Assembly (NCBI RefSeq): GCF_003634585.1
Contig: NZ_RBLG01000001.1
Location: forward strand, 930,001-994,000
Direction: 5' to 3'
Source of the DNA: Gillisia mitskevichiae
Lineage (GTDB): Bacteria > Bacteroidota > Bacteroidia > Flavobacteriales > Flavobacteriaceae
DNA: 64,000 nucleotides
Shown: positions 1 to 64,000 of the stretch, piece by piece
Position numbering within the stretch: the stretch's first letter is position 1
Layout: the number at the start of each line of letters is the position of its first letter
The notes under the pieces: generated by a model
Database searches by the model: none
Seen by the model: the letters and a program-made list of their open reading frames with translations, nothing else
Told to the model about the DNA's origin: nothing
Program-made: the position numbers and the translations under genes

Positions 1-890
1 TCACCTTTAACAGTACTTTCTTTAACAGATTTTACATTAAATGGAGGATTTGCCATGACAAAGTCAAACTTTCCATAGCCCTCATAAGGATCACTATCAT
101 AAGAATTGGCTTCTGTAATTTCTCCCCTTAAATTATGCACCAGTAAATTCATCTTAGCCAATCTAACGGTTTCACCCATATACTCTTGACCATATACATA
201 AATATCATTAAGGTCGTGGCCTTCGTGAGCAATGAAATCGGCAGATTGTACAAACATACCTCCAGAGCCACAAGCAGGATCATAAATCTTACCCTTATAT
301 GGTTCTATTACTTCTACTATAAAACGTACTACTGAGGTTGGTGTGAAAAATTCGCCTCCTTTTTGTCCTTCACTCATAGCGAATTTACCAAGGAAGTATT
401 CGTAAATTTTACCAAAAATATCACCTGATGCATCCTTGGGAATATCAGAAAAGGTTTTTAATAATTCTGGAAGGATATCGTCTTTTTTCTTTTCTATTTC
501 AAAATAGGCTTCTGTAGGTAATACATCTTGAAATTTTGCGTCTTGGTGTTTTTCAATACCCTTCATCGCATCTCTTAATGCTTCAGCCATTTTAATATCA
601 CCTGGCAAATTTAATAGGTAATTGAAACGTGCATTGTCGGGTAAATAAAAACCACAAGTAGCCAATGCAATATCTTGAATAGGACGCTCCATTCTGGTGC
701 CCTTTAACTTTTGATATTCTTTTAAAATTTCAGGTTCGTGTTGGCTGTATTTGTTTTCAGCAAACTTTAAGAAAATTAACCCTAAAACTGGAACTGCATA
801 ATCTGATGCTTTAAGCCCACCATGTGCACGCAATGCGTTGGCAGAGTCCCAAAGTTTATCTTCTAGTTCTTTTAATTGTTGGTTGGTCAT
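1..890 (-). CDS. hsdM: Type I restriction-modification N6-adenine methylase subunit (HsdM), partial
   Basis: Reading leftward from an ATG at 888-890, this frame stays open to the window edge, so about 296 N-terminal residues are present. The opening (MTNQQLKELEDKLWDSANAL) is a typical HsdM N-terminal helical domain. It is followed by an S-adenosylmethionine motif DPACGSGG at about residues 204-211 and the catalytic motif NPPF starting at residue 281. Both motifs are intact, so this should be an active adenine methylase that works with HsdS and HsdR. The partner genes are not visible and presumably lie beyond the left edge. Its start is 6 bases past the stop of the receiver-domain gene (897-2060), so it is almost certainly the fourth gene of the operon that begins with the WYL regulator. 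Family assignment is firm; completeness of the system is inference. Confidence 0.93.
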   Translation of the reverse strand, partial: MTNQQLKELEDKLWDSANALRAHGGLKASDYAVPVLGLIFLKFAENKYSQHEPEILKEYQKLKGTRMERPIQDIALATCGFYLPDNARFNYLLNLPGDIKMAEALRDAMKGIEKHQDAKFQDVLPTEAYFEIEKKKDDILPELLKTFSDIPKDASGDIFGKIYEYFLGKFAMSEGQKGGEFFTPTSVVRFIVEVIEPYKGKIYDPACGSGGMFVQSADFIAHEGHDLNDIYVYGQEYMGETVRLAKMNLLVHNLRGEITEANSYDSDPYEGYGKFDFVMANPPFNVKSVKESTVKG

Positions 891-896
891 ATATTA

Positions 897-2060
897 TTAT
901 TCAACTATTTTAATTTCTTTAATGTACGTTTTTGTTCCACATGGACTTGGTATGGTAGTTACCTCAATTTTTTGATCTTCTTTTAACAAAAATTCTGAAA
1001 TTTTATTAGGCAATACTGCTAAGGTAGGATCTTCATTATCTGGTTGAAATGTACCATAACCATTAGAGGATATTCTAGTGATTTTTCCAGAAACCCATTC
1101 ACCTGATAAAGAAGTTGTTTTCTGAACAAGCTCCCATTTTTTTTGATTAATAGATTTAACGGAATTCGCATCTATAAATGGCTTCAAGTAATCTAAAACC
1201 TCTAATAATGAATAGCAGAGAGATTGATACAAAAAGGTATTATTGGCTTTTCCTAAATATGTGTCTGCTCCTAATTTATTCCCGTTATTATGTGATGCAT
1301 CTTGTGTAAGACTAATTAAATGACGTATAGATTCTGCTATTACAGGATGAATTAATTTCCCTTCATATAAATATTGATCATTGCTGCCTGCTAAGAAGTA
1401 ACTCGCTCCATTTATTGCACCATTTCCATTTTGAATTTCATCTGGAATTAAACCTAGCTTATTTAACTTATCAAATGAAGCTTCTAAAAGCTTACGAATT
1501 GGCAACAAACCATCTTGTGGGTTAGAAATGTTTTCTGGATTTTCGATATCTTTTATTAGCTGAAGAACTCTCTCAAAATGTTTAGCTCCTAAATAATTCT
1601 CTTCGCATACTGCAAAAGGGTTTGGGTACTTGTGTTTTAATTGGGTTAACTCCTGTTCATCAGCTGCTTCTTTAATAGCTTTAAATAAGGCTTGATTATC
1701 TTTACCTTTAATAAAGATGTTTTCATCAGCTAACATTTCCCTAGCACTGGAATGTTCGTCTTTATCTATGTACCCAGAGTAAATAAAATAAGGAATCTTT
1801 TTACAATCAGCTAAACTGTTAATCTTTTTGATGGAATTTTGCAATCCAATTAAACCCGCCTTTTCATCTTCAGTTTCATTATATACCATGGCATCTAAAA
1901 TAACAGCTTCGTAATATTCAATTTTAGAAGATAACTCTTCCATACCTAGTTTAGAAGTTTTAAAAAATGTGATGTTTATCCCTTCTAAATAAGCAGACTC
2001 CAAAAACGCATCTTGTTCTTCTGCGTTATCATCTACCCATAATACTTCATACTTATTCAT
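897..2060 (-). CDS. Response-regulator-like protein with C-terminal OB/cold-shock-like domain
   Basis: The protein has 387 residues. The first 125 look like a receiver domain with all the key residues: the acidic pair D10-D11 (VDDN), a phosphoacceptor candidate D56 (AVILDAM), S95 (YSG) and K118 (FIKG). The middle is helical and I do not recognise it. The last 69 residues (319-387) contain GKITRISSNGYGTF and resemble an OB or cold-shock fold that binds nucleic acid. There is no standard DNA-binding output domain. It lies 3 bases from the stop of the methylase-kinase fusion and 6 bases before hsdM. The obvious inference is that it receives phosphate from the kinase-like half of the fusion and acts on the restriction-modification machinery or on nucleic acid. 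The receiver call is strong, the OB call moderate, the partnership inferred from position. Confidence 0.75.
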   Translation of the reverse strand: MNKYEVLWVDDNAEEQDAFLESAYLEGINITFFKTSKLGMEELSSKIEYYEAVILDAMVYNETEDEKAGLIGLQNSIKKINSLADCKKIPYFIYSGYIDKDEHSSAREMLADENIFIKGKDNQALFKAIKEAADEQELTQLKHKYPNPFAVCEENYLGAKHFERVLQLIKDIENPENISNPQDGLLPIRKLLEASFDKLNKLGLIPDEIQNGNGAINGASYFLAGSNDQYLYEGKLIHPVIAESIRHLISLTQDASHNNGNKLGADTYLGKANNTFLYQSLCYSLLEVLDYLKPFIDANSVKSINQKKWELVQKTTSLSGEWVSGKITRISSNGYGTFQPDNEDPTLAVLPNKISEFLLKEDQKIEVTTIPSPCGTKTYIKEIKIVE

Positions 2061-2063
2061 TCA

Positions 2064-4619
2064 CTATATTGTTTCAAGGTTAAATAGAAATTTAAATCCA
2101 ACAGGAAATTCACTTTTGGGCTCATCAAACACCTCTAATTTGCAGTCAAAATGTTTTGCGATTTCAGCAACTTTCCATAAACCAATACCAGTTCCAGCAG
2201 TTTCACCTGCTTTTTCCCCTTTTACATCATAGTTTTTAGCAATTCCTAGGGGGAAGGCTTTACCATTATTCTCAAAATTAATTTCCAAAAAGCCTTCGAT
2301 ATAAGCCACGGATACTCGAAAAACATAGGATTTACTTTTATCTATAAAACCATGATTAATAGCATTCTCTAAAATATTATTATATATTTCTTCCAGGTCA
2401 TTCTTTGAAATGCTAATTAAAGGTTCTCTTCCTTGGAAAGTTGCTTTTTCAACAATAAATTCGACGGAAAACAGATCATTTTGAAGGCCTCTTTCCTTAC
2501 ACTCTTTCAAAAATTTGATGGGATTTAATATTTCAGGATCGTCATATTTCAATTCATTGGTTATATTATCTACATAATAAATAACCTTATCTAAACTTTC
2601 CTGTAATCGAAGAAAACGCTTTTCTACAGTAACACCTCTCCTTGGATCAATTACTTCATCGAATTTTAATACACCATTATTCAGTTCCATCATTTTGGTT
2701 AACACGTCTGCAGATGACTTAACATTATTAAGGTGCTGCATAATATTATGCTTTTTAGAGCCTAAATCTCTCATTTGAGCCTCCTTAAGTTTCGCTATCT
2801 CTTTTTCAAAACCTAAATCTTTGGCTAAGGTCTGAAAACGACCTTGGCGCTCTTGCTCAACAATTTCTTTTTGTTCCTTTAGAGAAGGGGTTATAATTAG
2901 AATATTTAATAAATCCTCACGTCTAATCATTGGTATACTAGTACCCGTCCTAAAAACTTCAACCTGGAGTTTTATATAATCTTTATGAAGCTCTGCTACT
3001 AAATATTCCAATAATATTTTAGATTGATCTACTTTGAAAGCATAAATATTATTGGAAGAATAAGCTATTTTAGTGTTGCTTGAAGCGTAGAAAGTTGGCT
3101 TAATTTTCGTTCCAAATCTAGACAATAAAAGCACATTATTCTCTAACAACCTAAAGTTAGATCTTAACTCACCTTCAGATAAATCATCTGAATTTAATAA
3201 GTAAGAATCAGGGTTAGAAGATAACTCTTTTATGGTAACTCTTTTATATATAACATTGGATTGTAACCCTGATGGTCTAACATATTCTAATATTTCGTTT
3301 AATGATATAGCCTTACTTAAATCTACACCAGGAACTTCTTCAAAACCAACATATCTAGCTGGTGTTAATATATAATCATTTTGGGCAATTTCTTTTAAAC
3401 TTGCGGTATTAGAAAAACCAATTGTATGAGGTAGGTCTAATTTGTTTTCTTGCCAAGACCTAAATAAGGTGGTTATTACCAGGATGCTTTTCTCATCTAG
3501 ATAATTTTGAGTCCCATGCGGCATTTTAACGCCCAAATCTGAAGCTTCAATAAATAGAACTTTTCCTTTATGCGCCTTGTTTTTATTAAAGAGCCAAATG
3601 CTAGTTGGAATACTTGAATTGGTTAGAAGTTGAGAAGGTAAAGTAATTATAGCCTCCACTAGATCCGCATCAATGATCTTTTTGCGTATTTGCCCTTCTG
3701 TTCCAGTGGAGGATAGTGAGTTGTTATTAAGTATAATAGCCCCTTTTCCACAAGAGTTCAAATGGTAAATTAAATGTTGAATCCAAGCGAAATTGGCATT
3801 AGATTTTGGAGGTAATCCAAATGTAAATCTACGATCATTATCTTCTTCATTAAGAATATGATTTCTAATATTAAAAGGAGGGTGGGTTATTACAAAATCG
3901 GCCTTTAAATTAGGGAATTGATCTTGAGTTAAAGTATCGCTGGGTTCTCCGAAACTGATTGAGTCACTATTATTAAAGGCAAACCTAAGTTTCGCCAACG
4001 CAAGTGTTGTTGCATTAAATTCTTGGCCATAAAAGTTAAAAGTTCCATTAGGGGAATTATCTGATGTCTTTTGAAAAAAACCTCCTACACCACATGCTGA
4101 ATCTAATAAAACGCCTTGAGTAGGGTTAAGTAATTCAACCATTAACTGCGAAACTGAATTAGGAGTATAATAATCTGCTCCAATCCTTCCCTCGAATTTA
4201 GCGAAGGAATTTAATATTCTTGAAAAAATATTTGAAAATTTAAAATCATCATTTTTAAAATCTAAATCTGAGATCATTATAAAAAGCTGGGCAATTAATT
4301 CCGAGTCGTTTTTACGATTAAAGTTATTTTCAAAATTAAAGGAGCTGAAAACATTGCTTAATTGCATATTCTCCCTTTCAATTATATTAAAAGCCTTCCA
4401 TAACTGATTTATAAAATCGTTATTATATACATCGTTAATTAAATTATCCCACTTGGCTTCTGGAGCAATTTTAATAGCATTAAAAGAATTTTCGGATAAT
4501 TTATCATTTGCAAATTTTAAAAATATTAAAGCAGCTAGAAGCTCTTTTAGATCTCTAATTTCTCTTTTCCCACGGACAAGGTTTAAAAAATCCCAAATTT
4601 TATTTTCAATGTCAATCAT
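2064..4619 (-). CDS. Fusion of N6-methylase-like, HsdS-like recognition and histidine-kinase-like ATPase domains
   Basis: This 851-residue protein is a three-part fusion. Residues 1-400 resemble HsdM: an N-terminal helical region, a SAM-binding motif DSACGVGG at 173-180, and a motif IV that reads HPPF at 246-249 instead of NPPF, so the catalytic Asn is replaced by His. Residues about 440-590 look like one HsdS target-recognition half, ending in the usual LKEQKEIVEQE helix. Residues about 615-850 look like a sensor kinase core: a helix with H624 and H629 (KKHNIMQHL) as phosphoacceptor candidates, an N-box at about 739-757 (NDLEEIYNNILENAINHGF), a G1 box ENNGKAFP and a G2 box GTGIGLW at 809-815. 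No membrane segment is visible. It sits between the WYL gene and the receiver gene. It may be a methylation-state or DNA-binding sensor rather than a methylase. Domain calls are good; function is inference. Confidence 0.8.
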   Translation of the reverse strand: MIDIENKIWDFLNLVRGKREIRDLKELLAALIFLKFANDKLSENSFNAIKIAPEAKWDNLINDVYNNDFINQLWKAFNIIERENMQLSNVFSSFNFENNFNRKNDSELIAQLFIMISDLDFKNDDFKFSNIFSRILNSFAKFEGRIGADYYTPNSVSQLMVELLNPTQGVLLDSACGVGGFFQKTSDNSPNGTFNFYGQEFNATTLALAKLRFAFNNSDSISFGEPSDTLTQDQFPNLKADFVITHPPFNIRNHILNEEDNDRRFTFGLPPKSNANFAWIQHLIYHLNSCGKGAIILNNNSLSSTGTEGQIRKKIIDADLVEAIITLPSQLLTNSSIPTSIWLFNKNKAHKGKVLFIEASDLGVKMPHGTQNYLDEKSILVITTLFRSWQENKLDLPHTIGFSNTASLKEIAQNDYILTPARYVGFEEVPGVDLSKAISLNEILEYVRPSGLQSNVIYKRVTIKELSSNPDSYLLNSDDLSEGELRSNFRLLENNVLLLSRFGTKIKPTFYASSNTKIAYSSNNIYAFKVDQSKILLEYLVAELHKDYIKLQVEVFRTGTSIPMIRREDLLNILIITPSLKEQKEIVEQERQGRFQTLAKDLGFEKEIAKLKEAQMRDLGSKKHNIMQHLNNVKSSADVLTKMMELNNGVLKFDEVIDPRRGVTVEKRFLRLQESLDKVIYYVDNITNELKYDDPEILNPIKFLKECKERGLQNDLFSVEFIVEKATFQGREPLISISKNDLEEIYNNILENAINHGFIDKSKSYVFRVSVAYIEGFLEINFENNGKAFPLGIAKNYDVKGEKAGETAGTGIGLWKVAEIAKHFDCKLEVFDEPKSEFPVGFKFLFNLETI

Positions 4620-4638
4620 TAATCACAATTTTATTAAA

Positions 4639-4680
4639 GCATACTTAATTGTATTTTACAAATGTATTTTTAAAGTATGC
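4639..4680 (-). promoter_or_regulatory. Dyad flanking a -7-like element upstream of the methylase-kinase fusion
   Basis: In the 66-base gap between the WYL gene and the fusion gene, GCATACTT (4639-4646) and AAGTATGC (4673-4680) form a perfect 8-bp inverted repeat. Between the arms the minus strand carries TACATTTG (4666-4659), which matches the Bacteroidota -7 consensus TANNTTTG. No good -33 TTTG is visible at the expected distance. The layout would suit an operator for the WYL regulator or another repressor, giving the three downstream genes a promoter of their own. Binding is inference. Confidence 0.45.
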
Positions 4681-4685
4681 AGTAG

Positions 4686-5696
4686 TTATGCATGTTCGTA
4701 TTTTTCTTTCATTTGTGTAATTTTTCTCCTCATTTCAACTCTAACTTCTGCAGGTGAAATGACCTCTAAATCTTCACCAAACGATAAAAGTAATTGATAC
4801 AACTCTGGATTGGGAATCACTTTAATAGTGATTGTTTTGCCAGACACATCGGTTTTGTCCTTTTTTTGTGACCTGTGTAAAGGTTTCGTTAGTGCGTAGT
4901 TAATTCGGTTCTCTGTAAATTTGAGTGTTATGTTTATTGGTAAAGCGCCCTCAGGTTTTGAAACACCAATAATATCATCAAAATAATCTAACCAGTTAGT
5001 TTCACTAGATTTAAAACTTGTACTCAACTCATCTATAGACAAAATTCTATCTAAGGGATAATTGGAAAGGGATTTGTATAGTTCATTAAACCCAAACAGA
5101 AACCATCGATTATTATATTGCTTTAAATGATAAGGACAAATAATGACTTCTATTATTGGTTTGCCATAAGGCTCATACTCTAACTTAGCTTGTTTTTGTT
5201 TTAGAATTAAATTAAACAAGACACTAATATGTTCTCTTCCTTTTAAATCAAAATTTTCTTGATAACTAACGATACAATTGTCGTCACTTGAAACTAAATC
5301 AAAAGCTTGTTCCATGCGCGGAATTAATTCCTCAATCCAGCTAAATTCTTCTCTATGCTTATATCTAGAAAGAATAGCAAGTGTAGTCTCTAGTTGCTCT
5401 GAATCATATTGATTTAACGGATGACTAGCTAATGAAAAGTTTTTACTCTTATATCTAAAAACACGCTTGTTATAATGCTTTAAATCTTCATCTAACTCAA
5501 TTCTGTATCCAGCATCAGATTTCATATAGGCAATATCATATTGTAACTGCCTTAATTGAACCCCTTCTGTGCCAATCTCAATTAATACCTCATTAATCTC
5601 ATTTAACAAATCATCATAGGTATAAACGCGATTAAAATTACTGAAGCAGCGATCTAGAATAGTATAACGGATTTGGGCATGCTTGTTAGTAGCCAT
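4686..5696 (-). CDS. WYL-domain transcriptional regulator
   Basis: The protein has 336 residues. The N-terminal 85 residues are a helix-turn-helix-like domain of the kind found in Bacteroidota WYL regulators (YDDLLNEINE, LRQLQYDIAYMKS). The WYL domain spans about 145-225, with the signature region CPYHLKQYNNRWFLFG at 187-202, where the name-giving triplet reads WFL. A C-terminal extension domain follows. WYL proteins sense ligands, often nucleic acid or nucleotides, and commonly regulate phage-defence loci. It is the first gene of the leftward defence operon, 66 bases before the methylase-kinase fusion. Family is certain; the ligand is unknown. Confidence 0.92.
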   Translation of the reverse strand: MATNKHAQIRYTILDRCFSNFNRVYTYDDLLNEINEVLIEIGTEGVQLRQLQYDIAYMKSDAGYRIELDEDLKHYNKRVFRYKSKNFSLASHPLNQYDSEQLETTLAILSRYKHREEFSWIEELIPRMEQAFDLVSSDDNCIVSYQENFDLKGREHISVLFNLILKQKQAKLEYEPYGKPIIEVIICPYHLKQYNNRWFLFGFNELYKSLSNYPLDRILSIDELSTSFKSSETNWLDYFDDIIGVSKPEGALPINITLKFTENRINYALTKPLHRSQKKDKTDVSGKTITIKVIPNPELYQLLLSFGEDLEVISPAEVRVEMRRKITQMKEKYEHA

Positions 5697-5841
5697 ATAA
5701 TTGAAAATGATAGATGGAGGAGGTAGGGGAAATCCTTATACAATTTTAACCTTTCTTATTTACATCTGCAATTAATATAGGTGGAGATGTATATAGAGTT
5801 GAAATCAAAAAAAGTTGACAAGTTGACGTCAAGTATATTCA

Positions 5842-6027
5842 CTAATTTTTATTGCCGTTGTGCCACAGTGGTACTATTGCTAAACCGAATAGAATTCCTC
5901 CTATAAATAAAGGATAAGCTAGTAAACCTATATAAGGAACCAATGGGCTAAAAACTGCGGCAGCTATTCCAATACAGATTAATTGCAAAAATGCTAAAGC
6001 ATCCTGATTTCTCTTTTTTTCTTCCAT
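5842..6027 (-). CDS. Small two-helix membrane protein
   Basis: The 61-residue ORF starts with a charged MEEKKRNQ stretch followed by two hydrophobic segments (about 12-33 and 35-54) and ends in a short polar tail. I do not recognise the family. It lies between the WYL gene and the rightward replication module, about 145 bases upstream of the WYL start and on the same strand. A perfect palindrome TTGACGTCAA (5823-5832) sits just past its stop. Small membrane proteins of this sort are common in mobile elements, but it could also be spurious. Confidence 0.45.
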   Translation of the reverse strand: MEEKKRNQDALAFLQLICIGIAAAVFSPLVPYIGLLAYPLFIGGILFGLAIVPLWHNGNKN

Positions 6028-6096
6028 TACAATAGATGTTAATTAAGTAAAAAGTTTAAAAAAAAATTCTCTAAAAATTTTTTGGGCTTTTATTAT

Positions 6097-6106
6097 GGTG
6101 ATCACC
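6097..6106. promoter_or_regulatory. Perfect palindrome upstream of the replication module
   Basis: GGTGATCACC is a perfect 10-bp palindrome 81 bases before the first gene of the rightward module. Related GTGATCA-type sequence recurs at about 6592-6597, before the RecA-like ATPase gene. Just downstream, at about 6125-6150, CCCCCA and TGGGGG arms can pair. These may be operator or leader elements of the element's replication genes. There is no direct evidence of binding. Confidence 0.3.
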
Positions 6107-6187
6107 TATTAACCTAAAGATCAACCCCCACACTTTTGTAATTTGGGGGATATCCCTCGTCAATGTATAATCTAAAAAATTAAAACC

Positions 6188-6532
6188 ATGGTAAGAATCG
6201 TAGATTACAAGTCCTATCAAAATAATGAGGGCGAAGATTTCTTTGTATTAGTAGTACAAGGTGAAATTTCAATAGTAAAAAGTAAAGAATCAGGGAGAAC
6301 CTATCTCACAAAACAAACAGCAAAAGTCTCTTGTACTTTTGATGAAGAAACCTGTAAAGATCTAGTTGGGACTGAAATTCCAGGGAAAATAGCAAGAGTT
6401 GAAGTAGATCCTTTTGAATATACAAATGAAGAAACGGGAGAGGTGATTGTTTCAACACACCAGAATCAGCTCATAAGTGAAGAAGAAGTTATACTTATGA
6501 ATAATCTTCAAAGAGAAGAAACTGTAATTTAA
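6188..6532 (+). CDS. Conserved hypothetical protein of Bacteroidota mobile elements
   Basis: The 114-residue acidic protein has a beta-rich, OB-like pattern (VVQGEISIV, TAKVSCTFDEE, GKIARVEVDPF) and no membrane segment. I recognise the style from small genes preceding RecA-like ATPases in flavobacterial integrative elements but cannot assign a family. It is the first gene of the rightward module and is closed by a good terminator at 6555-6581, so it may be expressed at higher levels than the genes behind it. A single-strand-binding or recombination-accessory role is possible but unproven. Confidence 0.6.
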   Translation: MVRIVDYKSYQNNEGEDFFVLVVQGEISIVKSKESGRTYLTKQTAKVSCTFDEETCKDLVGTEIPGKIARVEVDPFEYTNEETGEVIVSTHQNQLISEEEVILMNNLQREETVI

Positions 6533-6554
6533 ACATTTCTCTATCAAAGGTAGA

Positions 6555-6581
6555 AGGGCTCCATTAAGGAGCTCTTTTTTT
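6555..6581 (+). terminator. Rho-independent terminator
   Basis: AGGGCTCC and GGAGCTCT pair as an 8-bp stem with one G-U around the loop ATTAA, followed by a run of T. It lies 22 bases after the stop of the 114-residue gene. Confidence 0.8.
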
Positions 6582-6642
6582 ATGTCTAATCGTGATCATT
6601 AGTGATTATAAAATTTCTGATGATACAAACAACTAAAATATT

Positions 6643-7533
6643 ATGAAACTACAACAAGCACAAAGAAGCCAAGTAAAACTAAGAATAGGTTTAAGTGGTC
6701 CTAGTGGATATGGTAAAACATATTCAGCTCTTTTGTTAGCTTTTGGGATTACACAGGATTGGAAAAAGATCGCAGTAATAGATACTGAAAACAACTCTGC
6801 AAGTCTGTACTCCCACTTAGGAGATTTTAACGTGCTGAGCTTGGAAGAACCCTATACTCCGCAGAGATACATTACAGCTATAGAATTATGTGAAGATGCT
6901 GGAATGGAAATTATTATTGTTGATTCTATCTCCCATGAATGGAACGGAAAAGGAGGATGTCTTGAAATGCACGAGAAATTAGGTGGTCGCTTTCAAGATT
7001 GGGCAAAAATCACTCCTTACCATAATTCTTTTGTGGATGCTCTTCTACAATCTAAATGTCATGTTATCACATCAACCAGACGTAAGGTTGATTACTCCCT
7101 TGACAGAGATATGAGTGGAAAAACTAAAGTTATGAAATTGGGAACAAAGGAAATTACCCGAGAAGGGTTTGAATATGAACTCACGGTCAACTTTGAACTT
7201 ATTAATGACAATCATTTGGTAAAAGCTTCAAAGGATAGAACAGGTCTTTTTATGGACAAGCCAGAGTTTGTAATAAATCAAGCCACAGGAAGGAAACTTA
7301 AAGAATGGTGTGCCGAAGGAGTCTCTTTAAATAAAGCTTCTGGAGAGATTCAAACATGTATTACTCTAGAAGGTCTAAAACACATCTATGGGAAGTATCC
7401 ATCCCTACAAAAAGAGATTTATCCGCTTGTGATAGAGCGAAAGAAACTGATTGAAAGTGGAGTAGATCAGGTGATTGAAGAAGAAAAAATTGAACAACTA
7501 AAACCAGAAAAGAATGGAGTTAATAACGAGTAA
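6643..7533 (+). CDS. RecA-like AAA ATPase (phage/Sak4-type nucleotide-binding protein)
   Basis: The 296-residue protein has a clear Walker A motif GPSGYGKT at residues 19-26 and a Walker B strand IIIVDS at 90-95. The spacing matches the RecA-core ATPases annotated as phage nucleotide-binding proteins, which include Sak4-type single-strand annealing or recombination proteins. DTENNSASLY after the second strand is typical of that group. It overlaps the DUF3871 gene by 20 bases, so the two are translationally coupled. Likely job: ATP-dependent recombination or replication support for the mobile element. The ATPase call is secure; the precise subfamily is inferred. Confidence 0.85.
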   Translation: MKLQQAQRSQVKLRIGLSGPSGYGKTYSALLLAFGITQDWKKIAVIDTENNSASLYSHLGDFNVLSLEEPYTPQRYITAIELCEDAGMEIIIVDSISHEWNGKGGCLEMHEKLGGRFQDWAKITPYHNSFVDALLQSKCHVITSTRRKVDYSLDRDMSGKTKVMKLGTKEITREGFEYELTVNFELINDNHLVKASKDRTGLFMDKPEFVINQATGRKLKEWCAEGVSLNKASGEIQTCITLEGLKHIYGKYPSLQKEIYPLVIERKKLIESGVDQVIEEEKIEQLKPEKNGVNNE

Positions 7534-8497
7534 TACCCATCAAAATCAAATTATAGAAGAAGACCACGTAATTAAAAAAGCAAATGGCAACTTTATTGAA
7601 GCCAATACTTTAAAGGTGACACTTGAACATCTAAAGAATGAATGTATAATCCCTGTGTTTTCAAAGGATAATGAGAGCACTATAAGTCACTATGAGTTTG
7701 TGCTAAAAACAAAGGAAATAGTTCAGGATTTATTTCCTGAATTTAGTGTTTCTGAACCAGATATTAGGACCTCTCATATCATAAAGGGAAGAATTCCATC
7801 TGCCATTGGAAAGCCTGCTAAGGAGCTTAAAGAGCACGAGAAAACCTTGTATTATGAGAGGTGTGCATTCGTAATGGAAATTCCAGAAGTGGTAGAAAAT
7901 GTAAATGGTAATAAATTAGCATTAACTATCGGAGGAGTTAGAGCTTATAATCAAGAGAATCTTTTTAGTAAGAAGAGTCCTGAGAAGTTCAAAGTGTTCA
8001 TTGGATTTAAGAACATGGTGTGCACAAATCTATGCATTAGTACAGATGGTCTAGCAGATCAAATTAGAGTGAACTCATTAAACCAGCTATCAGAAGCAGT
8101 GGAAAAATTATTGGGGCAGTATGACAGGAATAAACATCTTGGTATGATGGAGAAAATGAGTAGACATGAATTTACACAGTCTCAATTTGCTCACTTCATT
8201 GGCAAGCTGAGAATGTACCAATTTATGGATAAAACCGAGCAAAAACAGTGCTTTCCTATTTCCATAAATGACAGCCAAATAAATACGGTGGTAAAAAATT
8301 ATTATCACGACCCTAATTTTTCTTGTAGTGGGGATGGTTCGATTAATATGTGGAGGCTATATAACCTTTTCACAGAAGCTAACAAGTCCTCCTACATTGA
8401 TAACAATTTTGAACGTAATGTAAATGCATACGACTTAACGAATAACCTGGTTTATTCACTGCAAAACCAGTCTTCAAATTGGTTCCTACATAATTAA
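7514..8497 (+). CDS. DUF3871 family protein
   Basis: The 327-residue protein matches my memory of DUF3871, a Bacteroidota family almost confined to integrative elements and plasmids. Recognisable segments are the N-terminal NGNFIEANT, the central LTIGGVRAYNQENL and GFKNMVCTNLCISTDG, and the C-terminal WRLYNLFTEANKSSYID followed by a short tail. The family looks distantly like phage proteins that manipulate DNA, but its biochemical role is not established as far as I know. It overlaps the ATPase gene by 20 bases. The ORF is full length for the family. Confidence 0.75.
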   Translation: MELITSNTHQNQIIEEDHVIKKANGNFIEANTLKVTLEHLKNECIIPVFSKDNESTISHYEFVLKTKEIVQDLFPEFSVSEPDIRTSHIIKGRIPSAIGKPAKELKEHEKTLYYERCAFVMEIPEVVENVNGNKLALTIGGVRAYNQENLFSKKSPEKFKVFIGFKNMVCTNLCISTDGLADQIRVNSLNQLSEAVEKLLGQYDRNKHLGMMEKMSRHEFTQSQFAHFIGKLRMYQFMDKTEQKQCFPISINDSQINTVVKNYYHDPNFSCSGDGSINMWRLYNLFTEANKSSYIDNNFERNVNAYDLTNNLVYSLQNQSSNWFLHN

Positions 8498-8564
8498 TTA
8501 TATAGCGTTTAGAGTCATTCGAGAGGAAGTCGAATAAGAATTCATTTTATCTAAATGTTAAGTT

Positions 8565-8819
8565 ATGACAGAGCAGGAACTAGCAGAAATACTCAAATAT
8601 AGCTCACCTAACACCCTCTACGTAGTTGCCTGGAACAATCTGCTTACACAACTTTTTTGTCCTTTTAAGGTGATAGTAAAACATCATATAGGAGAATTAA
8701 AGATAGGACAAAAAGTGTGGGTAGATAACGTCAAGGTTACTTCGAGTCTTACCACAGTTTTTATTGTAAAGGGGCGGGCTTACTACTTTTATCATTTTGA
8801 AATTTTAGATCCTGAATAA
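8565..8819 (+). CDS. Small hypothetical protein
   Basis: The 84-residue ORF encodes a compact beta-rich protein (YVVAWNNLLT, FIVKGRAYYFYHFEIL) with no signal peptide or membrane helix. It is in line with the replication module and its coordinates do not conflict with another good ORF. The family is unknown to me. Confidence 0.5.
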   Translation: MTEQELAEILKYSSPNTLYVVAWNNLLTQLFCPFKVIVKHHIGELKIGQKVWVDNVKVTSSLTTVFIVKGRAYYFYHFEILDPE

Positions 8820-8920
8820 TATTAGGGTCGGGAGATTATGCTGTATTTTGAATAAACAAGCTTTTGAGATGGTTTTCTCCTAAAACAAAACCACTGAAAA
8901 AGAAATCATGATTATATTTG

Positions 8921-8956
8921 CCAACGTAGTTTTATTGTAGGGCTGCGTTGGTTTTT
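8921..8956 (+). terminator. Terminator-like hairpin, next to a -7-like element
   Basis: CCAACGTAG (8921-8929) pairs with CTGCGTTGG (8943-8951), 9 bp with one G-U, followed by five T. TATATTTG, a -7 match, lies immediately before it at 8913-8920. The hairpin separates the 84-residue gene from the RteC-like gene and argues for the ATG at 8969 rather than the TTG at 8948, which would fall inside the hairpin. Confidence 0.6.
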
Positions 8957-8968
8957 ATTAATTGGATT

Positions 8969-9817
8969 ATGACATCACTAAAATTATTAAAAGAAAAAAT
9001 TGTCGCAATAGGTTCAAAATCTTTTTTCACAGGAAACGTAAATTCATTCTGGAATTCATATGCAATAGCTACCGACCAAGTTGTCGGAGAATGGGATGGT
9101 ACTGAGAGCTTTAAACTAACACTTTCATTGTCAAACTCCACTGTACCAGAAATTCATCATTACAGTTTGAATATGCAAATTCAAAATACGATTAAGCAAA
9201 GATTTGAGGATTTAATAGAATTGCTTCATGATGAACTTTCAGTGATGACTAATGAAGGAATAAAGGCTAACCGAGTAAATAGAATTTTAAACAAAATTAA
9301 GGAGACCGAAATTACACTTCAGGTATCAGACCTGGATGAGAAATATAAGAATCTAATCATTGAAAATTTTGAGCTCCATCGCGTGAAATTTGAAAGTGAA
9401 TTTTCTTATTTAAAACCTCTTTTAAAAAGTAATAAATTAGGGAAAAATGGATTTAAATATATTATTAAGAATTACGAGAATTTTAAACTTTTTTATCAAA
9501 ATCTTAAAAAAAATGGACTAATTCCTGCCGATATAAAAATTGGCAAATTAGAAAGGATCTTCACCAATAATACTAACTCGAAAATTGAATGGGCAGGTAA
9601 TGCAAAAGAAACAAACTATTTTTTTAAAACTCTGAAAGCAAAAAAAATCATCACAGGCCCCATATGGGTTACGGTTGAAGAGAACTTTATTCTGCGTAAC
9701 ACCAAGGGTATAGAAATTACAAGAAAGCAAATGCGTTCACTTGATGTATTTAATGAAAATATTAAAGAGGATAAAATTAGAAAAAGAGAATTACGCAGCA
9801 TTATTGATTTGCTTTAG
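8969..9817 (+). CDS. RteC-like protein of integrative elements
   Basis: From the ATG at 8969 the protein has 282 residues. The C-terminal part (KIEWAGNAKETNYFFKTL, then WVTVEENF, then a basic DKIRKRELRSIIDLL end) follows the pattern of RteC proteins: a W-G pair, a leucine-rich helix, a F-containing helix and a basic tail. RteC is known from Bacteroides conjugative transposons, where it controls excision genes; here the similarity is only by eye. The middle is helical (RFEDLIELLHDELSVMTNEG). It ends at the first of the TCTGC repeats and precedes the primase gene. The open frame extends to a TTG at 8948, which I reject because it lies in a hairpin. Confidence 0.5.
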   Translation: MTSLKLLKEKIVAIGSKSFFTGNVNSFWNSYAIATDQVVGEWDGTESFKLTLSLSNSTVPEIHHYSLNMQIQNTIKQRFEDLIELLHDELSVMTNEGIKANRVNRILNKIKETEITLQVSDLDEKYKNLIIENFELHRVKFESEFSYLKPLLKSNKLGKNGFKYIIKNYENFKLFYQNLKKNGLIPADIKIGKLERIFTNNTNSKIEWAGNAKETNYFFKTLKAKKIITGPIWVTVEENFILRNTKGIEITRKQMRSLDVFNENIKEDKIRKRELRSIIDLL

Positions 9818-9985
9818 TCTGCACTAGTCTGCAAAATGCAATTATTATTTGAGTTATCTAATTCCCTAAAAATATATAAATCAACTTTATACCAATCATA
9901 TCAGTCTGCAGGATTTGAAAAATATCAAAAGGCAGACAGATTCTTTCTAAATATTTGTTTCAGAAAAATAAGCAGAATAATCTGC
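9815..9985. repeat. TCTGC repeat cluster (iteron-like) before the primase gene
   Basis: TAGTCTGCA occurs at 9815-9823 and 9825-9833, CAGTCTGCA at 9902-9910, the inverted form GCAGAC at 9932-9937, and GCAGA/TCTGC as a small dyad at 9972-9985. All lie in the 185-base gap between the RteC-like gene and the primase/helicase gene. The first copy overlaps the stop codon. Position and spacing suit an origin or a regulator-binding cluster. No coding sequence in this gap looks real. Confidence 0.45.
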
Positions 9986-10002
9986 ATTAAGAAACAAATT
10001 AT

Positions 10003-11418
10003 ATGGAAACAATTAATTCCCCACTCTTTGATTTTCTCGTGGAGAACGAGAAAGGCACTAAAAAGATCCTACATGCCAAACTCATATACTTTCTCGAAGC
10101 TATGGGTTTCAATCACGCCATCCTAGATGGACGTCTTGAGCTTATTCGCAACACTAATGGAATTATTAGGAGGATATCAATAATGGAAATTATCGATTTT
10201 GTTAGAACTACTTTTGAAGATAACGAGCTTAAAGAATTCTTAGATGTCTTCGCTGAAAGCCCAAGTCGTTATGTAGGACCAGCTAAACTGTCGTTATTAA
10301 AAACAGTTGATTTAATTAATGATCGTGACCCTAGAAATTCATCTAGATTTTACTTTCAAAATTGCTTTTGTGAAATCACGGCAGAAAGTATAATGATAAA
10401 TTCTTATGATAAATTAAAAGGTTCCATTTGGGAAAATAGGATAATCAAAAGAGAATATAAAAAGTCCAAGAAGGATTTTGTAGGTCAATTTCATCAATGG
10501 AGCATGAATATTACAGGAAATAATCCTCGAAGATTTAGGGCTTTGCAGTCATTCATAGGCTACCTATTACATAGAAATAAAGAAAGGGGCGAGAACAAAG
10601 CAATAATTCTCTATGATGAGAAAATGACCGAGGATGGTAAAGCTAATGGTAGAGTGGGCAAAACCTTATTAGGTATGGCTTTAGGGCATTGTAGAGATGT
10701 TGTAATGAATGATGCCAAAACGAAAAATTTAAAAAGTGATTTCGCTAATGAACTTGTAACCAGTACAACAGATTGTGTTTATTATGATGATTTGCCCAAA
10801 AGCACAGATTTTGAAAACTTCTATTCCTTTATTACGACGGGGGTGGAAGTCAATAAAAAATACAAAGCTGCTTTTAGGATTGAAGACTGGCGGTCACCAA
10901 AATTAATTATCTCATCAAATTATTATGTTTTAGGAGACGGAGGAGATTCCGATAGAGCTAGAAGGTACGAGTTTGAGATCTCGAATTATTATAGTGCAGA
11001 TTTTACACCTGAACAGGATTTTGGAAATCGTTTTTGGGATAGTAAATGGCCTGAAAGTGAATGGAATAATTTCTTCGAATTTATGATGAAATGTCTTCAG
11101 ATATATTTACTAGAGGGTTTAATAGAGGTAGAGCCAATAAATCTAACTACCAAGAAGATAAAGGATTCCACCTCTTCTGAATTCTTAGAATTTGCAGCCG
11201 CTTTTTTCACAATTGGTGAAAAATTGGATAAAAGAGAATTAGAAACGAATTTTAAATTTCTGTATCCAAGATGGAAACACTTATCACCTCATGGCTTTCA
11301 TAAGTGGTGTGGTATTTATGCTCTTAACACGGGTCTTAATTATAGACCGTGGTCGTCAGGAGGGGAGTATTATTGTGAATTCACAAAAAAAGTTGAAAAT
11401 GATAGAGATGGTGAGTAA
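10003..11418 (+). CDS. Primase/helicase-like protein with SF3/D5-type P-loop
   Basis: The 471-residue protein has a P-loop GRVGKT at 216-221, a Walker B-like strand DCVYYDD at 257-263 and a later PKLIISSNY segment near 303-311 that matches the sensor position of SF3 helicases. The N-terminal 150 residues are probably a divergent DNA-binding part. Such proteins drive replication of phages, plasmids and integrative elements, and its place among a RecA-like ATPase and DUF3871 fits. There is no separate Toprim motif that I can see, so it may be helicase only. Its last codons overlap the start of the GIY-YIG gene. Confidence 0.75.
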   Translation: METINSPLFDFLVENEKGTKKILHAKLIYFLEAMGFNHAILDGRLELIRNTNGIIRRISIMEIIDFVRTTFEDNELKEFLDVFAESPSRYVGPAKLSLLKTVDLINDRDPRNSSRFYFQNCFCEITAESIMINSYDKLKGSIWENRIIKREYKKSKKDFVGQFHQWSMNITGNNPRRFRALQSFIGYLLHRNKERGENKAIILYDEKMTEDGKANGRVGKTLLGMALGHCRDVVMNDAKTKNLKSDFANELVTSTTDCVYYDDLPKSTDFENFYSFITTGVEVNKKYKAAFRIEDWRSPKLIISSNYYVLGDGGDSDRARRYEFEISNYYSADFTPEQDFGNRFWDSKWPESEWNNFFEFMMKCLQIYLLEGLIEVEPINLTTKKIKDSTSSEFLEFAAAFFTIGEKLDKRELETNFKFLYPRWKHLSPHGFHKWCGIYALNTGLNYRPWSSGGEYYCEFTKKVENDRDGE

Positions 11419-12061
11419 AATTTATAAAGCGGTAAATAAGTTGACTAATAAGGTTTACATAGGCTCAACTGCTCGGTCGTTGAAGCAACGGACAAAAGAT
11501 CATCTTCAAAAAGCCAGGAATAATATTGGAGGAAGGTTTCAAGAAGCAATTGAGACATATGGACCAGAGACTTTTGAATGGACGGAAATAGATACGGCTG
11601 GAGATGCTAACGAATTGGCGGAAAAGGAGAAGCAATATATAATACAATATAATGCACAAGAAGAGGGTTATAATTCTGACCGCGGAGGAGGTTTCCAAAA
11701 AAACATCTATCAATATGATTTAGAAACTGGTGCCATCTTGTCAACTTTTCCATCACTTTCTGAGGCAGCGGAATCAGTTGGAGTAGATCGAAGGACTATA
11801 AGCAAAGCCTGTCTTGGAGAAATTAAAAACTGTAGAGGATATTCTTGGAGTTATAATTTGGGGGATAATTATTTCTCAGAAGTTGATCAACGAAAAAGGA
11901 AGGTCTCACAATTTAATGAAAAAGGTTCATTTCTGAATTCTCATGGTTCTGTGGCTGAAGCGTCAGCAGCCACAGGAATAAATAGATCTTCAATCGCTAA
12001 ATGCTGTAGAGGAGTTTATAATAGTGCGGGGGGATTTATTTGGCAGTACCAAAATGAATGA
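11399..12061 (+). CDS. GIY-YIG homing endonuclease with NUMOD1 repeats
   Basis: Starting at the ATG at 11399 the protein has 220 residues; MVSK at 11408 is an alternative start. KIYKAVNKLTNKVYIG is the GIY-YIG motif (with KIY and YIG), followed by RSLKQRTKDH and a catalytic-type E later (LAEKEKQYI). Two NUMOD1-type helix modules follow: IYQYDLETGAILSTFPSLSE with VGVDRRTISKACLG, and VSQFNEKGSFLNSHGSVAE with TGINRSSIAKCCRG, each ending in a W-containing turn. This is the layout of free-standing homing endonucleases. The start overlaps the primase gene by 20 bases in another frame. The frame is open further upstream to 11291 but that part would lie inside the primase gene and has no domain. Confidence 0.9.
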   Translation: MIEMVSKIYKAVNKLTNKVYIGSTARSLKQRTKDHLQKARNNIGGRFQEAIETYGPETFEWTEIDTAGDANELAEKEKQYIIQYNAQEEGYNSDRGGGFQKNIYQYDLETGAILSTFPSLSEAAESVGVDRRTISKACLGEIKNCRGYSWSYNLGDNYFSEVDQRKRKVSQFNEKGSFLNSHGSVAEASAATGINRSSIAKCCRGVYNSAGGFIWQYQNE

Positions 12062-12171
12062 AATAAAAGGCAATAGAGATATGGCCTTCTCTTTATGAAA
12101 ATTAAAAGTTTAACTTAAAAATTAATTTGGAGTAGTGGCGTACTTATTTATAATTCAAACTTGTATAAATC

Positions 12172-12750
12172 ATGCACAATATTAATAATCAATTATCTAA
12201 AAATCAGGTCACAGTCGAAAATACACCAATACTTTTCCAAAAAGAATATTATAACATATCATGGGGATTACGCCATTCAGGTAGTTTTTTACACCCAGAA
12301 TTTGGTTTTTTGAATTACCCTATAAAACCAAACACTATACCTTTGGGTTGGAGTTTTTGTTACCCAAGTTTAGTAGATAAATATGATTACGAATCGATAG
12401 CCAATCTTTATGGATATATTTCTCCTGAGGATTTGTTCTATAACCTAAGCCTTTGCAATTTCTATTTCGATAAAGAAACAATTAAAGAAACACATAAAGA
12501 ACTAAATATAAGAACTATTGATTTGAAGGAACGCGTAGAAAAAATTATTGAAACTTGTGAAAAGAGATTTGAAATAAATTATAGTTTATGCGATGGTGGA
12601 TATAGAGCCATTAACGTTTATATATTTAGAGAGAAACGCAATGTGTATGAGAGATTCACATTAGCACATAGTGAAAATATGATAGTCAACCATTCTTCAA
12701 TAGAGGTAGAGGAGGTTTTGAAGCTGGTAGGATTCTACCCCATATTTTAG
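12172..12750 (+). CDS. Hypothetical protein at the element's right end
   Basis: The 192-residue protein has no recognisable domain, signal peptide or membrane segment. It is rich in aromatic residues (WGLRHSGSFLHPEFGF, GWSFCYPS) with a charged helix in the middle (KERVEKIIETCEKRF). It is the last gene before the hairpin cluster at 12.9-13.1 kb and the chromosomal-looking cyclase gene. It may be cargo of the mobile element, for example a defence or toxin gene, but nothing in the sequence shows this. Confidence 0.55.
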   Translation: MHNINNQLSKNQVTVENTPILFQKEYYNISWGLRHSGSFLHPEFGFLNYPIKPNTIPLGWSFCYPSLVDKYDYESIANLYGYISPEDLFYNLSLCNFYFDKETIKETHKELNIRTIDLKERVEKIIETCEKRFEINYSLCDGGYRAINVYIFREKRNVYERFTLAHSENMIVNHSSIEVEEVLKLVGFYPIF

Positions 12751-12941
12751 TGTTGACATAATTCTAATCATAAATAATTAAAAATTTTCTAATTTCACTT
12801 TTATAAAAAAGTGTCTCTTCATTTTTAGAATAAATCTATTAAAAAAGGGACCCATATTTAAAAGGCCTCTGTAAAGCTCTGCGTAATATGAAATGATTGA
12901 GAGATTTCGCAGTCTCGTCCAGACCGCAAGATTGCAAAAAG

Positions 12942-12968
12942 AAGCTTCAAGAAATTGAAGCTTTTTTT
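12942..12968 (+). terminator. Strong terminator in the 440-base gene-free stretch 12751-13190
   Basis: AAGCTTCAA (12942-12950) and TTGAAGCTT (12955-12963) form a perfect 9-bp stem with loop GAAA, followed by T to 12968. The stretch before it (12751-12941) holds no convincing gene; a 74-codon frame on the minus strand there is judged spurious. Confidence 0.8.
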
Positions 12969-12995
12969 GGCAAGTATAATGAAGTTGTGTTGTGT

Positions 12996-13013
12996 GTCTC
13001 AAGAAGTTGAGAC
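12996..13013. other. Perfect small hairpin
   Basis: GTCTCAA and TTGAGAC pair around GAAG with no T run, so it is not a terminator by itself. Its loop and arm composition resemble the terminator just upstream. It may belong to the element border or to a small RNA. Confidence 0.4.
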
Positions 13014-13054
13014 AACGTGGTTAAGATGCTGTTTTTACAGTATTTACCAATGAG

Positions 13055-13094
13055 AAGCTTTTTTCCATACTATTGGAAAAGGGCTTTTTTCTTT
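13055..13094 (+). terminator. Terminator-like hairpin
   Basis: TTTTCCA and TGGAAAA pair around TACTAT, with outer AAGC and GCTT arms, followed by TTTTTTC. It is the third hairpin in this cluster and the last structure before the cyclase gene at 13191. Confidence 0.55.
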
Positions 13095-13190
13095 TTAAAG
13101 AACTTTTTATCCTCTCCTGTAAATTATGATTCATTTTTATAGTCGAAAATAAATTTGCACTATCTTTATATATGATTTAAAAATATAGCG

Positions 13191-14312
13191 ATGGATATCC
13201 GGCCTAAAACTAGGATTCAGCTATACCAGATAGTGGTAATAACTGTGTTTTGGGTTCTCTGTGGTGGTTTCTTTGCTTTATATAAATGTGTAACTTATGA
13301 TCTTATAAGCGAGAACTTCATATTTATTGTTCCTCACCATCTTTCACTCACAAAATTCTTTATTATAAATCTTATAGGTCCAGCAATTGGTGGATTATTA
13401 GGAGGGAGTGTAATTGTATTTAGATTAAATGAAAAATATCGAAATAGAAGTTATAGATATTATCTTGTAATAAGTATACTCTACTTTTTCGGTTTTATTT
13501 TTACTCTTAATAGTGTCATGCTCTATGAATTTTATTATAAAAACAGAATTTTAAATAACGTAGATCCTCTTCAAGAAGCCATCAACTTATTAATTTTAGA
13601 CCCCTATGCTATTCGGAATTTAGTGAGCTGGATGATTATAGTATTTTTCACATTACACGGATTAAAAATATATGAGAAATTTGGTCCAGGCACTTTGTTC
13701 TCTATGTTCTTAGGGAAATTTCATAGACCTCACGAAGTTCATAGAGTATTTATGTTTTTAGATATAACCAATTCTACAAGTATTGCTGAAAAACTGGGCC
13801 ATTCTCGCTTCTTCACTTTACTAAGAGATTTCTATAATAATATTACAGATTCAATTCTCAATTCTCATGGAAATATCTATCAATATGTGGGAGATGAGAT
13901 TATAGTTTCCTGGCTACCAATGCATGCTTCTTCAAAGAACCTTAATTGTATTAATTGCTTTTTTAAAATTGAAGATGCTATTGCGCAGAACCAATCTTAT
14001 TATTTAAATGAATACGGCTTTGTTCCAGGTTTTAAAGCAGCAGTTCATAGGGGAGAGGTTGTTATGGGTGAAATTGGAATCATTAAGCGTGAAATAGTTT
14101 ATTCAGGAGATATTTTAAATACGACCTCTAGAATGATGGAGCAATGTAAGATTTACAATGAGAAATTGATCATTTCAAAAGATGTGTTACAAGTAATGAA
14201 TACTAATGGGAACTATACAATGGATTTTATTGGTAACATGACCCTTAGAGGAAAATCTAATTCTCTAGAATTATATGGTGTTAAAAGAAAATATATGCCT
14301 GTTCTTAATTAA
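13191..14312 (+). CDS. Membrane-bound class III adenylate/guanylate cyclase
   Basis: The protein has 373 residues. Four or so membrane helices occupy about residues 10-165. A class III cyclase catalytic domain follows (about 185-365): VFMFLDITNSTSIAEKLGH supplies the first metal-binding Asp, NIYQYVGDEIIVSW the second, and GEIGIIKREIVYSGDILNTTSRM the base-binding and transition-state part. It would make cAMP or cGMP at the inner face of the membrane. The gene stands alone between the element's hairpins and a convergent EEP gene. The substrate cannot be decided by eye. Confidence 0.9.
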   Translation: MDIRPKTRIQLYQIVVITVFWVLCGGFFALYKCVTYDLISENFIFIVPHHLSLTKFFIINLIGPAIGGLLGGSVIVFRLNEKYRNRSYRYYLVISILYFFGFIFTLNSVMLYEFYYKNRILNNVDPLQEAINLLILDPYAIRNLVSWMIIVFFTLHGLKIYEKFGPGTLFSMFLGKFHRPHEVHRVFMFLDITNSTSIAEKLGHSRFFTLLRDFYNNITDSILNSHGNIYQYVGDEIIVSWLPMHASSKNLNCINCFFKIEDAIAQNQSYYLNEYGFVPGFKAAVHRGEVVMGEIGIIKREIVYSGDILNTTSRMMEQCKIYNEKLIISKDVLQVMNTNGNYTMDFIGNMTLRGKSNSLELYGVKRKYMPVLN

Positions 14313-14338
14313 GCTTGATATTTCTGAACACTTATAGT

Positions 14339-15367
14339 TTATTTAATTTCAAATTTAGCGAATAGTGGAAAATGATCTGAGCCGAATTTTGGTAGCCGTT
14401 TAAATTCTACTACCGATATACCTTCGGAAACGAAAAAGTGATCTAAAGGCCACCTCATGATCATTGATTGAGCATCGAATGTATTAAATAAGCCTCTGCC
14501 AATTCTCACATCTTTCAAATTTCCATTTTGCCCGAAAAGACGAGAAGTATTAGACCAAGAAACATCATTAAAATCTCCTGCTACAATAGAGGGCCTTTTA
14601 TTTTTAGAGACTAGCATGCCTACTTTTTCTAGAGCAACTTCTTTTTGCTGATCGTTTCCATTTTCTCCGATATTTTCTGGGTATTTATCGCTTGGAAATG
14701 GCGCTACAGGATGAACTCCGTGAAATTTGAAAGTCTTGCCAGAAGGTAAGTTGATCAATGTGTTAAAAGAGGGCACTTTAGAATGATTTAAAAACTGAAT
14801 TTCAGTTTCACTTAATGGTAGTTTTGAATAAAGTGCCATTCCGTAGGCATTGTCTAAAGGATGTTCTATAAAGTATGGATAGCCTTTTTTTAAGGATTCA
14901 AGTTCCTTTATCCACCAAGAATCCACCTCCATAACCAGTATTAAATCAGGATTTGTGTCACTTATAATCTCTAAGAACTTAGACGAATTTTTGTTTGTAA
15001 TAAGCACATTGCTTATAAGTATTCCAACCGTATTATTTGGATTCAGTTCAGATTCTTCTATAGAGGGAACAGCCTTTTCCCCTAATAAATAGGTAGAGAT
15101 AAAGCTGAAATGAATAAATATTGAGGCTAGTAAACCGATTACAAGGGCAATAGAGGGCAGTTTCCATTTTCTATTTAATATAATAAATAAAAGAAGCATC
15201 AATATGCTTGCAACAAATTGTTGAAGACGTGGAAAATCCAGCGCTTTTAGATACCATTTAGGAATATTATAAACTAGTGATAGCAAGCTAGCGAGTATGA
15301 GAATGCAGCTTACCACTACTACACAGTAATATGCGATTGTTCTAAATTTATTTCTTGTATTGTGCAT
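14339..15367 (-). CDS. Endonuclease/exonuclease/phosphatase (EEP) family membrane protein
   Basis: The 342-residue protein has three N-terminal membrane helices (about 10-90) and then an EEP domain with the metal-binding E in LVMEVDSWW, the GVHPVAP strand, the VAGDFNDVSWS motif and the terminal SDHFPLFA histidine motif. All catalytic segments are present. Members of this membrane subgroup face the periplasm and may act on nucleic acid, phospholipid or sugar phosphate; the substrate is not clear. It is 76 bases downstream of the DUF456 gene on the same strand and may be cotranscribed. Confidence 0.88.
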   Translation of the reverse strand: MHNTRNKFRTIAYYCVVVVSCILILASLLSLVYNIPKWYLKALDFPRLQQFVASILMLLLFIILNRKWKLPSIALVIGLLASIFIHFSFISTYLLGEKAVPSIEESELNPNNTVGILISNVLITNKNSSKFLEIISDTNPDLILVMEVDSWWIKELESLKKGYPYFIEHPLDNAYGMALYSKLPLSETEIQFLNHSKVPSFNTLINLPSGKTFKFHGVHPVAPFPSDKYPENIGENGNDQQKEVALEKVGMLVSKNKRPSIVAGDFNDVSWSNTSRLFGQNGNLKDVRIGRGLFNTFDAQSMIMRWPLDHFFVSEGISVVEFKRLPKFGSDHFPLFAKFEIK

Positions 15368-15443
15368 AGCTATCTCTCTAATAGATATTTTATTAAGACA
15401 TGTTATATTCTAAATTTCTGAGCATTAAATCTTGTTTAAGGCT

Positions 15444-15959
15444 TTAATTTATTGAAGAACCTGGGAGAATTAATTCTCTAAATTCCCAGACCTTGTAGAT
15501 ATAAAGAATTAAAAACCCAAAGGCTATTAAAAACTCCATAAAACTTGAAGCCAAAAAGCCTATAAAAGATCCAAAAGCAGCTTTTAGTGCCGATCTGGAA
15601 TTGCTTTTATTAACAATCTCTCCAATAAAAGCACCTACAAAGGGACCAATTAAAACTCCAAATGGAATGGGTGCAATTAGTCCAACTACTAAGCCTATTG
15701 TGGCTCCTATCATTCCTGCTTTACTTCCGCCAAAACGTTTGGTTCCCATTGCTGGGATTATAAGATTTAAGACATAAATAAAAATTGCAATGACTAAGGT
15801 AATTCCCAGTAACCAATAATTCATAGGAATAGAAGGAGCAAGATGTAGCACTAAAAGTCCTAACCAACTTACGGGAACTCCAGGAAGCACAGGTAAAAAG
15901 CTACCAAATATACCCACAAGCATTAAAAGTGCAGCAATAAGTATTAAAAGAAGATCCAT
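15444..15959 (-). CDS. DUF456 family membrane protein
   Basis: The 171-residue protein is almost all hydrophobic, with about five membrane segments and glycine-rich turns. FLPVLPGVPVSWLGLLVLHLAP near the N-terminus and GVLIGPFVGAFIGEI in the middle are the family's hallmarks. Its function is unknown. It is transcribed toward the EEP gene. Confidence 0.88.
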   Translation of the reverse strand: MDLLLILIAALLMLVGIFGSFLPVLPGVPVSWLGLLVLHLAPSIPMNYWLLGITLVIAIFIYVLNLIIPAMGTKRFGGSKAGMIGATIGLVVGLIAPIPFGVLIGPFVGAFIGEIVNKSNSRSALKAAFGSFIGFLASSFMEFLIAFGFLILYIYKVWEFRELILPGSSIN

Positions 15960-16092
15960 TGTAAGATATGTTTTCAGCTAAAATATTGAATTAATCTCTT
16001 ATGCAGGGATTAATTCTCTCAGGCATTTCAAGATTTTTTAAGGGTGTTTTCCAATTTATCTCTCCTTGGTTTTACTGTGAACACCTTTTTTT

Positions 16093-16125
16093 AACTAAAC
16101 AATTAGTTCAACTAAATAATTAGTT
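16093..16125 (+). promoter_or_regulatory. Double-dyad operator of the BlaI-type repressor
   Basis: Two perfect dyads, AACTAA-N4-TTAGTT, lie at 16093-16108 and 16110-16125, spaced 17 bp apart and 30 bases before the blaI-like start. BlaI/MecI repressors bind TACTA/TAGTA-type dyads, often in pairs, so this is very likely the autoregulatory site of the operon behind it. Confidence 0.8.
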
Positions 16126-16154
16126 TTATATTAGCTTAACATTATTCAGAACAA

Positions 16155-16514
16155 ATGAAACAATTAACGAAAGCAGAAGAGGAGATCATGCAGATCTTAT
16201 GGCAACTTAAGGAAGGGAATGTTGCTGGAATTATTGAAGAGATGCCCGAGCCAAAACCTGCATATAATACGGTTTCCACAATAGTTAGAATATTGGAATC
16301 CAAAGATTTTGTTGGACATAGAAAAGAAGGGAAAGGCTATATCTATATTCCTTTGGTGGAACGAGAAACTTATAGCAACCAGAGTATGAATAAGCTCATG
16401 GATAATTATTTTAATGGTTCTTTTAAAAGCATGGTTTCATTTTTTATGAAGGAAAATGACCTAGATACGAAAGAGCTGGAAGCTATTTTAAAGGAAATTA
16501 ATAAAGAAGATTAA
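16155..16514 (+). CDS. BlaI/MecI/CopY family repressor
   Basis: The 119-residue protein opens with LTKAEEEIMQILWQLKEG, followed by PAYNTVSTIVRILESKDFVGHRKEGKGYIYIPL, the winged helix of BlaI repressors. The C-terminal helices form the dimer domain. It is one base from the M56 gene, the usual pairing in which the membrane peptidase relieves repression by cleaving the repressor. Two matching operator dyads precede it. In flavobacteria such pairs are widespread and not necessarily linked to beta-lactams. Confidence 0.95.
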   Translation: MKQLTKAEEEIMQILWQLKEGNVAGIIEEMPEPKPAYNTVSTIVRILESKDFVGHRKEGKGYIYIPLVERETYSNQSMNKLMDNYFNGSFKSMVSFFMKENDLDTKELEAILKEINKED

Positions 16515-16515
16515 T

Positions 16516-17967
16516 ATGCAGTCTTATATTATACAAGTCGTATTATTTCAGCTACTTTTTTTAGTGGTTTATGAAGTATTGCTGAAAAAGGAAACTTTTT
16601 TTAGCTATAATCGGGCTTACTTACTTCTAACACCTGTATTAGCCTTTTTACTACCCATAATTAATATTGAGATGTTATCTGGCTTTGTACCACAGGAATC
16701 TGTGACATCCATTTCAAGATTTTGGCTTCCGGAAGTAAATATTGGAGGTGTTACGCAAAATACACAGCAACTTCCTGAAATAGTATTATCTAAAAAAAGC
16801 CATTCTTTTAACTGGATGACAATTATCTATTGCATTGGTGCCATTGTAAGTTTAGGGATCGTTGGTAAAAAGCTTTTTAACTTGCGCAAACTGTTTAAGT
16901 TTAATGTTATTTCAAAAGTAAAACAATTTAATATTGTCGAAATTCCTTCCTCTAATGTCGCCTGCACTTTTAATAAAACCATATTCTTAGGAGATGAATT
17001 AACTGCAATCGAGAAGGAACAAATTGTAGCACACGAGTTAATTCATGTGGAGCAAAAGCATAGTTATGATCTTGTGATTTTTGAAATTCTGAAAATCATT
17101 TTCTGGTTCAATCCCCTTATCTATATCTATCAAAATAGAATAGCAGCTTTGCACGAATTCATCGCAGATTCTAACGTGATTAAAATAGTAGAAAAGCGAA
17201 GTTATTATGAGCAATTATTAAACACTGCTTTCAACACACAAAATATTTCATTCATCAATCAATTTTTTAATCATTCATTAATCAAAAAACGAATAGTTAT
17301 GTTACAAAAATCAAAATCAAAAACCAACGCAAAGTTCAAGTATTTGGTAATCTTACCGCTAATGTTGATTATGCTAACAATTGTATCCTGTACTCAGGAG
17401 GGTCCTGAAGAAATGGCTAAGGAAAGTTCAATTTCTAAGCAGTTAGCCGAAATTAAACAGGCATTAGATGAAGGCAAGGAACTTTCCGAAGTTGAAAGAG
17501 ATCAGTTTTTTAGCATTATGGAACAGATAGTTAAAGAGGAGAGCGATTTGCCTCTTCCTCCTCCTCAATACTCAGATAAATCTTCATCGAATGGTATCCC
17601 CGGAAGCGATGTACCATTTGCATTAATAGATCAAGTGCCTTTATTTCCTGGATGCGAAAGCTTGTCTTCTAATGAAGAACAGAAAAAATGTATGACTAAT
17701 AAAATCACCGAATTTGTTTCGGAAAATTTCAACACCAAAATTGGAGAAGACTTAAAATTAACAGGAGTTAATCGAGTGGTCGTTCAATTTAAAATAGATA
17801 AAAATGGGAACATTGTAAATGTAAGAGCACGTGCTCCTCATCCATCTTTGGAAGAAGAAGCAAAGCGAGTTATTAATGCCTTACCCAAAATGATCCCAGG
17901 TGAACAAAAGGGCAAACCAGTTGGTGTAATGTATTCCCTTCCAATAGTTTTTCAAGTACATAAATAA
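16516..17967 (+). CDS. M56 (BlaR1-type) membrane metallopeptidase with C-terminal TonB domain
   Basis: The 483-residue protein has N-terminal membrane helices, a zinc peptidase motif HELIH at 173-177, a further E-containing helix HEFIADSNV, and a membrane helix near 275-290 (YLVILPLMLIMLTIV). The periplasmic tail ends in a TonB C-terminal domain (about 375-483, VQFKIDKNGNIVNVRARAPH). It should sense an envelope signal and cleave or inactivate the BlaI partner. The penicillin-binding sensor domain of true BlaR1 is absent. The last 110 residues are nearly repeated in the next gene. Confidence 0.92.
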   Translation: MQSYIIQVVLFQLLFLVVYEVLLKKETFFSYNRAYLLLTPVLAFLLPIINIEMLSGFVPQESVTSISRFWLPEVNIGGVTQNTQQLPEIVLSKKSHSFNWMTIIYCIGAIVSLGIVGKKLFNLRKLFKFNVISKVKQFNIVEIPSSNVACTFNKTIFLGDELTAIEKEQIVAHELIHVEQKHSYDLVIFEILKIIFWFNPLIYIYQNRIAALHEFIADSNVIKIVEKRSYYEQLLNTAFNTQNISFINQFFNHSLIKKRIVMLQKSKSKTNAKFKYLVILPLMLIMLTIVSCTQEGPEEMAKESSISKQLAEIKQALDEGKELSEVERDQFFSIMEQIVKEESDLPLPPPQYSDKSSSNGIPGSDVPFALIDQVPLFPGCESLSSNEEQKKCMTNKITEFVSENFNTKIGEDLKLTGVNRVVVQFKIDKNGNIVNVRARAPHPSLEEEAKRVINALPKMIPGEQKGKPVGVMYSLPIVFQVHK

Positions 17968-18075
17968 AATAAGTTTATTAATTATGAAAGTCGGGGTGTA
18001 AAACTTCGGCTTTTATGATTTTTAGATTAACCTATAAACTTAAAAACACCTATATTGATTGCAAAAATAATTTCT

Positions 18076-18630
18076 ATGTTACAAATCTTAATATCTAGAG
18101 CTACTTCCAATATTAAATGTTTTAGAGCTCTTCAGTTAATTCTAGTAACATTATTAATTGTCTCTTGCGGTGTGAAAACTTCTACTAAGAATGAATCCTC
18201 ACCTGTGAAAACTGAAACTGTAATAGCAGATGAAATAGATATAAATAGCAAAGACTTAGAAACTTTTCCTTTTGCAGTTATAGATAATGTGCCAGTATAT
18301 CCAGGATGTGAATCTTATACTTCTAATGAAGAACAAATGCTTTGTTTTAGCAGAAAAATCGAAGAATTTGCCATGCTTAATTTTAACACCGGATTAGCTC
18401 AAGAATTGAAACTTACCGGAGTGAATAGAATAATTATATTATTTAAAATAGATAAGCAGGGAGATGTCACAGATATAAAAGTTAGAGCTCCTCACCCAAA
18501 GTTAGAAGAAGAAGCAAGACGAGTAATTCAGAAACTTCCTAAAATGACTCCTGGAAAACAAAAAGGTAAGGCAGCCGGAGTAATGTATTCTTTGCCAATA
18601 GTATTTGAAATTCACACAGTTAATAAATAA
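18076..18630 (+). CDS. TonB C-terminal-domain lipoprotein, paralog of the M56 tail
   Basis: From the ATG at 18076 the protein has 184 residues; an in-frame TTG at 18055 is possible but less likely. LLIVSCG is a lipobox. The rest matches the C-terminus of the M56 protein closely: YPGCESYTSNEEQ, NFNTG, LKLTGVNRIIILFKIDK, APHPKLEEEARRVI and KGKAAGVMYSLPIVF. It has no N-terminal membrane anchor of the ordinary TonB type, so it is a lipid-anchored periplasmic protein rather than an energy transducer. It probably arose by duplication of the M56 tail. Confidence 0.85.
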   Translation: MLQILISRATSNIKCFRALQLILVTLLIVSCGVKTSTKNESSPVKTETVIADEIDINSKDLETFPFAVIDNVPVYPGCESYTSNEEQMLCFSRKIEEFAMLNFNTGLAQELKLTGVNRIIILFKIDKQGDVTDIKVRAPHPKLEEEARRVIQKLPKMTPGKQKGKAAGVMYSLPIVFEIHTVNK

Positions 18631-18632
18631 AT

Positions 18633-19160
18633 ATGTTGCAAAAGTTCAAATTTAAGTGCTCGCTTATTTTTCCTGTAGTATTGATAAGTCTAATTTCTAT
18701 TTCGTGCGGGGTTAATACAACGACTAAAACGTCTAATCCAGTTCTTAATGTACAAAAGGAAAAAGCTGCTATAGTGGAGTCTAAAACTTTCCAAGAAGGA
18801 GAACCTATTCCTTTTGGAGCTATAGAGAAAGTTCCTATTTATCCTGGTTGTGAATCTAAAAAAACCACCTTAAAGCAAAAAAATTGCTTAGCTGAAAAAG
18901 TGCAGATTTACGTTAATAGAAATTTTAATACAAGTCTTGGAAAGAAATATGAAATAAAAGGTATAGTTAAAGTCTTTGTTAGTTTTGAAATAAACAAAGA
19001 AGGTGATGTTACGAATATTATTGCAGAAGGTCCTCACCCAAAGATTGAGGAAGAAGCGGTTAGAGTGATATCCTCACTACCGCATATGATACCTGGAGAA
19101 TATGAGGGTGAAAAAGTTAGCGTTAGTTATACATTACCAATAATGTTTTGGGAAGGATGA
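18633..19160 (+). CDS. TonB C-terminal-domain lipoprotein, second paralog
   Basis: This 175-residue protein starts 3 bases after its neighbour. It has a lipobox (ISISCG) and the same domain in a more diverged form (VPIYPGCESKKTTLKQKNC, NFNTSLGKKYEIKG, GPHPKIEEEAVRVISSLPHM, VSVSYTLPIMF). The conserved Cys pair of the family is kept. It overlaps the TPR gene by an ATGA junction. Confidence 0.85.
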   Translation: MLQKFKFKCSLIFPVVLISLISISCGVNTTTKTSNPVLNVQKEKAAIVESKTFQEGEPIPFGAIEKVPIYPGCESKKTTLKQKNCLAEKVQIYVNRNFNTSLGKKYEIKGIVKVFVSFEINKEGDVTNIIAEGPHPKIEEEAVRVISSLPHMIPGEYEGEKVSVSYTLPIMFWEG

Positions 19161-20299
19161 AAAAGTTAACTATTCTAATTGTGCTTGTTTTTTGGAAAGT
19201 AGGGGCGCAAACCCCAACTATAGCTATTGTAGATAGTTTATATGCGATTGGAAATTATACGGAAGCAATTCAACAACTTGAAGATCTTAATGAGAATTCA
19301 GATGCTGTGCAGCTTCGGTTAGCAAAAGCTTATGTTGCCTCAGGAGATCTGGATTCAGCGATAAATACCTATAAAGTAATTGTGCTTCAGAATCCAAATA
19401 AATTGCTTTCTGCTATAGATTATGGAGAATTGCTTATAAAAGCTGGAGAATTAAGTTCTGCAGACAGTTTGTTTGTCCTGTTATCATCAAAATATCCTAA
19501 GATTGCCAGTTTTCAGTTTCAGCGTGGGATAATAAAGGAAAAACAAAAGGATAGTACTTATATAGCTTTTTTAGAAAGAACTATTGAAATAGATCCCAAT
19601 CATCAACAAGCTTTATATAAACTTGCCAAAGATGCATTAAGCAAAAGGAATTTTCCTTTGGCAGAAGAACTCAGTTTACAAGGTTTAGGAATAAATCCTT
19701 CCAATGCTTCACTACTTTCTATTTTGGCTCAAACCTATTTTAATGAAAATTCTTTTTTCCTTGCAATTACCCCTTTTGAGAAATTATTGGAATTAGGGCA
19801 AGGAAACGAATTTGTGCATTCTAAATTAGGGTATTGTTATTACAATGAAAATAATTTTAAAGACGCCATTGAACAATATAAGTTGGCATTAGAATATGAA
19901 GATAGAAACTCGGACACACATTATAATCTAGGAAAATTATATGCGAGACAGGGAGATCTTAAGACATCTGAAACCCATTTACTCATGGCCTTGTTAATTA
20001 AAAAGCAACCCGTAGATGCCGAATTTCTTAGTCTAGCTTTAACCTATAAGCTACAAGAAGATTATGAAAAAGCACTTAAATATTTTAATAGTGCTTTAGA
20101 AGAAAACCCAGATAATGAAAGAGCCTTATATGAGCGAGCTATTGCGGCAGATAATTATTTTAAAGACAAGAAAGCAGTTTTAAATTATTATCAGGCATAT
20201 CTAAGCAAATATTCTAAAAAGGGTAGTGAAGAATTGATCTATTTAGCAGAAATTAGGATTAGGGATATTAAAGAAGAATTACACCTTAACGGAGAATAG
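19157..20299 (+). CDS. TPR-repeat periplasmic protein
   Basis: From the ATG at 19157 the protein has 380 residues, with a signal peptide (KKLTILIVLVFWKVGAQ) and about eight tetratricopeptide repeats covering nearly the whole mature part, for example NEFVHSKLGYCYYNENNFKDA and NSDTHYNLGKLYARQGDL. It should be a periplasmic scaffold. The start overlaps the stop of the lipoprotein gene (ATGA), showing it belongs to the BlaI/M56 operon. A TTG at 19148 opens the same frame but the ATG fits the coupling better. Confidence 0.88.
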   Translation: MKKLTILIVLVFWKVGAQTPTIAIVDSLYAIGNYTEAIQQLEDLNENSDAVQLRLAKAYVASGDLDSAINTYKVIVLQNPNKLLSAIDYGELLIKAGELSSADSLFVLLSSKYPKIASFQFQRGIIKEKQKDSTYIAFLERTIEIDPNHQQALYKLAKDALSKRNFPLAEELSLQGLGINPSNASLLSILAQTYFNENSFFLAITPFEKLLELGQGNEFVHSKLGYCYYNENNFKDAIEQYKLALEYEDRNSDTHYNLGKLYARQGDLKTSETHLLMALLIKKQPVDAEFLSLALTYKLQEDYEKALKYFNSALEENPDNERALYERAIAADNYFKDKKAVLNYYQAYLSKYSKKGSEELIYLAEIRIRDIKEELHLNGE

Positions 20300-20360
20300 T
20301 TTTTACTAAGCTGCTTAATTTCACTATTTTTGACATTCAATAGACTAGATAGTTAGCTGC

Positions 20361-20837
20361 ATGAGAAAAACATTACTTCTGCTTATTTTCCCAATTTTGG
20401 TGTGTTGTAAAAATTTTGAAACCAAAAAGATCTCTTCTGAAGAGGTGCTCAATCAAGAATCTAAATCTTTAAATTGGCGGGAAGTGGATGAATATCCAGC
20501 TTTCGAAAATTGTAAAAGCATCACAGATCTTACCCAAGCTCGTAGCTGTTTTGAAGCGACGGTAGCCAATTCTATATATGCATATCTCGCAAAGCAACAA
20601 CCAATTGTAACCCAGTCTATAGATGACACGCTGTTTTTGTATCTAGAGATCTCTAAATCTGGAAAACCGGTTGTAGATTCAATAAGAGTAGACTCTATGG
20701 TTACTTATCAACTACCAGAATTAGATAATTGGGTGCGACAGAGTGTAGATTCCTTGCCAAAGATATATCCAGCAATAAAACGTGGAATCCCTGTTTCCAG
20801 CGTGTTTAAAATGCCAATCCTCATCAAGGCTGAATAG
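20361..20837 (+). CDS. Small lipoprotein, distant relative of the TonB-domain paralogs
   Basis: The 158-residue protein has a lipobox (LVCCK). EYPAFENCKS, ARSCFEATVANSIYAYLA, DTLFLYLEISKSGKP and VSSVFKMPILIKAE line up with the same segments of the three TonB-domain proteins upstream, but with weak identity. I take it as a third, older paralog. A -7-like TATTTTTG at 20325-20332 suggests its own promoter. Confidence 0.75.
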   Translation: MRKTLLLLIFPILVCCKNFETKKISSEEVLNQESKSLNWREVDEYPAFENCKSITDLTQARSCFEATVANSIYAYLAKQQPIVTQSIDDTLFLYLEISKSGKPVVDSIRVDSMVTYQLPELDNWVRQSVDSLPKIYPAIKRGIPVSSVFKMPILIKAE

Positions 20838-20934
20838 GTTTGCAATAAACAATAAACAATTAGCAGTTGGCAGTGACAAGTCAGTTCGAGTATTTCGACT
20901 TCGCTCCATACAAGTTATAGTCGAGAGGTAATTT

Positions 20935-22089
20935 TTATTTCTTAAAACTTCTTCCTTTCCATTGAAACCCGCTGAATAAGGAAGCAACGGCTACAGAAGT
21001 AGAGAAAAAAGGATAGAGTAAGCTAGACCACAAATAATGACTCAACACCATTTTTTTTCTGAAGAACTTAGCTGAAACATAGAGCAAACTTAGATCTGCT
21101 GTAAACTTTAGTGCAAAACTAAATAGCAGGAATTGAAAATGGATCACTTCAAACAATGCGAAAGCAATTGTAACTATTAAGATTAAGTTCATTAGAAAAA
21201 CAATAACCCCAAGCAATTTCGCAAAACCACTTTTATAAGCAGGCGCTTTTGCTGCCCACCGAATTCGTTGTGAAAATAAGGATTCTAAGGAGAGCTGAGG
21301 TTTCGTTTTTACAATAGCAGCTTCAGATTTTAAATAGGATACCGGGTAATTTAGTTCGGTAAACTTCTGAAGTAGAAAAACATCATCTCCTCCAGAAATA
21401 TTTGAATTTCCACAGTATCCATCTGCCGTTAGAAATGCTTCTTTCTTGTAGCACATATTCGCTGCGTTGCACATAAAAGGTCTTTTCAATCCGAAAGCTC
21501 CAATTCCGGCTGCCTGCAAACTCATAAAATCAAGATCTTGAAAAGCGTTTAGATAATTCAGGAATTTTTCTATTGTGGAACCACCCTTAAAGAAACTTAC
21601 GGGACCTGCTAGAAGACTAGCTTTAGTTTCTATAAAACCTTCATTATATGCTTGTAGCCATTTTCTTGGAATAATACAATCTGCGTCGGTGGTTAAAATA
21701 TTCTCAAATCTGGTGGAGGCAATAGCGGTTGTTATAGCATCTTTTTTTGGAGAGTTGGTGCTCCTCTTGTTATTAATAATAGAAAAAGTGAGATCCGGAT
21801 GAGCTTGTTTAAACCGAAAACAGGCTTGTAAAGAAGTATCTTCAGATTCATCATTAACCAGAATGATCTCAAAATAAGATTTTGGGTACTCTAAATTAGA
21901 TAGAGAATAGAGTAGATCTGGTAAATTTTCGGCTTCATTCCTAAAAGGGATTATTATAGAAAATTTGTTTATTGGAGCTACTCCCTTTAATTCAAAGTTA
22001 TTGACCTTCTTCCAGCCTAAAAGCAAGGCTCTTATAAACACCACATATATTAGAGTTACTATAATTAGAAAAATTATAAATAATTGCAT
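20935..22089 (-). CDS. Family 2 glycosyltransferase, membrane-bound
   Basis: The 384-residue protein has an N-terminal membrane helix, a GT2 domain (FSIIPFRNEAENLPDLL, LTTDADCIIPRKW for the metal-binding acids, SGGDDVFL, and QRIRWAAK as the QxxRW motif) and two or three C-terminal membrane helices. This is the layout of processive or lipid-linked sugar transferases. The acceptor is unknown. It is divergent from ruvC. The 97 bases to the left hold only short repeat remnants with TTCGAC and AGCAGTTGGCAGT sequence. Confidence 0.9.
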   Translation of the reverse strand: MQLFIIFLIIVTLIYVVFIRALLLGWKKVNNFELKGVAPINKFSIIIPFRNEAENLPDLLYSLSNLEYPKSYFEIILVNDESEDTSLQACFRFKQAHPDLTFSIINNKRSTNSPKKDAITTAIASTRFENILTTDADCIIPRKWLQAYNEGFIETKASLLAGPVSFFKGGSTIEKFLNYLNAFQDLDFMSLQAAGIGAFGLKRPFMCNAANMCYKKEAFLTADGYCGNSNISGGDDVFLLQKFTELNYPVSYLKSEAAIVKTKPQLSLESLFSQRIRWAAKAPAYKSGFAKLLGVIVFLMNLILIVTIAFALFEVIHFQFLLFSFALKFTADLSLLYVSAKFFRKKMVLSHYLWSSLLYPFFSTSVAVASLFSGFQWKGRSFKK

Positions 22090-22203
22090 GTTTACAGATA
22101 GCTAGATTAAGAGAATTGCTAAGCAGAATTATGTAGCTTTGTAAAGCCCAATCAAAAGTAAACAAACTATTAAGAATGGGTAATAGCTAAAGACTTTCCA
22201 CTT

Positions 22204-22755
22204 TTGAAAAACGAACGAATTATTTTAGGAATCGATCCAGGAACCACTATTATGGGCTTTGGATTGATCAAGGTGGTGAACAAAAAAATGGAGTTTTTAC
22301 AACTTAATGAGTTGTTACTTCAAAAATATAGCGATCCATATATTAAATTGAAACTGATCTTTGAGAGAACGGTAGAATTAATAGACACTTTTCATCCAGA
22401 TGAGATCGCCATTGAAGCACCATTTTTCGGAAAAAATGTACAATCCATGCTGAAATTGGGAAGGGCTCAGGGAGTTGCTATGGCCGCCGGATTATCCAGA
22501 GAAGTTCCAATTACAGAATATCTGCCTAAGAAGATTAAAATGGCCATTACTGGGAATGGGAATGCCAGTAAGGAGCAAGTTGCTAAGATGCTGCAAAGTT
22601 TATTGGGACTTAAGGAATTACCTAAAAACTTGGATTCTACAGATGGATTGGCAGCTGCGGTTTGTCATTTTTACAATTCTGGAAAAGTGGAAATAGGAAA
22701 AAGTTATACTGGCTGGGATTCCTTTGTAAAACAAAATCCGAATAAGATTAAATAA
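22204..22755 (+). CDS. ruvC: Holliday junction endonuclease RuvC
   Basis: The 183-residue protein has ILGIDPGTTIMGFG at the N-terminus (first catalytic Asp), IAIEAPFFGKNVQS (Glu), and DSTDGLAAAVCHF near the end (last acidic pair). It resolves Holliday junctions with RuvAB. The best start is the TTG at 22204 (MKNERIILGID); no ATG lies upstream in frame, and the next internal Met would remove the first catalytic Asp. A -7 match TAGCTTTG is at 22134-22141. Confidence 0.97.
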   Translation: MKNERIILGIDPGTTIMGFGLIKVVNKKMEFLQLNELLLQKYSDPYIKLKLIFERTVELIDTFHPDEIAIEAPFFGKNVQSMLKLGRAQGVAMAAGLSREVPITEYLPKKIKMAITGNGNASKEQVAKMLQSLLGLKELPKNLDSTDGLAAAVCHFYNSGKVEIGKSYTGWDSFVKQNPNKIK

Positions 22756-22822
22756 TCCTTCTACTGATCACAACAAGAATCAAAAATTGATTATTGCTAA
22801 TTGATTACTGTTAACTGAAACT

Positions 22823-23950
22823 ATGTCTTCATTATATATTCATATCCCCTTTTGCAAACAGGCTTGTCACTACTGTGATTTTCATTTTTCCACTTCTATC
22901 AGGAAAAAGGGAGAATTGGTGAATATGTTATGCGAAGAAATAAGGCTTCGGAAAAATGAATTACCAGGGAAACTGCTTGATACAATTTACTTTGGCGGAG
23001 GAACACCTTCTTTGCTTTCTTCTGAAGAGTTGAAGAGGATTTTTGATGTTATAAATGATAATTTTGAAGTGAGGAAAGATGTAGAGATCACTTTGGAAGC
23101 AAATCCCGATGATCTGACGCTAGAGAATATTAAAATCTTTAAAAATGCCGGCATAAATAGATTGAGTATTGGAGTGCAATCTTTTTTTGAAGAGGATCTG
23201 CAATTGATGAATCGTGCACACAATGCCAAAGAAGCTTTAGAAAGCATACAGATGGCTAAGCAGTATTTTGATAATATTTCTATAGATCTTATCTACGGAA
23301 TTCCCGGAATGAGCAATGAACGATGGGAAACCAATATTGAAACCGCATTGTCTCTTGGATTACCACATTTTTCATGCTATGCATTAACAATAGAGCCTAA
23401 TACCGCTCTAAAAAAAATGATTGAAAAAGGAAAGGTGAAACCGGTAGATGATGAGGCTGCAAGGGCACATTTCGATATTCTAACCAAACGATTGAAGGAG
23501 CAAGGCTTTACGCATTATGAATTTTCTAATTATGGAAAGCCAGGGTTTTTCTCTGAAAATAATACAGCCTATTGGTTCGGAAAACCTTATTTAGGAATTG
23601 GACCTTCTGCACATTCTTATGATGGGAAGAACAGAAAATGGAACATTAATAATAATACACTTTACATAAAATCTATAGAAAAAGGGGAGTTGCCTTTAGA
23701 GCAAGAAGAACTTTCTATAACAGACAGGTATAATGAATATGTGATGACCAGACTGCGGACCATGTGGGGAATTGATATAAATGAAGTGGAGGAACGCTTT
23801 GGGAATTTGTATAAAACTCATTTATTAAACGAGGCTTCTAAAGAAGTTGAATTAGGCTTGTTACAACAAAAAGAAGATGTAATTACAGTTACTAAAAAGG
23901 GAAAGTTCTTAAGTGATGGGATTGCCAGTAATTTATTCTTTTTAAATTAG
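22823..23950 (+). CDS. hemW: Radical SAM heme chaperone HemW
   Basis: The 375-residue protein opens with LYIHIPFCKQACHYCDFHFS, the CxxxCxxC iron-sulfur motif (C11, C15, C18) followed by the extra residues of HemW. DTIYFGGGTPSLL and NRLSIGVQSF are also conserved. The C-terminal HemN-type domain is complete. It delivers heme to respiratory enzymes and was long misannotated as coproporphyrinogen III oxidase. It may be cotranscribed with ruvC, 67 bases away. Confidence 0.95.
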   Translation: MSSLYIHIPFCKQACHYCDFHFSTSIRKKGELVNMLCEEIRLRKNELPGKLLDTIYFGGGTPSLLSSEELKRIFDVINDNFEVRKDVEITLEANPDDLTLENIKIFKNAGINRLSIGVQSFFEEDLQLMNRAHNAKEALESIQMAKQYFDNISIDLIYGIPGMSNERWETNIETALSLGLPHFSCYALTIEPNTALKKMIEKGKVKPVDDEAARAHFDILTKRLKEQGFTHYEFSNYGKPGFFSENNTAYWFGKPYLGIGPSAHSYDGKNRKWNINNNTLYIKSIEKGELPLEQEELSITDRYNEYVMTRLRTMWGIDINEVEERFGNLYKTHLLNEASKEVELGLLQQKEDVITVTKKGKFLSDGIASNLFFLN

Positions 23951-23985
23951 TGAACATATTATAGCTCTAAGACTAGAGAATTTTC

Positions 23986-24732
23986 ATGAAAGCAGAAATA
24001 AAACATAAAAACAAAACCTACAATATAGATCTCTCCAAAGCCTTGGATATTTCTCTTGTTCTAAGAGGTGACGAAAAAAATCCGGTGGCATGGTACCTAA
24101 ATGCTCCCAAGATCCAACCTGTAGTGGACGGGGATTTTATTGGAAAAGTCACCTCTGGGAGTTCTACAAATTTCAATAACATTCAGTTTAATCCTCATGG
24201 GCATGGCACGCATACCGAATGTGTTGGCCATATTACCAGAGAGTTTCATAGTGTAAATGAAACTTTAAAGAACTTCTTTTTTACTGCTAAAGTAATCTCT
24301 ATAGAACCCGAGAAGATAGGTGAAGATATGGTGATTACAGAACATCAAATTAGAAGCTGGCTAAAAGTAGATGAAGTAGAAGCAGTAGTTTTAAGAACTT
24401 TGCCTAATTATATTGAAAAGCGGAGTAAAAAATATTCTCATACCAATTGGCCTTATTTGGAAGAAGCAGCAGCTAGATACCTTAGAGAATGCGGAATTAA
24501 GCATCTATTAATCGATTTGCCATCTGTGGATAAGGAAAAGGATGCTGGTAAGCTGTTAGCGCATAAAGCGTTTTGGGATCATCCTAAGAACACCAGATTT
24601 GATGCTACTATTACCGAGCTCATTTATGTAGCTAGTAAGATAGAAGATGGAATTTATATTTTAAATCTTCAGATAGCATCTTTCGAAAATGATGCGTCAC
24701 CAAGTAAACCTATATTGTATAAAACAGAATAA
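23986..24732 (+). CDS. Cyclase family protein (kynurenine formamidase-like hydrolase)
   Basis: The 248-residue protein has the metal-binding signature NPHGHGTHTECVGH of the cyclase/kynurenine-formamidase fold and a later HKAFWDHPKNTRFDA segment. Members hydrolyse amides or lactones with a divalent metal. The substrate is unknown; there are no other tryptophan-degradation genes nearby, so I do not call it KynB. Confidence 0.88.
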   Translation: MKAEIKHKNKTYNIDLSKALDISLVLRGDEKNPVAWYLNAPKIQPVVDGDFIGKVTSGSSTNFNNIQFNPHGHGTHTECVGHITREFHSVNETLKNFFFTAKVISIEPEKIGEDMVITEHQIRSWLKVDEVEAVVLRTLPNYIEKRSKKYSHTNWPYLEEAAARYLRECGIKHLLIDLPSVDKEKDAGKLLAHKAFWDHPKNTRFDATITELIYVASKIEDGIYILNLQIASFENDASPSKPILYKTE

Positions 24733-24742
24733 TTACAAAATA

Positions 24743-24776
24743 AAAAACCCGTTTCAATAACTTGAAACGGGTTTTT
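24743..24776. terminator. Bidirectional terminator
   Basis: A 15-bp stem (AAAAACCCGTTTCAA with its complement, loop TAAC) sits between the convergent cyclase-family gene and tsf. It has T runs on both strands and should end both. Confidence 0.92.
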
Positions 24777-24797
24777 ATATAGATTTAAAGAAGCTTT

Positions 24798-25622
24798 TTA
24801 TCCTAAAGCAACTCTTTCAAAAGCTACAACTTTAAGGTCACTGTCTACAGACTTAACGTAAGCAGAGATACTCATTTTGTTATCTTTAATATAATCTTGA
24901 TTCACTAAAGTGTTATCCTTAAAGAAACGTTTGATCTTCCCTTTAGCGATGTTATCTAACATATCTTCAGGCTTTCCTTCTTGTCTTAATTGGTCTTTAG
25001 CAATCTCGATTTCTTTGTCGATGATTGTTTGATCCACACCTTCTTCATTTAAAGCAACTGGATTCATAGCAGCAGCCTGCATAGAAACGTTTTTTGCAGC
25101 TTCTTCAGCTCCATCAACATTTTTAGAAAGACCTGTTAAAACAGCGATCTTGTTACCAGCATGAATGTAAGAACCTACAAAAGGAGCTTCCATAGTACGG
25201 TAGTCACCAATTTCAATTTTTTCACCAATAACTCCTGTTTGCTCAGTTAGTTTATCCTGAACAGAAATTCCGTTGAAATCTGCAGCTAATAATTCTTCTT
25301 TAGAAGAAGTAGAAAGTGCAATTTCTGCAATTTGAGTAGCCATTGCTACATACGTATCATTTTTCGCAACGAAATCTGTCTCACAGTTTAAAGAAACGAT
25401 CACACCTTTAGTAGCATCATCATTTACTTTTGCAATTACAGCTCCTTCAGAAGAATCTCTGTCGGCACGCTTTGCAGCAACTTTTTGACCTTGTTTACGC
25501 AATACTTCGATTGCCAATTCAAAATCTCCATCAGCTTCTACTAATGCTTTTTTACAATCCATCATACCGGCACCGGTAGACTTTCTTAATTTATTTACTT
25601 CTGCGGCTGTTATATTTGCCAT
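24798..25622 (-). CDS. tsf: Elongation factor Ts
   Basis: The 274-residue protein begins ANITAAEVNKLRKSTGAGMMDCKKAL, the EF-Ts N-terminal domain, and carries the TDFVAKND motif. It recycles EF-Tu. It lies 93 bases downstream of rpsB, the usual pairing, with a hairpin in between. Confidence 0.99.
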   Translation of the reverse strand: MANITAAEVNKLRKSTGAGMMDCKKALVEADGDFELAIEVLRKQGQKVAAKRADRDSSEGAVIAKVNDDATKGVIVSLNCETDFVAKNDTYVAMATQIAEIALSTSSKEELLAADFNGISVQDKLTEQTGVIGEKIEIGDYRTMEAPFVGSYIHAGNKIAVLTGLSKNVDGAEEAAKNVSMQAAAMNPVALNEEGVDQTIIDKEIEIAKDQLRQEGKPEDMLDNIAKGKIKRFFKDNTLVNQDYIKDNKMSISAYVKSVDSDLKVVAFERVALG

Positions 25623-25645
25623 GATGTTTAAAATTTTTTAGTTTT

Positions 25646-25694
25646 TAAAAAATAAGTCGTTTAGCTTTGTTTGAAGAAAGATCTAAACGACTTA
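25646..25694 (-). terminator. Hairpin between rpsB and tsf
   Basis: On the minus strand TAAGTCGTTTAG (25694-25683) pairs with its complement at 25664-25653, a 12-bp stem with an 18-base loop, followed by an A/T run that reads as T in the transcript. It resembles a partial terminator or processing site that would set the rpsB to tsf ratio. Confidence 0.65.
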
Positions 25695-25715
25695 TATATT
25701 ACTTAAAAAGGTATG

Positions 25716-26618
25716 TTATTCTTTTTCTTCAGTAGAATCACTTGCTTTTTCAAGTGTTTCTTCTTTAGATTCTAATTTCACATCTTCTTTAGCCTCTTTC
25801 ATCGCTTTTTTATCTTCAGCATCTGTAGAAGGAACTTCTACGTTGTCATCAGATTTTTTTGCTTTTGCAGCTTTAGGAGCTTTGTCAGCTTTCTCTTCTT
25901 TGTTATCTTCTTTAGCATCTTTGTTAGACTTTCTTTCAGAAAGACCAGCAATAATAGATTCTGCCATGTAAGAAACAACTTTGTCAATAGATTTTGAAGC
26001 ATCATCATTAGATGGAATCACATATTCTACTTCACGAGGATCAGAATTTGTATCAACCATTGCAAAGATTGGAATGTTTAATTTTTGAGCTTCTTTTACC
26101 GCGATATGCTCACGGGTAATATCTACAACAAATAGAGCAGAAGGAAGACGGCTCATGTCTGAGATAGAACCTAAATTCTTCTCTAACTTAGCTCTTAAAC
26201 GGTCTACTTGTAAACGTTCTTTCTTAGAAAGAGTGTTGAAAGTACCATCCTTTTTCATTCTATCAATAGAAGACATTTTCTTAACTGCCTTACGGATAGT
26301 GATAAAGTTAGTAAGCATTCCACCAGGCCATCTTTCAGTGATGTATGGCATGTTGGCTTTTGCTGCATGTTCTGCAACAATTTCTTTTGCTTGTTTTTTT
26401 GTAGCTACAAAAAGTATTTTTCTTCCACTAGCAGCGATCTTATTAAGAGCTTCACCAGCTTCCTGCATTTTAGCAGCACTTTTATATAGGTTTATGATGT
26501 GAATCCCATTGCGTTCCATATAGATATATGGGGCCATGTTTGGGTTCCATCTTCTTGTAAGGTGACCAAAATGTACACCTGCATCAAGTAATTCTTTTAC
26601 TTCTACTTTGTTTGCCAT
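25716..26618 (-). CDS. rpsB: 30S ribosomal protein S2
   Basis: The 300-residue protein starts with VKELLDAGVHFGHLTRRWNP and keeps VVDITREHIAVKEA, both typical of S2. The last 65 residues or so are a low-complexity Lys/Glu/Ala/Asp tail, longer than in E. coli S2 and common in flavobacteria. The leader 26652-26722 is structured. Confidence 0.99.
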   Translation of the reverse strand: MANKVEVKELLDAGVHFGHLTRRWNPNMAPYIYMERNGIHIINLYKSAAKMQEAGEALNKIAASGRKILFVATKKQAKEIVAEHAAKANMPYITERWPGGMLTNFITIRKAVKKMSSIDRMKKDGTFNTLSKKERLQVDRLRAKLEKNLGSISDMSRLPSALFVVDITREHIAVKEAQKLNIPIFAMVDTNSDPREVEYVIPSNDDASKSIDKVVSYMAESIIAGLSERKSNKDAKEDNKEEKADKAPKAAKAKKSDDNVEVPSTDAEDKKAMKEAKEDVKLESKEETLEKASDSTEEKE

Positions 26619-26651
26619 TTTTGTAATAGTTTACGTTCTGTTGAGATAGCA

Positions 26652-26722
26652 ACCCCGCTAAGGCGTGGTTTAGATGCTAAACTAACCTCCGACACTTCGA
26701 CACGATTAGTGTGATATCGGAG
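26652..26722 (-). promoter_or_regulatory. Structured rpsB leader, candidate autoregulatory element
   Basis: In the 159-base gap between rpsI and rpsB, three hairpins can form: ACCCCGC with GCGTGGT (26652-26669), GTTTAG with CTAAAC (26668-26682) and CTCCGA with TCGGAG (26688-26722). The first two overlap, so they may be alternatives. Such a leader could be bound by S2 for feedback control. Inferred from folding by eye. Confidence 0.45.
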
Positions 26723-26777
26723 CAACAACAAAAATTTTAATTTTTTAAATGAACTTTCGGGACGATGCCCAACGATA

Positions 26778-27164
26778 TTAACGTTTAGAGAACTGGAATT
26801 TCTTTCTAGCTTTCTTCTGTCCGAATTTCTTACGTTCTACCATTCTTGGATCTCTGGTCATTAAACCTTCAGGCTTTAAAGTAGCTCTGTTTTCCGGGTC
26901 TAATTCTACCATCGCTCTAGAAATAGCAAGACGGATAGCTTCAGCTTGTCCAGTGATACCACCACCATAAACATTAACTTTGATATCGAAGGCTTCTTCG
27001 TTCCCAGTCATGTTAAGAGGTTGCATTACCTTATAAACTAAAGGTCCTGTAGTGAAATAATCGTTAAGATCCTTTTTGTTAATTGTAATGTTGCCTTTTC
27101 CTTGTCCAACATATACACGTGCAACAGCCGTTTTTCTACGGCCAATTTTGTGAATAACTTCCAT
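26778..27164 (-). CDS. rpsI: 30S ribosomal protein S9
   Basis: The 128-residue protein has IGRRKTAVARVYV at the start and the basic tail ending FQFSKR. It is full length. Its ATG overlaps the rplM stop by one base, so translation is coupled. Confidence 0.99.
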   Translation of the reverse strand: MEVIHKIGRRKTAVARVYVGQGKGNITINKKDLNDYFTTGPLVYKVMQPLNMTGNEEAFDIKVNVYGGGITGQAEAIRLAISRAMVELDPENRATLKPEGLMTRDPRMVERKKFGQKKARKKFQFSKR

Positions 27165-27619
27165 TACAAAAGATCGTTTAGGTTGATAGTTTTAGGCTTT
27201 TGTGCAGATTGATCATGTTCTGATCCTACATATACCTTTAAATTACGGAATATAGCTGCACCTAATTTGTTCTTAGGTAGCATTCCTTTTACCGCATTTT
27301 CAATTAACCTTTCCGGTCCTTTATTGAATAATTCGGTTGCAGTTAGACTGCGTTGTCCCCCAGGGTAGCCAGTATGGCGAATGTATTCTTTAGAATCCCA
27401 TTTCTTTCCTGTTAAGTTGATTTTCTCGGCATTGGTAACAATTACGTTATCACCGCAATCAACGTGTGGGGTGAAGTTAGGTTTGTATTTTCCTCTTAGT
27501 AGTTTTGCAACTATTGAAGAAAGACGACCTAAAGTCTGACCATCAGCATCTACGTGTACCCAATCTTTGGTCACGGTAGCCTTGTTGGCCGATACTGTTT
27601 TGTAGCTTAATGTGTCCAC
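27164..27619 (-). CDS. rplM: 50S ribosomal protein L13
   Basis: The 151-residue protein has DWVHVDADGQTLGRLSS and HTGYPGGQRS, both typical of L13. It is the first gene of the rplM-rpsI pair, with a consensus promoter and a hairpin leader upstream. Confidence 0.99.
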   Translation of the reverse strand: MDTLSYKTVSANKATVTKDWVHVDADGQTLGRLSSIVAKLLRGKYKPNFTPHVDCGDNVIVTNAEKINLTGKKWDSKEYIRHTGYPGGQRSLTATELFNKGPERLIENAVKGMLPKNKLGAAIFRNLKVYVGSEHDQSAQKPKTINLNDLL

Positions 27620-27654
27620 ACTAATTAATTTTACTTGTTATTAAACATTCCATT

Positions 27655-27690
27655 CCCTGCCCCTAGATAAATCTATCGGGAAAACAGGGG
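27655..27690 (-). promoter_or_regulatory. rplM 5' leader hairpin
   Basis: Just after the predicted start of transcription, the CCCTG and CAGGG arms (27655-27659, 27685-27690) enclose an inner CCC-N-AGAT / ATCT-N3-GGG stem (27661-27680). A double-stem leader right at the 5' end of an L13 transcript is a natural place for L13 autoregulation. Leaders of this kind are known for L13 in other bacteria; I cannot test whether this matches one. Confidence 0.5.
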
Positions 27691-27692
27691 TG

Positions 27693-27723
27693 CAAATGTA
27701 CAATTATAAATTCAGAATGCAAA
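27693..27723 (-). promoter_or_regulatory. rplM-rpsI promoter
   Basis: The minus strand has TTTG (27723-27720), 19 bases, then TACATTTG (27700-27693), a full match to the Bacteroidota housekeeping consensus TTTG/TANNTTTG. The rest of the 381-base gap 27620-28000 shows no gene. Confidence 0.85.
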
Positions 27724-28000
27724 TAGACCTTCATTAATTTATTAGAACAGAAATCATTGGCTGTCAATGTCTTTGATTTAAACTAAGTTGGGCTCCTAAT
27801 TCAAAGCCTGCTAACTCTCTAGATAGACGTTGTCATCAATGCAAAAGAAAATAGGAATATGAGATAATCCTCAGATACCAATATCGCTGAAATACCCCTA
27901 TTAACGATAAATGGTATTTTTCATGTTAATATTGTCATAAAAAACTTATGAAAAAACCTATTTTTGCTTTTTAGATTCCCTAATATCAAACACCTACATT

Positions 28001-28564
28001 ATGAAATTTTTTAAAATTAGTATTCTTTTTGCCATAGTTATATTTATCATCTCCTGTAGTAAGGAAGATGGAGCCGATTCTAACTCTTCATTCAAATCTA
28101 GTAATTTTGCTGCATCTATTAATCCTGATGATCTTGTTGGGGAGTGGAAACTCTCTACTATGCAAGCAGATACTTTGGTAGATCTTAATCAAGATGGTAC
28201 TGGAGATGAAAATCTTTTAAACGAATCCTCATGTTTTAACGATATGAAGATAATATTTAATGAGGATAAAACATTTTCTACCGTTAATGCACACCTAGAT
28301 TTTAATGGAGGAACAAGTGATGCCGAGTTTATATGTATAAAAAATAGAGTAGATTTTGGAACTTGGGATATTGAAGAAGCAGATCTAATTCTCAATATAA
28401 GTATAGATGGTACTATTTACACACAACGAAAGCCTCTTAACTATAATACTTCAACTTTTGGTTTTGGTGTTTCTAAAGCAGAATCAAATATATATGTTAC
28501 AGATCCAGGAGATACTTCTGCCTCTAAGATCAGAATTTTAGCTTTGGAATATACGAGGATATAA
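28001..28564 (+). CDS. Lipocalin-like lipoprotein
   Basis: The 187-residue protein has a lipobox (FIISCSK) and a beta-rich body beginning with LVGEWKLSTM, the start of lipocalin-like domains common in Bacteroidota. DLNQDGTGDEN is a calcium-loop-like stretch also frequent in these proteins. It is probably a surface or periplasmic lipoprotein with unknown ligand. Confidence 0.7.
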   Translation: MKFFKISILFAIVIFIISCSKEDGADSNSSFKSSNFAASINPDDLVGEWKLSTMQADTLVDLNQDGTGDENLLNESSCFNDMKIIFNEDKTFSTVNAHLDFNGGTSDAEFICIKNRVDFGTWDIEEADLILNISIDGTIYTQRKPLNYNTSTFGFGVSKAESNIYVTDPGDTSASKIRILALEYTRI

Positions 28565-28582
28565 AAATTTAGTTTTAAGTTG

Positions 28583-28617
28583 AAAAAGCCGTTCAGTTTG
28601 ATTGAACGGCTTTTTTT
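28583..28617. terminator. Bidirectional terminator
   Basis: AAAAGCCGTTCA and its complement form a 12-bp stem around GTTTGAT, with T/A runs on either side. It ends the lipocalin-like gene and, on the other strand, polA. Confidence 0.9.
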
Positions 28618-28673
28618 ATATTTTAATTTAAGTAGTGTTCTTTATCTTTTACTTCAGAATATTTAACTTCTGC

Positions 28674-28736
28674 TAACTGCTAACTGCTAACTGCTAACTG
28701 CTAACTGCTAACTGCTAACTGCTAACTGCTAACTAG
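28674..28736. repeat. Heptamer tandem repeat TAACTGC at the polA stop codon
   Basis: Eight exact copies of TAACTGC (28674-28729) are followed by TAACTAG, whose CTA (28733-28735) is the complement of the polA stop codon. The unit is 7 bp, so copy-number change shifts the frame only beyond the stop. Single diverged copies occur near 20860 (AGCAGTTGGCAGT) and 22797. Confidence 0.95.
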
Positions 28737-31564
28737 TGTGCTTCCAGCCAATCTTTACCTTCTCCTAAATCTACATCTAGAGGAACTTCCATCATGAAAG
28801 CGTTTTCCATTTCTTCCTTTATCATTTTTCTCATAACAGGTAACTCCTCTTTGTAGGCATCAAATACCAATTCATCATGTACTTGTAAAAGCATTTTGGT
28901 TTTAAAACCGCCTTCTTTTAATTTTCGGTGAATATTGATCATCGCTAATTTAATAATATCTGCCGCGCTTCCTTGGATAGGAGCATTCACAGCATTACGC
29001 TCTGCGGCTCCTCGAACTACAGCATTTTGCGAATTAATATCCTTTAAATATCTACGTCTACCTAGAACGGTTTGCACATATCCATTGTCTCTTGCAAAAT
29101 CAACCTGGTCTTGCATGTAAATTTTCAATTTAGGATATGTTGCGTAATAGGTTTCTATAAGTTCCTTAGCTTCTCCTCTGGAAAGATCTGTCTGATTGCT
29201 CAGGCCAAATGCAGAAACCCCATAGATGATCCCGAAATTCACCGTTTTTGCATTGCTACGTTGTTCTCTGGTAACTTCTTCTAATGGCACATTAAAAACT
29301 CTGGCAGCTGTAGAAGCATGAATGTCTTCTCCCTTTTTAAATGCTTCTATCATATTATCCTCTTTGCTTAAAGCGGCTATGATTCGAAGTTCTATTTGAG
29401 AATAATCTGCTGCTAGCAAGGTGTAATTTTCATCTCGTGGAATAAATGCTTTTCTAACTTGTCTTCCTCTTTCAGTTCTTATTGGGATGTTTTGCAGATT
29501 TGGATTGTTGGAACTCAATCTTCCCGTTGCAGCAACCGTCTGCATATAATCTGTATGTACTCTCCCTGTTGTTTTTTCAACTTGTGTTGGTAAAGCATCT
29601 ATATAGGTGTTTTTTAATTTCACCAAACCTCTATATTCCAGTACGCTTTTTACGATCTCATGTTCAGATGCCAAATAGGAAAGCACATCTTCGCTTGTGG
29701 AATACTGACCCGTTTTTGTCTTTTTTGGTTTCTTAACTAATTCTAATTTTTCAAAAAGAATGATCCCAAGTTGCTTTGGAGATGCGATATTAAATTCTTC
29801 ACCAGCCTCTTCATAGATCTTCTTCTCTAGAGTTGCTATATCTTTTTCTAATTCTGAAGAAAGCGATTTTAAGAAATCTTCATCTAAATTGATTCCTTCC
29901 AGTTCCATATCTGCTAATACTCTTACCAGTGGAATCTCTATTTCATTGAAAAGTTTTTCGGTTTCTGCTTCTTTTAACTCTGGCTGAAAATGTTGTTTTA
30001 ATTGAAGCGTGATATCTGCATCTTCCACTGCATATTCAGTTTGCTTGTCCAAAGGAACATCTCTCATATTCCCCTGATTCTTTCCTTTTTTGCCAATAAG
30101 CTCTGTGATAGACTGCGGAGTATAGTTAAGGTATGTTTCCGCAAGCACATCCATATTATGTCGCATATCTGGATTTATAAGATAATGCGCGATCATAGTA
30201 TCGAATAAATTTCCTCTTACCTCAACCTTATATTTAGCTAATACTTTAATATCATATTTTAAATTCTGACCGATCTTCTCAATTCCTTCAGCTTCAAAAA
30301 AGGGACGTAATTTCTCAATGATCGCTTGCGCTTCAGCATCATCTTCCGGGAAGGGCAGATAAAAGCCTTTTCCAGTTTCCCAGGAAAATGCGATCCCTAC
30401 CAATTTTGCTTCTAAGGGATTTAAACTTGTAGTTTCAGTATCAAAACAAACACTGGTTTGCTTTAATAAGTTTTTCAGAAACATCTCAATAGCCATATTG
30501 CTGGTAAGACTTTGATAGACATGACCAGAAGTTGACAAGTCTTTTCTACTAGAAGTTTCTTCAATTACAGTAGCATCTCCACCAAATAATGAAAATTGAC
30601 CAGCTCCCGCAGTTGGATCCTTGGCTTGAGCTTTTGCGGTTGGAGTTCCCGAAACCTGAGTTGGAGTCGCAGTTTGTTCTCCTGAAAATAATTTTAGAAA
30701 CTGATCTTTCAATCTTCGGAATTCCAATTCTTCAAATAAAAGTTGAACTTTATCCCCGTCTGGCTGAGACAATTCATAGTTTTCAGCATGAAATGTCACC
30801 GCACAATCGGTAATAATTGTTGCCAATCTTTTCGAAAGTATTCCTAAGTCTTTGTTGGCTTCTATCTTCTCTTTCATTTTCCCTTTTAGCTTATCTGTAT
30901 TTGCTAAAAGTTCTTCCATGCTTCCAAATTCAGCTAAAAATTTCTTTGCTGTTTTTTCACCTACACCGGGAAGTCCAGGGATATTATCCGATGCATCTCC
31001 CATCATACCAAGAAAATCTATCACTTGCTCTGGGCGTTCTACTCCAAATTTTTTCTGTACTTCAGGAATGCCTAAAATTTCGATCCCATTACCCATTCTC
31101 GCTGGGCGATACATAAAGATGTTTTCTGAAACTAACTGAGCGAAATCCTTATCTGGAGTAACCATAAAGGTTTTATAACCCTCTTTCTCTGCTTGTTTTG
31201 CTAAAGTTCCAATTACATCATCTGCTTCGCAACCTGGTAATTCCACCACGGGAATATGCATGGCGTGCAAAATATCCTTTATATAAGGGATAGAAATTTT
31301 TATAGGTTCTGGCGTAGCGTCTCTGTTTGCTTTATAATCTGAATATAATTCAGTTCTTTCATGACTTCCATCTTTATCAAAACATACTGCTAAATGATCT
31401 GGCCTCTCTCTACGGATCACATCAAAAAGGGAATTTGTGAATCCCATAATTGCTGAAGTGTCCAAACCTTTAGAATTGATTCGTGGGTTTTTTATAAAGG
31501 CGTAATAGCCTCTAAATATTAAAGCGTAAGCATCAAGTAGAAATAAGCGTTTTTGGTCTGCCAT
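28733..31564 (-). CDS. polA: DNA polymerase I
   Basis: The 943-residue protein is full length. It has the 5'-nuclease domain (residues 1-300), a 3'-5' exonuclease domain whose motifs are intact (CFDTETTSL, GQNLKYDIKVL, YAVEDADIT), and a polymerase domain with motif A LLAADYSQIELRI, motif B SNAKTVNFGIIYG and motif C QVHDELVF. Proofreading should therefore be functional, which is not so in all PolA proteins. It replaces RNA primers and fills repair gaps. Confidence 0.99.
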   Translation of the reverse strand: MADQKRLFLLDAYALIFRGYYAFIKNPRINSKGLDTSAIMGFTNSLFDVIRRERPDHLAVCFDKDGSHERTELYSDYKANRDATPEPIKISIPYIKDILHAMHIPVVELPGCEADDVIGTLAKQAEKEGYKTFMVTPDKDFAQLVSENIFMYRPARMGNGIEILGIPEVQKKFGVERPEQVIDFLGMMGDASDNIPGLPGVGEKTAKKFLAEFGSMEELLANTDKLKGKMKEKIEANKDLGILSKRLATIITDCAVTFHAENYELSQPDGDKVQLLFEELEFRRLKDQFLKLFSGEQTATPTQVSGTPTAKAQAKDPTAGAGQFSLFGGDATVIEETSSRKDLSTSGHVYQSLTSNMAIEMFLKNLLKQTSVCFDTETTSLNPLEAKLVGIAFSWETGKGFYLPFPEDDAEAQAIIEKLRPFFEAEGIEKIGQNLKYDIKVLAKYKVEVRGNLFDTMIAHYLINPDMRHNMDVLAETYLNYTPQSITELIGKKGKNQGNMRDVPLDKQTEYAVEDADITLQLKQHFQPELKEAETEKLFNEIEIPLVRVLADMELEGINLDEDFLKSLSSELEKDIATLEKKIYEEAGEEFNIASPKQLGIILFEKLELVKKPKKTKTGQYSTSEDVLSYLASEHEIVKSVLEYRGLVKLKNTYIDALPTQVEKTTGRVHTDYMQTVAATGRLSSNNPNLQNIPIRTERGRQVRKAFIPRDENYTLLAADYSQIELRIIAALSKEDNMIEAFKKGEDIHASTAARVFNVPLEEVTREQRSNAKTVNFGIIYGVSAFGLSNQTDLSRGEAKELIETYYATYPKLKIYMQDQVDFARDNGYVQTVLGRRRYLKDINSQNAVVRGAAERNAVNAPIQGSAADIIKLAMINIHRKLKEGGFKTKMLLQVHDELVFDAYKEELPVMRKMIKEEMENAFMMEVPLDVDLGEGKDWLEAH

Positions 31565-31585
31565 GGGTAAGGATTAATTGAAATT

Positions 31586-31624
31586 CAAAACTACAAAGTT
31601 ATTGCCTAATAACCTGTTTCGAAA
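31586..31624 (-). promoter_or_regulatory. polA promoter
   Basis: The minus strand has TTTC (31624-31621), 19 bases, then TAACTTTG (31601-31594). A second TANNTTTG match, TAGTTTTG, follows directly at 31593-31586. Both are upstream of the polA ATG at 31564. Confidence 0.7.
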
Positions 31625-31794
31625 TTTTAAAACTGAAATTTATTGGTTAATCACTTCCATTTAATGGTTTTTCAGAAATTTAGTAAAAATGACAAAAAGT
31701 CTAATAATTGCTGGATATCTTTAAAAAATTTAAGTAAATAATTTACGTTTTGTTGAATTGAAAATTTAACTCGAAAATTATTTTTTTATCTGCC

Positions 31795-31879
31795 CTTCAT
31801 TTATTTTGCTCGTCCAAAATAAACGAAGCAAACAAAACGACGCCTTTTTCAAGGAATTTTTTGGCGAAAAGGCCAAAAA
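31795..31879. repeat. Intergenic palindromic element in the 467-base gap 31565-32031
   Basis: CTTCATTTATTTTG (31795-31808) and CAAAATAAACGAAG (31815-31828) form a 14-bp stem with one mismatch around CTCGTC. A second perfect stem, TTTTTGGC with GCCAAAAA, lies at 31858-31879. The rest of the gap has the polA promoter at its left end and no gene. Similar CTTCGTTT-TTTTGG palindromes are, as I recall, dispersed in Bacteroidota genomes. Confidence 0.6.
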
Positions 31880-32031
31880 CCGTACTAAAATTTTCCGCGG
31901 ATAGGCGATGGAAAAAACACCCATCCTGAATCTCGGAAATTTTACCACATATTCTACGAAAAAGAATTAAAAAATCTTATTTCTGGATAATTGACCAAGG
32001 CATTTTTCGGGAAAAAACCCTCAGTGATGGT

Positions 32032-33024
32032 TTAAAAATTGTAAGAGCTGGGAATATTTTCATTTTTCCCATCTTGATACTTTACATAACTGAAGCCCTT
32101 TTGTATACAATGAGAGCCTATTTCTCCTTTCTTATTAACAGCGATAAATGCAGCTTGAAATTCCTTATAATTAGGATTAGCCTTAATGATTCTGTTTATG
32201 GCTTCTTCGCAAGCTTCTTGTGGAGATTTTCCTTGTCGCATTAATTCTACGATCAAGAAACTACCAACACTTTTCATAATCGCTTCTCCCATTCCGGTTG
32301 CTACTGCACCGCCAACTTCATTATCTAAAAATAATCCGGATCCAATAATTGGGGAATCTCCAACGCGACCATTAATCTTATAAGATAAACCCGAACTGGT
32401 ACAAGCACCAGCAATATCTCCATTTTTATCTATGCACAACATCCCAATGGTATCATGATTTTCTATGTTGATGATTGGCTTGTATTCTTTTTTCTCAAGC
32501 CATTTTTTATAAGCTTCTTTCGAGCTTTCCGTAAAGAGCTCCTCCTTTTCAAATCCTTGCTGAAGTGCAAAAAGATCGGCACCTTCTCCGGCTAACATTA
32601 CATGCGGAGTTTCTTCCATCACTTTTCTAGCCACAGATGCTGCTTTAGATGTATGTTTTAAATAGACCACTGCACCGGCATTCCCACTTGGGGACATAAT
32701 GCAAGCATCCAAAGTTACATTTCCATCCCTGTCTGGTGCGCCGCCTTTTCCGACCGTAGTATTTCTAACATCTGCTTCTTCCACCATTACACCCTGTTCT
32801 ACTGCATCTAGTGCATTGGCGCCATTAGCTAATAATTCCCCTGCTTTTTTACTGGCGTTTGGAAAATTCCAAGTAGCAATAGTGAGAGGAAACATATCTG
32901 ATTTATGCTGTGTCATTTCTGAAAAATTTAAGGTGTTTATGGTAAATGCGGATAGCGGATTGGAAAGAAGACTTAAGCCAACATAGCTTAGGGTGGATTT
33001 GGTAATAAAATGTCGTCTTTTCAA
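32032..33024 (-). CDS. N4-(beta-N-acetylglucosaminyl)-L-asparaginase (glycosylasparaginase)
   Basis: The 330-residue protein belongs to the Ntn-hydrolase asparaginase family. ENHDTIGMLCID contains the HDT site at which the precursor cleaves itself to free the catalytic Thr, and GGAPDRDGNVTLDACIM and GSGLFLDNEVGGAVATGMGE are also typical. The N-terminus (MKRRHFITKSTLSYVGLSLL) is a signal peptide of Tat type, so it works outside the cytoplasm. It removes GlcNAc-linked asparagine from degraded glycoproteins. Confidence 0.92.
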   Translation of the reverse strand: MKRRHFITKSTLSYVGLSLLSNPLSAFTINTLNFSEMTQHKSDMFPLTIATWNFPNASKKAGELLANGANALDAVEQGVMVEEADVRNTTVGKGGAPDRDGNVTLDACIMSPSGNAGAVVYLKHTSKAASVARKVMEETPHVMLAGEGADLFALQQGFEKEELFTESSKEAYKKWLEKKEYKPIINIENHDTIGMLCIDKNGDIAGACTSSGLSYKINGRVGDSPIIGSGLFLDNEVGGAVATGMGEAIMKSVGSFLIVELMRQGKSPQEACEEAINRIIKANPNYKEFQAAFIAVNKKGEIGSHCIQKGFSYVKYQDGKNENIPSSYNF

Positions 33025-33257
33025 ATTGAATCTGAGTTAATCGTGGTATAAATTTAAAAATTAGTCTTAATTAAAAACAGTGATCTGCTAATTAGTTTAT
33101 CTATATTTAAGTCCTAACTTAGTTACTCCCTAATATATTGTCAATTTGGTCTATATTTAACGAAAATGGACTTAAGTCGCACTTTAATTTAAATTAAAAT
33201 GAGTTCTTCCTGCAAGTATAAATATTATTTTCACTTTTCATAATTCTCTATACCTCT

Positions 33258-34742
33258 ATGTTTGCAAGTGAAACCTGGTCTTTATACGTAACTCTTCTCC
33301 TTATTGTTTATTCTTTGGTAATTATATTTTTTGTTGTTCGCGGAATGCGGAAAACAAAGGATATAGATGATTTTGCACTCGGTAGCAAAGGCTTCCCGGC
33401 TTGGGCAGTTGGCTTATCCCTTGCAGCTTCCATGACCAGTGCAGCTACTTTTATAATAAATCCCGGCTTTATTGCCTTATACGGATTTGCCGGCCTAATA
33501 TCTTTTGGATTTGTAATGCCAATTGCCATTTTTGGCTCTCTTATATTTTTCACTAAAGCTTTTCAGAAATACGGTTCAACTGTAAAAGCCTTGACCATGG
33601 CGCAGTGGATAGGTAAAAGGTACGACAGCAAAGGCCTAACCATTTTCTTTGCTTTTTTATCATTGTTGCTCATCACTTTTATAGTTTTGATATGTGTTGG
33701 TCTCACGCAAATAATTTCCAAATCTTTAAATTTGGAACCTTTTTATGTCTTGTTAGCTTTAATAGTTTTTGTGTTTGGATATATGATGTTTGGAGGTGCA
33801 AATTCTATGGTTTACACCAATTCTATTCAAGCCATTATCATGTTTGTAGTAGCTATTATTTTGATACTTTCTGGAGCTGAATATTTTAATGGAGGGCTAG
33901 ATGGATTCGCCACTATATTGGATAATATAGACCCAAATCTTACCCAAACCACCAATGAAAAGAGCTTTTTGTTTCGTGATTATTTCGAAATAATTTTCTG
34001 CCAAATTATTATAGGGATCGCAATTGTTTGCCAACCGCATATTATTACAAAATCATTGTTTTTAAGGGATGCTAAATCTGTGAATAAATATTTATTTATT
34101 GCTATTGGTTGTATGACGGTCTTCTTTTTAGTTGTTATGGTGGGCTTCTATGCAAGAATTACTTTTCCAGATCTTACTTTAGAAGGGGTTCCTCTTAAAA
34201 TGGATGAATTGGTTTCTGCATACGTGGTCAAAACTTTTTCAGCCGGAGTTGGAGTTATAATAGTTGCCGGACTTATATCTGCAGGACTTTCTACCTTGGA
34301 AGGATTAATCCAGTCCCTTTCCACTACTATAAGCACCGATCTTATAACTCCTTTGTTTCCTTCAGTAAAAAAAATTAGCGGATTTGCATTGAATAAGATT
34401 GTGATTATAGCATTGGGAATAGTTAGCTTTTGGTTGAGTTATGATCAGATTTTAAACCCGGACATTAGTGTAGCGATCTTTGCTCAAAATGGAGTGTATG
34501 CATATTTTGCTGCTGCCTTTGTGCCGGTTTTGTTTGGGATCTACTTTAAAAAAGTGAGTAAAAATGCGGTGATCATTGCAAGTGTTTCTGCAGTTGTGCT
34601 ACACTTCACGATTTATTACGGTCGGTTTACACCATATATGCAGGAGCCGGTTAATAATCCCGGAGTTTCAGCTGCGATAGCAATTGTAGCTTCTTTTATA
34701 ATTGGTAATTCGATATATTTATTCAGTAAAAAACAAGTATGA
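33258..34742 (+). CDS. Sodium:solute symporter (SSS family)
   Basis: The 494-residue protein has about 13 membrane helices and the SSS features GSKGFPAWAVGLSLAASMTSA and AGLISAGLSTLEGLIQSLSTT, the latter around the second sodium site. It is the first of a chain of genes running to 42793 and overlaps the acyl-CoA synthetase start (ATGA). Together with the 3-hydroxybutyrate dehydrogenase at the other end, a monocarboxylate or hydroxy-acid substrate is likely, but the sequence alone does not show it. Confidence 0.92.
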   Translation: MFASETWSLYVTLLLIVYSLVIIFFVVRGMRKTKDIDDFALGSKGFPAWAVGLSLAASMTSAATFIINPGFIALYGFAGLISFGFVMPIAIFGSLIFFTKAFQKYGSTVKALTMAQWIGKRYDSKGLTIFFAFLSLLLITFIVLICVGLTQIISKSLNLEPFYVLLALIVFVFGYMMFGGANSMVYTNSIQAIIMFVVAIILILSGAEYFNGGLDGFATILDNIDPNLTQTTNEKSFLFRDYFEIIFCQIIIGIAIVCQPHIITKSLFLRDAKSVNKYLFIAIGCMTVFFLVVMVGFYARITFPDLTLEGVPLKMDELVSAYVVKTFSAGVGVIIVAGLISAGLSTLEGLIQSLSTTISTDLITPLFPSVKKISGFALNKIVIIALGIVSFWLSYDQILNPDISVAIFAQNGVYAYFAAAFVPVLFGIYFKKVSKNAVIIASVSAVVLHFTIYYGRFTPYMQEPVNNPGVSAAIAIVASFIIGNSIYLFSKKQV

Positions 34743-36265
34743 ATTATTTAGACTGGATCTCAAAATGGTCATCTTATAAACCAGATAAAAAGGCAGTAAA
34801 GTCTTTGGATACAGGTCTTAGTCTTACATACAAGCAATTAGACGATAAGTCTCGAAAAGTGGGTTCTTATCTTCTAAATCATTTTAGGCTTAAAAAAGGA
34901 GATCGAATCGCGGTTGTCGCGGCACATTCTCCTGAATATTTAATGCTATTTATTGCTGCTCAGCGATTAGGTTTGATACTGGTACCTTTAAATTTTCGAG
35001 CTACAGAATATGAGTTATTACATTATATAAAAGACGTAAATCCATCATTGATCCTGGCAGAGCTCAAGCAATTTAATGTGCTGAATTCAGTTTCTAAAAC
35101 TAAAATCCCAACCACAATAGTAAAGTTTGATTCGTTTTTTATTCAAGCAGATAAGCAAGCTTTAGATCTGGAAAACAGTAATTTCACCATAGAAGTAGAT
35201 CAACCAATATTCATTTTTTATACCTCAGGAACTACAGGCAAACCAAAAGGAGTGATATATACTAACCGGATGATGTTCTGGAATAGTCTTAACACCTCCA
35301 TGCAACTGGAGTTAACTTCCTTAGATCGTACTTTAAATGTGTTGCCACCATTTCATACTTCGGGATGGAATGTTTTATTGCTGCCCATGTTACATCGCGG
35401 GGCGAGAGTAGATTTTCTAAAAAGATTCAAACCGAAAAAGGTATTAAATTATCTGGAAAGCGAACCTATTTCTTTGTTTTTGGCCGTTCCTACTATGCTT
35501 AGAATGATGGCTAAGAACAAGGCGTTTTTAGATTTCATTCCGAACAAATTGAAATATATGGTAGTAGGAGGGGAACCGCTTTCAATTCCACTTATCGAAG
35601 CTTGGGCAGAAAAAGGGATCTTGCTTAGCCAAGGTTATGGATTAACCGAAGCTGGCCCTTGTATTACTTCGCTTCATTACCATGATGCAATATGGAAAAA
35701 GGGTTCTATTGGAAAACCTAATTTCTATGTAGACATGAAAATAGTCAATTCAGAAAATCAAGAGGTGGGAATTCATGAAACAGGAGAGATATGTTTGAGA
35801 GGTAATATTGTAACTCCTGGGTATTGGAACAATTCCGGTTATTCGTTTAATAAAATAAGGGAGGAATGGTTATATACTGGAGATATGGCGAAATATGATG
35901 AGGATGGTTTTATGTATGTTCTAGGAAGAAAAAATCAACTTTATATTTCTGGAGGAGAGAATATTCATCCATCTGAGATCGAACATATTTTATATAAGTA
36001 TGATCTGGTTCGGGAAGCAGCAGTTGTGGGAATTGAAAATGATAACTGGGGCGAGATGGGAGTGGCTTTTATTGTATTGAAAAATGACAATCTTGATGTT
36101 ACAGATATTCTAAATCACTTAAAAAAATACCTCGCGCCTTATAAAGTTCCAAAAGATATTATTTGCCTTGATTCTTTACCCAAATCTGGCATAGGAAAGA
36201 TAGATAGAGAAAAACTTAAAGCACTATATAAAATTCTAGATCATGATAAAAAAAATGTTGTTTAG
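34739..36265 (+). CDS. Acyl-CoA synthetase, class I adenylate-forming enzyme
   Basis: The 508-residue protein has the AMP-binding P-loop FYTSGTTGKPKGV, the GYGLTEAG motif, YTGDMAKYDEDGFMYVLGRK and the terminal catalytic lysine region LPKSGIGKIDREKLK. It activates a carboxylic acid as CoA thioester. It is too short for acetoacetyl-CoA synthetase of the usual 650-residue type; medium-chain or hydroxy acid substrates are possible. It overlaps both neighbours. Confidence 0.93.
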   Translation: MNYLDWISKWSSYKPDKKAVKSLDTGLSLTYKQLDDKSRKVGSYLLNHFRLKKGDRIAVVAAHSPEYLMLFIAAQRLGLILVPLNFRATEYELLHYIKDVNPSLILAELKQFNVLNSVSKTKIPTTIVKFDSFFIQADKQALDLENSNFTIEVDQPIFIFYTSGTTGKPKGVIYTNRMMFWNSLNTSMQLELTSLDRTLNVLPPFHTSGWNVLLLPMLHRGARVDFLKRFKPKKVLNYLESEPISLFLAVPTMLRMMAKNKAFLDFIPNKLKYMVVGGEPLSIPLIEAWAEKGILLSQGYGLTEAGPCITSLHYHDAIWKKGSIGKPNFYVDMKIVNSENQEVGIHETGEICLRGNIVTPGYWNNSGYSFNKIREEWLYTGDMAKYDEDGFMYVLGRKNQLYISGGENIHPSEIEHILYKYDLVREAAVVGIENDNWGEMGVAFIVLKNDNLDVTDILNHLKKYLAPYKVPKDIICLDSLPKSGIGKIDREKLKALYKILDHDKKNVV

Positions 36266-37175
36266 TTTATTGTTCTTATTCAGCTTAAGCATCCCCGCCC
36301 AAACTACAATTAGTGAAACCCTAAATTACGATACTGCAGTGAAGAAGATCCAAATAAATTCAGAAGAGATAGCCTATAGGGAAGAAGGCTCTGGGGATAA
36401 GGTGTTGTTATTTATTCACGGACTTTCCAGCAATATGGAGGCATGGAGTAAAAACATAGCTAAACTTAAGGAGAATTATACAAGTATAGCAATAGATCTT
36501 CCGGGTTATGGAAAATCAAGTAAGAATTCCAATCATTATTCAATGGCAGATTATGCTTGTTTTATTAATGAATTCATTCAGCAAAAGGAACTTAAAAATG
36601 TCAGCTTAGTTGGTCATTCCATGGGAGGGCAGGTTTCGCTTCATACCGTTTTGAAGCATCCCGAGAATTTTGAAAAACTCATCCTAATTGCTCCTGCAGG
36701 TATTGAAATCTTTACTCCACAGGAGGCAGGCATTCTAAAATCTTCTTATACAGCAGAAATGGTTCAGAATGCTACTGAAGAGCAAATTAGGAATAATTTC
36801 AAAATGAATTTTTATGAATTTCCTGCCAATGCAGAGTTCATGGTTAGGGATAGGATCGCAATGAAAGATGCGAGTGATTTTAAAGAGCACTCTATAATTA
36901 TTGTGAATAATATTGCAGCCATGTTGGACGAACCAGTACTGCAAGACCTAAATAAAATAAAAATGCCTGTTTTAATGATATTTGGAAATGAGGATGCTTT
37001 AATCCCGAATAGGTATTTTCATCCAACTCAGGATCTGCTTTTTTTGAGTAAAACCGCAAAAGAACAATTGCCACAATTGGAAGTAAAGATCATCGAAAAA
37101 GCAGGTCATTTTGTGAATTTTGAAAAAGCCGCTGAGGTAAATCGTGAAATTGAAGATTTTATGAAACAGGAATGA
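36243..37175 (+). CDS. Exported alpha/beta hydrolase
   Basis: The 310-residue protein has a signal peptide (KMLFSLLFLFSLSIPAQ), the nucleophile elbow GHSMGGQ, the acid in GNEDALIP and the His in AGHFVNF. It is a periplasmic or surface esterase/lactonase candidate. Its ATG lies 23 bases inside the synthetase gene and its end overlaps the next gene by 4, so the three are coupled. Confidence 0.9.
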   Translation: MIKKMLFSLLFLFSLSIPAQTTISETLNYDTAVKKIQINSEEIAYREEGSGDKVLLFIHGLSSNMEAWSKNIAKLKENYTSIAIDLPGYGKSSKNSNHYSMADYACFINEFIQQKELKNVSLVGHSMGGQVSLHTVLKHPENFEKLILIAPAGIEIFTPQEAGILKSSYTAEMVQNATEEQIRNNFKMNFYEFPANAEFMVRDRIAMKDASDFKEHSIIIVNNIAAMLDEPVLQDLNKIKMPVLMIFGNEDALIPNRYFHPTQDLLFLSKTAKEQLPQLEVKIIEKAGHFVNFEKAAEVNREIEDFMKQE

Positions 37176-38608
37176 AATCTAAACTAAAAATTTTTAATGA
37201 TTTTGCTGAAGGAATTCTTCCCCACGAGGCTTCCTTTCTCCTAAAAGAGAATAAAATAAGGGATGAGGAAAAGGAATCTATACTAAAAAAAGTATGTAAA
37301 AATGCTGTTAGAATAGAGACCCTTGAAAGCTTTGATGAAGACATCGATAAAAGGAAATATGCTTACATCAAAAAGTGGATTAACACCAAATTGGGAACTG
37401 TAGATGTAGATGCGCATTTAGAATATTTATCGTTTACAGAAAAGCAGATAATTACCGATACCATTACTCCAAAGGAAGAGCAAGAGCTCCTTAGTCATAT
37501 TTCCACTTACAACAATACCTCTTTTTATTTTCAGAAATTTTACGAGCTGCTAAAAGAATTTCAAGATTATTTATTGATCCGGTTTAGATATCAGGATTGT
37601 AAGTTTACCGAGAGTTTTCTTGAAGAGAACAAAAAACACTATGAAGAATCTATAAAGGTAAAAGAACAGCTTTTTTACGCAACAAAAGATCTTACGCAGG
37701 AATACACGAGCGGTACTTTAAACACCATGCATTGGGAGCAACAATTGCTTTCTTATTTATATAGTGAAGAGCTGGATGGTAAAAATAAATACAATGCCTT
37801 TATAAGGCTGGTATTCCTCTATTTTAATTATAAAGAGTATCAAAAAGCGATGAAGGTATTCGATTATGTAGATGAATGTTTCAGCGATGGTAAGATGTAT
37901 TCTAAAAGAGTGCTTTTTAACTATTATGCCAATAGGGTTATCCTGCACTCCAATTTAAATGATGCTGAAAAAGCAGAATATTACGCCCATCTTTCTGTAA
38001 AACAAGAAAACAGCGATAAGTTGTTCTATTTAAATAACCTCATCGCAATTCTATTGAAGCGGGATAAGAATAAACAAGCTTTAAACATTCTCACAGAGAA
38101 TTACGCACTGTTTAAAAAGTCTAATAACAATCATCAAAAATTAGGTTTCGCCACGCACTACATTCGTACGCTCATTAGAAATAAGCGTTTAAAAATAGCT
38201 GAAACCTTTGCTGAAAACTTTCTCTTTAATAATAAGCAACATGTCTTTGAACACAGATGGAGACATTTCTTTTCTAATTACCTAATGCTTCTTACAATAA
38301 TAGAAAAGCATGTGGAAGTGGTGAAAATGGTTAAAAAATATGATTTGCTAGAAAGAGAAGCAGAGGTAATGGCCAAAGAGGATTTTATACCTAAAATTCA
38401 TTGGTATTATTTTCTTGCTATGTATATGAATGGGTCTATTTCCGAAGAAAAATTAATGGAAGATCTTTTAGATACAACTTCCAGTTTTAAGTTTACCAAT
38501 AAAGGGAAAGGAGATCTTTTCGCATTTATAGATAAGTTGTCATTTACACTACCAGAAATATTTTCTCAGATTAAGTCGCACCTTAAAAATCAGCTTATAA
38601 GCTCCTAA
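37172..38608 (+). CDS. Helical-repeat (TPR-like) protein of unknown function
   Basis: The 478-residue cytoplasmic-looking protein is almost all alpha-helical and rich in Lys, Glu, Tyr and Phe. Segments such as EYQKAMKVFDYVDECFSDGKM and NLNDAEKAEYYAHLSVKQEN suggest degenerate tetratricopeptide-type repeats. I recognise no catalytic motif. It is coupled by ATGA to the exported hydrolase and may be a regulator or scaffold of this locus. Confidence 0.6.
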   Translation: MKSKLKIFNDFAEGILPHEASFLLKENKIRDEEKESILKKVCKNAVRIETLESFDEDIDKRKYAYIKKWINTKLGTVDVDAHLEYLSFTEKQIITDTITPKEEQELLSHISTYNNTSFYFQKFYELLKEFQDYLLIRFRYQDCKFTESFLEENKKHYEESIKVKEQLFYATKDLTQEYTSGTLNTMHWEQQLLSYLYSEELDGKNKYNAFIRLVFLYFNYKEYQKAMKVFDYVDECFSDGKMYSKRVLFNYYANRVILHSNLNDAEKAEYYAHLSVKQENSDKLFYLNNLIAILLKRDKNKQALNILTENYALFKKSNNNHQKLGFATHYIRTLIRNKRLKIAETFAENFLFNNKQHVFEHRWRHFFSNYLMLLTIIEKHVEVVKMVKKYDLLEREAEVMAKEDFIPKIHWYYFLAMYMNGSISEEKLMEDLLDTTSSFKFTNKGKGDLFAFIDKLSFTLPEIFSQIKSHLKNQLISS

Positions 38609-38734
38609 TTAATCTGGTTTATTGGAGTTTTTACTTATACTTTCTTCTTGGTCGCACTTATCTAAAACATTTTGAAAGATCCAAAAGCTGCTCTACTTGT
38701 TAATTTGGTCTTAAAATAATTAAACAATCAACTT

Positions 38735-41218
38735 ATGAAGATTAAAATAATGATGCTTTTAAGCATATTTTTCAGCCTTGCTTCATTAGCCCAAACGGGT
38801 AGTATTAGTGGAACTGTGTTAGATGCAACTACTCAAGAACCTCTAGAGGGAGCAAGTGTTGTAATTAGGGGAACAAATACTGGGGTATCGGCTAATGAAA
38901 GCGGAAAATACAGTCTTAAAGATCTTAAACCAGAAAAATATATGATAGACGTATTTTTTATTGGTTATAAATCTATGTCTACAGAAGTTGTAGTAACCGA
39001 TGGTGCTGCAATTACCCAAAATTTTATTTTAGAGATGTCTTCTTCGGTAATGGATGAGGTAGTGCTTTCTGCTAATAGAAGACCACAAAAAGTTACAAGA
39101 GCTCCGGCAACAATTGCCATTATTGGAGCAGAAGAAATTTCTAACTATGCAGGAAGCGTAGGGGAATTAGCTTCTAGACAAAAAGGGGTGGATTATGTAA
39201 GAAGTGGGGTACAGGGTACGGGAATTAATATTCGTGGATTTAACTCTGCCTTTAACTCAAAAAACCTACAAATAGAAGATGCTAGAATATCTTCTCTTGT
39301 GGCCACTGGCTTGCCTTTTGGATCTTTTACAACAATAACAAAGGATGATATAGAGAGAGTTGAGATCATTCTTGGTCCTAACGCAGCATTATATGGGCCA
39401 AATGCTCATAATGGCTTGGTTGCCACTTTAACAAAAGACCCTAGAACTTCTGAAGGAACAGATGTAGCTGTTTCCGCAGGAAATCAAAGTGTATTTAGTG
39501 CCAGATTAAGACATGCTATGAAGGTGAATGATAAGTTATCTTTTAAGGTTTGGGGAGAACATACACAAGGGGAAGAATTCGATTATGTAGATTCTGTTTA
39601 TGTAGGTACAACGGCGTATCCAGAATTAGAATTGGATAAAGACTTTTCTACAACCAAATATGGAGGTGCTGTTTATTATGGACTTTCAGATAAAACAGAT
39701 ATTATTACTTCATATGGACACAGTAATAATAGCAATTTAGGAGTTACCAATGCAGGAAGGAATCAAATTAAAGACTGGTCCATAGATTATATTCAGGCAA
39801 AACTGGTATCACCTCATTTTTATGCCAACTTATACCATACTTGGAGCAAGACAGAAGAGACTTATGCTATAAACCAGAGAACTCAGAACTATGTGTCCTT
39901 TATAAACAATGGTTTTACTGAACAAGAAGCTTTACAACGTTCATTTACCGAGCAGTGGTTTCCAATAGAGGGAATACCTGATGGTGGAGTAAGTTTACCT
40001 AGAGGTAGTGTTTTTGAAGATGCATCGAGAAGGTTTAATGCAGAAGCTCAATACAACAATGACCTTGGTGCTTTTTCTTATGTGATTGGTGCGCAGTATC
40101 AACAAGATAGAGCCGATTCTAATAACACCTATTTATTAGATGCCGATGGGCCAATTGTGATAGATCAAACAGGAATATATGGGCAACTGGAATATTCTTT
40201 TGATGATGCAGGTGTAGATCTTTTATTTGTTGGAAGATATGATGATCATGAATTATATGGAGGGAATTTTATTCCGAAAGCTGCTATCGTTAAGAACTTT
40301 GATTTTGGAAGTTTTAGAGCAACTTATGGAAAAGGAATTGCAGCTCCTTCAATTCTTAACTTAAGCGGAAATCTTTTTGGAGGACTTGTTTTAGGTAATG
40401 GAGATGGATTTACCTTGGAAAATGGAACAGTAATAGCGCCATTAAAAGTAGAGACAATTAGTTCTTATGAAATTGGGTATAAAGGAAAGATCGCAGGAGA
40501 CAAACTATTCTTAGATGTTAATGCTTATTATAATCAATCTGAAGATTTCTTAAGTCCGCTTATCAATATATCAGCCACTTCTCCTGTTGCTACAAGAGGA
40601 AGTACTCCAATAGGAGATGTAATATCGGGTTCTACTGGAGCTTTTGTGTTAACATATTTAAATTTTGGGTCTGTAGATACTTATGGAGCCGATCTTGGGT
40701 TGAACTATTATATCAACGATAATCATAGATTGTCATTCAATTATTCTTATTTCGATTTTAATTTAGATGAAGATGATCTTGCGAATGATGCTAATAAAGA
40801 TGGCGTGGTTACCAAGACCGATCTACCAATAAATACACCTAAAAATAAAATGGGATTAGGATATTTCTATTCTTCAGATAAGTTTTATGGGTCTGTATAT
40901 GGTAGATATGTAGAACAATATGACTTTTTCTCCGGAATTAATATCGCTGCAGAAACTCAAGATCTAAATGGAGATGGAACAAATGACATTTTAGAAAATG
41001 CGAGAAATGGAAGAACTTGGAATTACGGTCCATTAGGGGATTTCGTGAATGTAGATCTAAATGTAGGTTACCATATTACCGAAAATCTTGCCATAGGTGC
41101 AAGCATTACCAATCTATTTGGATCTGAAGTTAGAGAATTTGTGGCTTCCCCAACAATAGGAAGATTGTTCCAAGTAGAATTAAAATATCATTTACCAATC
41201 GAAGCTTTACGTAAGTAA
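38735..41218 (+). CDS. TonB-dependent outer-membrane receptor
   Basis: The 827-residue protein has a signal peptide, a carboxypeptidase-regulatory-like domain (GSISGTVLDATTQEPLEGASVVIRG), a plug domain (VNIRGFNSAF-type segment and VEIILGPNAALYGPNAHNG) and a beta-barrel ending in the aromatic-type C-terminus FQVELKYHLPIEALRK. There is no SusD partner, so the ligand is likely a small or lipophilic molecule rather than a glycan. DINGDG-like DLNGDGTND lies in an outer loop. It follows the hydrolase genes after 126 bases. Confidence 0.95.
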   Translation: MKIKIMMLLSIFFSLASLAQTGSISGTVLDATTQEPLEGASVVIRGTNTGVSANESGKYSLKDLKPEKYMIDVFFIGYKSMSTEVVVTDGAAITQNFILEMSSSVMDEVVLSANRRPQKVTRAPATIAIIGAEEISNYAGSVGELASRQKGVDYVRSGVQGTGINIRGFNSAFNSKNLQIEDARISSLVATGLPFGSFTTITKDDIERVEIILGPNAALYGPNAHNGLVATLTKDPRTSEGTDVAVSAGNQSVFSARLRHAMKVNDKLSFKVWGEHTQGEEFDYVDSVYVGTTAYPELELDKDFSTTKYGGAVYYGLSDKTDIITSYGHSNNSNLGVTNAGRNQIKDWSIDYIQAKLVSPHFYANLYHTWSKTEETYAINQRTQNYVSFINNGFTEQEALQRSFTEQWFPIEGIPDGGVSLPRGSVFEDASRRFNAEAQYNNDLGAFSYVIGAQYQQDRADSNNTYLLDADGPIVIDQTGIYGQLEYSFDDAGVDLLFVGRYDDHELYGGNFIPKAAIVKNFDFGSFRATYGKGIAAPSILNLSGNLFGGLVLGNGDGFTLENGTVIAPLKVETISSYEIGYKGKIAGDKLFLDVNAYYNQSEDFLSPLINISATSPVATRGSTPIGDVISGSTGAFVLTYLNFGSVDTYGADLGLNYYINDNHRLSFNYSYFDFNLDEDDLANDANKDGVVTKTDLPINTPKNKMGLGYFYSSDKFYGSVYGRYVEQYDFFSGINIAAETQDLNGDGTNDILENARNGRTWNYGPLGDFVNVDLNVGYHITENLAIGASITNLFGSEVREFVASPTIGRLFQVELKYHLPIEALRK

Positions 41219-41234
41219 GAATAAAGCGGTATAA

Positions 41235-42026
41235 ATGATTAAGAAAGAAACTTTATCAAACGATATTAGTATAGAATATCTAGATCAAGGAGAAGGGGAA
41301 GTAATGCTTCTTCTCCATGGTTTGGGTTCTACTAAGGCAGATTGGGATTATCAAATAAAAGCTTTTTCAAAAGCATTTAGGGTGATTGCTCCCGATCTAA
41401 GAGGACATGGAAATTCTTCCAAACCAGATTTAAAAGAAGAATATGGGATTTCCCAATGTGCAGAAGACATGAAATTGCTTTTGCAAGCTCTAAATATAGA
41501 AAAATGCACGGTAGTTGGTTTTTCGATGGGAGGTGCAATCGCTTTTGATATGGCAATAAAATATCCATCATTATTTCATAAAATGGTGATAGTGAATGCG
41601 GCACCAGATTTTAATAATCTAGGTGAGTTTGGAGAACAAATGATTCAAGAAAGGACAAACCTGTTAAAATCTGAAGGAATGCAAGCCATGGCTAAGAAAG
41701 TTTCAGAAGGAATGTTTCCAGATCCAGATCAAAAAGGACTGCAACAGATTTTTTATAATAGGGCGAGTAAAAATGAATTGGAACCCTATTTTAATTCCTT
41801 TATAACTTTAATGGATTGGGGATTAGGAGATAAGATCGAAAAAATAACAATTCCGACTTTGGTGGTTGCATCAGAATACGATTATACTCCCATAGATTCA
41901 AAAGTGAAATATGTAGAAAAAATGAAGAATGCCAGGTTGGAGATCATTAAAAACTCCAGGCATGGAGTTACTATGGATCAACCTGTAGAATTTAATAAAG
42001 TAATATTAAACTTCATGAACTCATGA
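41235..42026 (+). CDS. Cytoplasmic alpha/beta hydrolase
   Basis: The 263-residue protein has no signal peptide. The oxyanion segment LLHGLGSTKADW, nucleophile GFSMGGA, acid region SEYDYTP and His in SRHGVT are all present. It would cleave esters or lactones taken up through the receptor. It overlaps the dehydrogenase gene by 4 bases. Confidence 0.92.
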   Translation: MIKKETLSNDISIEYLDQGEGEVMLLLHGLGSTKADWDYQIKAFSKAFRVIAPDLRGHGNSSKPDLKEEYGISQCAEDMKLLLQALNIEKCTVVGFSMGGAIAFDMAIKYPSLFHKMVIVNAAPDFNNLGEFGEQMIQERTNLLKSEGMQAMAKKVSEGMFPDPDQKGLQQIFYNRASKNELEPYFNSFITLMDWGLGDKIEKITIPTLVVASEYDYTPIDSKVKYVEKMKNARLEIIKNSRHGVTMDQPVEFNKVILNFMNS

Positions 42027-42793
42027 AAAAAACAGCGCTTATAACAGGAAGTACTAGTGGAATTGGACTTGCTATAGCTAAGGCTTTTGCAGGGGAAGGT
42101 TATAATATTATGTTTCATGGTTTAGAAGAAAACGGAGAAGAGATCTCCAGAAAGGTGGGTAAGGAAAACAATATAAAAACTGCTTTTTCCAATGCTAATT
42201 TATTGGATCCGGGAGCTATAGAGAATTTGGTGGAGACCGCTATTTCTAATTTTGGAAGTATCGAAGTGTTAATTAATAATGCAGGAATTCAATATGTATC
42301 TCCAGTAGCCGATTTTCCGCTGGAAAAATGGAATGCAATTATCGCAATTAATTTAAGTTCGGTATTCATTGCCTCTAAAGCTATTTGGAATTCTATGAAG
42401 GAAAATAAGTTTGGGAGGATCATTAACATCTCCTCTGTTCATGGGTTGCGAGCTTCAGAGTTTAAGGCGGCATATGTTGCTGCAAAACATGGCGTGATTG
42501 GTTTAACCAAGGTTTTGGCTTTGGAAGGTGCCGGAGATAATATTACCTGTAATGCCATTTGTCCTGGATATGTAAAAACACCTTTGGTAGAAGGGCAAAT
42601 TAAAGATCAGGCGAAAGCACATCAACTAACTGAAGAGGAAGTTGTAAAAAATATCATGTTAAAAAAGCAAGCCGTAAAAGAATTTATTCCAGAAGATAAA
42701 ATAGCAGAATTAGCCATTTTTCTAGCTATGGATAATGCATCATCTATAACCGGTTCAGCCTATACCTTAGATGGTGGGTGGACTGCACAGTGA
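42023..42793 (+). CDS. bdhA: 3-hydroxybutyrate dehydrogenase
   Basis: The 256-residue short-chain dehydrogenase has the NAD site TGSTSGIG, NNAGIQYVSPVADFPLEKW, the catalytic SSVHGLRASEFKAAYVAAKHG (Ser, Tyr, Lys) and NAICPGYVKTPLVEGQI. These are the specific signatures of 3-hydroxybutyrate dehydrogenase rather than a generic SDR. It oxidises (R)-3-hydroxybutyrate to acetoacetate. It ends the locus and is closed by a terminator. Confidence 0.9.
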   Translation: MKKTALITGSTSGIGLAIAKAFAGEGYNIMFHGLEENGEEISRKVGKENNIKTAFSNANLLDPGAIENLVETAISNFGSIEVLINNAGIQYVSPVADFPLEKWNAIIAINLSSVFIASKAIWNSMKENKFGRIINISSVHGLRASEFKAAYVAAKHGVIGLTKVLALEGAGDNITCNAICPGYVKTPLVEGQIKDQAKAHQLTEEEVVKNIMLKKQAVKEFIPEDKIAELAIFLAMDNASSITGSAYTLDGGWTAQ

Positions 42794-42821
42794 TGTTGAA
42801 TATTTGTTTTAATTGGGTTTT

Positions 42822-42856
42822 AAAAGCAGGTTCCTTTAGAATCTGCTTTTTTTTTT
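42822..42856 (+). terminator. Terminator of the hydroxy-acid locus
   Basis: AAAAGCAG and CTGCTTTT arms with inner TTC/GAA pairs form a long stem followed by ten T. It lies 29 bases past the dehydrogenase stop. Confidence 0.85.
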
Positions 42857-42971
42857 GGAACAATATTGTAATTGATGGGAATACAATACCCTGTTCATGG
42901 CGTTAATAAATCTATAAAATCAAAACTTAAAATGGTGATTAAAAGTATCTTCGCCAAAAATATAATGCTCC

Positions 42972-44198
42972 ATGCGTTGGTTCCTATTTATCTGTTTCTA
43001 TATACTTGTTGATATTTACGCTTTTCAGGCTGTTAAAACCCTAACCAGACATAATTGGATTCATATCTCTTATGTGATTCTTTCTCTATTTGTTTTGGGA
43101 AATCTTATTTACCAGTTCTCACAACCAAATCCTAGCGGTGGCTTTGAAAGTGGGAGAGGTTATGCTATGGGAATAGTACTTGCTTTTGTGGTTAGCAAAA
43201 TTCTTCTCACGTTGTTTATGTTTGGAGAAGATATAGTGCGTTTTGTAGTAGCTATCTACAGCAAATTGTTTTCTAACAGCGCTACTTTTGATATGCCTAC
43301 TAGAAGAATTTTTATAAGTCAGATAGCCTTAGGGATCGCTGCAATTCCTTTTGCTTCTTTGCTCTACGGAATGTATAAAGGAAAGTATAACTATAAAGTG
43401 CTTAATTATACCTTATATTTTGAAGATCTCCCAGATTCATTTGATGGGTATAGAATAACCCAAATTAGTGATATCCATAGTGGTAGTTTCGATAATAAAG
43501 AAAAAATAGAATATGCGGTAGACCTTGTTAACGAACAAAAAGGGGATACCATTTTATTTACCGGGGACTTGGTGAATAATAAGGCAACAGAAATGGATCC
43601 TTGGATGGATACTTTTTCTAAACTAGAGGCAAAGGATGGAGTGTTCTCTGTACTTGGAAATCATGATTATGGGGATTATGTACAATGGGAGAGTGATCAG
43701 GCAAGATTGAATAATGTAGCAGAATTAAAAAATGTACATTCCAAAATGGGATGGGACCTTTTGCTGAACGAACATAGATTCTTGGAAAGAAATGGAGAGC
43801 GAATTGCCCTTGTTGGAGTAGAGAACTGGGGTGCCGGCGGATTCAAAAAAATGGGTGATCTAGATCTTGCAGGAAAAGGATTGTCTCCAAATGAGTTTAA
43901 AGTATTGATGAGTCATGATCCTTCATATTGGCAGGAGAAGATTAAAACCGATGGGAATAATTATCATTTAACCTTAAGCGGGCATACGCATGGGATGCAA
44001 TTTGGGATTGAAATTCCGGGATGGTTCAAGTGGAGCCCTGTACAATATAGATATGAGAATTGGGCGGGGATCTATGAGGAGTTTGGACGTTATATCAATG
44101 TGAACCGTGGTTTTGGGTATTTAGCGTATCCTGGGCGAGTAGGAATATGGCCAGAAATTTCAGTTATAGAACTTCGAAAAGGCTCAAAACCCGCATAA
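42972..44198 (+). CDS. Membrane-anchored metallophosphoesterase
   Basis: The 408-residue protein has four or so N-terminal membrane helices (about 5-135) and a calcineurin-like domain with all five motifs: QISDIHSGS, FTGDLVNN, LGNHDYG, LMSHDP and LSGHTHG. It resembles YkuE/YaeI-type phosphoesterases acting on lipid or nucleotide substrates at the membrane. Confidence 0.93.
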   Translation: MRWFLFICFYILVDIYAFQAVKTLTRHNWIHISYVILSLFVLGNLIYQFSQPNPSGGFESGRGYAMGIVLAFVVSKILLTLFMFGEDIVRFVVAIYSKLFSNSATFDMPTRRIFISQIALGIAAIPFASLLYGMYKGKYNYKVLNYTLYFEDLPDSFDGYRITQISDIHSGSFDNKEKIEYAVDLVNEQKGDTILFTGDLVNNKATEMDPWMDTFSKLEAKDGVFSVLGNHDYGDYVQWESDQARLNNVAELKNVHSKMGWDLLLNEHRFLERNGERIALVGVENWGAGGFKKMGDLDLAGKGLSPNEFKVLMSHDPSYWQEKIKTDGNNYHLTLSGHTHGMQFGIEIPGWFKWSPVQYRYENWAGIYEEFGRYINVNRGFGYLAYPGRVGIWPEISVIELRKGSKPA

Positions 44199-44273
44199 TT
44201 CAAAGAAATTACTATATTTGATCTTATTACTCAACAGGTATTATGATCTAATTTAAATTTAGCTTTTAATTTT

Positions 44274-44570
44274 ATGTCAAAATTTGGTGAATTAATAGAT
44301 TTAAACATTCCGGTTTTATTGGATTTTTATACCGAGTGGAATGAAGCTTCTACTGCCATGCACCCCGTACTTAGGGATGTAGCTGCAGCTTTGGGAGATA
44401 AAGCAAAGATCATTAAGATAGATGTAGATAAGAACCCTCAACTAGCCGAAGCGCTTAGAGTAAAAGGACTTCCTACTCTTATGATCTATAAAGGAGGAGA
44501 AATGAAATGGAGGCAAAATGGCGAACAGGATGCAAATACGCTTATTGGTCTTTTAAAAGAATACGTTTAA
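44274..44570 (+). CDS. Thioredoxin-fold protein lacking the CxxC motif
   Basis: The 98-residue protein aligns with the true thioredoxin at 49078-49377 over its whole length (VLLDFYTEW, KIIKIDVDKNPQLAEALRVKGLPTLMIYKGGEMKWRQNG). The active site WCGPC is replaced by WNEAS, so no redox chemistry is possible. The cis-Pro (GLPTL) is kept. It is probably a binding or adaptor protein. Its stop overlaps the convergent deacetylase gene by 4 bases. The -7-like TATATTTG at 44213-44220 may be its promoter. Confidence 0.9.
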   Translation: MSKFGELIDLNIPVLLDFYTEWNEASTAMHPVLRDVAAALGDKAKIIKIDVDKNPQLAEALRVKGLPTLMIYKGGEMKWRQNGEQDANTLIGLLKEYV

Positions 44571-45205
44571 AGCCCTTTATAGCTGAAACCTTTTTTTGAA
44601 TAATACTCCAAAACCCTTGGTAGTACAATTCTCAATTTTTCTGAAGCTTTAAGACTATCATGAAAAACTACAATACTGCCCTCTTTAGTATTTTCAATTA
44701 CATTTTTATAGCATTGTTCTGCAGAAATAGTTGGATCGAAATCTGCACTTAGGGAATCCCACATTACAATTTTATAATTAAGCTGCTGCAATGCTTTTGC
44801 TTGCGAAGGTGTTATCTTTCCATAAGGAGGTCTAAAAAGCTTTTGACTACCGGTATTTCCTGAAAATTTTGAAATAATTTCCTCAGCTTCCCTTACATTT
44901 TCAAGATACTTAGTAGTAGATGTTTTCCAACCTTTCAAATGATTATAAGTATGATTTCCGAAGGAATGTCCTTCAGAAATTAGTTGTTGGAATACCTCCG
45001 GGAATTTATGGATATTCTCGCCAACGCAAAAGAATGTAGCTTTTGCTTGATGATCGTTTAGTAGATTCAGTAACCAAGGAGTGATTTCTGGGTGCGGTCC
45101 ATCGTCAAAACTTAAGTAGATGGTTTTGGAGTCGCGTGGCATATTCCATAAAAGGGAGGGGTATAAAATCCTCCCTAATTTAGAAATGTTTTTAAAATAT
45201 GCCAT
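44567..45205 (-). CDS. Polysaccharide deacetylase (CE4, NodB-type)
   Basis: The 212-residue protein has the metal and catalytic motifs LSFDDGPHPEITPWLL, GNHTYNHL and LFRPPYGK. It has no obvious signal peptide, though the N-terminus is short. It removes N- or O-acetyl groups from envelope polysaccharide. It lies 14 bases after the DUF2723 gene. Confidence 0.92.
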   Translation of the reverse strand: MAYFKNISKLGRILYPSLLWNMPRDSKTIYLSFDDGPHPEITPWLLNLLNDHQAKATFFCVGENIHKFPEVFQQLISEGHSFGNHTYNHLKGWKTSTTKYLENVREAEEIISKFSGNTGSQKLFRPPYGKITPSQAKALQQLNYKIVMWDSLSADFDPTISAEQCYKNVIENTKEGSIVVFHDSLKASEKLRIVLPRVLEYYSKKGFSYKGL

Positions 45206-45219
45206 TGCTTTAATTGCAA

Positions 45220-48200
45220 TTACTGGTTGCTGCTATCCAGATCTGGTAAACTTTGTTCTGTTTGGAACTCACTTTCTATAGCAGAATCTGTTGGCCTTGC
45301 ACGCGCTTCGCTTTCTTCTTCACTTTCATCATAGAATCTCGGGAAAAGTTTCAGGTAATTATTAAATTCTTGAGCTTTCTCCCTAGCAAATTCCTGTTCA
45401 CCATTTCTAAATAAAAGATCTATAAGAGCCCGGTACCTTTCCATATCGGTTATTATATCATCGGCAAGCGTATACTGCCGCTCTTCCTTCCATCCGCTAT
45501 AATATTTTAGATTTTCTTGATACTTAGCTGCAACCTTCGTCCAAAGTTCTTTTGCCTTCTCAGGTTCGCCAACTTCAAAATAGCCAGTTATATAAGGTTC
45601 AAGAAGTGTGTAGTACCCATAATAATCTACAGGCATTTTCTCCATTGCAAGATCAATCATTTCTTTAGCCCTTGCAGTGTCATTTTCAATTAAAAGTTGC
45701 TCGATCAATCTTCCTAAATTACTTCTATACGTGATAGAGTTCTTTCTTGTTTCTGGATCGTGATAAATAGTAGTATCCTCCATATTTCCCCAATCCCAGT
45801 TCTTTGCGATCTGGTACATTTTTTCTGAATCTACGCGGCCCATTTCATATGGATTACGCGGACTTAATGGAGTTTGGATTGGAACTAATTTATAGGCTAC
45901 TCCGTCTAACTGAAGATAATCTTTCATCCATAAATAATCATCGTCCCCGTAACTACCTCCAGTGAAGTAGATAGGGCGTTCCCAATTATTGTTTGCTATT
46001 ATATCCAGCATTAGAAGCCTGTTCTTATAGATCACATTTCCATTTAGCTCTATAAAAATGTTATCTACAATAAGATCTGCATCTATTTGGGCGACAACGC
46101 CATTTTTAAGAACCACCTCTTTATTCACAGGAATTCTGATGTTTTTGGTAGGGAACGTATTTACTACTTGCCCACTTTGTAGCTGCCCTTGAGTTCCCGG
46201 ATTATCACTTGCAATCCAGTTCATCCAATTTTGAATTGCCATAGTATCTTTAGTAACTTGCTGATACATGACGAATTCATTAGTTCCCGCTCGGTATTGT
46301 TTATATTCTAGCTGAGAGGGGATAGGATCGCTTTCCCAGGCCTTGCGCTTCATTTGAGAGATATACCAATCTGTAGCAAAAAGGCTGGTGTTAACTATAC
46401 GTACGTCTTTCCGGTAGCCTTCAATTTGTTGGGCATACCATAGCGCAAAAGTGTCATTATCTCCAATAGTGAATAATATGGCATTTTCGTCTACGGAATC
46501 TAGATACATTTTGGCCATTGCTAGAGCAGAATACCTGTCGGATCTGTCGTGATCATCCCAGTTTTGAGAAGCTAAAACTGTTGGCACTGCTAAAAGGCAG
46601 GCTACAATTGCTACTGGTGCCGCAAGAGATGGTTTTAAATATTTTTTAATAGAATCAAAGATAGCGTATACCCCAAATCCTATCCAGATGGCAAACACAT
46701 AAAAGGAGCCCACCAAAGCATAATCACGCTCTCTTGGTTCAAAAGGGCGTTCATTTAAATAGATCTTTAAGGCGATCCCTGTAAAAAGGAAAAACACCAT
46801 TAATACCCAAAATCCTTTTTTATCTCTTTTGAAATGAAATAAAAGTCCGATAAGTCCCAATATGAAAGGCAGAAAGAAATACGTATTTCGAGCCTTGTTA
46901 TTCTTCATATCTGATGGAAGATTGTCTTGAGAACCTAATCTCATCTCATCTATAAATTTAATTCCGCTTAACCAATTTCCATCAGTATCGGAATATTGAC
47001 CTTGAACATCATTCTGTCTTCCAGTAAAATTCCACATAAAATAACGCCAGTACATATAACCGAACTGATATTCAAATAGGTAGCTAAGGTTAGATCCGAA
47101 AGATGGTTTTTCTATGATTAGATATTCACTAAACTGATTTAAGAAAGTATGATAACCTTCATTATCTACTCTTCCAAGAGCCACATTTTTTCTGAATTCA
47201 GCAATTGCAGTAAGCAGCTGTTCTTCACTCTGGTACTCTTGTTTAACAGTGAATTGTAAAGGCCCAGTAAATTGCATGTAATTAGCAGCATGCTGGGTGC
47301 TCCACATTCTAGGAAGAACGGTTTTATGACTGTCTTCCAAATTCTGACGAGCGTTTTTATAATCATTAACAATTACGTATTTCCCAAGTTCTTTATCTTT
47401 TTCATAATTAGGAGCATCGTCTAAATATGGGTTGTCTGGATCCAGGCCGCTATACATTTCAGTAAACTGTGGACCATAGAATAAATGAGTCTCTCCATAT
47501 TGTTCTCTATTATAATAAGCCAATAATTCACGTGCATTATCTGGACTATTCTCGTTGATCACTGTATTTGCATTGGCACGAATCGGAAGCATTGTCCAAC
47601 TAGAGAAACCAATTAGTATAAATAGAATAGAAAGGAGTAGTGTATTAAGCTGGAAATAATTTTTTCTCAGAGTATACTGTATTCCGAAGTAAAATGCAGC
47701 TATTATAACCAAAAGCGCTATAATGGTTCCCGAGTTAAAAGGAAGTCCAATAGAATTGGTAAAGAAAACTTCAGCAGTAGCAAAAAATGTAAGCGTATAT
47801 GGTAAAAGCAATTTAAAGATGAACATCAGAACCGCCACTACTGCGATGTTGGCAATAATGAAATTTTTAATTGTTATTTTCTTATAATTTTTGAAGTAAT
47901 ATAAGAATCCGATAGCTGGGATGGTAAGAAGTCCCATAAAGTGAATTCCGAAGGAAAGACCTACAACAAAGGAGATCAAGATCACCCATCTGTTTCCACG
48001 AGGCGCGAACATATCTCTTTCCCACAATAAGCCAAGATAAAATAGAATAGACATCATACAGGCAGCCATGGCATATACTTCTGCTTCTACAGCATTAAAC
48101 CAAAAGCTATCTGTGAAGGTGAAGGCTAACGAACCAACTAAGGCACTTCCTAGAATAGCGATCTTTTTGCTATCGCTTAAGCCTACTACTGGTCCAGTAA

Positions 48201-48516
48201 CTTTTTGAAGTAAGAGTACGATAGACCAAAACATAAAGAGAATGGTGAAGGCACTAGCCAAACCAGACATCATATTAACTAAGAGTGCAATTTGTCCTGC
48301 TTCTGGTGCAAAAGTGGAGAAAAATGCGCCCATCATCTGATAAAGAGGTGCTCCTGGCGGGTGACCAACTTCTAAGTTTGCTGCCGTAGCTATGTATTCC
48401 CCGGCATCCCAAAAACTTGCCGTGGGTTCAACGGTTAACCAATACGTAGTAAGAGAGATTACAAATACCAGCCATCCTAGTATTTTGTTCCATTTACCAA
48501 AGTTAAAATCTGTCAT
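45220..48516 (-). CDS. DUF2723 family multi-pass membrane protein (GT-C-like)
   Basis: The 1098-residue protein opens with WLVFVISLTTYWLTVEPTASFWDAGEYIATA and GHPPGAPLYQMMGAFFS, the signature of DUF2723, a GT-C glycosyltransferase-like family of Bacteroidota. About 12-14 membrane helices are followed by a large soluble part with GDNDTFALWYAQQIEG and a helical C-terminal region with TPR-like character. The DAGEY acidic pair is the likely catalytic site. It may transfer a sugar from a lipid carrier to exported proteins. Confidence 0.9.
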   Translation of the reverse strand: MTDFNFGKWNKILGWLVFVISLTTYWLTVEPTASFWDAGEYIATAANLEVGHPPGAPLYQMMGAFFSTFAPEAGQIALLVNMMSGLASAFTILFMFWSIVLLLQKVTGPVVGLSDSKKIAILGSALVGSLAFTFTDSFWFNAVEAEVYAMAACMMSILFYLGLLWERDMFAPRGNRWVILISFVVGLSFGIHFMGLLTIPAIGFLYYFKNYKKITIKNFIIANIAVVAVLMFIFKLLLPYTLTFFATAEVFFTNSIGLPFNSGTIIALLVIIAAFYFGIQYTLRKNYFQLNTLLLSILFILIGFSSWTMLPIRANANTVINENSPDNARELLAYYNREQYGETHLFYGPQFTEMYSGLDPDNPYLDDAPNYEKDKELGKYVIVNDYKNARQNLEDSHKTVLPRMWSTQHAANYMQFTGPLQFTVKQEYQSEEQLLTAIAEFRKNVALGRVDNEGYHTFLNQFSEYLIIEKPSFGSNLSYLFEYQFGYMYWRYFMWNFTGRQNDVQGQYSDTDGNWLSGIKFIDEMRLGSQDNLPSDMKNNKARNTYFFLPFILGLIGLLFHFKRDKKGFWVLMVFFLFTGIALKIYLNERPFEPRERDYALVGSFYVFAIWIGFGVYAIFDSIKKYLKPSLAAPVAIVACLLAVPTVLASQNWDDHDRSDRYSALAMAKMYLDSVDENAILFTIGDNDTFALWYAQQIEGYRKDVRIVNTSLFATDWYISQMKRKAWESDPIPSQLEYKQYRAGTNEFVMYQQVTKDTMAIQNWMNWIASDNPGTQGQLQSGQVVNTFPTKNIRIPVNKEVVLKNGVVAQIDADLIVDNIFIELNGNVIYKNRLLMLDIIANNNWERPIYFTGGSYGDDDYLWMKDYLQLDGVAYKLVPIQTPLSPRNPYEMGRVDSEKMYQIAKNWDWGNMEDTTIYHDPETRKNSITYRSNLGRLIEQLLIENDTARAKEMIDLAMEKMPVDYYGYYTLLEPYITGYFEVGEPEKAKELWTKVAAKYQENLKYYSGWKEERQYTLADDIITDMERYRALIDLLFRNGEQEFAREKAQEFNNYLKLFPRFYDESEEESEARARPTDSAIESEFQTEQSLPDLDSSNQ

Positions 48517-48658
48517 ATTATGCGCATATTGAGTATGATGAGGCGAATTTAAGAATAATTACAGGAATGTATTTATAACGGGGCTTAAAAGCGAATATTT
48601 TTTAATGAGCCTGAAAATCATAAAAACGAAAAAAAAATTATAAAAAAGTTGAAAAATG

Positions 48659-48689
48659 TTTGTGTAAAATAAAGTTTGTTTTAAATTTG
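48659..48689 (+). promoter_or_regulatory. tRNA-Gln promoter
   Basis: TTTG (48659-48662), 19 bases, then TAAATTTG (48682-48689) is a full consensus match, ending 17 bases before the tRNA. Confidence 0.88.
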
Positions 48690-48706
48690 CACCCGTATTG
48701 AAATAC

Positions 48707-48779
48707 TGGCCTATGGTGTAACTGGCAACACGTCTGTTTTTGGTACAGAAGAGTCTAGGTTCGAGCCCTAGTAGGCCAA
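48707..48779 (+). tRNA. tRNA-Gln (UUG)
   Basis: The 73-base cloverleaf has acceptor arms TGGCCTA/TAGGCCA, D-stem GTGT/ACAC, anticodon stem TCTGT/ACAGA with loop TTTTGGT (anticodon TTG) and T-stem CTAGG/CCTAG around TTCGAGC. CCA is not encoded. Confidence 0.98.
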
Positions 48780-48788
48780 CTTCAATAG

Positions 48789-48819
48789 AAAACCCGAATA
48801 TTTATGTTCGGGTTTTTTT
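48789..48819 (+). terminator. tRNA-Gln terminator
   Basis: CCCGAA and TTCGGG pair around TATTTATG, flanked by A and T runs, 10 bases after the tRNA. Confidence 0.88.
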
Positions 48820-48832
48820 GTGTTTAATTTTG

Positions 48833-48872
48833 TTGGGCGAGATCCCCGTAGTTATGGGAGCTCTGAGCCCAA
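48833..48872. other. Nested hairpin between two terminators
   Basis: TTGGGC/GCCCAA, GAG/CTC and TCCC/GGGA stack as an interrupted stem over 40 bases. It lies between two near-identical terminators and could be a small RNA or the remnant of a second RNA gene. It does not fold as a tRNA. Confidence 0.4.
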
Positions 48873-48925
48873 TTTAGGAGCCTGTGCTTTGTCTGTCGAG
48901 GAAGCTCTAGTGGATCATTTTCAAT

Positions 48926-48958
48926 AAAAAAACCCGAACATTTTGTTCGGGTTTTTTT
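48926..48958 (+). terminator. Second copy of the tRNA-Gln-type terminator
   Basis: CCCGAACA and TGTTCGGG pair around TTTT with A and T runs on both sides. Its arms and following TTTTTTTGTG match the first terminator, so the segment looks duplicated. Nothing else is seen in the rest of the gap to 49077. Confidence 0.88.
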
Positions 48959-49077
48959 GTGTGCTATTATCTAATTAAAGATATGATGTAATTATTTGTG
49001 GGCGCCTGAATAAGTAAGAAAAAATTTAATTTTCAAAAAGGTACTTCACTCTTCACTTTTGTCTCTTCACTCCTTAT

Positions 49078-49377
49078 TTATGAATGTGACTCAATGATTC
49101 TCACGATCTCCTGTTTTGGGACAACTCCAGACTGTCGCCAAAGTTGTTTTCCGTCTTTAAAAAGTATTAATGTGGGCACGCCTCTTACCTGATATTGGGA
49201 AGATAGCTCTTGGTTTTTGTCAACATCTATTTTCACTATTTTCACTTTATCTCCAAGAGAAGACTTAGCTTCTTTTAAGATAGGAGCCAAAGTTTTGCAT
49301 GGTCCGCACCAGTCGGCATAAAAATCTACTAATACAGGTGTGTCTCCTTTTATTATATCACTAAAATTGCTTTTCAT
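49078..49377 (-). CDS. trxA: Thioredoxin
   Basis: The 99-residue protein has VLVDFYADWCGPCKTLAPIL, the intact redox motif WCGPC, then KIDVDKNQELSSQYQVRGVPTLILFKDG. It is a normal cytoplasmic thioredoxin and is clearly the paralog of the CxxC-less protein at 44274-44570. Confidence 0.97.
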   Translation of the reverse strand: MKSNFSDIIKGDTPVLVDFYADWCGPCKTLAPILKEAKSSLGDKVKIVKIDVDKNQELSSQYQVRGVPTLILFKDGKQLWRQSGVVPKQEIVRIIESHS

Positions 49378-49426
49378 AGGATTTGTTTTACTTGATTAAA
49401 CTATCTTTCTCTAAAGTTAAAAATAC

Positions 49427-49460
49427 AAAAAGCCCTTAACTTTAAAGTTAAGGGCTTTTT
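49427..49460 (-). terminator. Terminator
   Basis: A perfect palindrome (arms AAAAAGCCCTTAACTTT and its complement) ends the gene at 49483-49824, before trxA. Confidence 0.9.
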
Positions 49461-49482
49461 GTTATTTATGATTTCCTAAATC

Positions 49483-49824
49483 TTAAGCTGCGCTCACAAT
49501 ATTATAATGAGTAAGTAAATTCTGATAGAAATAAAGGCTATTTTCATCTGTTTTTATACAAGATTGAATAAAGCTTCCTAGATCTAAGCACTCAAAAGTG
49601 ATAGGAGTGTACTTTGCTTTTGCTACAGGTAATTGAAGATCTACGGTCTGATCTGCATAATTGATTTTAACTTTCTTGGCGTCAAAATATCTTTTAATAA
49701 TTGCTTTGTGTAAGCTTTCAAACTTAGAGTTATCTACGTCTTGATTGGTAATACTATAAGAGATCAAATTCTTAACATCTTCTAAGATTACGTCTAGGGT
49801 AAAATTTTGCATATTCAAGTTCAT
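49483..49824 (-). CDS. Conserved hypothetical protein
   Basis: From the ATG at 49824 the protein has 113 residues: a helical first half (LEDVKNLISYSITNQDVD, FESLHKAIIKRYFDAKKV) and a C-terminal part with LGSFIQSCIKTDENSLYFYQNLL. The frame is open to 49857, but a -7-like TAGCTTTG at 49862-49855 places transcription start after that Met, so I prefer the internal start. The family is not known to me. Confidence 0.65.
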   Translation of the reverse strand: MNLNMQNFTLDVILEDVKNLISYSITNQDVDNSKFESLHKAIIKRYFDAKKVKINYADQTVDLQLPVAKAKYTPITFECLDLGSFIQSCIKTDENSLYFYQNLLTHYNIVSAA

Positions 49825-49948
49825 TACGGTTAATAAAAGCATTATTTGGAAAAGCAAAGCTACACATCATAATGTTAATAAAAACCTAACATTTAACTGA
49901 TTAGCAATTAATTAACAAATCGAGCCTTTAAACAGGTATATAGGAAGC

Positions 49949-50575
49949 CTACCGATGAATAATTGAAATTGGGGTATTTATTATTCTATAAGATTGGTCT
50001 ATGGAGGAGGAATTGATATACGTGATTCTCTCGGTTTTCACCTTTCCATAATCATTATGGACATGTCCAAATATGTGATGGGAGATCTTTAATTCCTTTA
50101 ATCTCTCTGTTAGATTTTTACATCCAATCATCGTTTTGTTGTCTAGTTCATCTAGAATACCAAAAGGAGGAGTATGGGTGATCAAGACATTTGTATCCAG
50201 AGGTATTTTGTTCCAATGCTTAGAAATTGGTCTTCCCCGATCTTTAGTAAAAGCCCAGCTTTTATCCCCGGGTGTATATGGGGAGCCCCAGAAATTTACA
50301 TCTTCAATTGTAACTCCACTGTCTTCCAAATAATGAATGTTATCTGGGATTATTTGATCTAGCTTATGATTCTTTTTCTGAAAATAGAAATCATGATTTC
50401 CTGCTATGAGAACCTTATGCTTATATGGGGTTGAAGAAAACCATTCTAAAAAGCTAATAGTTTCTCTTTTTGTGCCTGCTTCTGTAAAGTCCCCTGCATG
50501 AACTATACAATCTCCACTGGGAAGTATTAATTTCTCGTGTTTATTGTGTGTGTCAGAAATGCAAATGATCTTCAT
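49949..50575 (-). CDS. Metallophosphoesterase (MPPED-like)
   Basis: The 208-residue cytoplasmic protein has IICISDTHNKH, VHAGDFTEAG, LIAGNHDFYF, LITHTPPFG and HIFGHVHNDYG, the five calcineurin-type motifs in order. The close spacing resembles the MPPED1/MPPED2-type phosphodiesterases. The substrate is unknown. Confidence 0.93.
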   Translation of the reverse strand: MKIICISDTHNKHEKLILPSGDCIVHAGDFTEAGTKRETISFLEWFSSTPYKHKVLIAGNHDFYFQKKNHKLDQIIPDNIHYLEDSGVTIEDVNFWGSPYTPGDKSWAFTKDRGRPISKHWNKIPLDTNVLITHTPPFGILDELDNKTMIGCKNLTERLKELKISHHIFGHVHNDYGKVKTERITYINSSSIDQSYRIINTPISIIHR

Positions 50576-50584
50576 AAGTACTTG

Positions 50585-50619
50585 TAAAAAAAATCCGATG
50601 AAATTAATTTCATCGGATT
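50585..50619 (-). terminator. Terminator
   Basis: AATCCGATGAAAT and its complement form a 13-bp stem; on the minus strand it is followed by T. It ends the gene at 50679-50918. Confidence 0.85.
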
Positions 50620-50678
50620 TTCCAAATTATAGCCAATATCACTTTCAATCTTAACAACAACTTAGGCTATAATTTAAT

Positions 50679-50918
50679 TTAATGCTGAATTTTCTTTTCA
50701 ATATAGTTTTCAGATATAAGTTCGTCATTAGGAAAAGAATCTATATCTGAAGGTAAAATCTTATTTGTGAGTTTTGTAATAGCAAAAGCAATAATTACAG
50801 CAGTGAAAGCGAAAAATAAAAATTTCATTCCTAAACTATCTGTCATGACCAAACTGTAAAAGCCAAGGAATATTTCTATGGCTAAAAACACAATCTTTAT
50901 TGCTAATTTAAATATCAT
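50679..50918 (-). CDS. Small membrane protein
   Basis: The 79-residue protein has two hydrophobic segments (about 5-25 and 30-50) and a charged C-terminal tail. I recognise no family. It has its own terminator. Confidence 0.6.
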   Translation of the reverse strand: MIFKLAIKIVFLAIEIFLGFYSLVMTDSLGMKFLFFAFTAVIIAFAITKLTNKILPSDIDSFPNDELISENYIEKKIQH

Positions 50919-51124
50919 TTTGGTGAAATAAGGGTTTTATACGTTCTTAAATTATTTTCTCAAATATAATACCTTCAGTCTTCATTTTATTAGAATAATT
51001 ACAATTTGACTTAAATTTAACGTATGGGTTTTCAGTAGCTTAAAGGAAAATAAGTTAAATTATACATAACGCAATTCAAGAAAACTCCATGCCTTTGTAA
51101 ATTGGCGTTATAACAACTTAGATA

Positions 51125-52645
51125 GTGGATAAAAAATACAAGATTTTACTTTATACTTTTATTGGATTATTTGTTCTGTTTGGTCTAGTGTTTTTTGCCA
51201 ATAAAATAGTTAAACAAAAAATTAAGACAGGAATAGAGAAGGAGTTAACAAATTCTAATGTTGAATATAAGGATATAACAGTAGATATTCTTAAAGGTAG
51301 CTCAGTGGTTTCAAAGCCCAGCTTGAAGTTAGGAAGGGCAATCATTAGTTCTGAAGAGTTAAGGGTGATCGACTTAGATTACAAGGAGTATTTCTCCACC
51401 AAGAAAATTGTATTCGATAGAATTGTTTTTAATAAACCCGAAATTCTTATCACTCCATCTATAACTCCAAAAGCTAATAAGGATGAGACCTCAAAAAAGG
51501 ATTTTAAAGAAGACATAAAGATCAAACATTTAGTAATTAAAGATGGCCAACTAAAGATTACTGGAAATGATACTTTAAAAGAAGGTTTATATGTTTCATT
51601 AAGAAATATGGATATTTACGATCTTCATATTACTAAGCAAAGCCTTAAAAACAAAATCCCATTTAATTTTCGAGAGGTTTCTCTAGACAGTGATTCCTTA
51701 ATTTATTCTTTAGATGCTTATCACGACCTTCAAGTTGAAAAACTACAGCTAGATAAAGGCTTGTTGAATATTTCAAACTTAAAAGTGATCCCTAAGTATA
51801 GCAAAGTGGAATTTGATAAAAGGCAGAGAATTGAAAATGATAGATTCGAACTGGATATCCCCGTAATTAAGTTGAAAGATTTCACATGGGGCTTTAATGG
51901 AGATAAGTTACAATTAGAAAGTGCTGAAACTTCGGTAGAGAATGCTTCATTTAATATTTATAGGAATAAACTTTTACCAGACGATTTTTCAATAAAACCT
52001 TTATATAGTAAGAAATTAAGGGAACTTGAAACTAAATTGAAGTTTGATAAAATTCAAATTTCTAATTCAAATATTGTTTATGAGGAAAAATCTTTAGAAG
52101 GGAAGCCACCTGGGAAAGTGATGTTCTCTAAAATGGATGTGACTATCGCCAATATTTCAAATTTAAATATGGAGTCACAGGATTTTCCAAAATCTACCCT
52201 CACTGCGAAAGCAAAATTTATGGGTGAGTCTAATTTGAATTTTAATATGGAATTTAATGTTAAGGATCCTGAAGATAAATTCAATTTTTCTGGAAACTTG
52301 GCTGGCATATCTGCTGGAGCTATGAATTCGTTTTTAAAGCCAGCCTTAAATATAGAGGTGGAAGGAGAGATATCTTCTATGTTTTTTAATTTTTATGGAA
52401 ATAATGATAACGCATTAGGAGATACTCGATTGCAATATCATGACTTTAAGGTGGAAATACTTAAAAAAGATGGTGTTCGTAAAAATAAGATCCTCTCTGG
52501 CTTAGCCAATTTAATTTTAAAGAACGATGTGTCTAATAAGAAAATGGATCAAAAGAATATAGAAGCTACTAGAGATAAAACTAAGTCTTTTTGGAATTTC
52601 TTATGGTTGTGCATTCGTAATGGAGCACTTAAAAGTTTTCTTTAG
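51125..52645 (+). CDS. AsmA-like/DUF748-type envelope protein
   Basis: From a GTG at 51125 the protein has 506 residues: an N-terminal membrane anchor (ILLYTFIGLFVLFGLVFFA) and a long beta-rich body in which short strands repeat (IVFDRIVFNKPEILITP, LVIKDGQLKITGNDTL, KIQISNSNIVYEEKSL). This is the pattern of AsmA-like bridge proteins that span the periplasm and help lipid transport. No in-frame ATG lies near the start. It overlaps the convergent USP gene by 4 bases. Confidence 0.75.
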   Translation: MDKKYKILLYTFIGLFVLFGLVFFANKIVKQKIKTGIEKELTNSNVEYKDITVDILKGSSVVSKPSLKLGRAIISSEELRVIDLDYKEYFSTKKIVFDRIVFNKPEILITPSITPKANKDETSKKDFKEDIKIKHLVIKDGQLKITGNDTLKEGLYVSLRNMDIYDLHITKQSLKNKIPFNFREVSLDSDSLIYSLDAYHDLQVEKLQLDKGLLNISNLKVIPKYSKVEFDKRQRIENDRFELDIPVIKLKDFTWGFNGDKLQLESAETSVENASFNIYRNKLLPDDFSIKPLYSKKLRELETKLKFDKIQISNSNIVYEEKSLEGKPPGKVMFSKMDVTIANISNLNMESQDFPKSTLTAKAKFMGESNLNFNMEFNVKDPEDKFNFSGNLAGISAGAMNSFLKPALNIEVEGEISSMFFNFYGNNDNALGDTRLQYHDFKVEILKKDGVRKNKILSGLANLILKNDVSNKKMDQKNIEATRDKTKSFWNFLWLCIRNGALKSFL

Positions 52646-53472
52646 ATCTTAAAAGTGATCACCGGTCTGTTTGCATGATTTACCAGATCTTCACTAATAC
52701 TTCCGTTAAAGAAATGTGCTAATCCTTTTCTTCCATGAGTACTAATACCTATTAATCCAGCATCAATACTTTTCGCAAAATTAAGAATGCCTTTTTCTAC
52801 GCTTACATCATTATAGACATTTAGGCTATGATTATCTATATTCTCTCCTTTCACGAAGTCTGTTAAACATTCTGTAGCCTCGAGAGAGGTTTTAAAATTG
52901 TTAGCTGTATTTATATAGACTAGATGTAAATGCGCATTTATCTTATTTGCAAATTGGATAGCTTTATTTAAGGTATGTTTATGTTCTAAATCGCAATCTG
53001 TCGCAAAAACGAAGTTATTAATGTTAAATTCTTCGTGTTCATTTTTAATTACTAGTACCGGAATGGTGGAATTTCGAACAACTTTTTCTGTATTCGAGCC
53101 AATAAAAACTTCTTTTATTCCGCTGGATCCATGAGAACCCATTACAATAAGATCGCAATTATGTTCTTTACTTACTTCCATAATCCCATCAAAAGCTTGA
53201 TGGAATTCTACAATATCATGAACTTTTATTCCCTCTAAAAAAGGAGAGTCTATTAATTTTTTAAACTTGCTCTTTGCTAACTTCATGAAAAACAATGCTT
53301 CAGGTAAGTCTTGGGAGCTACTTCCGCTAACAGGATTTACAAGTTGAAGAGGCAATTCCAGCATATGTAAAAGAAAAATTTCTCCATTAAAACGATTCGC
53401 TAATTGGGTAGCAACTTTCAGTGCGATTTCAGATTGAGCTGAAAAGTCTGTTGGAACAAGGATTCTTTTCAT
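52642..53472 (-). CDS. Tandem universal stress protein
   Basis: The 276-residue protein has two UspA domains. The first has KRILVPTDFSAQSEIALKVA and the ATP-binding end IVMGSHGSSGIKEVFIGSNTEKV. The second has FVFATDCDLEHK and GISTHGRKGLAHFFNGSISEDLV. Both nucleotide-binding motifs look intact. It is a cytoplasmic stress-signalling protein. Confidence 0.95.
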   Translation of the reverse strand: MKRILVPTDFSAQSEIALKVATQLANRFNGEIFLLHMLELPLQLVNPVSGSSSQDLPEALFFMKLAKSKFKKLIDSPFLEGIKVHDIVEFHQAFDGIMEVSKEHNCDLIVMGSHGSSGIKEVFIGSNTEKVVRNSTIPVLVIKNEHEEFNINNFVFATDCDLEHKHTLNKAIQFANKINAHLHLVYINTANNFKTSLEATECLTDFVKGENIDNHSLNVYNDVSVEKGILNFAKSIDAGLIGISTHGRKGLAHFFNGSISEDLVNHANRPVITFKI

Positions 53473-53534
53473 GGTAAAGGTTTAAAAATGATTGTCTTAT
53501 TAAAATTACGAATTAAATTTCATTTACAAAGCTG

Positions 53535-53566
53535 TTTCAATTCTTCAATAATTTTTATTATATTTG
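53535..53566 (+). promoter_or_regulatory. rimP-nusA-infB promoter
   Basis: TTTC (53535-53538), 20 bases, then TATATTTG (53559-53566), a consensus -7 element. Transcription should begin near 53573. Confidence 0.75.
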
Positions 53567-53593
53567 CAGCGTTGAAACGAAAATAAATACAGC

Positions 53594-53619
53594 GAGGGGA
53601 CGAAAAGTCCCCTCTTTTT
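53594..53619 (+). terminator. Terminator-like hairpin in the rimP-nusA leader (candidate attenuator)
   Basis: GAGGGGAC (53594-53601) and GTCCCCTC (53607-53614) form a perfect GC-rich stem with loop GAAAA, followed by five T. It lies between the promoter and the rimP ATG, 10 bases before the start, so most transcripts would have to read through it. NusA, encoded in this operon, acts on exactly such hairpins. Confidence 0.8.
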
Positions 53620-53628
53620 ATAACCATT

Positions 53629-54090
53629 ATGTTGCAGGAGAGAGTAGAAAATTTATTGGAAGAAGCCTTTCACGAAAATAATTCCTTATTTTTAATAGCC
53701 TTAAATATTTCTGATCAAAATCACATTAGTGTGATCATTGATGGGGATAATGGGGTAACAGTAAGTGATTGTGTGGCGGTAAGTAGGAAAGTTGAAGGTG
53801 AGCTAGATGAAGATGAAATAGAATTTTCATTGGAGGTTGCTTCAGCAGGTGCTACAGAACCTTTGAAATTCCCAAGGCAGTATAAAAAAAATATCGGAAG
53901 AACACTGGCTGTCCAAACAAATTCTAATAAATTTGAGGGAAAATTACAGCAAGTTTCAGAAGATGGAATTACCATAGAGTGGCAGGCAAGAGAGCCAAAG
54001 CCAGTTGGTAAAGGAAAAGTGACCGTAGATAAAGAAGCTACAATAGCATTTCAAGACATTTTGGAAGCTAAAGTTGTGATAACATTTTAA
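53629..54090 (+). CDS. rimP: Ribosome maturation factor RimP
   Basis: The 153-residue protein has VIIDGDNGVTVSDCVAVSRKVEGELDEDE and FSLEVASAGATEPL, the RimP core, and a C-terminal SH3-like domain. It helps assemble the 30S subunit and is followed after 12 bases by nusA. Confidence 0.96.
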   Translation: MLQERVENLLEEAFHENNSLFLIALNISDQNHISVIIDGDNGVTVSDCVAVSRKVEGELDEDEIEFSLEVASAGATEPLKFPRQYKKNIGRTLAVQTNSNKFEGKLQQVSEDGITIEWQAREPKPVGKGKVTVDKEATIAFQDILEAKVVITF

Positions 54091-54102
54091 TAATAATTTG
54101 AT

Positions 54103-55332
54103 ATGGAAAATATCGCTTTAATAGAGTCTTTTTCAGAATTTAAAGACGATAAGCTGATAGATCGAGTAACTTTAATGGCAATTTTGGAAGATGTTTTCAG
54201 AAGTGCTTTAAAGAAAAAATATGGTGAAGATGATAACTTTGACATCATTGTAAATCCTGATAAAGGGGATTTAGAGATTTGGAGAAACCGTATTGTAGTT
54301 GCAGATGGAGAAGTAGAAGACCCAAATCAAGAGATATCTTTAGCAGAAGCTCGAAGAATTGAGCCTGATTTTGAAGTTGGAGAAGATGTATCTGAAGAAG
54401 TGAAGTTGATGGATTTAGGAAGAAGGTCTATTTTGGCGTTACGTCAAAACCTTATTGCTAAGATTCATGAGCATGATAATACAAATATTTATAAGCAGTT
54501 TAAAGAGCTTGAAGGAGAAATTTATACTGCAGAAGTTCACCATATTCGTCATAGAGCAATAATATTGTTGGATGATGAAGGAAATGAGATCATACTTCCA
54601 AAAGACAGACAGATCCCTTCAGATTTTTTCAGAAAAGGAGAAAATGTTCGTGGAATTATAGAAAGCGTAGAATTAAAAGGAAGTAAGCCACAAATTATTA
54701 TGTCGCGTACTGCTCCAGTTTTCCTAGAGAAATTATTCGAACAGGAGATTCCTGAAGTTTTTGATGGCTTGATCACAGTTAAAAAAGTGGTTCGTATTCC
54801 AGGAGAAAAAGCGAAAGTTGCTGTAGATTCTTACGATGATAGAATAGATCCTGTTGGAGCATGTGTGGGGATGAAAGGTTCAAGAATCCACAGTATTGTG
54901 CGTGAATTGGGCAATGAGAATATAGATGTTATTAATTATACTAGTAACGATCAATTATTTATAACAAGGGCTTTAAGTCCTGCAAAAATTGTTTCTATCA
55001 AATTAAATGAAGAAACAAAACATGCAGAAGTGATACTTAAACCAGAAGAAGTTTCTAAAGCGATTGGTCGTGGAGGTCACAATATAAGGCTTGCGGGTCA
55101 ACTTACTGGGTACGAGATCGACGTGTTTAGAGATGGTGGAGAAGAAGATGTAGAGCTTACAGAATTTTCTGATGAGATCGAAGATTGGGTGATCGCGGAA
55201 TTTGCGAAAATCGGTTTAGATACTGCGAAGAGTATTTTGGAACAAGATGTGAATGATCTTGTTAGAAGAACAGATCTTGAAGAAGAGACTGTACTTCAAG
55301 TGATTCAAGTGTTAAGAAATGAATTTGAATAA
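54103..55332 (+). CDS. nusA: Transcription termination/antitermination factor NusA
   Basis: The 409-residue protein has the N-terminal RNA polymerase-binding domain, an S1 domain (about 135-200), and KH domains with VGACVGMKGSRIHSIVRELG and AIGRGGHNIRLAGQLTGYEID. It lacks the E. coli-type acidic repeats, as is normal here. Confidence 0.98.
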   Translation: MENIALIESFSEFKDDKLIDRVTLMAILEDVFRSALKKKYGEDDNFDIIVNPDKGDLEIWRNRIVVADGEVEDPNQEISLAEARRIEPDFEVGEDVSEEVKLMDLGRRSILALRQNLIAKIHEHDNTNIYKQFKELEGEIYTAEVHHIRHRAIILLDDEGNEIILPKDRQIPSDFFRKGENVRGIIESVELKGSKPQIIMSRTAPVFLEKLFEQEIPEVFDGLITVKKVVRIPGEKAKVAVDSYDDRIDPVGACVGMKGSRIHSIVRELGNENIDVINYTSNDQLFITRALSPAKIVSIKLNEETKHAEVILKPEEVSKAIGRGGHNIRLAGQLTGYEIDVFRDGGEEDVELTEFSDEIEDWVIAEFAKIGLDTAKSILEQDVNDLVRRTDLEEETVLQVIQVLRNEFE

Positions 55333-55389
55333 ATATCAATTTTTTTTGATTGATAATAATAAAATAAGAGGTTAAATTAGAGGCAATTT

Positions 55390-58290
55390 ATGGCTGAAGC
55401 AAAAACAATGCGATTAAACAAGGTACTACGTGAATTCAATATTTCGCTAGATCGTGCTGTGGAATTTTTAAATTCCAAAGGACACGAAATAGAGGCACGT
55501 CCTACCACCAAAATTTCGGAGGGTATTTACCAAGTCTTAGCTGATCAATTTCAGACAGATAAGAGCAAAAAGGTGCAGTCCAAAGAAGTTGGGGAAGAGA
55601 AGCGCAAGGAGAAGGAGGAATTGCGTCTAGCTCGTGAAAAAGAGCTTGACGACAAACGGAAGGATGAAGTTAAGAAGCAAGAAGTTGTAAGTGCTAGAGC
55701 TAAATTAGAAGGACCTAAGCAAGTTGGTAAGATCGACTTGGATAAAAAACCTGGTACAGATAAGAAAGCTGAAGAGAAAAAGCCAGAAGTTGAAAAACCT
55801 GTGGTTGAAACTCCAAAAGTGGAAACTCCTAAGCCTGAAAAAGCTGAAGAAGCTCCTGCTAAAGTGGAAGCTGAAAAGCCTAAAGTTGTTGAAGCTGAGA
55901 AACCTGCTGTGGAAACACCTAAGGAGGAAGCTAAAACTTCAGAGAAAGCAGAGGTTAAAGAGGTAGTGGAAGCTCCAAAAGCGGAAACTAAAAAAGAGGA
56001 AGCTCCAAAAGTTGAAGAGGAAAAGACCGAAGAAAAGGTTGCTTCTGGTAAAATTGGTAGTGAAACTGCTCCTAAAGCAGAAGGTGAAGAAGGAGCTGAA
56101 AAAGATCCTGAATCTGCCACTCTTAAAACAAATTACGCAAAATTAAGTGGTCCAAATTTTACTGGTGAAAAGATAGATCTTTCTAAGTTCAAGAAACCGG
56201 TTAAAAAGAAGGACGATAAAAAAGCGGCTGCAGACGACAAGAATAAAAAACGTCGTCGTAGAATTAGCAAAGATGTGAAGCCTGGAACGGCGGCACCTGC
56301 TGGTACATTCAGCAAATCTCGTGCTGGTGGAGGACCTGGAGGTAAAAGACCAGCAAGACCTGCTATTGTTAAAGAAGAACCTAGTGAAGAAGAAGTACAA
56401 AAACAAGTAAGGGAAACCTTAGAAAAACTTCAAGGGAAATCTAGCAAAGGTAAGGGAGCTAAATATAGAAGAGGAAAACGTGATCAACACCGTCAACGTA
56501 CAGAAGATGATGCTGCACAGCAAGAAATAGATAGCAAGATCCTAAAAGTAACAGAGTTTGTTACTGTAAGTGAAGTTGCAACTATGATGGATGTGCCGGT
56601 AACTAAAATTATCTCTGCATGTATGTCTCTTGGGATGATGGTAACGATGAATCAGCGTTTAGATGCTGAGACCTTATCTATTGTTGCTAGTGAATTTGAT
56701 TATGAAGTTGAGTTTGTTTCCGCAGATATTGAAGAAGCAGCAGAAGAAGAAAAAGATAATCCGGAAGATCTTAAACCTAGAGCTCCAATCGTTACGGTGA
56801 TGGGACACGTAGATCACGGTAAAACATCTTTATTAGATTATATACGTAAAGAAAATGTAATTGCAGGTGAAAGCGGTGGAATTACACAACATATTGGTGC
56901 ATACGGAGTAGAATTAAGTGGCGGTCAAAAAATGGCATTTCTGGATACTCCAGGTCACGAAGCCTTTACCGCGATGCGTGCTAGGGGTGCACAGGTTACA
57001 GATATTGCAATTATTGTAATTGCAGCAGATGATGATGTGATGCCTCAAACAAAAGAAGCGATCTCTCACGCTCAGGCAGCAGGAGTTCCAATTATTTTTG
57101 CAATAAATAAATCTGATTTGCCAGCGGCGAATCCAGAAAAAATAAAAGAGCAATTAGCTCAAATGAATCTTCTTGTAGAAGACTGGGGAGGGAAAATCCA
57201 ATCTCACGATATTTCTGCTAAAACAGGAGATGGTGTTAAGGAATTACTTGAAAAGGTATTGTTGGAAGCAGAGATCTTAGAATTAACTGCTAATCCAGAT
57301 AAACCAGCTAGAGGTACAGTTGTTGAAGCTTTCTTGGATAAAGGAAGAGGATATGTTTCTACTATTCTAGTGCAAGATGGTTCTTTAAAATTAGGTGATT
57401 ATGTATTGGCTGGTCGCCATAGTGGTAAGATCAAAGCAATGCAAGATGAGCGAGGGAAAGATGTTGAAGTTGCAACACCTTCTACTCCAGTTTCAATCTT
57501 AGGATTAGATGGAGCGCCACAAGCTGGTGATAAATTTAGAGTAATGCTCGATGAGCGTGAAGCTAAAGATATCGCAGCAAAACGTACTCAGTTACAAAGA
57601 GAGCAGTCTGTTAGAACTCAACGTCATATTACTTTAGATGAAATTGGAAGACGTATTGCTTTGGGTGAATTTAAAGAGATCAATATTATCTTGAAAGGTG
57701 ATGTGGATGGTTCAGTAGAAGCATTAACAGATAGTTTCCAGAAATTATCTACTGAAGAGATTCAGGTTAATATTATACATAAAGGAGTTGGTCCAATTAC
57801 AGAGAGTGATGTGTTATTAGCTTCGGCTTCAGATGCGGTTATCATCGGATTTAATGTTCGTCCTGCAGGAAATGCAAGACAAATAGCAGATAAGGAAGAA
57901 ATCGATATCAGAACATATTCAATCATCTACGATGCGATCAATGATCTTCGAGATGCAATGGAGGGAATGTTATCTCCAGAGATGAAAGAAGAGATCACAG
58001 GTACTGCAGAGATCAGAGAATTATTCAAAATATCTAAAATTGGAACGATCGCAGGTTGTATGGTTACAGCTGGTAAGATCTACAGAAATGAAGGTATTAG
58101 ATTGATTCGTGATGGAGTAGTAGTTCACACAGGTGACCTTATTGCACTTAGAAGATTTAAAGATGATGTGAAGGAAGTTGCTAAAGGATATGATTGTGGT
58201 ATGCAAATTAAGAACTACAATGATATTAAAGAAGGTGATATAATTGAAGGATATAGAGAGATTGCTGTGAAGAAGAAAATGAAGAAGTAA
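55390..58290 (+). CDS. infB: Translation initiation factor IF-2
   Basis: The 966-residue protein has an IF2_N domain at the N-terminus ([21 protein letters not shown]), then about 200 residues of low-complexity Lys/Glu/Pro/Val/Ala repeats (roughly 60-265), basic stretches, and the GTPase domain with [15 protein letters not shown] and NKSD, followed by the usual C-terminal domains. The repetitive linker explains the long open frames on the opposite strand. Confidence 0.99.
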
Positions 58291-58312
58291 AAGTAATTTC
58301 TTATTAATATAG

Positions 58313-58348
58313 AAAAGGCTGTTTGGATTTTATCTGAACAGCCTTTTT
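58313..58348 (+). terminator. infB terminator
   Basis: AAAAGGCTGTT and AACAGCCTTTTT pair around a 13-base loop, 23 bases after the infB stop. Confidence 0.88.
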
Positions 58349-58380
58349 CGATTTCTGAAATTTTGTTTTATTTTAATCCA

Positions 58381-59329
58381 CGTTATCCTGAATTCATTTC
58401 AGGATCCTAGAATCTGGCTTTGGTAATCGCTTTATTGCTAAATGAGCGTATAATTGTATAATAGGCTTCGACAGGCTCAGCCTGACAAAAAATTCCCAAC
58501 GTCATCCTGAATTCATTTCAGGATCTTAGCTTCGGGTTATTTTAATTCTATTATTTTAGAAAGGAACTTATTGTTTTTCAAGTGACTTCGACAAGTTCAG
58601 CCTGACAACAACTTAAAACGTCATCCTGAGCCTGTCGAAGGATCTCTTTGATAATGACAATAATCAAGATATTATCTTGGGTCGGAACGACAGTCGTAAG
58701 GATGTTTAAGTCGTCATTCTGAAAACATTTCAGGATCCTAGAATGTGGCTTTGGTAATCGCTTTATTGCTAAATGAGCGTATAATTTTATAATAGGCTTC
58801 GACAGGCTCAGCCTGACAACAACTTTAAAACGTCATCCTGAATTCATTTCAGGATTTTAATTCATTGCTATGATAATTCCAATATTTGCGAAAGGAACTT
58901 ATTGTTTTATAATAGGCTTCGACAGGCTCAGCCTGACAGAAAATCCAAATGTCATCCTGAATTCATTTCAGGATCTTAATTCATGGCTATCTAAATTCCA
59001 GTTTTGCTAAAGGAACTTATTGTTTTCTAATCGGCTTCGACAGGCTCAGCCTGACAACAGCTTTAAAACGTCATCTTGAATTCATTTCAGGATCTTAATT
59101 CATGGCTATCCAAATTCCAGTTTTTGCGAAAGGAACTTATTGCTTTCCAATAGGCTTCGACAGGCTCAGCCTGACAGAAAATCCAAATGTCATCCTGAAT
59201 TCATTTCAGGATCTTAATTCATGGCTATCTAAATTCCAGTTTTGCTAAAGGAACTTATTGTTTTCTAATCGGCTTCGACAGGCTCAGCCTGACAACAATT
59301 TTAAAACGTCATCTTGAGCCTATCGAAAC
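58381..59329. repeat. Array of interlocking palindromic repeats (REP-like)
   Basis: This stretch, most of the 1154-base gap 58291-59444, has no gene. Repeat A (GTCATCCTGAATTCATTTCA followed by GGATC) occurs about nine times: 58381, 58500, 58619, 58712, 58831, 58951, 59069, 59189 and 59307. Repeat B (GGCTTCGACAGGCTCAGCCT followed by GACA) occurs seven times: 58464, 58584, 58795, 58915, 59033, 59153 and 59271. They alternate, with a higher-order period of about 119 bases. The copies at 58619 and 59307 are hybrids whose middle (CCTGAGCCTGTCGAAGG) is the reverse complement of B, so A and B are one family in opposite orientations. The spacers are repeated too, for example between 58405-58463 and 58737-58794. 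Confidence 0.95.
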
Positions 59330-59390
59330 AGCTAAATGAATTTTAATAATTTAAAAATATCATTCTGAATGAACTGAAAAATTTTAGTAA

Positions 59391-59421
59391 TAAAAAAAAG
59401 CCCCATATTTCTATGGGACTT
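59391..59421 (-). terminator. Terminator of the SPOR gene
   Basis: On the minus strand AAGTCCCAT pairs with ATGGGGCTT around AGAAAT, followed by eight T. It ends the SPOR gene and closes the repeat array. Confidence 0.85.
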
Positions 59422-59444
59422 AGGTTTTGTGAAATAAGAAAGAA

Positions 59445-59837
59445 TTAACTTCTCTGAGGTTTTGGAATAAATGCTGATGGAAAATCTCCTTTCACCTTCA
59501 TAAGCGCACGATCTGCTTCTAAGCGGTTTCTAAAATTCCCGATCCAAACTTTATAGTTAGGTGTTTCGTAGATTATTTGTGAAGGCCATTCAGAATAAAG
59601 AGATCTAAATCTCTTGATTACATCACTCGCAGAATTATTATCGCCGTAATACAGTTGGATCTTATAACGTTCACCAAATTTTCCGTCTTTGGTCATCTCC
59701 GACTTCATTTCTAGTAAATTGGGGATGTTTGCATCTTGTTGAATGCTAACTTTTCCTGTTTGTGCTACTGCAATTTGTTGCATTCCGAATAGGAAAAGAC
59801 ATATAAAAAAACAATCTTTAATTTTTAATATTCTCAT
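59445..59837 (-). CDS. SPOR-domain exported protein
   Basis: The 130-residue protein has a signal peptide (FFICLFLFGMQQIAVAQ) and a SPOR domain (YKIQLYYGDNNSASDVIKRF, YKVWIGNFRNRLEADRALMK). SPOR domains bind denuded septal peptidoglycan. It is a single-domain protein with no enzyme part. Confidence 0.92.
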   Translation of the reverse strand: MRILKIKDCFFICLFLFGMQQIAVAQTGKVSIQQDANIPNLLEMKSEMTKDGKFGERYKIQLYYGDNNSASDVIKRFRSLYSEWPSQIIYETPNYKVWIGNFRNRLEADRALMKVKGDFPSAFIPKPQRS

Positions 59838-59937
59838 TATAAAAAGGTTTGATGTAAAAGTAAAATTAAATAACTGATTGAGGTGTGAATTTATTATTTA
59901 GAACTAATATAAATTACGTGTTAACACTTATGCAACA

Positions 59938-59968
59938 TTTCCCAAATCGACTTTAAGTGTTACTTTTG
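59938..59968 (+). promoter_or_regulatory. Alternative complex III promoter
   Basis: TTTC (59938-59941), 19 bases, then TACTTTTG (59961-59968). It lies about 100 bases before the actA start, giving a long leader. Confidence 0.7.
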
Positions 59969-60071
59969 TGCCTGAATTTAGGGGTGCGATACCTATTTTA
60001 TTTAGTAACTATTTATTAATGTTAGTTATAAAATATCGTGCCAAACATAAGACGTTAATTCAACTTACAAT

Positions 60072-61406
60072 ATGAAAAAGGTGAAATTCCGCCATTCAAC
60101 ATCCAGATTACTACTATTATCAGTAGTGTTTCTGCTATCTTTTACCAATTTTAACTTTGCTCAAGAAGATCAAGCTGCGGCTGGAGATGAGCAGGCTATA
60201 GAGGCTGTTGCTTCAGAACCCGGTTCTGGAGACGCTGCAAATGGTAAAGCATTATTCAATTCACTTTGTGCTGCATGTCACAAGCCTTATTCAAAATCTA
60301 TAGGGCCAGCTCTTAATGGAGTTACTGATAGACATTCTATAGAGTGGATAGAGTCTTGGATTAGTAACTCAGCTGAAATGATCGCGTCTGGAGATGCTAA
60401 GGCAGTTGCTATTTATGAAGAATACAATAAGACGGCAATGCCGGCTTTTCCGCAGTTAACTCAAGTGGAGATTGGAGATATTCTTGCTTATGTTGAGCAG
60501 CCAAAACCAACTCCTCCTGTTGTTGCAGGTGGTGGTGCTACAGATGGCGGCGCTTCAGGTGGTGGTGTTTCCAATAATGTTATTCTAATGATTTTGGCAT
60601 TTGTTCTTGTAATGCTTCTTGTGGTATTATTCTTAGTGAATAAAACTCTTAGAAACTTTGCTACTGCAAGTGGAGTGGAACTTCCGGTTAAAGAAAAGAG
60701 AAAACCATTATATAGATCTTTCGTAGAAAACCAATTCTTAGTTTTAGTTACAGCAATTGTTGTATTGCTTGCTAGTGGATATATGGTTTATGGATTTTTT
60801 ATGCAAGTTGGAGTAGATCAAGGTTATCAACCAATTCAGCCAATTCATTTCTCTCATAGAATTCATGCGGGAGATAATCAGGTAGAATGTAAGTATTGTC
60901 ACTCTTCTGCTAGAACATCTAAGACTTCTGGGATTCCTTCTCTTAATGTTTGTATGAACTGTCATAAATCTATTGGTGAAGTTGCTGAAGCAACTGCAAC
61001 AGAAGATTACACGAAAGAATTCTACGATAAAGAGATCAAGAAATTATATGAAGCAACTGGTTGGGATCCTGCAAATCAGGCCTACACTGGGGAGACTAAA
61101 CCTGTTAAATGGGTTAGAATTCACAATTTACCAGATTTCGCATATTTCAATCACTCTCAGCACGTTTCTGTTGCGGGAATAGAATGTCAGAAATGTCATG
61201 GTCCAATTCAGGAAATGGAAGTTGTTTATCAAAATGCTCCATTAACTATGGGATGGTGTATTAACTGTCACCGAGAAACTAATGTGAAGATGGCTGGTAA
61301 TGAGTACTACGAAAAGATTCACGAAGAGTTATCTAAAAAATACGGAGTAGAGGAATTGACTGCTGCTCAGTTAGGTGGTTTGGAATGTGGTAAATGCCAC
61401 TATTAA
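60072..61406 (+). CDS. actA: Alternative complex III multiheme cytochrome subunit, fused to a mono-heme cytochrome c
   Basis: The 444-residue protein has a signal peptide, then a mono-heme cytochrome c domain (CAACHK, with Met ligand region NKTAMPAFPQ), a Gly-rich linker, two membrane helices (about 165-190 and 220-245) and a pentaheme part with CKYCH, CMNCH, CQKCH, CINCH and CGKCH. That is six heme sites in all. The pentaheme part is ActA of the quinol-oxidising complex; the N-terminal domain corresponds to the separate mono-heme subunit in other phyla. It is followed by actB. Confidence 0.93.
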   Translation: MKKVKFRHSTSRLLLLSVVFLLSFTNFNFAQEDQAAAGDEQAIEAVASEPGSGDAANGKALFNSLCAACHKPYSKSIGPALNGVTDRHSIEWIESWISNSAEMIASGDAKAVAIYEEYNKTAMPAFPQLTQVEIGDILAYVEQPKPTPPVVAGGGATDGGASGGGVSNNVILMILAFVLVMLLVVLFLVNKTLRNFATASGVELPVKEKRKPLYRSFVENQFLVLVTAIVVLLASGYMVYGFFMQVGVDQGYQPIQPIHFSHRIHAGDNQVECKYCHSSARTSKTSGIPSLNVCMNCHKSIGEVAEATATEDYTKEFYDKEIKKLYEATGWDPANQAYTGETKPVKWVRIHNLPDFAYFNHSQHVSVAGIECQKCHGPIQEMEVVYQNAPLTMGWCINCHRETNVKMAGNEYYEKIHEELSKKYGVEELTAAQLGGLECGKCHY

Positions 61407-61464
61407 TAAAAAAGTCAGGCCTGAGTAATCGGGTAATTAATTAAGAAGTAATATCTAGATATAT

Positions 61465-64000
61465 ATGTCATCAAACAAGAAATACTGGAAAAGTGTTGAA
61501 GAGCTAAATGAAGATAGCTCTATTGTTGAGACGCTCCAACAAAAAGAGTTTGCAGAAGATATCCCTACCGATGAATTTTTAGGTGATAAGGATTCTTTAA
61601 GTAGTTCTTCTACAACTCGTCGTGATTTCCTTAAATATGTTGGTTTTAGTACGGCAGCTGCTTCTTTAGCAGCTTGTGAAGGTCCGGTTATTAAATCCAT
61701 TCCTTATTTAGTGCAACCAGAAAGAATTGTGCCTGGAATAGCAAACTATTATGCAACTACGATTGCAGATGGTTTTGACTTCTCTAGTGTTCTGGTTAAA
61801 ACTCGCGAAGGACGTCCAATTAAAATTGATAACAATACACTATCTGCTGGAAGAGCTGGTGCAAACGCGAGAGTGAATGCTTCTGTACTTTCATTATATG
61901 ATAGTAAGAGAGTGAAAAGACCAATGGCTAATGGCCAAAATTTGTCTTGGGAAGATTTTGATAAGCAAGTTGGAGATGCATTGAAAGGAGTGACCGGAGA
62001 AGTTGTTCTTTTAACTCAATCTTTTGCGAGCCCATCTACTTCAAAATTAATTAATGAGTTTTCTGGTAAATTCGGGAATGCACGTCACGTTGTATATGAT
62101 ACAGTTTCTGATGATGCTGCGTTAACTGCTTACCAATCTAAATATGGATCTAGAGCCTTAGCTAACTATGACTTCTCTAAAGCTGGAACAATTGTTTCGG
62201 TTGGTGCAGATTTCTTGGGAGATTGGCAAGGTGGTGGATATGATGCTGGTTATGCAAAGACAAGAACTCCTGAAAAAGGAAAAATGTCTCGTCATATTCA
62301 GTTCGAATCTAATATGTCTTTATCTGGAGCAAATGCAGATAAGCGAGTTCCAGTTACTCCAGCACAACAACGTGCGGTTTTAGCTGCTTTATACGGATAT
62401 GTTTCTGGAGCTTCTTCTAGCGGTAACCTTTCTAGTAAATTGGACGATGCAGTAGTAAAGGCTGCTTCGCAATTAAGAAAAGCAGGAAGTAAAGGGGTGG
62501 TTGTTTCTGGTCTTCCAGATGCAGATGCTCAAACATTAGTTTTAGAGATCAATGAGGCTTTAGGTAGCCAAGTGATGGATACTGCTAATCCAAAAATGAC
62601 TCGTCAAGGAGATGCTGCTGCTGTTACCAAGTTGGTAGAAGATATGCAGAATGGAAGCATTGGTGCAATTTTAATTGCAGGGGTGAATCCAGCATATAGT
62701 TTGCCAAATTCAAAAGAATTTGTAAAAGCATTAAAAGATATTGAAGTTTCTGTGGCTTTCTCAATGAAAGAAGATGAAACTGCTAAATTGTGTAAATTCA
62801 TCGCTGCTACTCCTCATTACTTAGAGAGTTGGGGTGATGTTCAATTCACAAAAAATAATTTCAGCTTGATGCAACCTACTATCAGACCTTTGTTTGATAC
62901 TAGACAGTTTCAAGATTGTATTTTAAAGTGGACCGGATCTGATAAATCTTATTACGAGTATATCAAGGAAACTTGGAGCTCTTTAGGTACAGATGCTTGG
63001 AATACTGCATTGCATGATGGTGTTTTTGAAGGTACTGCTCCTGCTTCAGGCGCAACTTCTGCTCCAGAATTTGTAGGTGCTACAATCAATATAAGTAGTG
63101 CGGTTCGTAATTTAAGTGCTGCTTCAGAAGGTAAAGGTTTTCAATTAAGCCTTTATACAAAAACAGCTATGGGAGATGGGCAACAAGCCAATAACCCTTG
63201 GTTACAGGAAATGCCAGATCCTCTTACAAGAGCGTCTTGGGATAACTATTTAACAATGTCTAGAGAAGATGCAGATAAACTGGGTCTTATCAATGAGAAT
63301 GTTGCAAATGGTGCCTTAAATGGTAGCTATGTAAACATTACTATGGATGGTGTGGAAGTGAAGAAGGTTCCTGTTCTTATTCAACCGGGTCAAGCAAAAG
63401 GATCTGTAGGTCTTGCTTTAGGTTATGGTAAGAAAGAAGCAATTCAAGAAGAAATGCAGGTAGGTGTAAATGCCTATCCTTTATATAAAGATTTTAGCTC
63501 TATTCAATATGTGAATATTGAGAAAGCTAGCGGAATTCATGAGTTTGCATGTGTTCAGTTGCAAAATACGCTTATGGGTCGTGGAGATATTATCAAGGAA
63601 ACTACCTTGGAGATCTTTAACACGAAAGAAAAGAATGCATATAACAAAACTCCAGAAGTTTCTTTAAATCATGTTGAAACCATGGTTACTTCACCAGAGG
63701 TGGATCTTTGGGAGAGTTTTGATAGAGAGATAGGACATCACTTTAATCTTTCTATAGATTTAAATGCATGTACTGGATGTGGAGCTTGTGTAATTGCTTG
63801 TCATTCTGAAAATAACGTTCCTGTTGTTGGAAAAGAAGAGATAAGAAAATCTAGAGATATGCACTGGTTGCGTATAGATAGATACTATTCTTCTGAAGAT
63901 AGTTTTTCTGAAGACATAGAAAAGAAAGAAGATATTTCTGGATTAGGTGAGTCATTGACTCAGTTAACAGAAATGGAAGCTCCGGCAGATAATCCTCAAG
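61465..64000 (+). CDS. actB: Alternative complex III molybdopterin-oxidoreductase-like/iron-sulfur subunit, partial
   Basis: The frame opens at the ATG at 61465 and runs off the right edge, giving 845 residues. A variant twin-arginine leader (STTRRDFLKYVGFSTAAA) sits inside the protein, with the arginine pair at 52-53, not at its start. A molybdopterin-oxidoreductase-like domain follows, then a ferredoxin-like domain from residue 769 (CTGCGACVIACHSENN). The known family holds only iron-sulfur clusters. It is 58 bases after actA. Confidence 0.95.
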   Translation, partial: MSSNKKYWKSVEELNEDSSIVETLQQKEFAEDIPTDEFLGDKDSLSSSSTTRRDFLKYVGFSTAAASLAACEGPVIKSIPYLVQPERIVPGIANYYATTIADGFDFSSVLVKTREGRPIKIDNNTLSAGRAGANARVNASVLSLYDSKRVKRPMANGQNLSWEDFDKQVGDALKGVTGEVVLLTQSFASPSTSKLINEFSGKFGNARHVVYDTVSDDAALTAYQSKYGSRALANYDFSKAGTIVSVGADFLGDWQGGGYDAGYAKTRTPEKGKMSRHIQFESNMSLSGANADKRVPVTPAQQRAVLAALYGYVSGASSSGNLSSKLDDAVVKAASQLRKAGSKGVVVSGLPDADAQTLVLEINEALGSQVMDTANPKMTRQGDAAAVTKLVEDMQNGSIGAILIAGVNPAYSLPNSKEFVKALKDIEVSVAFSMKEDETAKLCKFIAATPHYLESWGDVQFTKNNFSLMQPTIRPLFDTRQFQDCILKWTGSDKSYYEYIKETWSSLGTDAWNTALHDGVFEGTAPASGATSAPEFVGATINISSAVRNLSAASEGKGFQLSLYTKTAMGDGQQANNPWLQEMPDPLTRASWDNYLTMSREDADKLGLINENVANGALNGSYVNITMDGVEVKKVPVLIQPGQAKGSVGLALGYGKKEAIQEEMQVGVNAYPLYKDFSSIQYVNIEKASGIHEFACVQLQNTLMGRGDIIKETTLEIFNTKEKNAYNKTPEVSLNHVETMVTSPEVDLWESFDREIGHHFNLSIDLNACTGCGACVIACHSENNVPVVGKEEIRKSRDMHWLRIDRYYSSEDSFSEDIEKKEDISGLGESLTQLTEMEAPADNPQ

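Follow-up and report, generated by a model that had tools for sequence, protein, structure and literature searches.

Soluble kinase-like and receiver-like proteins encoded by adjacent genes, HEF_HK (PF19191) and Response_reg_2 (PF19192), have been described next to restriction-modification (R-M) systems, mostly of type II but with type I elements as well, and their key residues are conserved (Bellieny-Rabelo 2021, PMC8011034). The locus described here resembles these pairs in the adjacency of soluble kinase-like and receiver-like genes beside an R-M system and in the retention of key residues, but most HEF_HK kinases carry an N-terminal HATPase_c_3 domain related to paraMORC, and in the available part of that article no kinase is joined to a methylase or to a specificity domain (PMC8011034). 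Neither PF19191 nor PF19192, both models being assumed to be present in the Pfam copy used, matched the window proteins (E ≤ 1), eight receivers (E ≤ 1) or 24 kinase parts (E ≤ 0.1). The initial annotation knew of no described system with a methylase/recognition module fused to a kinase core next to a receiver; two-component-like pairs linked to R-M systems, with other domains, had been published in 2021 (PMC8011034).

The CapK/CapS pair is similar in that a GHKL kinase and its partner form a portable switch ahead of varied immune operons (Chambers 2026, PMC13373217). According to the accessible text of that study, which also names WYL regulators as another portable-switch family, CapK is activated by single-stranded DNA and phosphorylates Ser on a STAS-type repressor, whereas the present pair has a predicted phospho-His core and a receiver. 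GHKL ATPases in R-M gene neighbourhoods are also known from MORC and paraMORC, but the MORC module, as given in the available part of the source, consists of GHKL and S5 domains (Iyer 2008, PMC2292703), whereas our fusion matches a histidine-kinase DHp (with its His) and HATPase.

MADS systems (PADLOC mad2/mad5, NCBIfam MADS2/MADS5) gave weak matches from the methylase and S-like parts, with 36.6 and 22.6 bits for NCBIfam MADS2 and MADS5, below the respective cut-offs of 720 and 400. Type I R-M systems share with the locus HsdM, HsdS and HsdR in the same operon, and the fusion resembles HsdM plus half an HsdS, but it lacks the two methylase motifs together and has a kinase added. Detocs, reportedly described by Rousset in 2023, is said to be a two-component-style anti-phage signalling system with a receiver-bearing effector, whose sensor and effector domains are reportedly unlike those of the present pair and include no methylase part. 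The receiver protein had no match in PADLOC, a library in which the inclusion of Detocs is at most assumed. What is new here is the dead-looking methylase part, the joint divergence of fusion and receiver, the occurrence of fusions without an HsdM-like gene in the fetched stretch and the presence of receiver relatives in two CRISPR loci.

Gene layout of the locus

The window (the whole stretch of 64,000 nucleotides from Gillisia mitskevichiae that was analysed) starts with four tightly packed leftward genes, and the ORF list confirmed both their positions and the gaps of 66, 3 and 6 bases given in the initial annotation (Table 1). Past the window edge, HsdM is followed by HsdS, two DUF262-type proteins, HsdR and a 235-aa ORF, and hsdS and hsdR do lie downstream, a point that the initial annotation had raised. 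The whole locus (L006) is a type I R-M operon with hsdM, hsdS and hsdR together, HsdM and HsdR being identified by Pfam and HsdS by sequence likeness only. A WYL homologue was found within the fetched stretch of 24 of the 33 loci. A common operator 5' of the WYL gene was not accepted, since all top words in the 22 upstream stretches were A/T-rich; the top 7-letter word (AAAATTA) occurred in 12 stretches (30 shuffles: mean 9.1, maximum 11) and the top 8-letter word in 7 (shuffles 5.7, maximum 7).

Table 1 Coordinates of the genes and of the predicted domains and residues in the window.
Feature	Coordinates	Strand	Basis
HsdM, first 296 of 708 aa (cut by window edge); DPACGSGG and NPPF present	3..890	-	Pfam, full-length ORF, motif alignment
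Receiver protein, 387 aa	897..2060	-	ORF list; AlphaFold2 model; 33 family members including window
Asp56 codon, predicted phosphorylation site	1893..1895	-	conserved 33/33
Fusion protein, 851 aa: HsdM_N, N6_Mtase-like, one recognition domain, DHp-like helices, HATPase_c	2064..4619	-	ORF list, Pfam
HATPase_c catalytic domain, residues about 736-851	2067..2414	-	Pfam 740-846
His624 codon, predicted phosphoacceptor in H-box	2748..2750	-	column conservation; alignment to 4i5s, 4u7n, 5c93
Single HsdS-like recognition domain, residues about 431-590	2850..3329	-	Pfam Methylase_S 486-588; PADLOC Specificity_I; outer limits estimated
Pseudo-methylase part, fusion residues 4-428	3336..4610	-	Pfam HsdM_N, N6_Mtase; profile match to EcoR124II HsdM 7bst
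His246 codon, at catalytic Asn position of HsdM (HPPF for NPPF)	3882..3884	-	alignment
WYL/WCX regulator, 336 aa, first gene of operon	4686..5696	-	Pfam WYL 3.7e-10, WCX 8.1e-11

Domains of the fusion and receiver proteins

The fusion had been described as a combination of methylase-like, HsdS-like and histidine-kinase-like domains, and all of these were detected. Pfam returned N6_Mtase (1.5e-77), HATPase_c (1.4e-06), HsdM_N (3e-06) and Methylase_S (5.7e-05), and a profile of eight fusions matched EcoR124II HsdM (7bst) at E 5e-57. The description has to be narrowed, however, in that the fusion has a single HsdS-like recognition domain, equivalent to about half of an HsdS, and the catalytic Asn is missing from its methylase-like part; the two closest relatives carry H and Q at the position of His246. 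SAM motif I (D[PAS]xxGx[GA]) and NPP[FYW] together, which we took to mark an active N6-adenine methylase, were kept in none of the 29 readable fusions (window counted), compared to 20 of 23 nearby HsdM-like proteins (those >430 aa in the same fetched stretches). Since NPP[FYW] alone is present in six fusions and a motif I match in seven, some binding of SAM or base is possible, but a match in only seven of 29 disfavours SAM sensing as the general signal. Judged by its motifs, the methylase part of the fusion looks dead. The AlphaFold2 model of the fusion had a mean pLDDT of 49, too low to support a structural connection between recognition domain and DHp.

By alignment and residue conservation, the C-terminus of the fusion is a predicted histidine-kinase core with a phosphoacceptor-like His. 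Solved histidine kinases aligned across DHp and HATPase (4i5s, 4.6e-14; 4u7n, 2.1e-13; 5c93, 2.3e-13), with His624 on the His of their SHELRTPL motif; the alignment of the top match, 3a0r (3.8e-17), begins behind the H-box. The H-box His was kept by column in 28 of the 29 fusions, and in the remaining one (L056), which the script had cut behind the His, VEHSLRP is visible in the sequence. Residues N752, N784, G786, G811 and G813 of the N and G boxes were kept in all 29. Among 24 kinase parts, Pfam matched HATPase_c in 22 and HisKA in one, weakly (0.048). An unrelated GHKL ATPase without phosphoacceptor, which the initial annotation had considered for this C-terminus, was rejected on the conserved H-box His and the alignment to solved kinases.

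The intact phosphorylation residues first noticed in the window receiver proved to be a property of the family, D11, D56, S/T95 and K118 being conserved in 33/33 members, and position 10 being occupied by D (30 members) or E (3 members). The AlphaFold2 model of the receiver protein gave 32 receiver-domain matches in the PDB (Foldseek, E ≤ 0.001), and we divided it into receiver (1-145), helical middle (146-306) and a C-terminus (about 320-387) that appears OB-like from its strand order, as judged by eye. No Pfam, NCBIfam or PADLOC family matched the window receiver protein at E ≤ 1. An assignment of the middle domain to DUF4145/HEPN was rejected, hhalign against five HsdR N-termini being non-significant (probability 0.4%). 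The middle domain and HsdR N-termini have R-x3-E and H in common, which we note as a lead only.

Pairing, joint divergence and changing neighbours

The receiver gene lay directly behind the fusion, on the same strand and at a distance of -35 to +12 bases, in 29 of 29 readable fusions, a count favoured by the fact that most of these loci were found via the receiver search. When the search was started from the fusion side, the receiver adjoined in 4/4 full-length matches (L060-L063) and in 3/3 plasmid records of one type. The receiver gene thus followed the fusion in all of these loci, a point that the initial annotation had wanted tested, but the unlinking of kinase and receiver parts from the methylase, which the annotation had named as refuting its idea, occurs in 2 of the 33 loci, both CRISPR: the kinase-like protein of L048 lacks a methylase part, and L053, on a 5.4-kb contig, has a receiver without adjoining kinase. 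The kinase-like protein of L048 was missed by the first kinase profile (E ≤ 0.01) and later scored strongly with a profile that includes it; its Pfam HATPase_c score was 18.6 bits, under the cut-off of 26.4.

Pairwise distances of the whole fusion correlated with those of the receiver (rho 0.78, p 0.0005, 16 loci), as did those of the kinase part (rho 0.48, p 0.001, 17 loci; 0.40, p 0.002 once the two nearest relatives are removed), compared to rho 0.02 for kinase part and WYL and -0.03 for kinase part and HsdM. The first run comprised 16 loci, to which L019 was then added; L054 was left out because it is of the same genus as L052, with similar gene sizes and order. Kinase and recognition parts within the fusion gave a rho of only 0.36, which points to noise in the distances or to recombination between the parts. 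By these distances, fusion and receiver diverge jointly, and HsdM and WYL do not follow.

The neighbours change in both directions. Compared to Gelidibacter, identities were 64, 60 and 72% for WYL, fusion and receiver and 26% each for HsdM, HsdS and HsdR; compared to Flavobacterium sp. HJJ, they were 36-37% for WYL, fusion and receiver and 67, 40 and 76% for HsdM, HsdS and HsdR, respectively. Other neighbours of the relatives are AAA, helicase or CRISPR genes. Outside Bacteroidota, the searches covered plasmids, phages, viral contigs, one genome-contig scan and two genomes. Two different receiver queries retrieved only three plasmid records, of one Myroides plasmid type; phages gave one record, and one scan of viral contigs no relative. 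Of the loci from the genome scan, L064 and L065 proved not to be members and were excluded, the two genomes bearing them having no full match and one weak match (67 positions, E 2e-4); L062 and L063 duplicate L016 and L018 and were also excluded.

A proposed relay and competing readings

We consider it probable that fusion and receiver form a portable cytosolic two-component system on defence operons, here a type I R-M operon, with a pseudo-methylase as sensor. This reading builds on the architecture, the conserved residues, the loss of methylase motifs in sequence, the adjacency, the joint divergence and the changing neighbours; for phosphotransfer, signal and output we infer the following. 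The sensor would be a former HsdM plus half HsdS that lost its methylation chemistry and kept recognisable domains, its C-terminal helices continuing into the DHp-like helix pair and the kinase domain. The input would be occupation of the pseudo-methylase core, most likely by DNA or a DNA imitator, and a change in occupancy would be relayed through the helices to autophosphorylation of His624, from which the receiver may take over the phosphate at Asp56. Once phosphorylated, the receiver protein would use its helical middle domain and its OB-like tail to alter the activity of neighbouring defence genes; as no output domain for DNA binding was recognised in it, it would probably do so by contacting proteins or nucleic acid directly. 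The WYL protein may be a separate, interchangeable transcription switch.

Alternatively, the dead methylase core could be an integrated decoy for anti-restriction proteins of phages or plasmids (for example Ocr and ArdA, which mimic DNA), whose binding would fire the kinase. Such a bait would account for the linkage to unrelated type I systems, for the steady recognition domain and for the retention of domains although catalytic motifs were lost, and, according to the available part of the source, Ocr binds to the methylase core of type I systems and is detected by PARIS (PMC12707154). However, relatives also lie beside AAA, helicase and CRISPR genes, where anti-restriction proteins matter less, and we regard the decoy as possible but rather improbable. 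Equally tentative is its wider form, in which a decoy or foreign-DNA sensor fires the histidine-kinase/receiver relay as a plug-in common to restriction, other nuclease-based and perhaps CRISPR defences.

The initial annotation had proposed that the fusion reads recognition or methylation at the sites of its own HsdM and HsdS and signals to the receiver whether restriction is to be held back or released. This would agree with the shared operon of HsdM, HsdS and HsdR and with the HsdM-like and recognition domains retained in the fusion, but the methylase motifs are lost, and the recognition domain does not track the neighbouring HsdS: two relatives share 56% and 59% identity with the window in this domain and only 26% and 21% in HsdS, which argues against a reading of the operon's own methylation. 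In addition, distances of recognition part and HsdM were uncorrelated (rho -0.03), and five of the 29 readable fusions (L020, L045, L050, L051 and L075) had no HsdM-like match in the fetched stretch. We thus did not retain this proposal, which appears unlikely.

Type I methylases use two M subunits, and the fusion, with its HsdM_N and recognition domain, could be a regulatory second M subunit of the HsdM-HsdS complex, its kinase part being only an ATP-driven conformational switch. Given that conservation extends to the phospho-His position and to every residue of the receiver chemistry, and that HsdM does not co-diverge with the fusion, we find this decidedly unlikely. Methylase activity of the fusion by way of an unusual motif IV is highly improbable, as the motif I match in the window fusion and its two nearest relatives and the six fusions with NPP[FYW] are outweighed by the missing combination of both motifs and by the highly variable first residue of motif IV among the 29 fusions.

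If the two-component reading is right, a worn-out restriction methylase became a two-component sensor that was plugged into different defence systems, and the family would provide a histidine kinase with an input domain derived from a sequence-recognising DNA enzyme. The question of how a cell times the action of restriction and other defence enzymes would thereby become testable.

Gene order at the window edge and the receiver protein

At the window edge, four tightly packed leftward genes had been described in the initial annotation, and this arrangement was borne out: the open reading frames of the WYL regulator, the fusion, the receiver protein and HsdM lie on the minus strand, with intergenic gaps of 66, 3 and 6 bases. 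HsdM is cut by the window edge and complete (708 aa) in the full genome locus L006, where HsdS and HsdR lie downstream. A 235-aa ORF of L006 has no Pfam match. Both DUF262-type genes of L006 have close relatives in locus L016, and L044 carries more distant ones. AAA_24- and DUF3871-like ORFs (by eye) lie near the cassette also in L074 and L075.

Features in the window and in genome stretches around receiver or fusion genes (L-numbers; coordinates per stretch)
Feature	Stretch	Position	Strand	Length (aa)	Basis or context
WYL regulator	window	within 1-5696	-	336	
Fusion	window	within 1-5696	-	851	
Receiver protein	window	within 1-5696	-	387	
HsdS	L006	beyond window edge		415	named by likeness
DUF262-type protein	L006	6363-10527 (gene pair, between hsdS and hsdR)		611	Pfam GmrSD_N, 8.6e-31
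DUF262-type protein	L006	same pair		774	named by likeness
HsdR	L006	beyond window edge		1094	SWI2_SNF2, HSDR_N, ResIII
Mobile-element-like genes adjoining operon	window	6188-12061			AAA_24 ATPase and DUF3871 (Pfam), sub-threshold XtrA-like match, GIY-YIG-like ORF (by eye)
AAA_5 ATPase and large WGR protein	L050	3403-12424			behind the pair; PADLOC WGR_XIII, E 2e-295
C5-methylase-like ORF	L075	3071-4276			by eye; ~5 kb from cassette
Receiver and kinase-like protein	L048	6759-9974			between Csm5 and Csx1, type III (Csm) CRISPR locus
Receiver, no kinase beside	L053 (5.4-kb contig)	421-1311			ahead of Cas6 and RT-Cas1
WYL, methylase-like, recognition, kinase, receiver and tail pieces	L058	577-5397			broken copy; order kept, each piece a short ORF of its own

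Scans with Pfam, NCBIfam and PADLOC models left the window receiver protein without a match, and for eight of its relatives Pfam gave three scattered matches only (E 0.075 or worse). In an AlphaFold2 model (pLDDT 76.5), a domain with receiver fold is followed by a middle domain made of helices and an OB-like tail of five strands; its Foldseek matches are receivers (FixJ, KdpE, PorX and others), and no separate match to the tail emerged from that search. D11, D56 (the predicted phosphorylation site), S/T95, K118 and H257 are present in all 33 family members, R189 in 32 and E193 in 30 of them. Fourteen of the 33 receivers are short (291-316 aa) and lack the OB-like tail, as does the protein of the broken copy L058.

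Kinase-like core and methylase-like part of the fusion

Pfam places HATPase_c in the window fusion together with HsdM_N, N6_Mtase and a single Methylase_S stretch (486-588). A profile was built from 24 kinase parts, 23 taken from fusions and one from the kinase-like L048 protein. It matched histidine kinases of solved structure, among them 4i5s, 4u7n and 5c93 (E 4.6e-14 to 2.3e-13) over both DHp and HATPase, and in the profile alignment the conserved fusion His aligns with the His of SHELRTPL in all three; the best structure match, 3a0r (3.8e-17), begins C-terminal to the H-box. N752, N784, G786, G811 and G813 are present in all 29 readable fusions. Pfam HATPase_c matches 22 of the 24 kinase parts and HisKA one, weakly. 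From these alignments, we read the C-terminus of the fusion as a diverged histidine-kinase core. The alternative of a GHKL ATPase without a phosphoacceptor does not agree with the H-box His, which is H in 28 of the 29 fusions by column count; for the remaining one, L056, the automatically extracted segment starts past the His, but VEHSLRP can be read in its sequence.

The methylase part was compared in columns aligned with HsdM, motif I being defined as D[PAS]xxGx[GA]. NPP[FYW] is present in 6/29 fusions, motif I in 7/29 and both together in none, compared to 23/23 (NPP[FYW]) and 20/23 (both) for the HsdM-like proteins longer than 430 aa from the same stretches, with split HsdMs left out of the count. 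The window fusion has HPPF at the motif IV position, as does one of its two nearest relatives, the other having QPPF; the much diverged L045 fusion has lost both motifs and retains a Pfam N6_Mtase trace (3.1e-10). L052 and L054 share one genus and are not independent. Judged by its motifs, the methylase part looks dead.

Linkage, neighbours and joint divergence

Within the order, a single-protein query with the receiver (E <= 1e-5) gave matches in at least 6/296 genomes, and receiver profiles (E <= 1e-8) matched at least 13/395 genomes of the phylum, 14/395 of the class and 7/299 of the family. The genome sets overlap, and the counts are lower bounds, since for most genomes the profile searches scored no more than 4 to 6 first-look candidates. 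Further loci came from a single Myroides plasmid type, from an unverified faecal record with a phage label and from a genome-contig scan, which contributed two genomes. In total, 33 distinct loci were obtained, 29 of them with a readable fusion, including L050, whose fusion begins at the contig end; in L035 the contig stops inside the kinase part, L058 is broken, and L048 and L053 have no fusion. In these, the receiver gene follows the readable fusion directly on the same strand (29/29, -35 to +12 bases). Most loci were found via the receiver search; in the fusion-side search, a receiver lay beside 4/4 full-length matches and in 3/3 plasmid records.

A WYL homologue lies within the fetched stretch of 24/33 loci, and so does an HsdM-like gene in 24/33. 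The nine loci without HsdM are L020, L045, L050, L051 and L075, all with readable fusions, the CRISPR loci L048 and L053, the 3.1-kb contig L035 and the broken L058. Neighbours vary, type I R-M not being the sole kind. NERD/UvrD-type helicases adjoin the cassette in L020 and in L019, which also has HsdM; L045 has an AAA_15 ATPase and a UvrD helicase (best PADLOC matches NsnB and RTasHel, GajA/GajB weaker), and L075 a three-gene cassette. Receiver and kinase parts unlinked from the methylase, named in the initial annotation as evidence against its idea, occur in two of the 33 loci, the CRISPR loci L048, whose kinase-like protein has no methylase part, and L053, where the receiver has no kinase beside it and the RT-Cas1 has Cas1_IIIb as best PADLOC match. 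The L048 protein escaped the first kinase profile and falls below the Pfam HATPase_c cut-off; its assignment as a putative kinase is weaker.

All four genes are readable in 18 loci, of which 17 entered the divergence comparison (L054 left out). Fusion and receiver diverge together, both for the whole fusion (rho 0.78, permutation p 0.0005, 16 loci) and for its kinase part (rho 0.48, p 0.001, 17 loci; rho 0.40, p 0.002 once the two nearest relatives are taken out) and recognition domain (rho 0.55, p 0.002). WYL, which is inherited apart from the pair, tracks neither the kinase part (rho 0.02) nor the recognition part (0.06), and the same holds for HsdM (-0.03 for each). Within one fusion, kinase and recognition parts correlate weakly (rho 0.36, p 0.005), which counts against a simple picture. 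Direct pairwise comparison shows partner exchange between cassette and R-M genes: the window is 64, 60 and 72% identical to Gelidibacter in WYL, fusion and receiver and 26% in HsdM, HsdS and HsdR, versus 37, 36 and 36% and 67, 40 and 76%, respectively, for Flavobacterium sp. HJJ.

HsdS recognition domains differing in specificity are usually strongly divergent. The window recognition domain is 56% (Gelidibacter) and 59% (Arenibacter) identical where HsdS is only 26% and 21% identical, and with the one conserved and the other divergent, the fusion target seems to differ from that of the neighbouring HsdS. The kinase/receiver part of the initial annotation is upheld by the conserved H-box His and receiver residues; its idea that the fusion reads DNA recognition or methylation state is not supported for the sites of its own operon.

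A candidate switch with a pseudo-methylase sensor

We consider it rather probable that fusion and receiver form a cytosolic two-component switch with the pseudo-methylase as sensor; our best guess is that the signal would be DNA or a DNA mimic occupying the pseudo-methylase core. The boldest reading, a dead core serving as bait for anti-restriction proteins (Ocr, ArdA) whose binding fires the kinase, is unlikely. The receiver output is probably other than transcription, because no DNA-binding domain was recognised in the receiver protein. The WYL protein is likely a transcription switch, by analogy to CapW/BrxR, named in PMC13373217.

A figure legend of PMC13092281 includes HATPase and REC in its list of domains from systems that are predicted but not validated, and the open-licence titles and abstract openings among the matches listed contained no methylase/specificity/kinase fusion with a receiver. 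R-M-linked two-component pairs are known already (PMC8011034); the present pair is a variant with an unusual and testable sensor, a putative pseudo-methylase.
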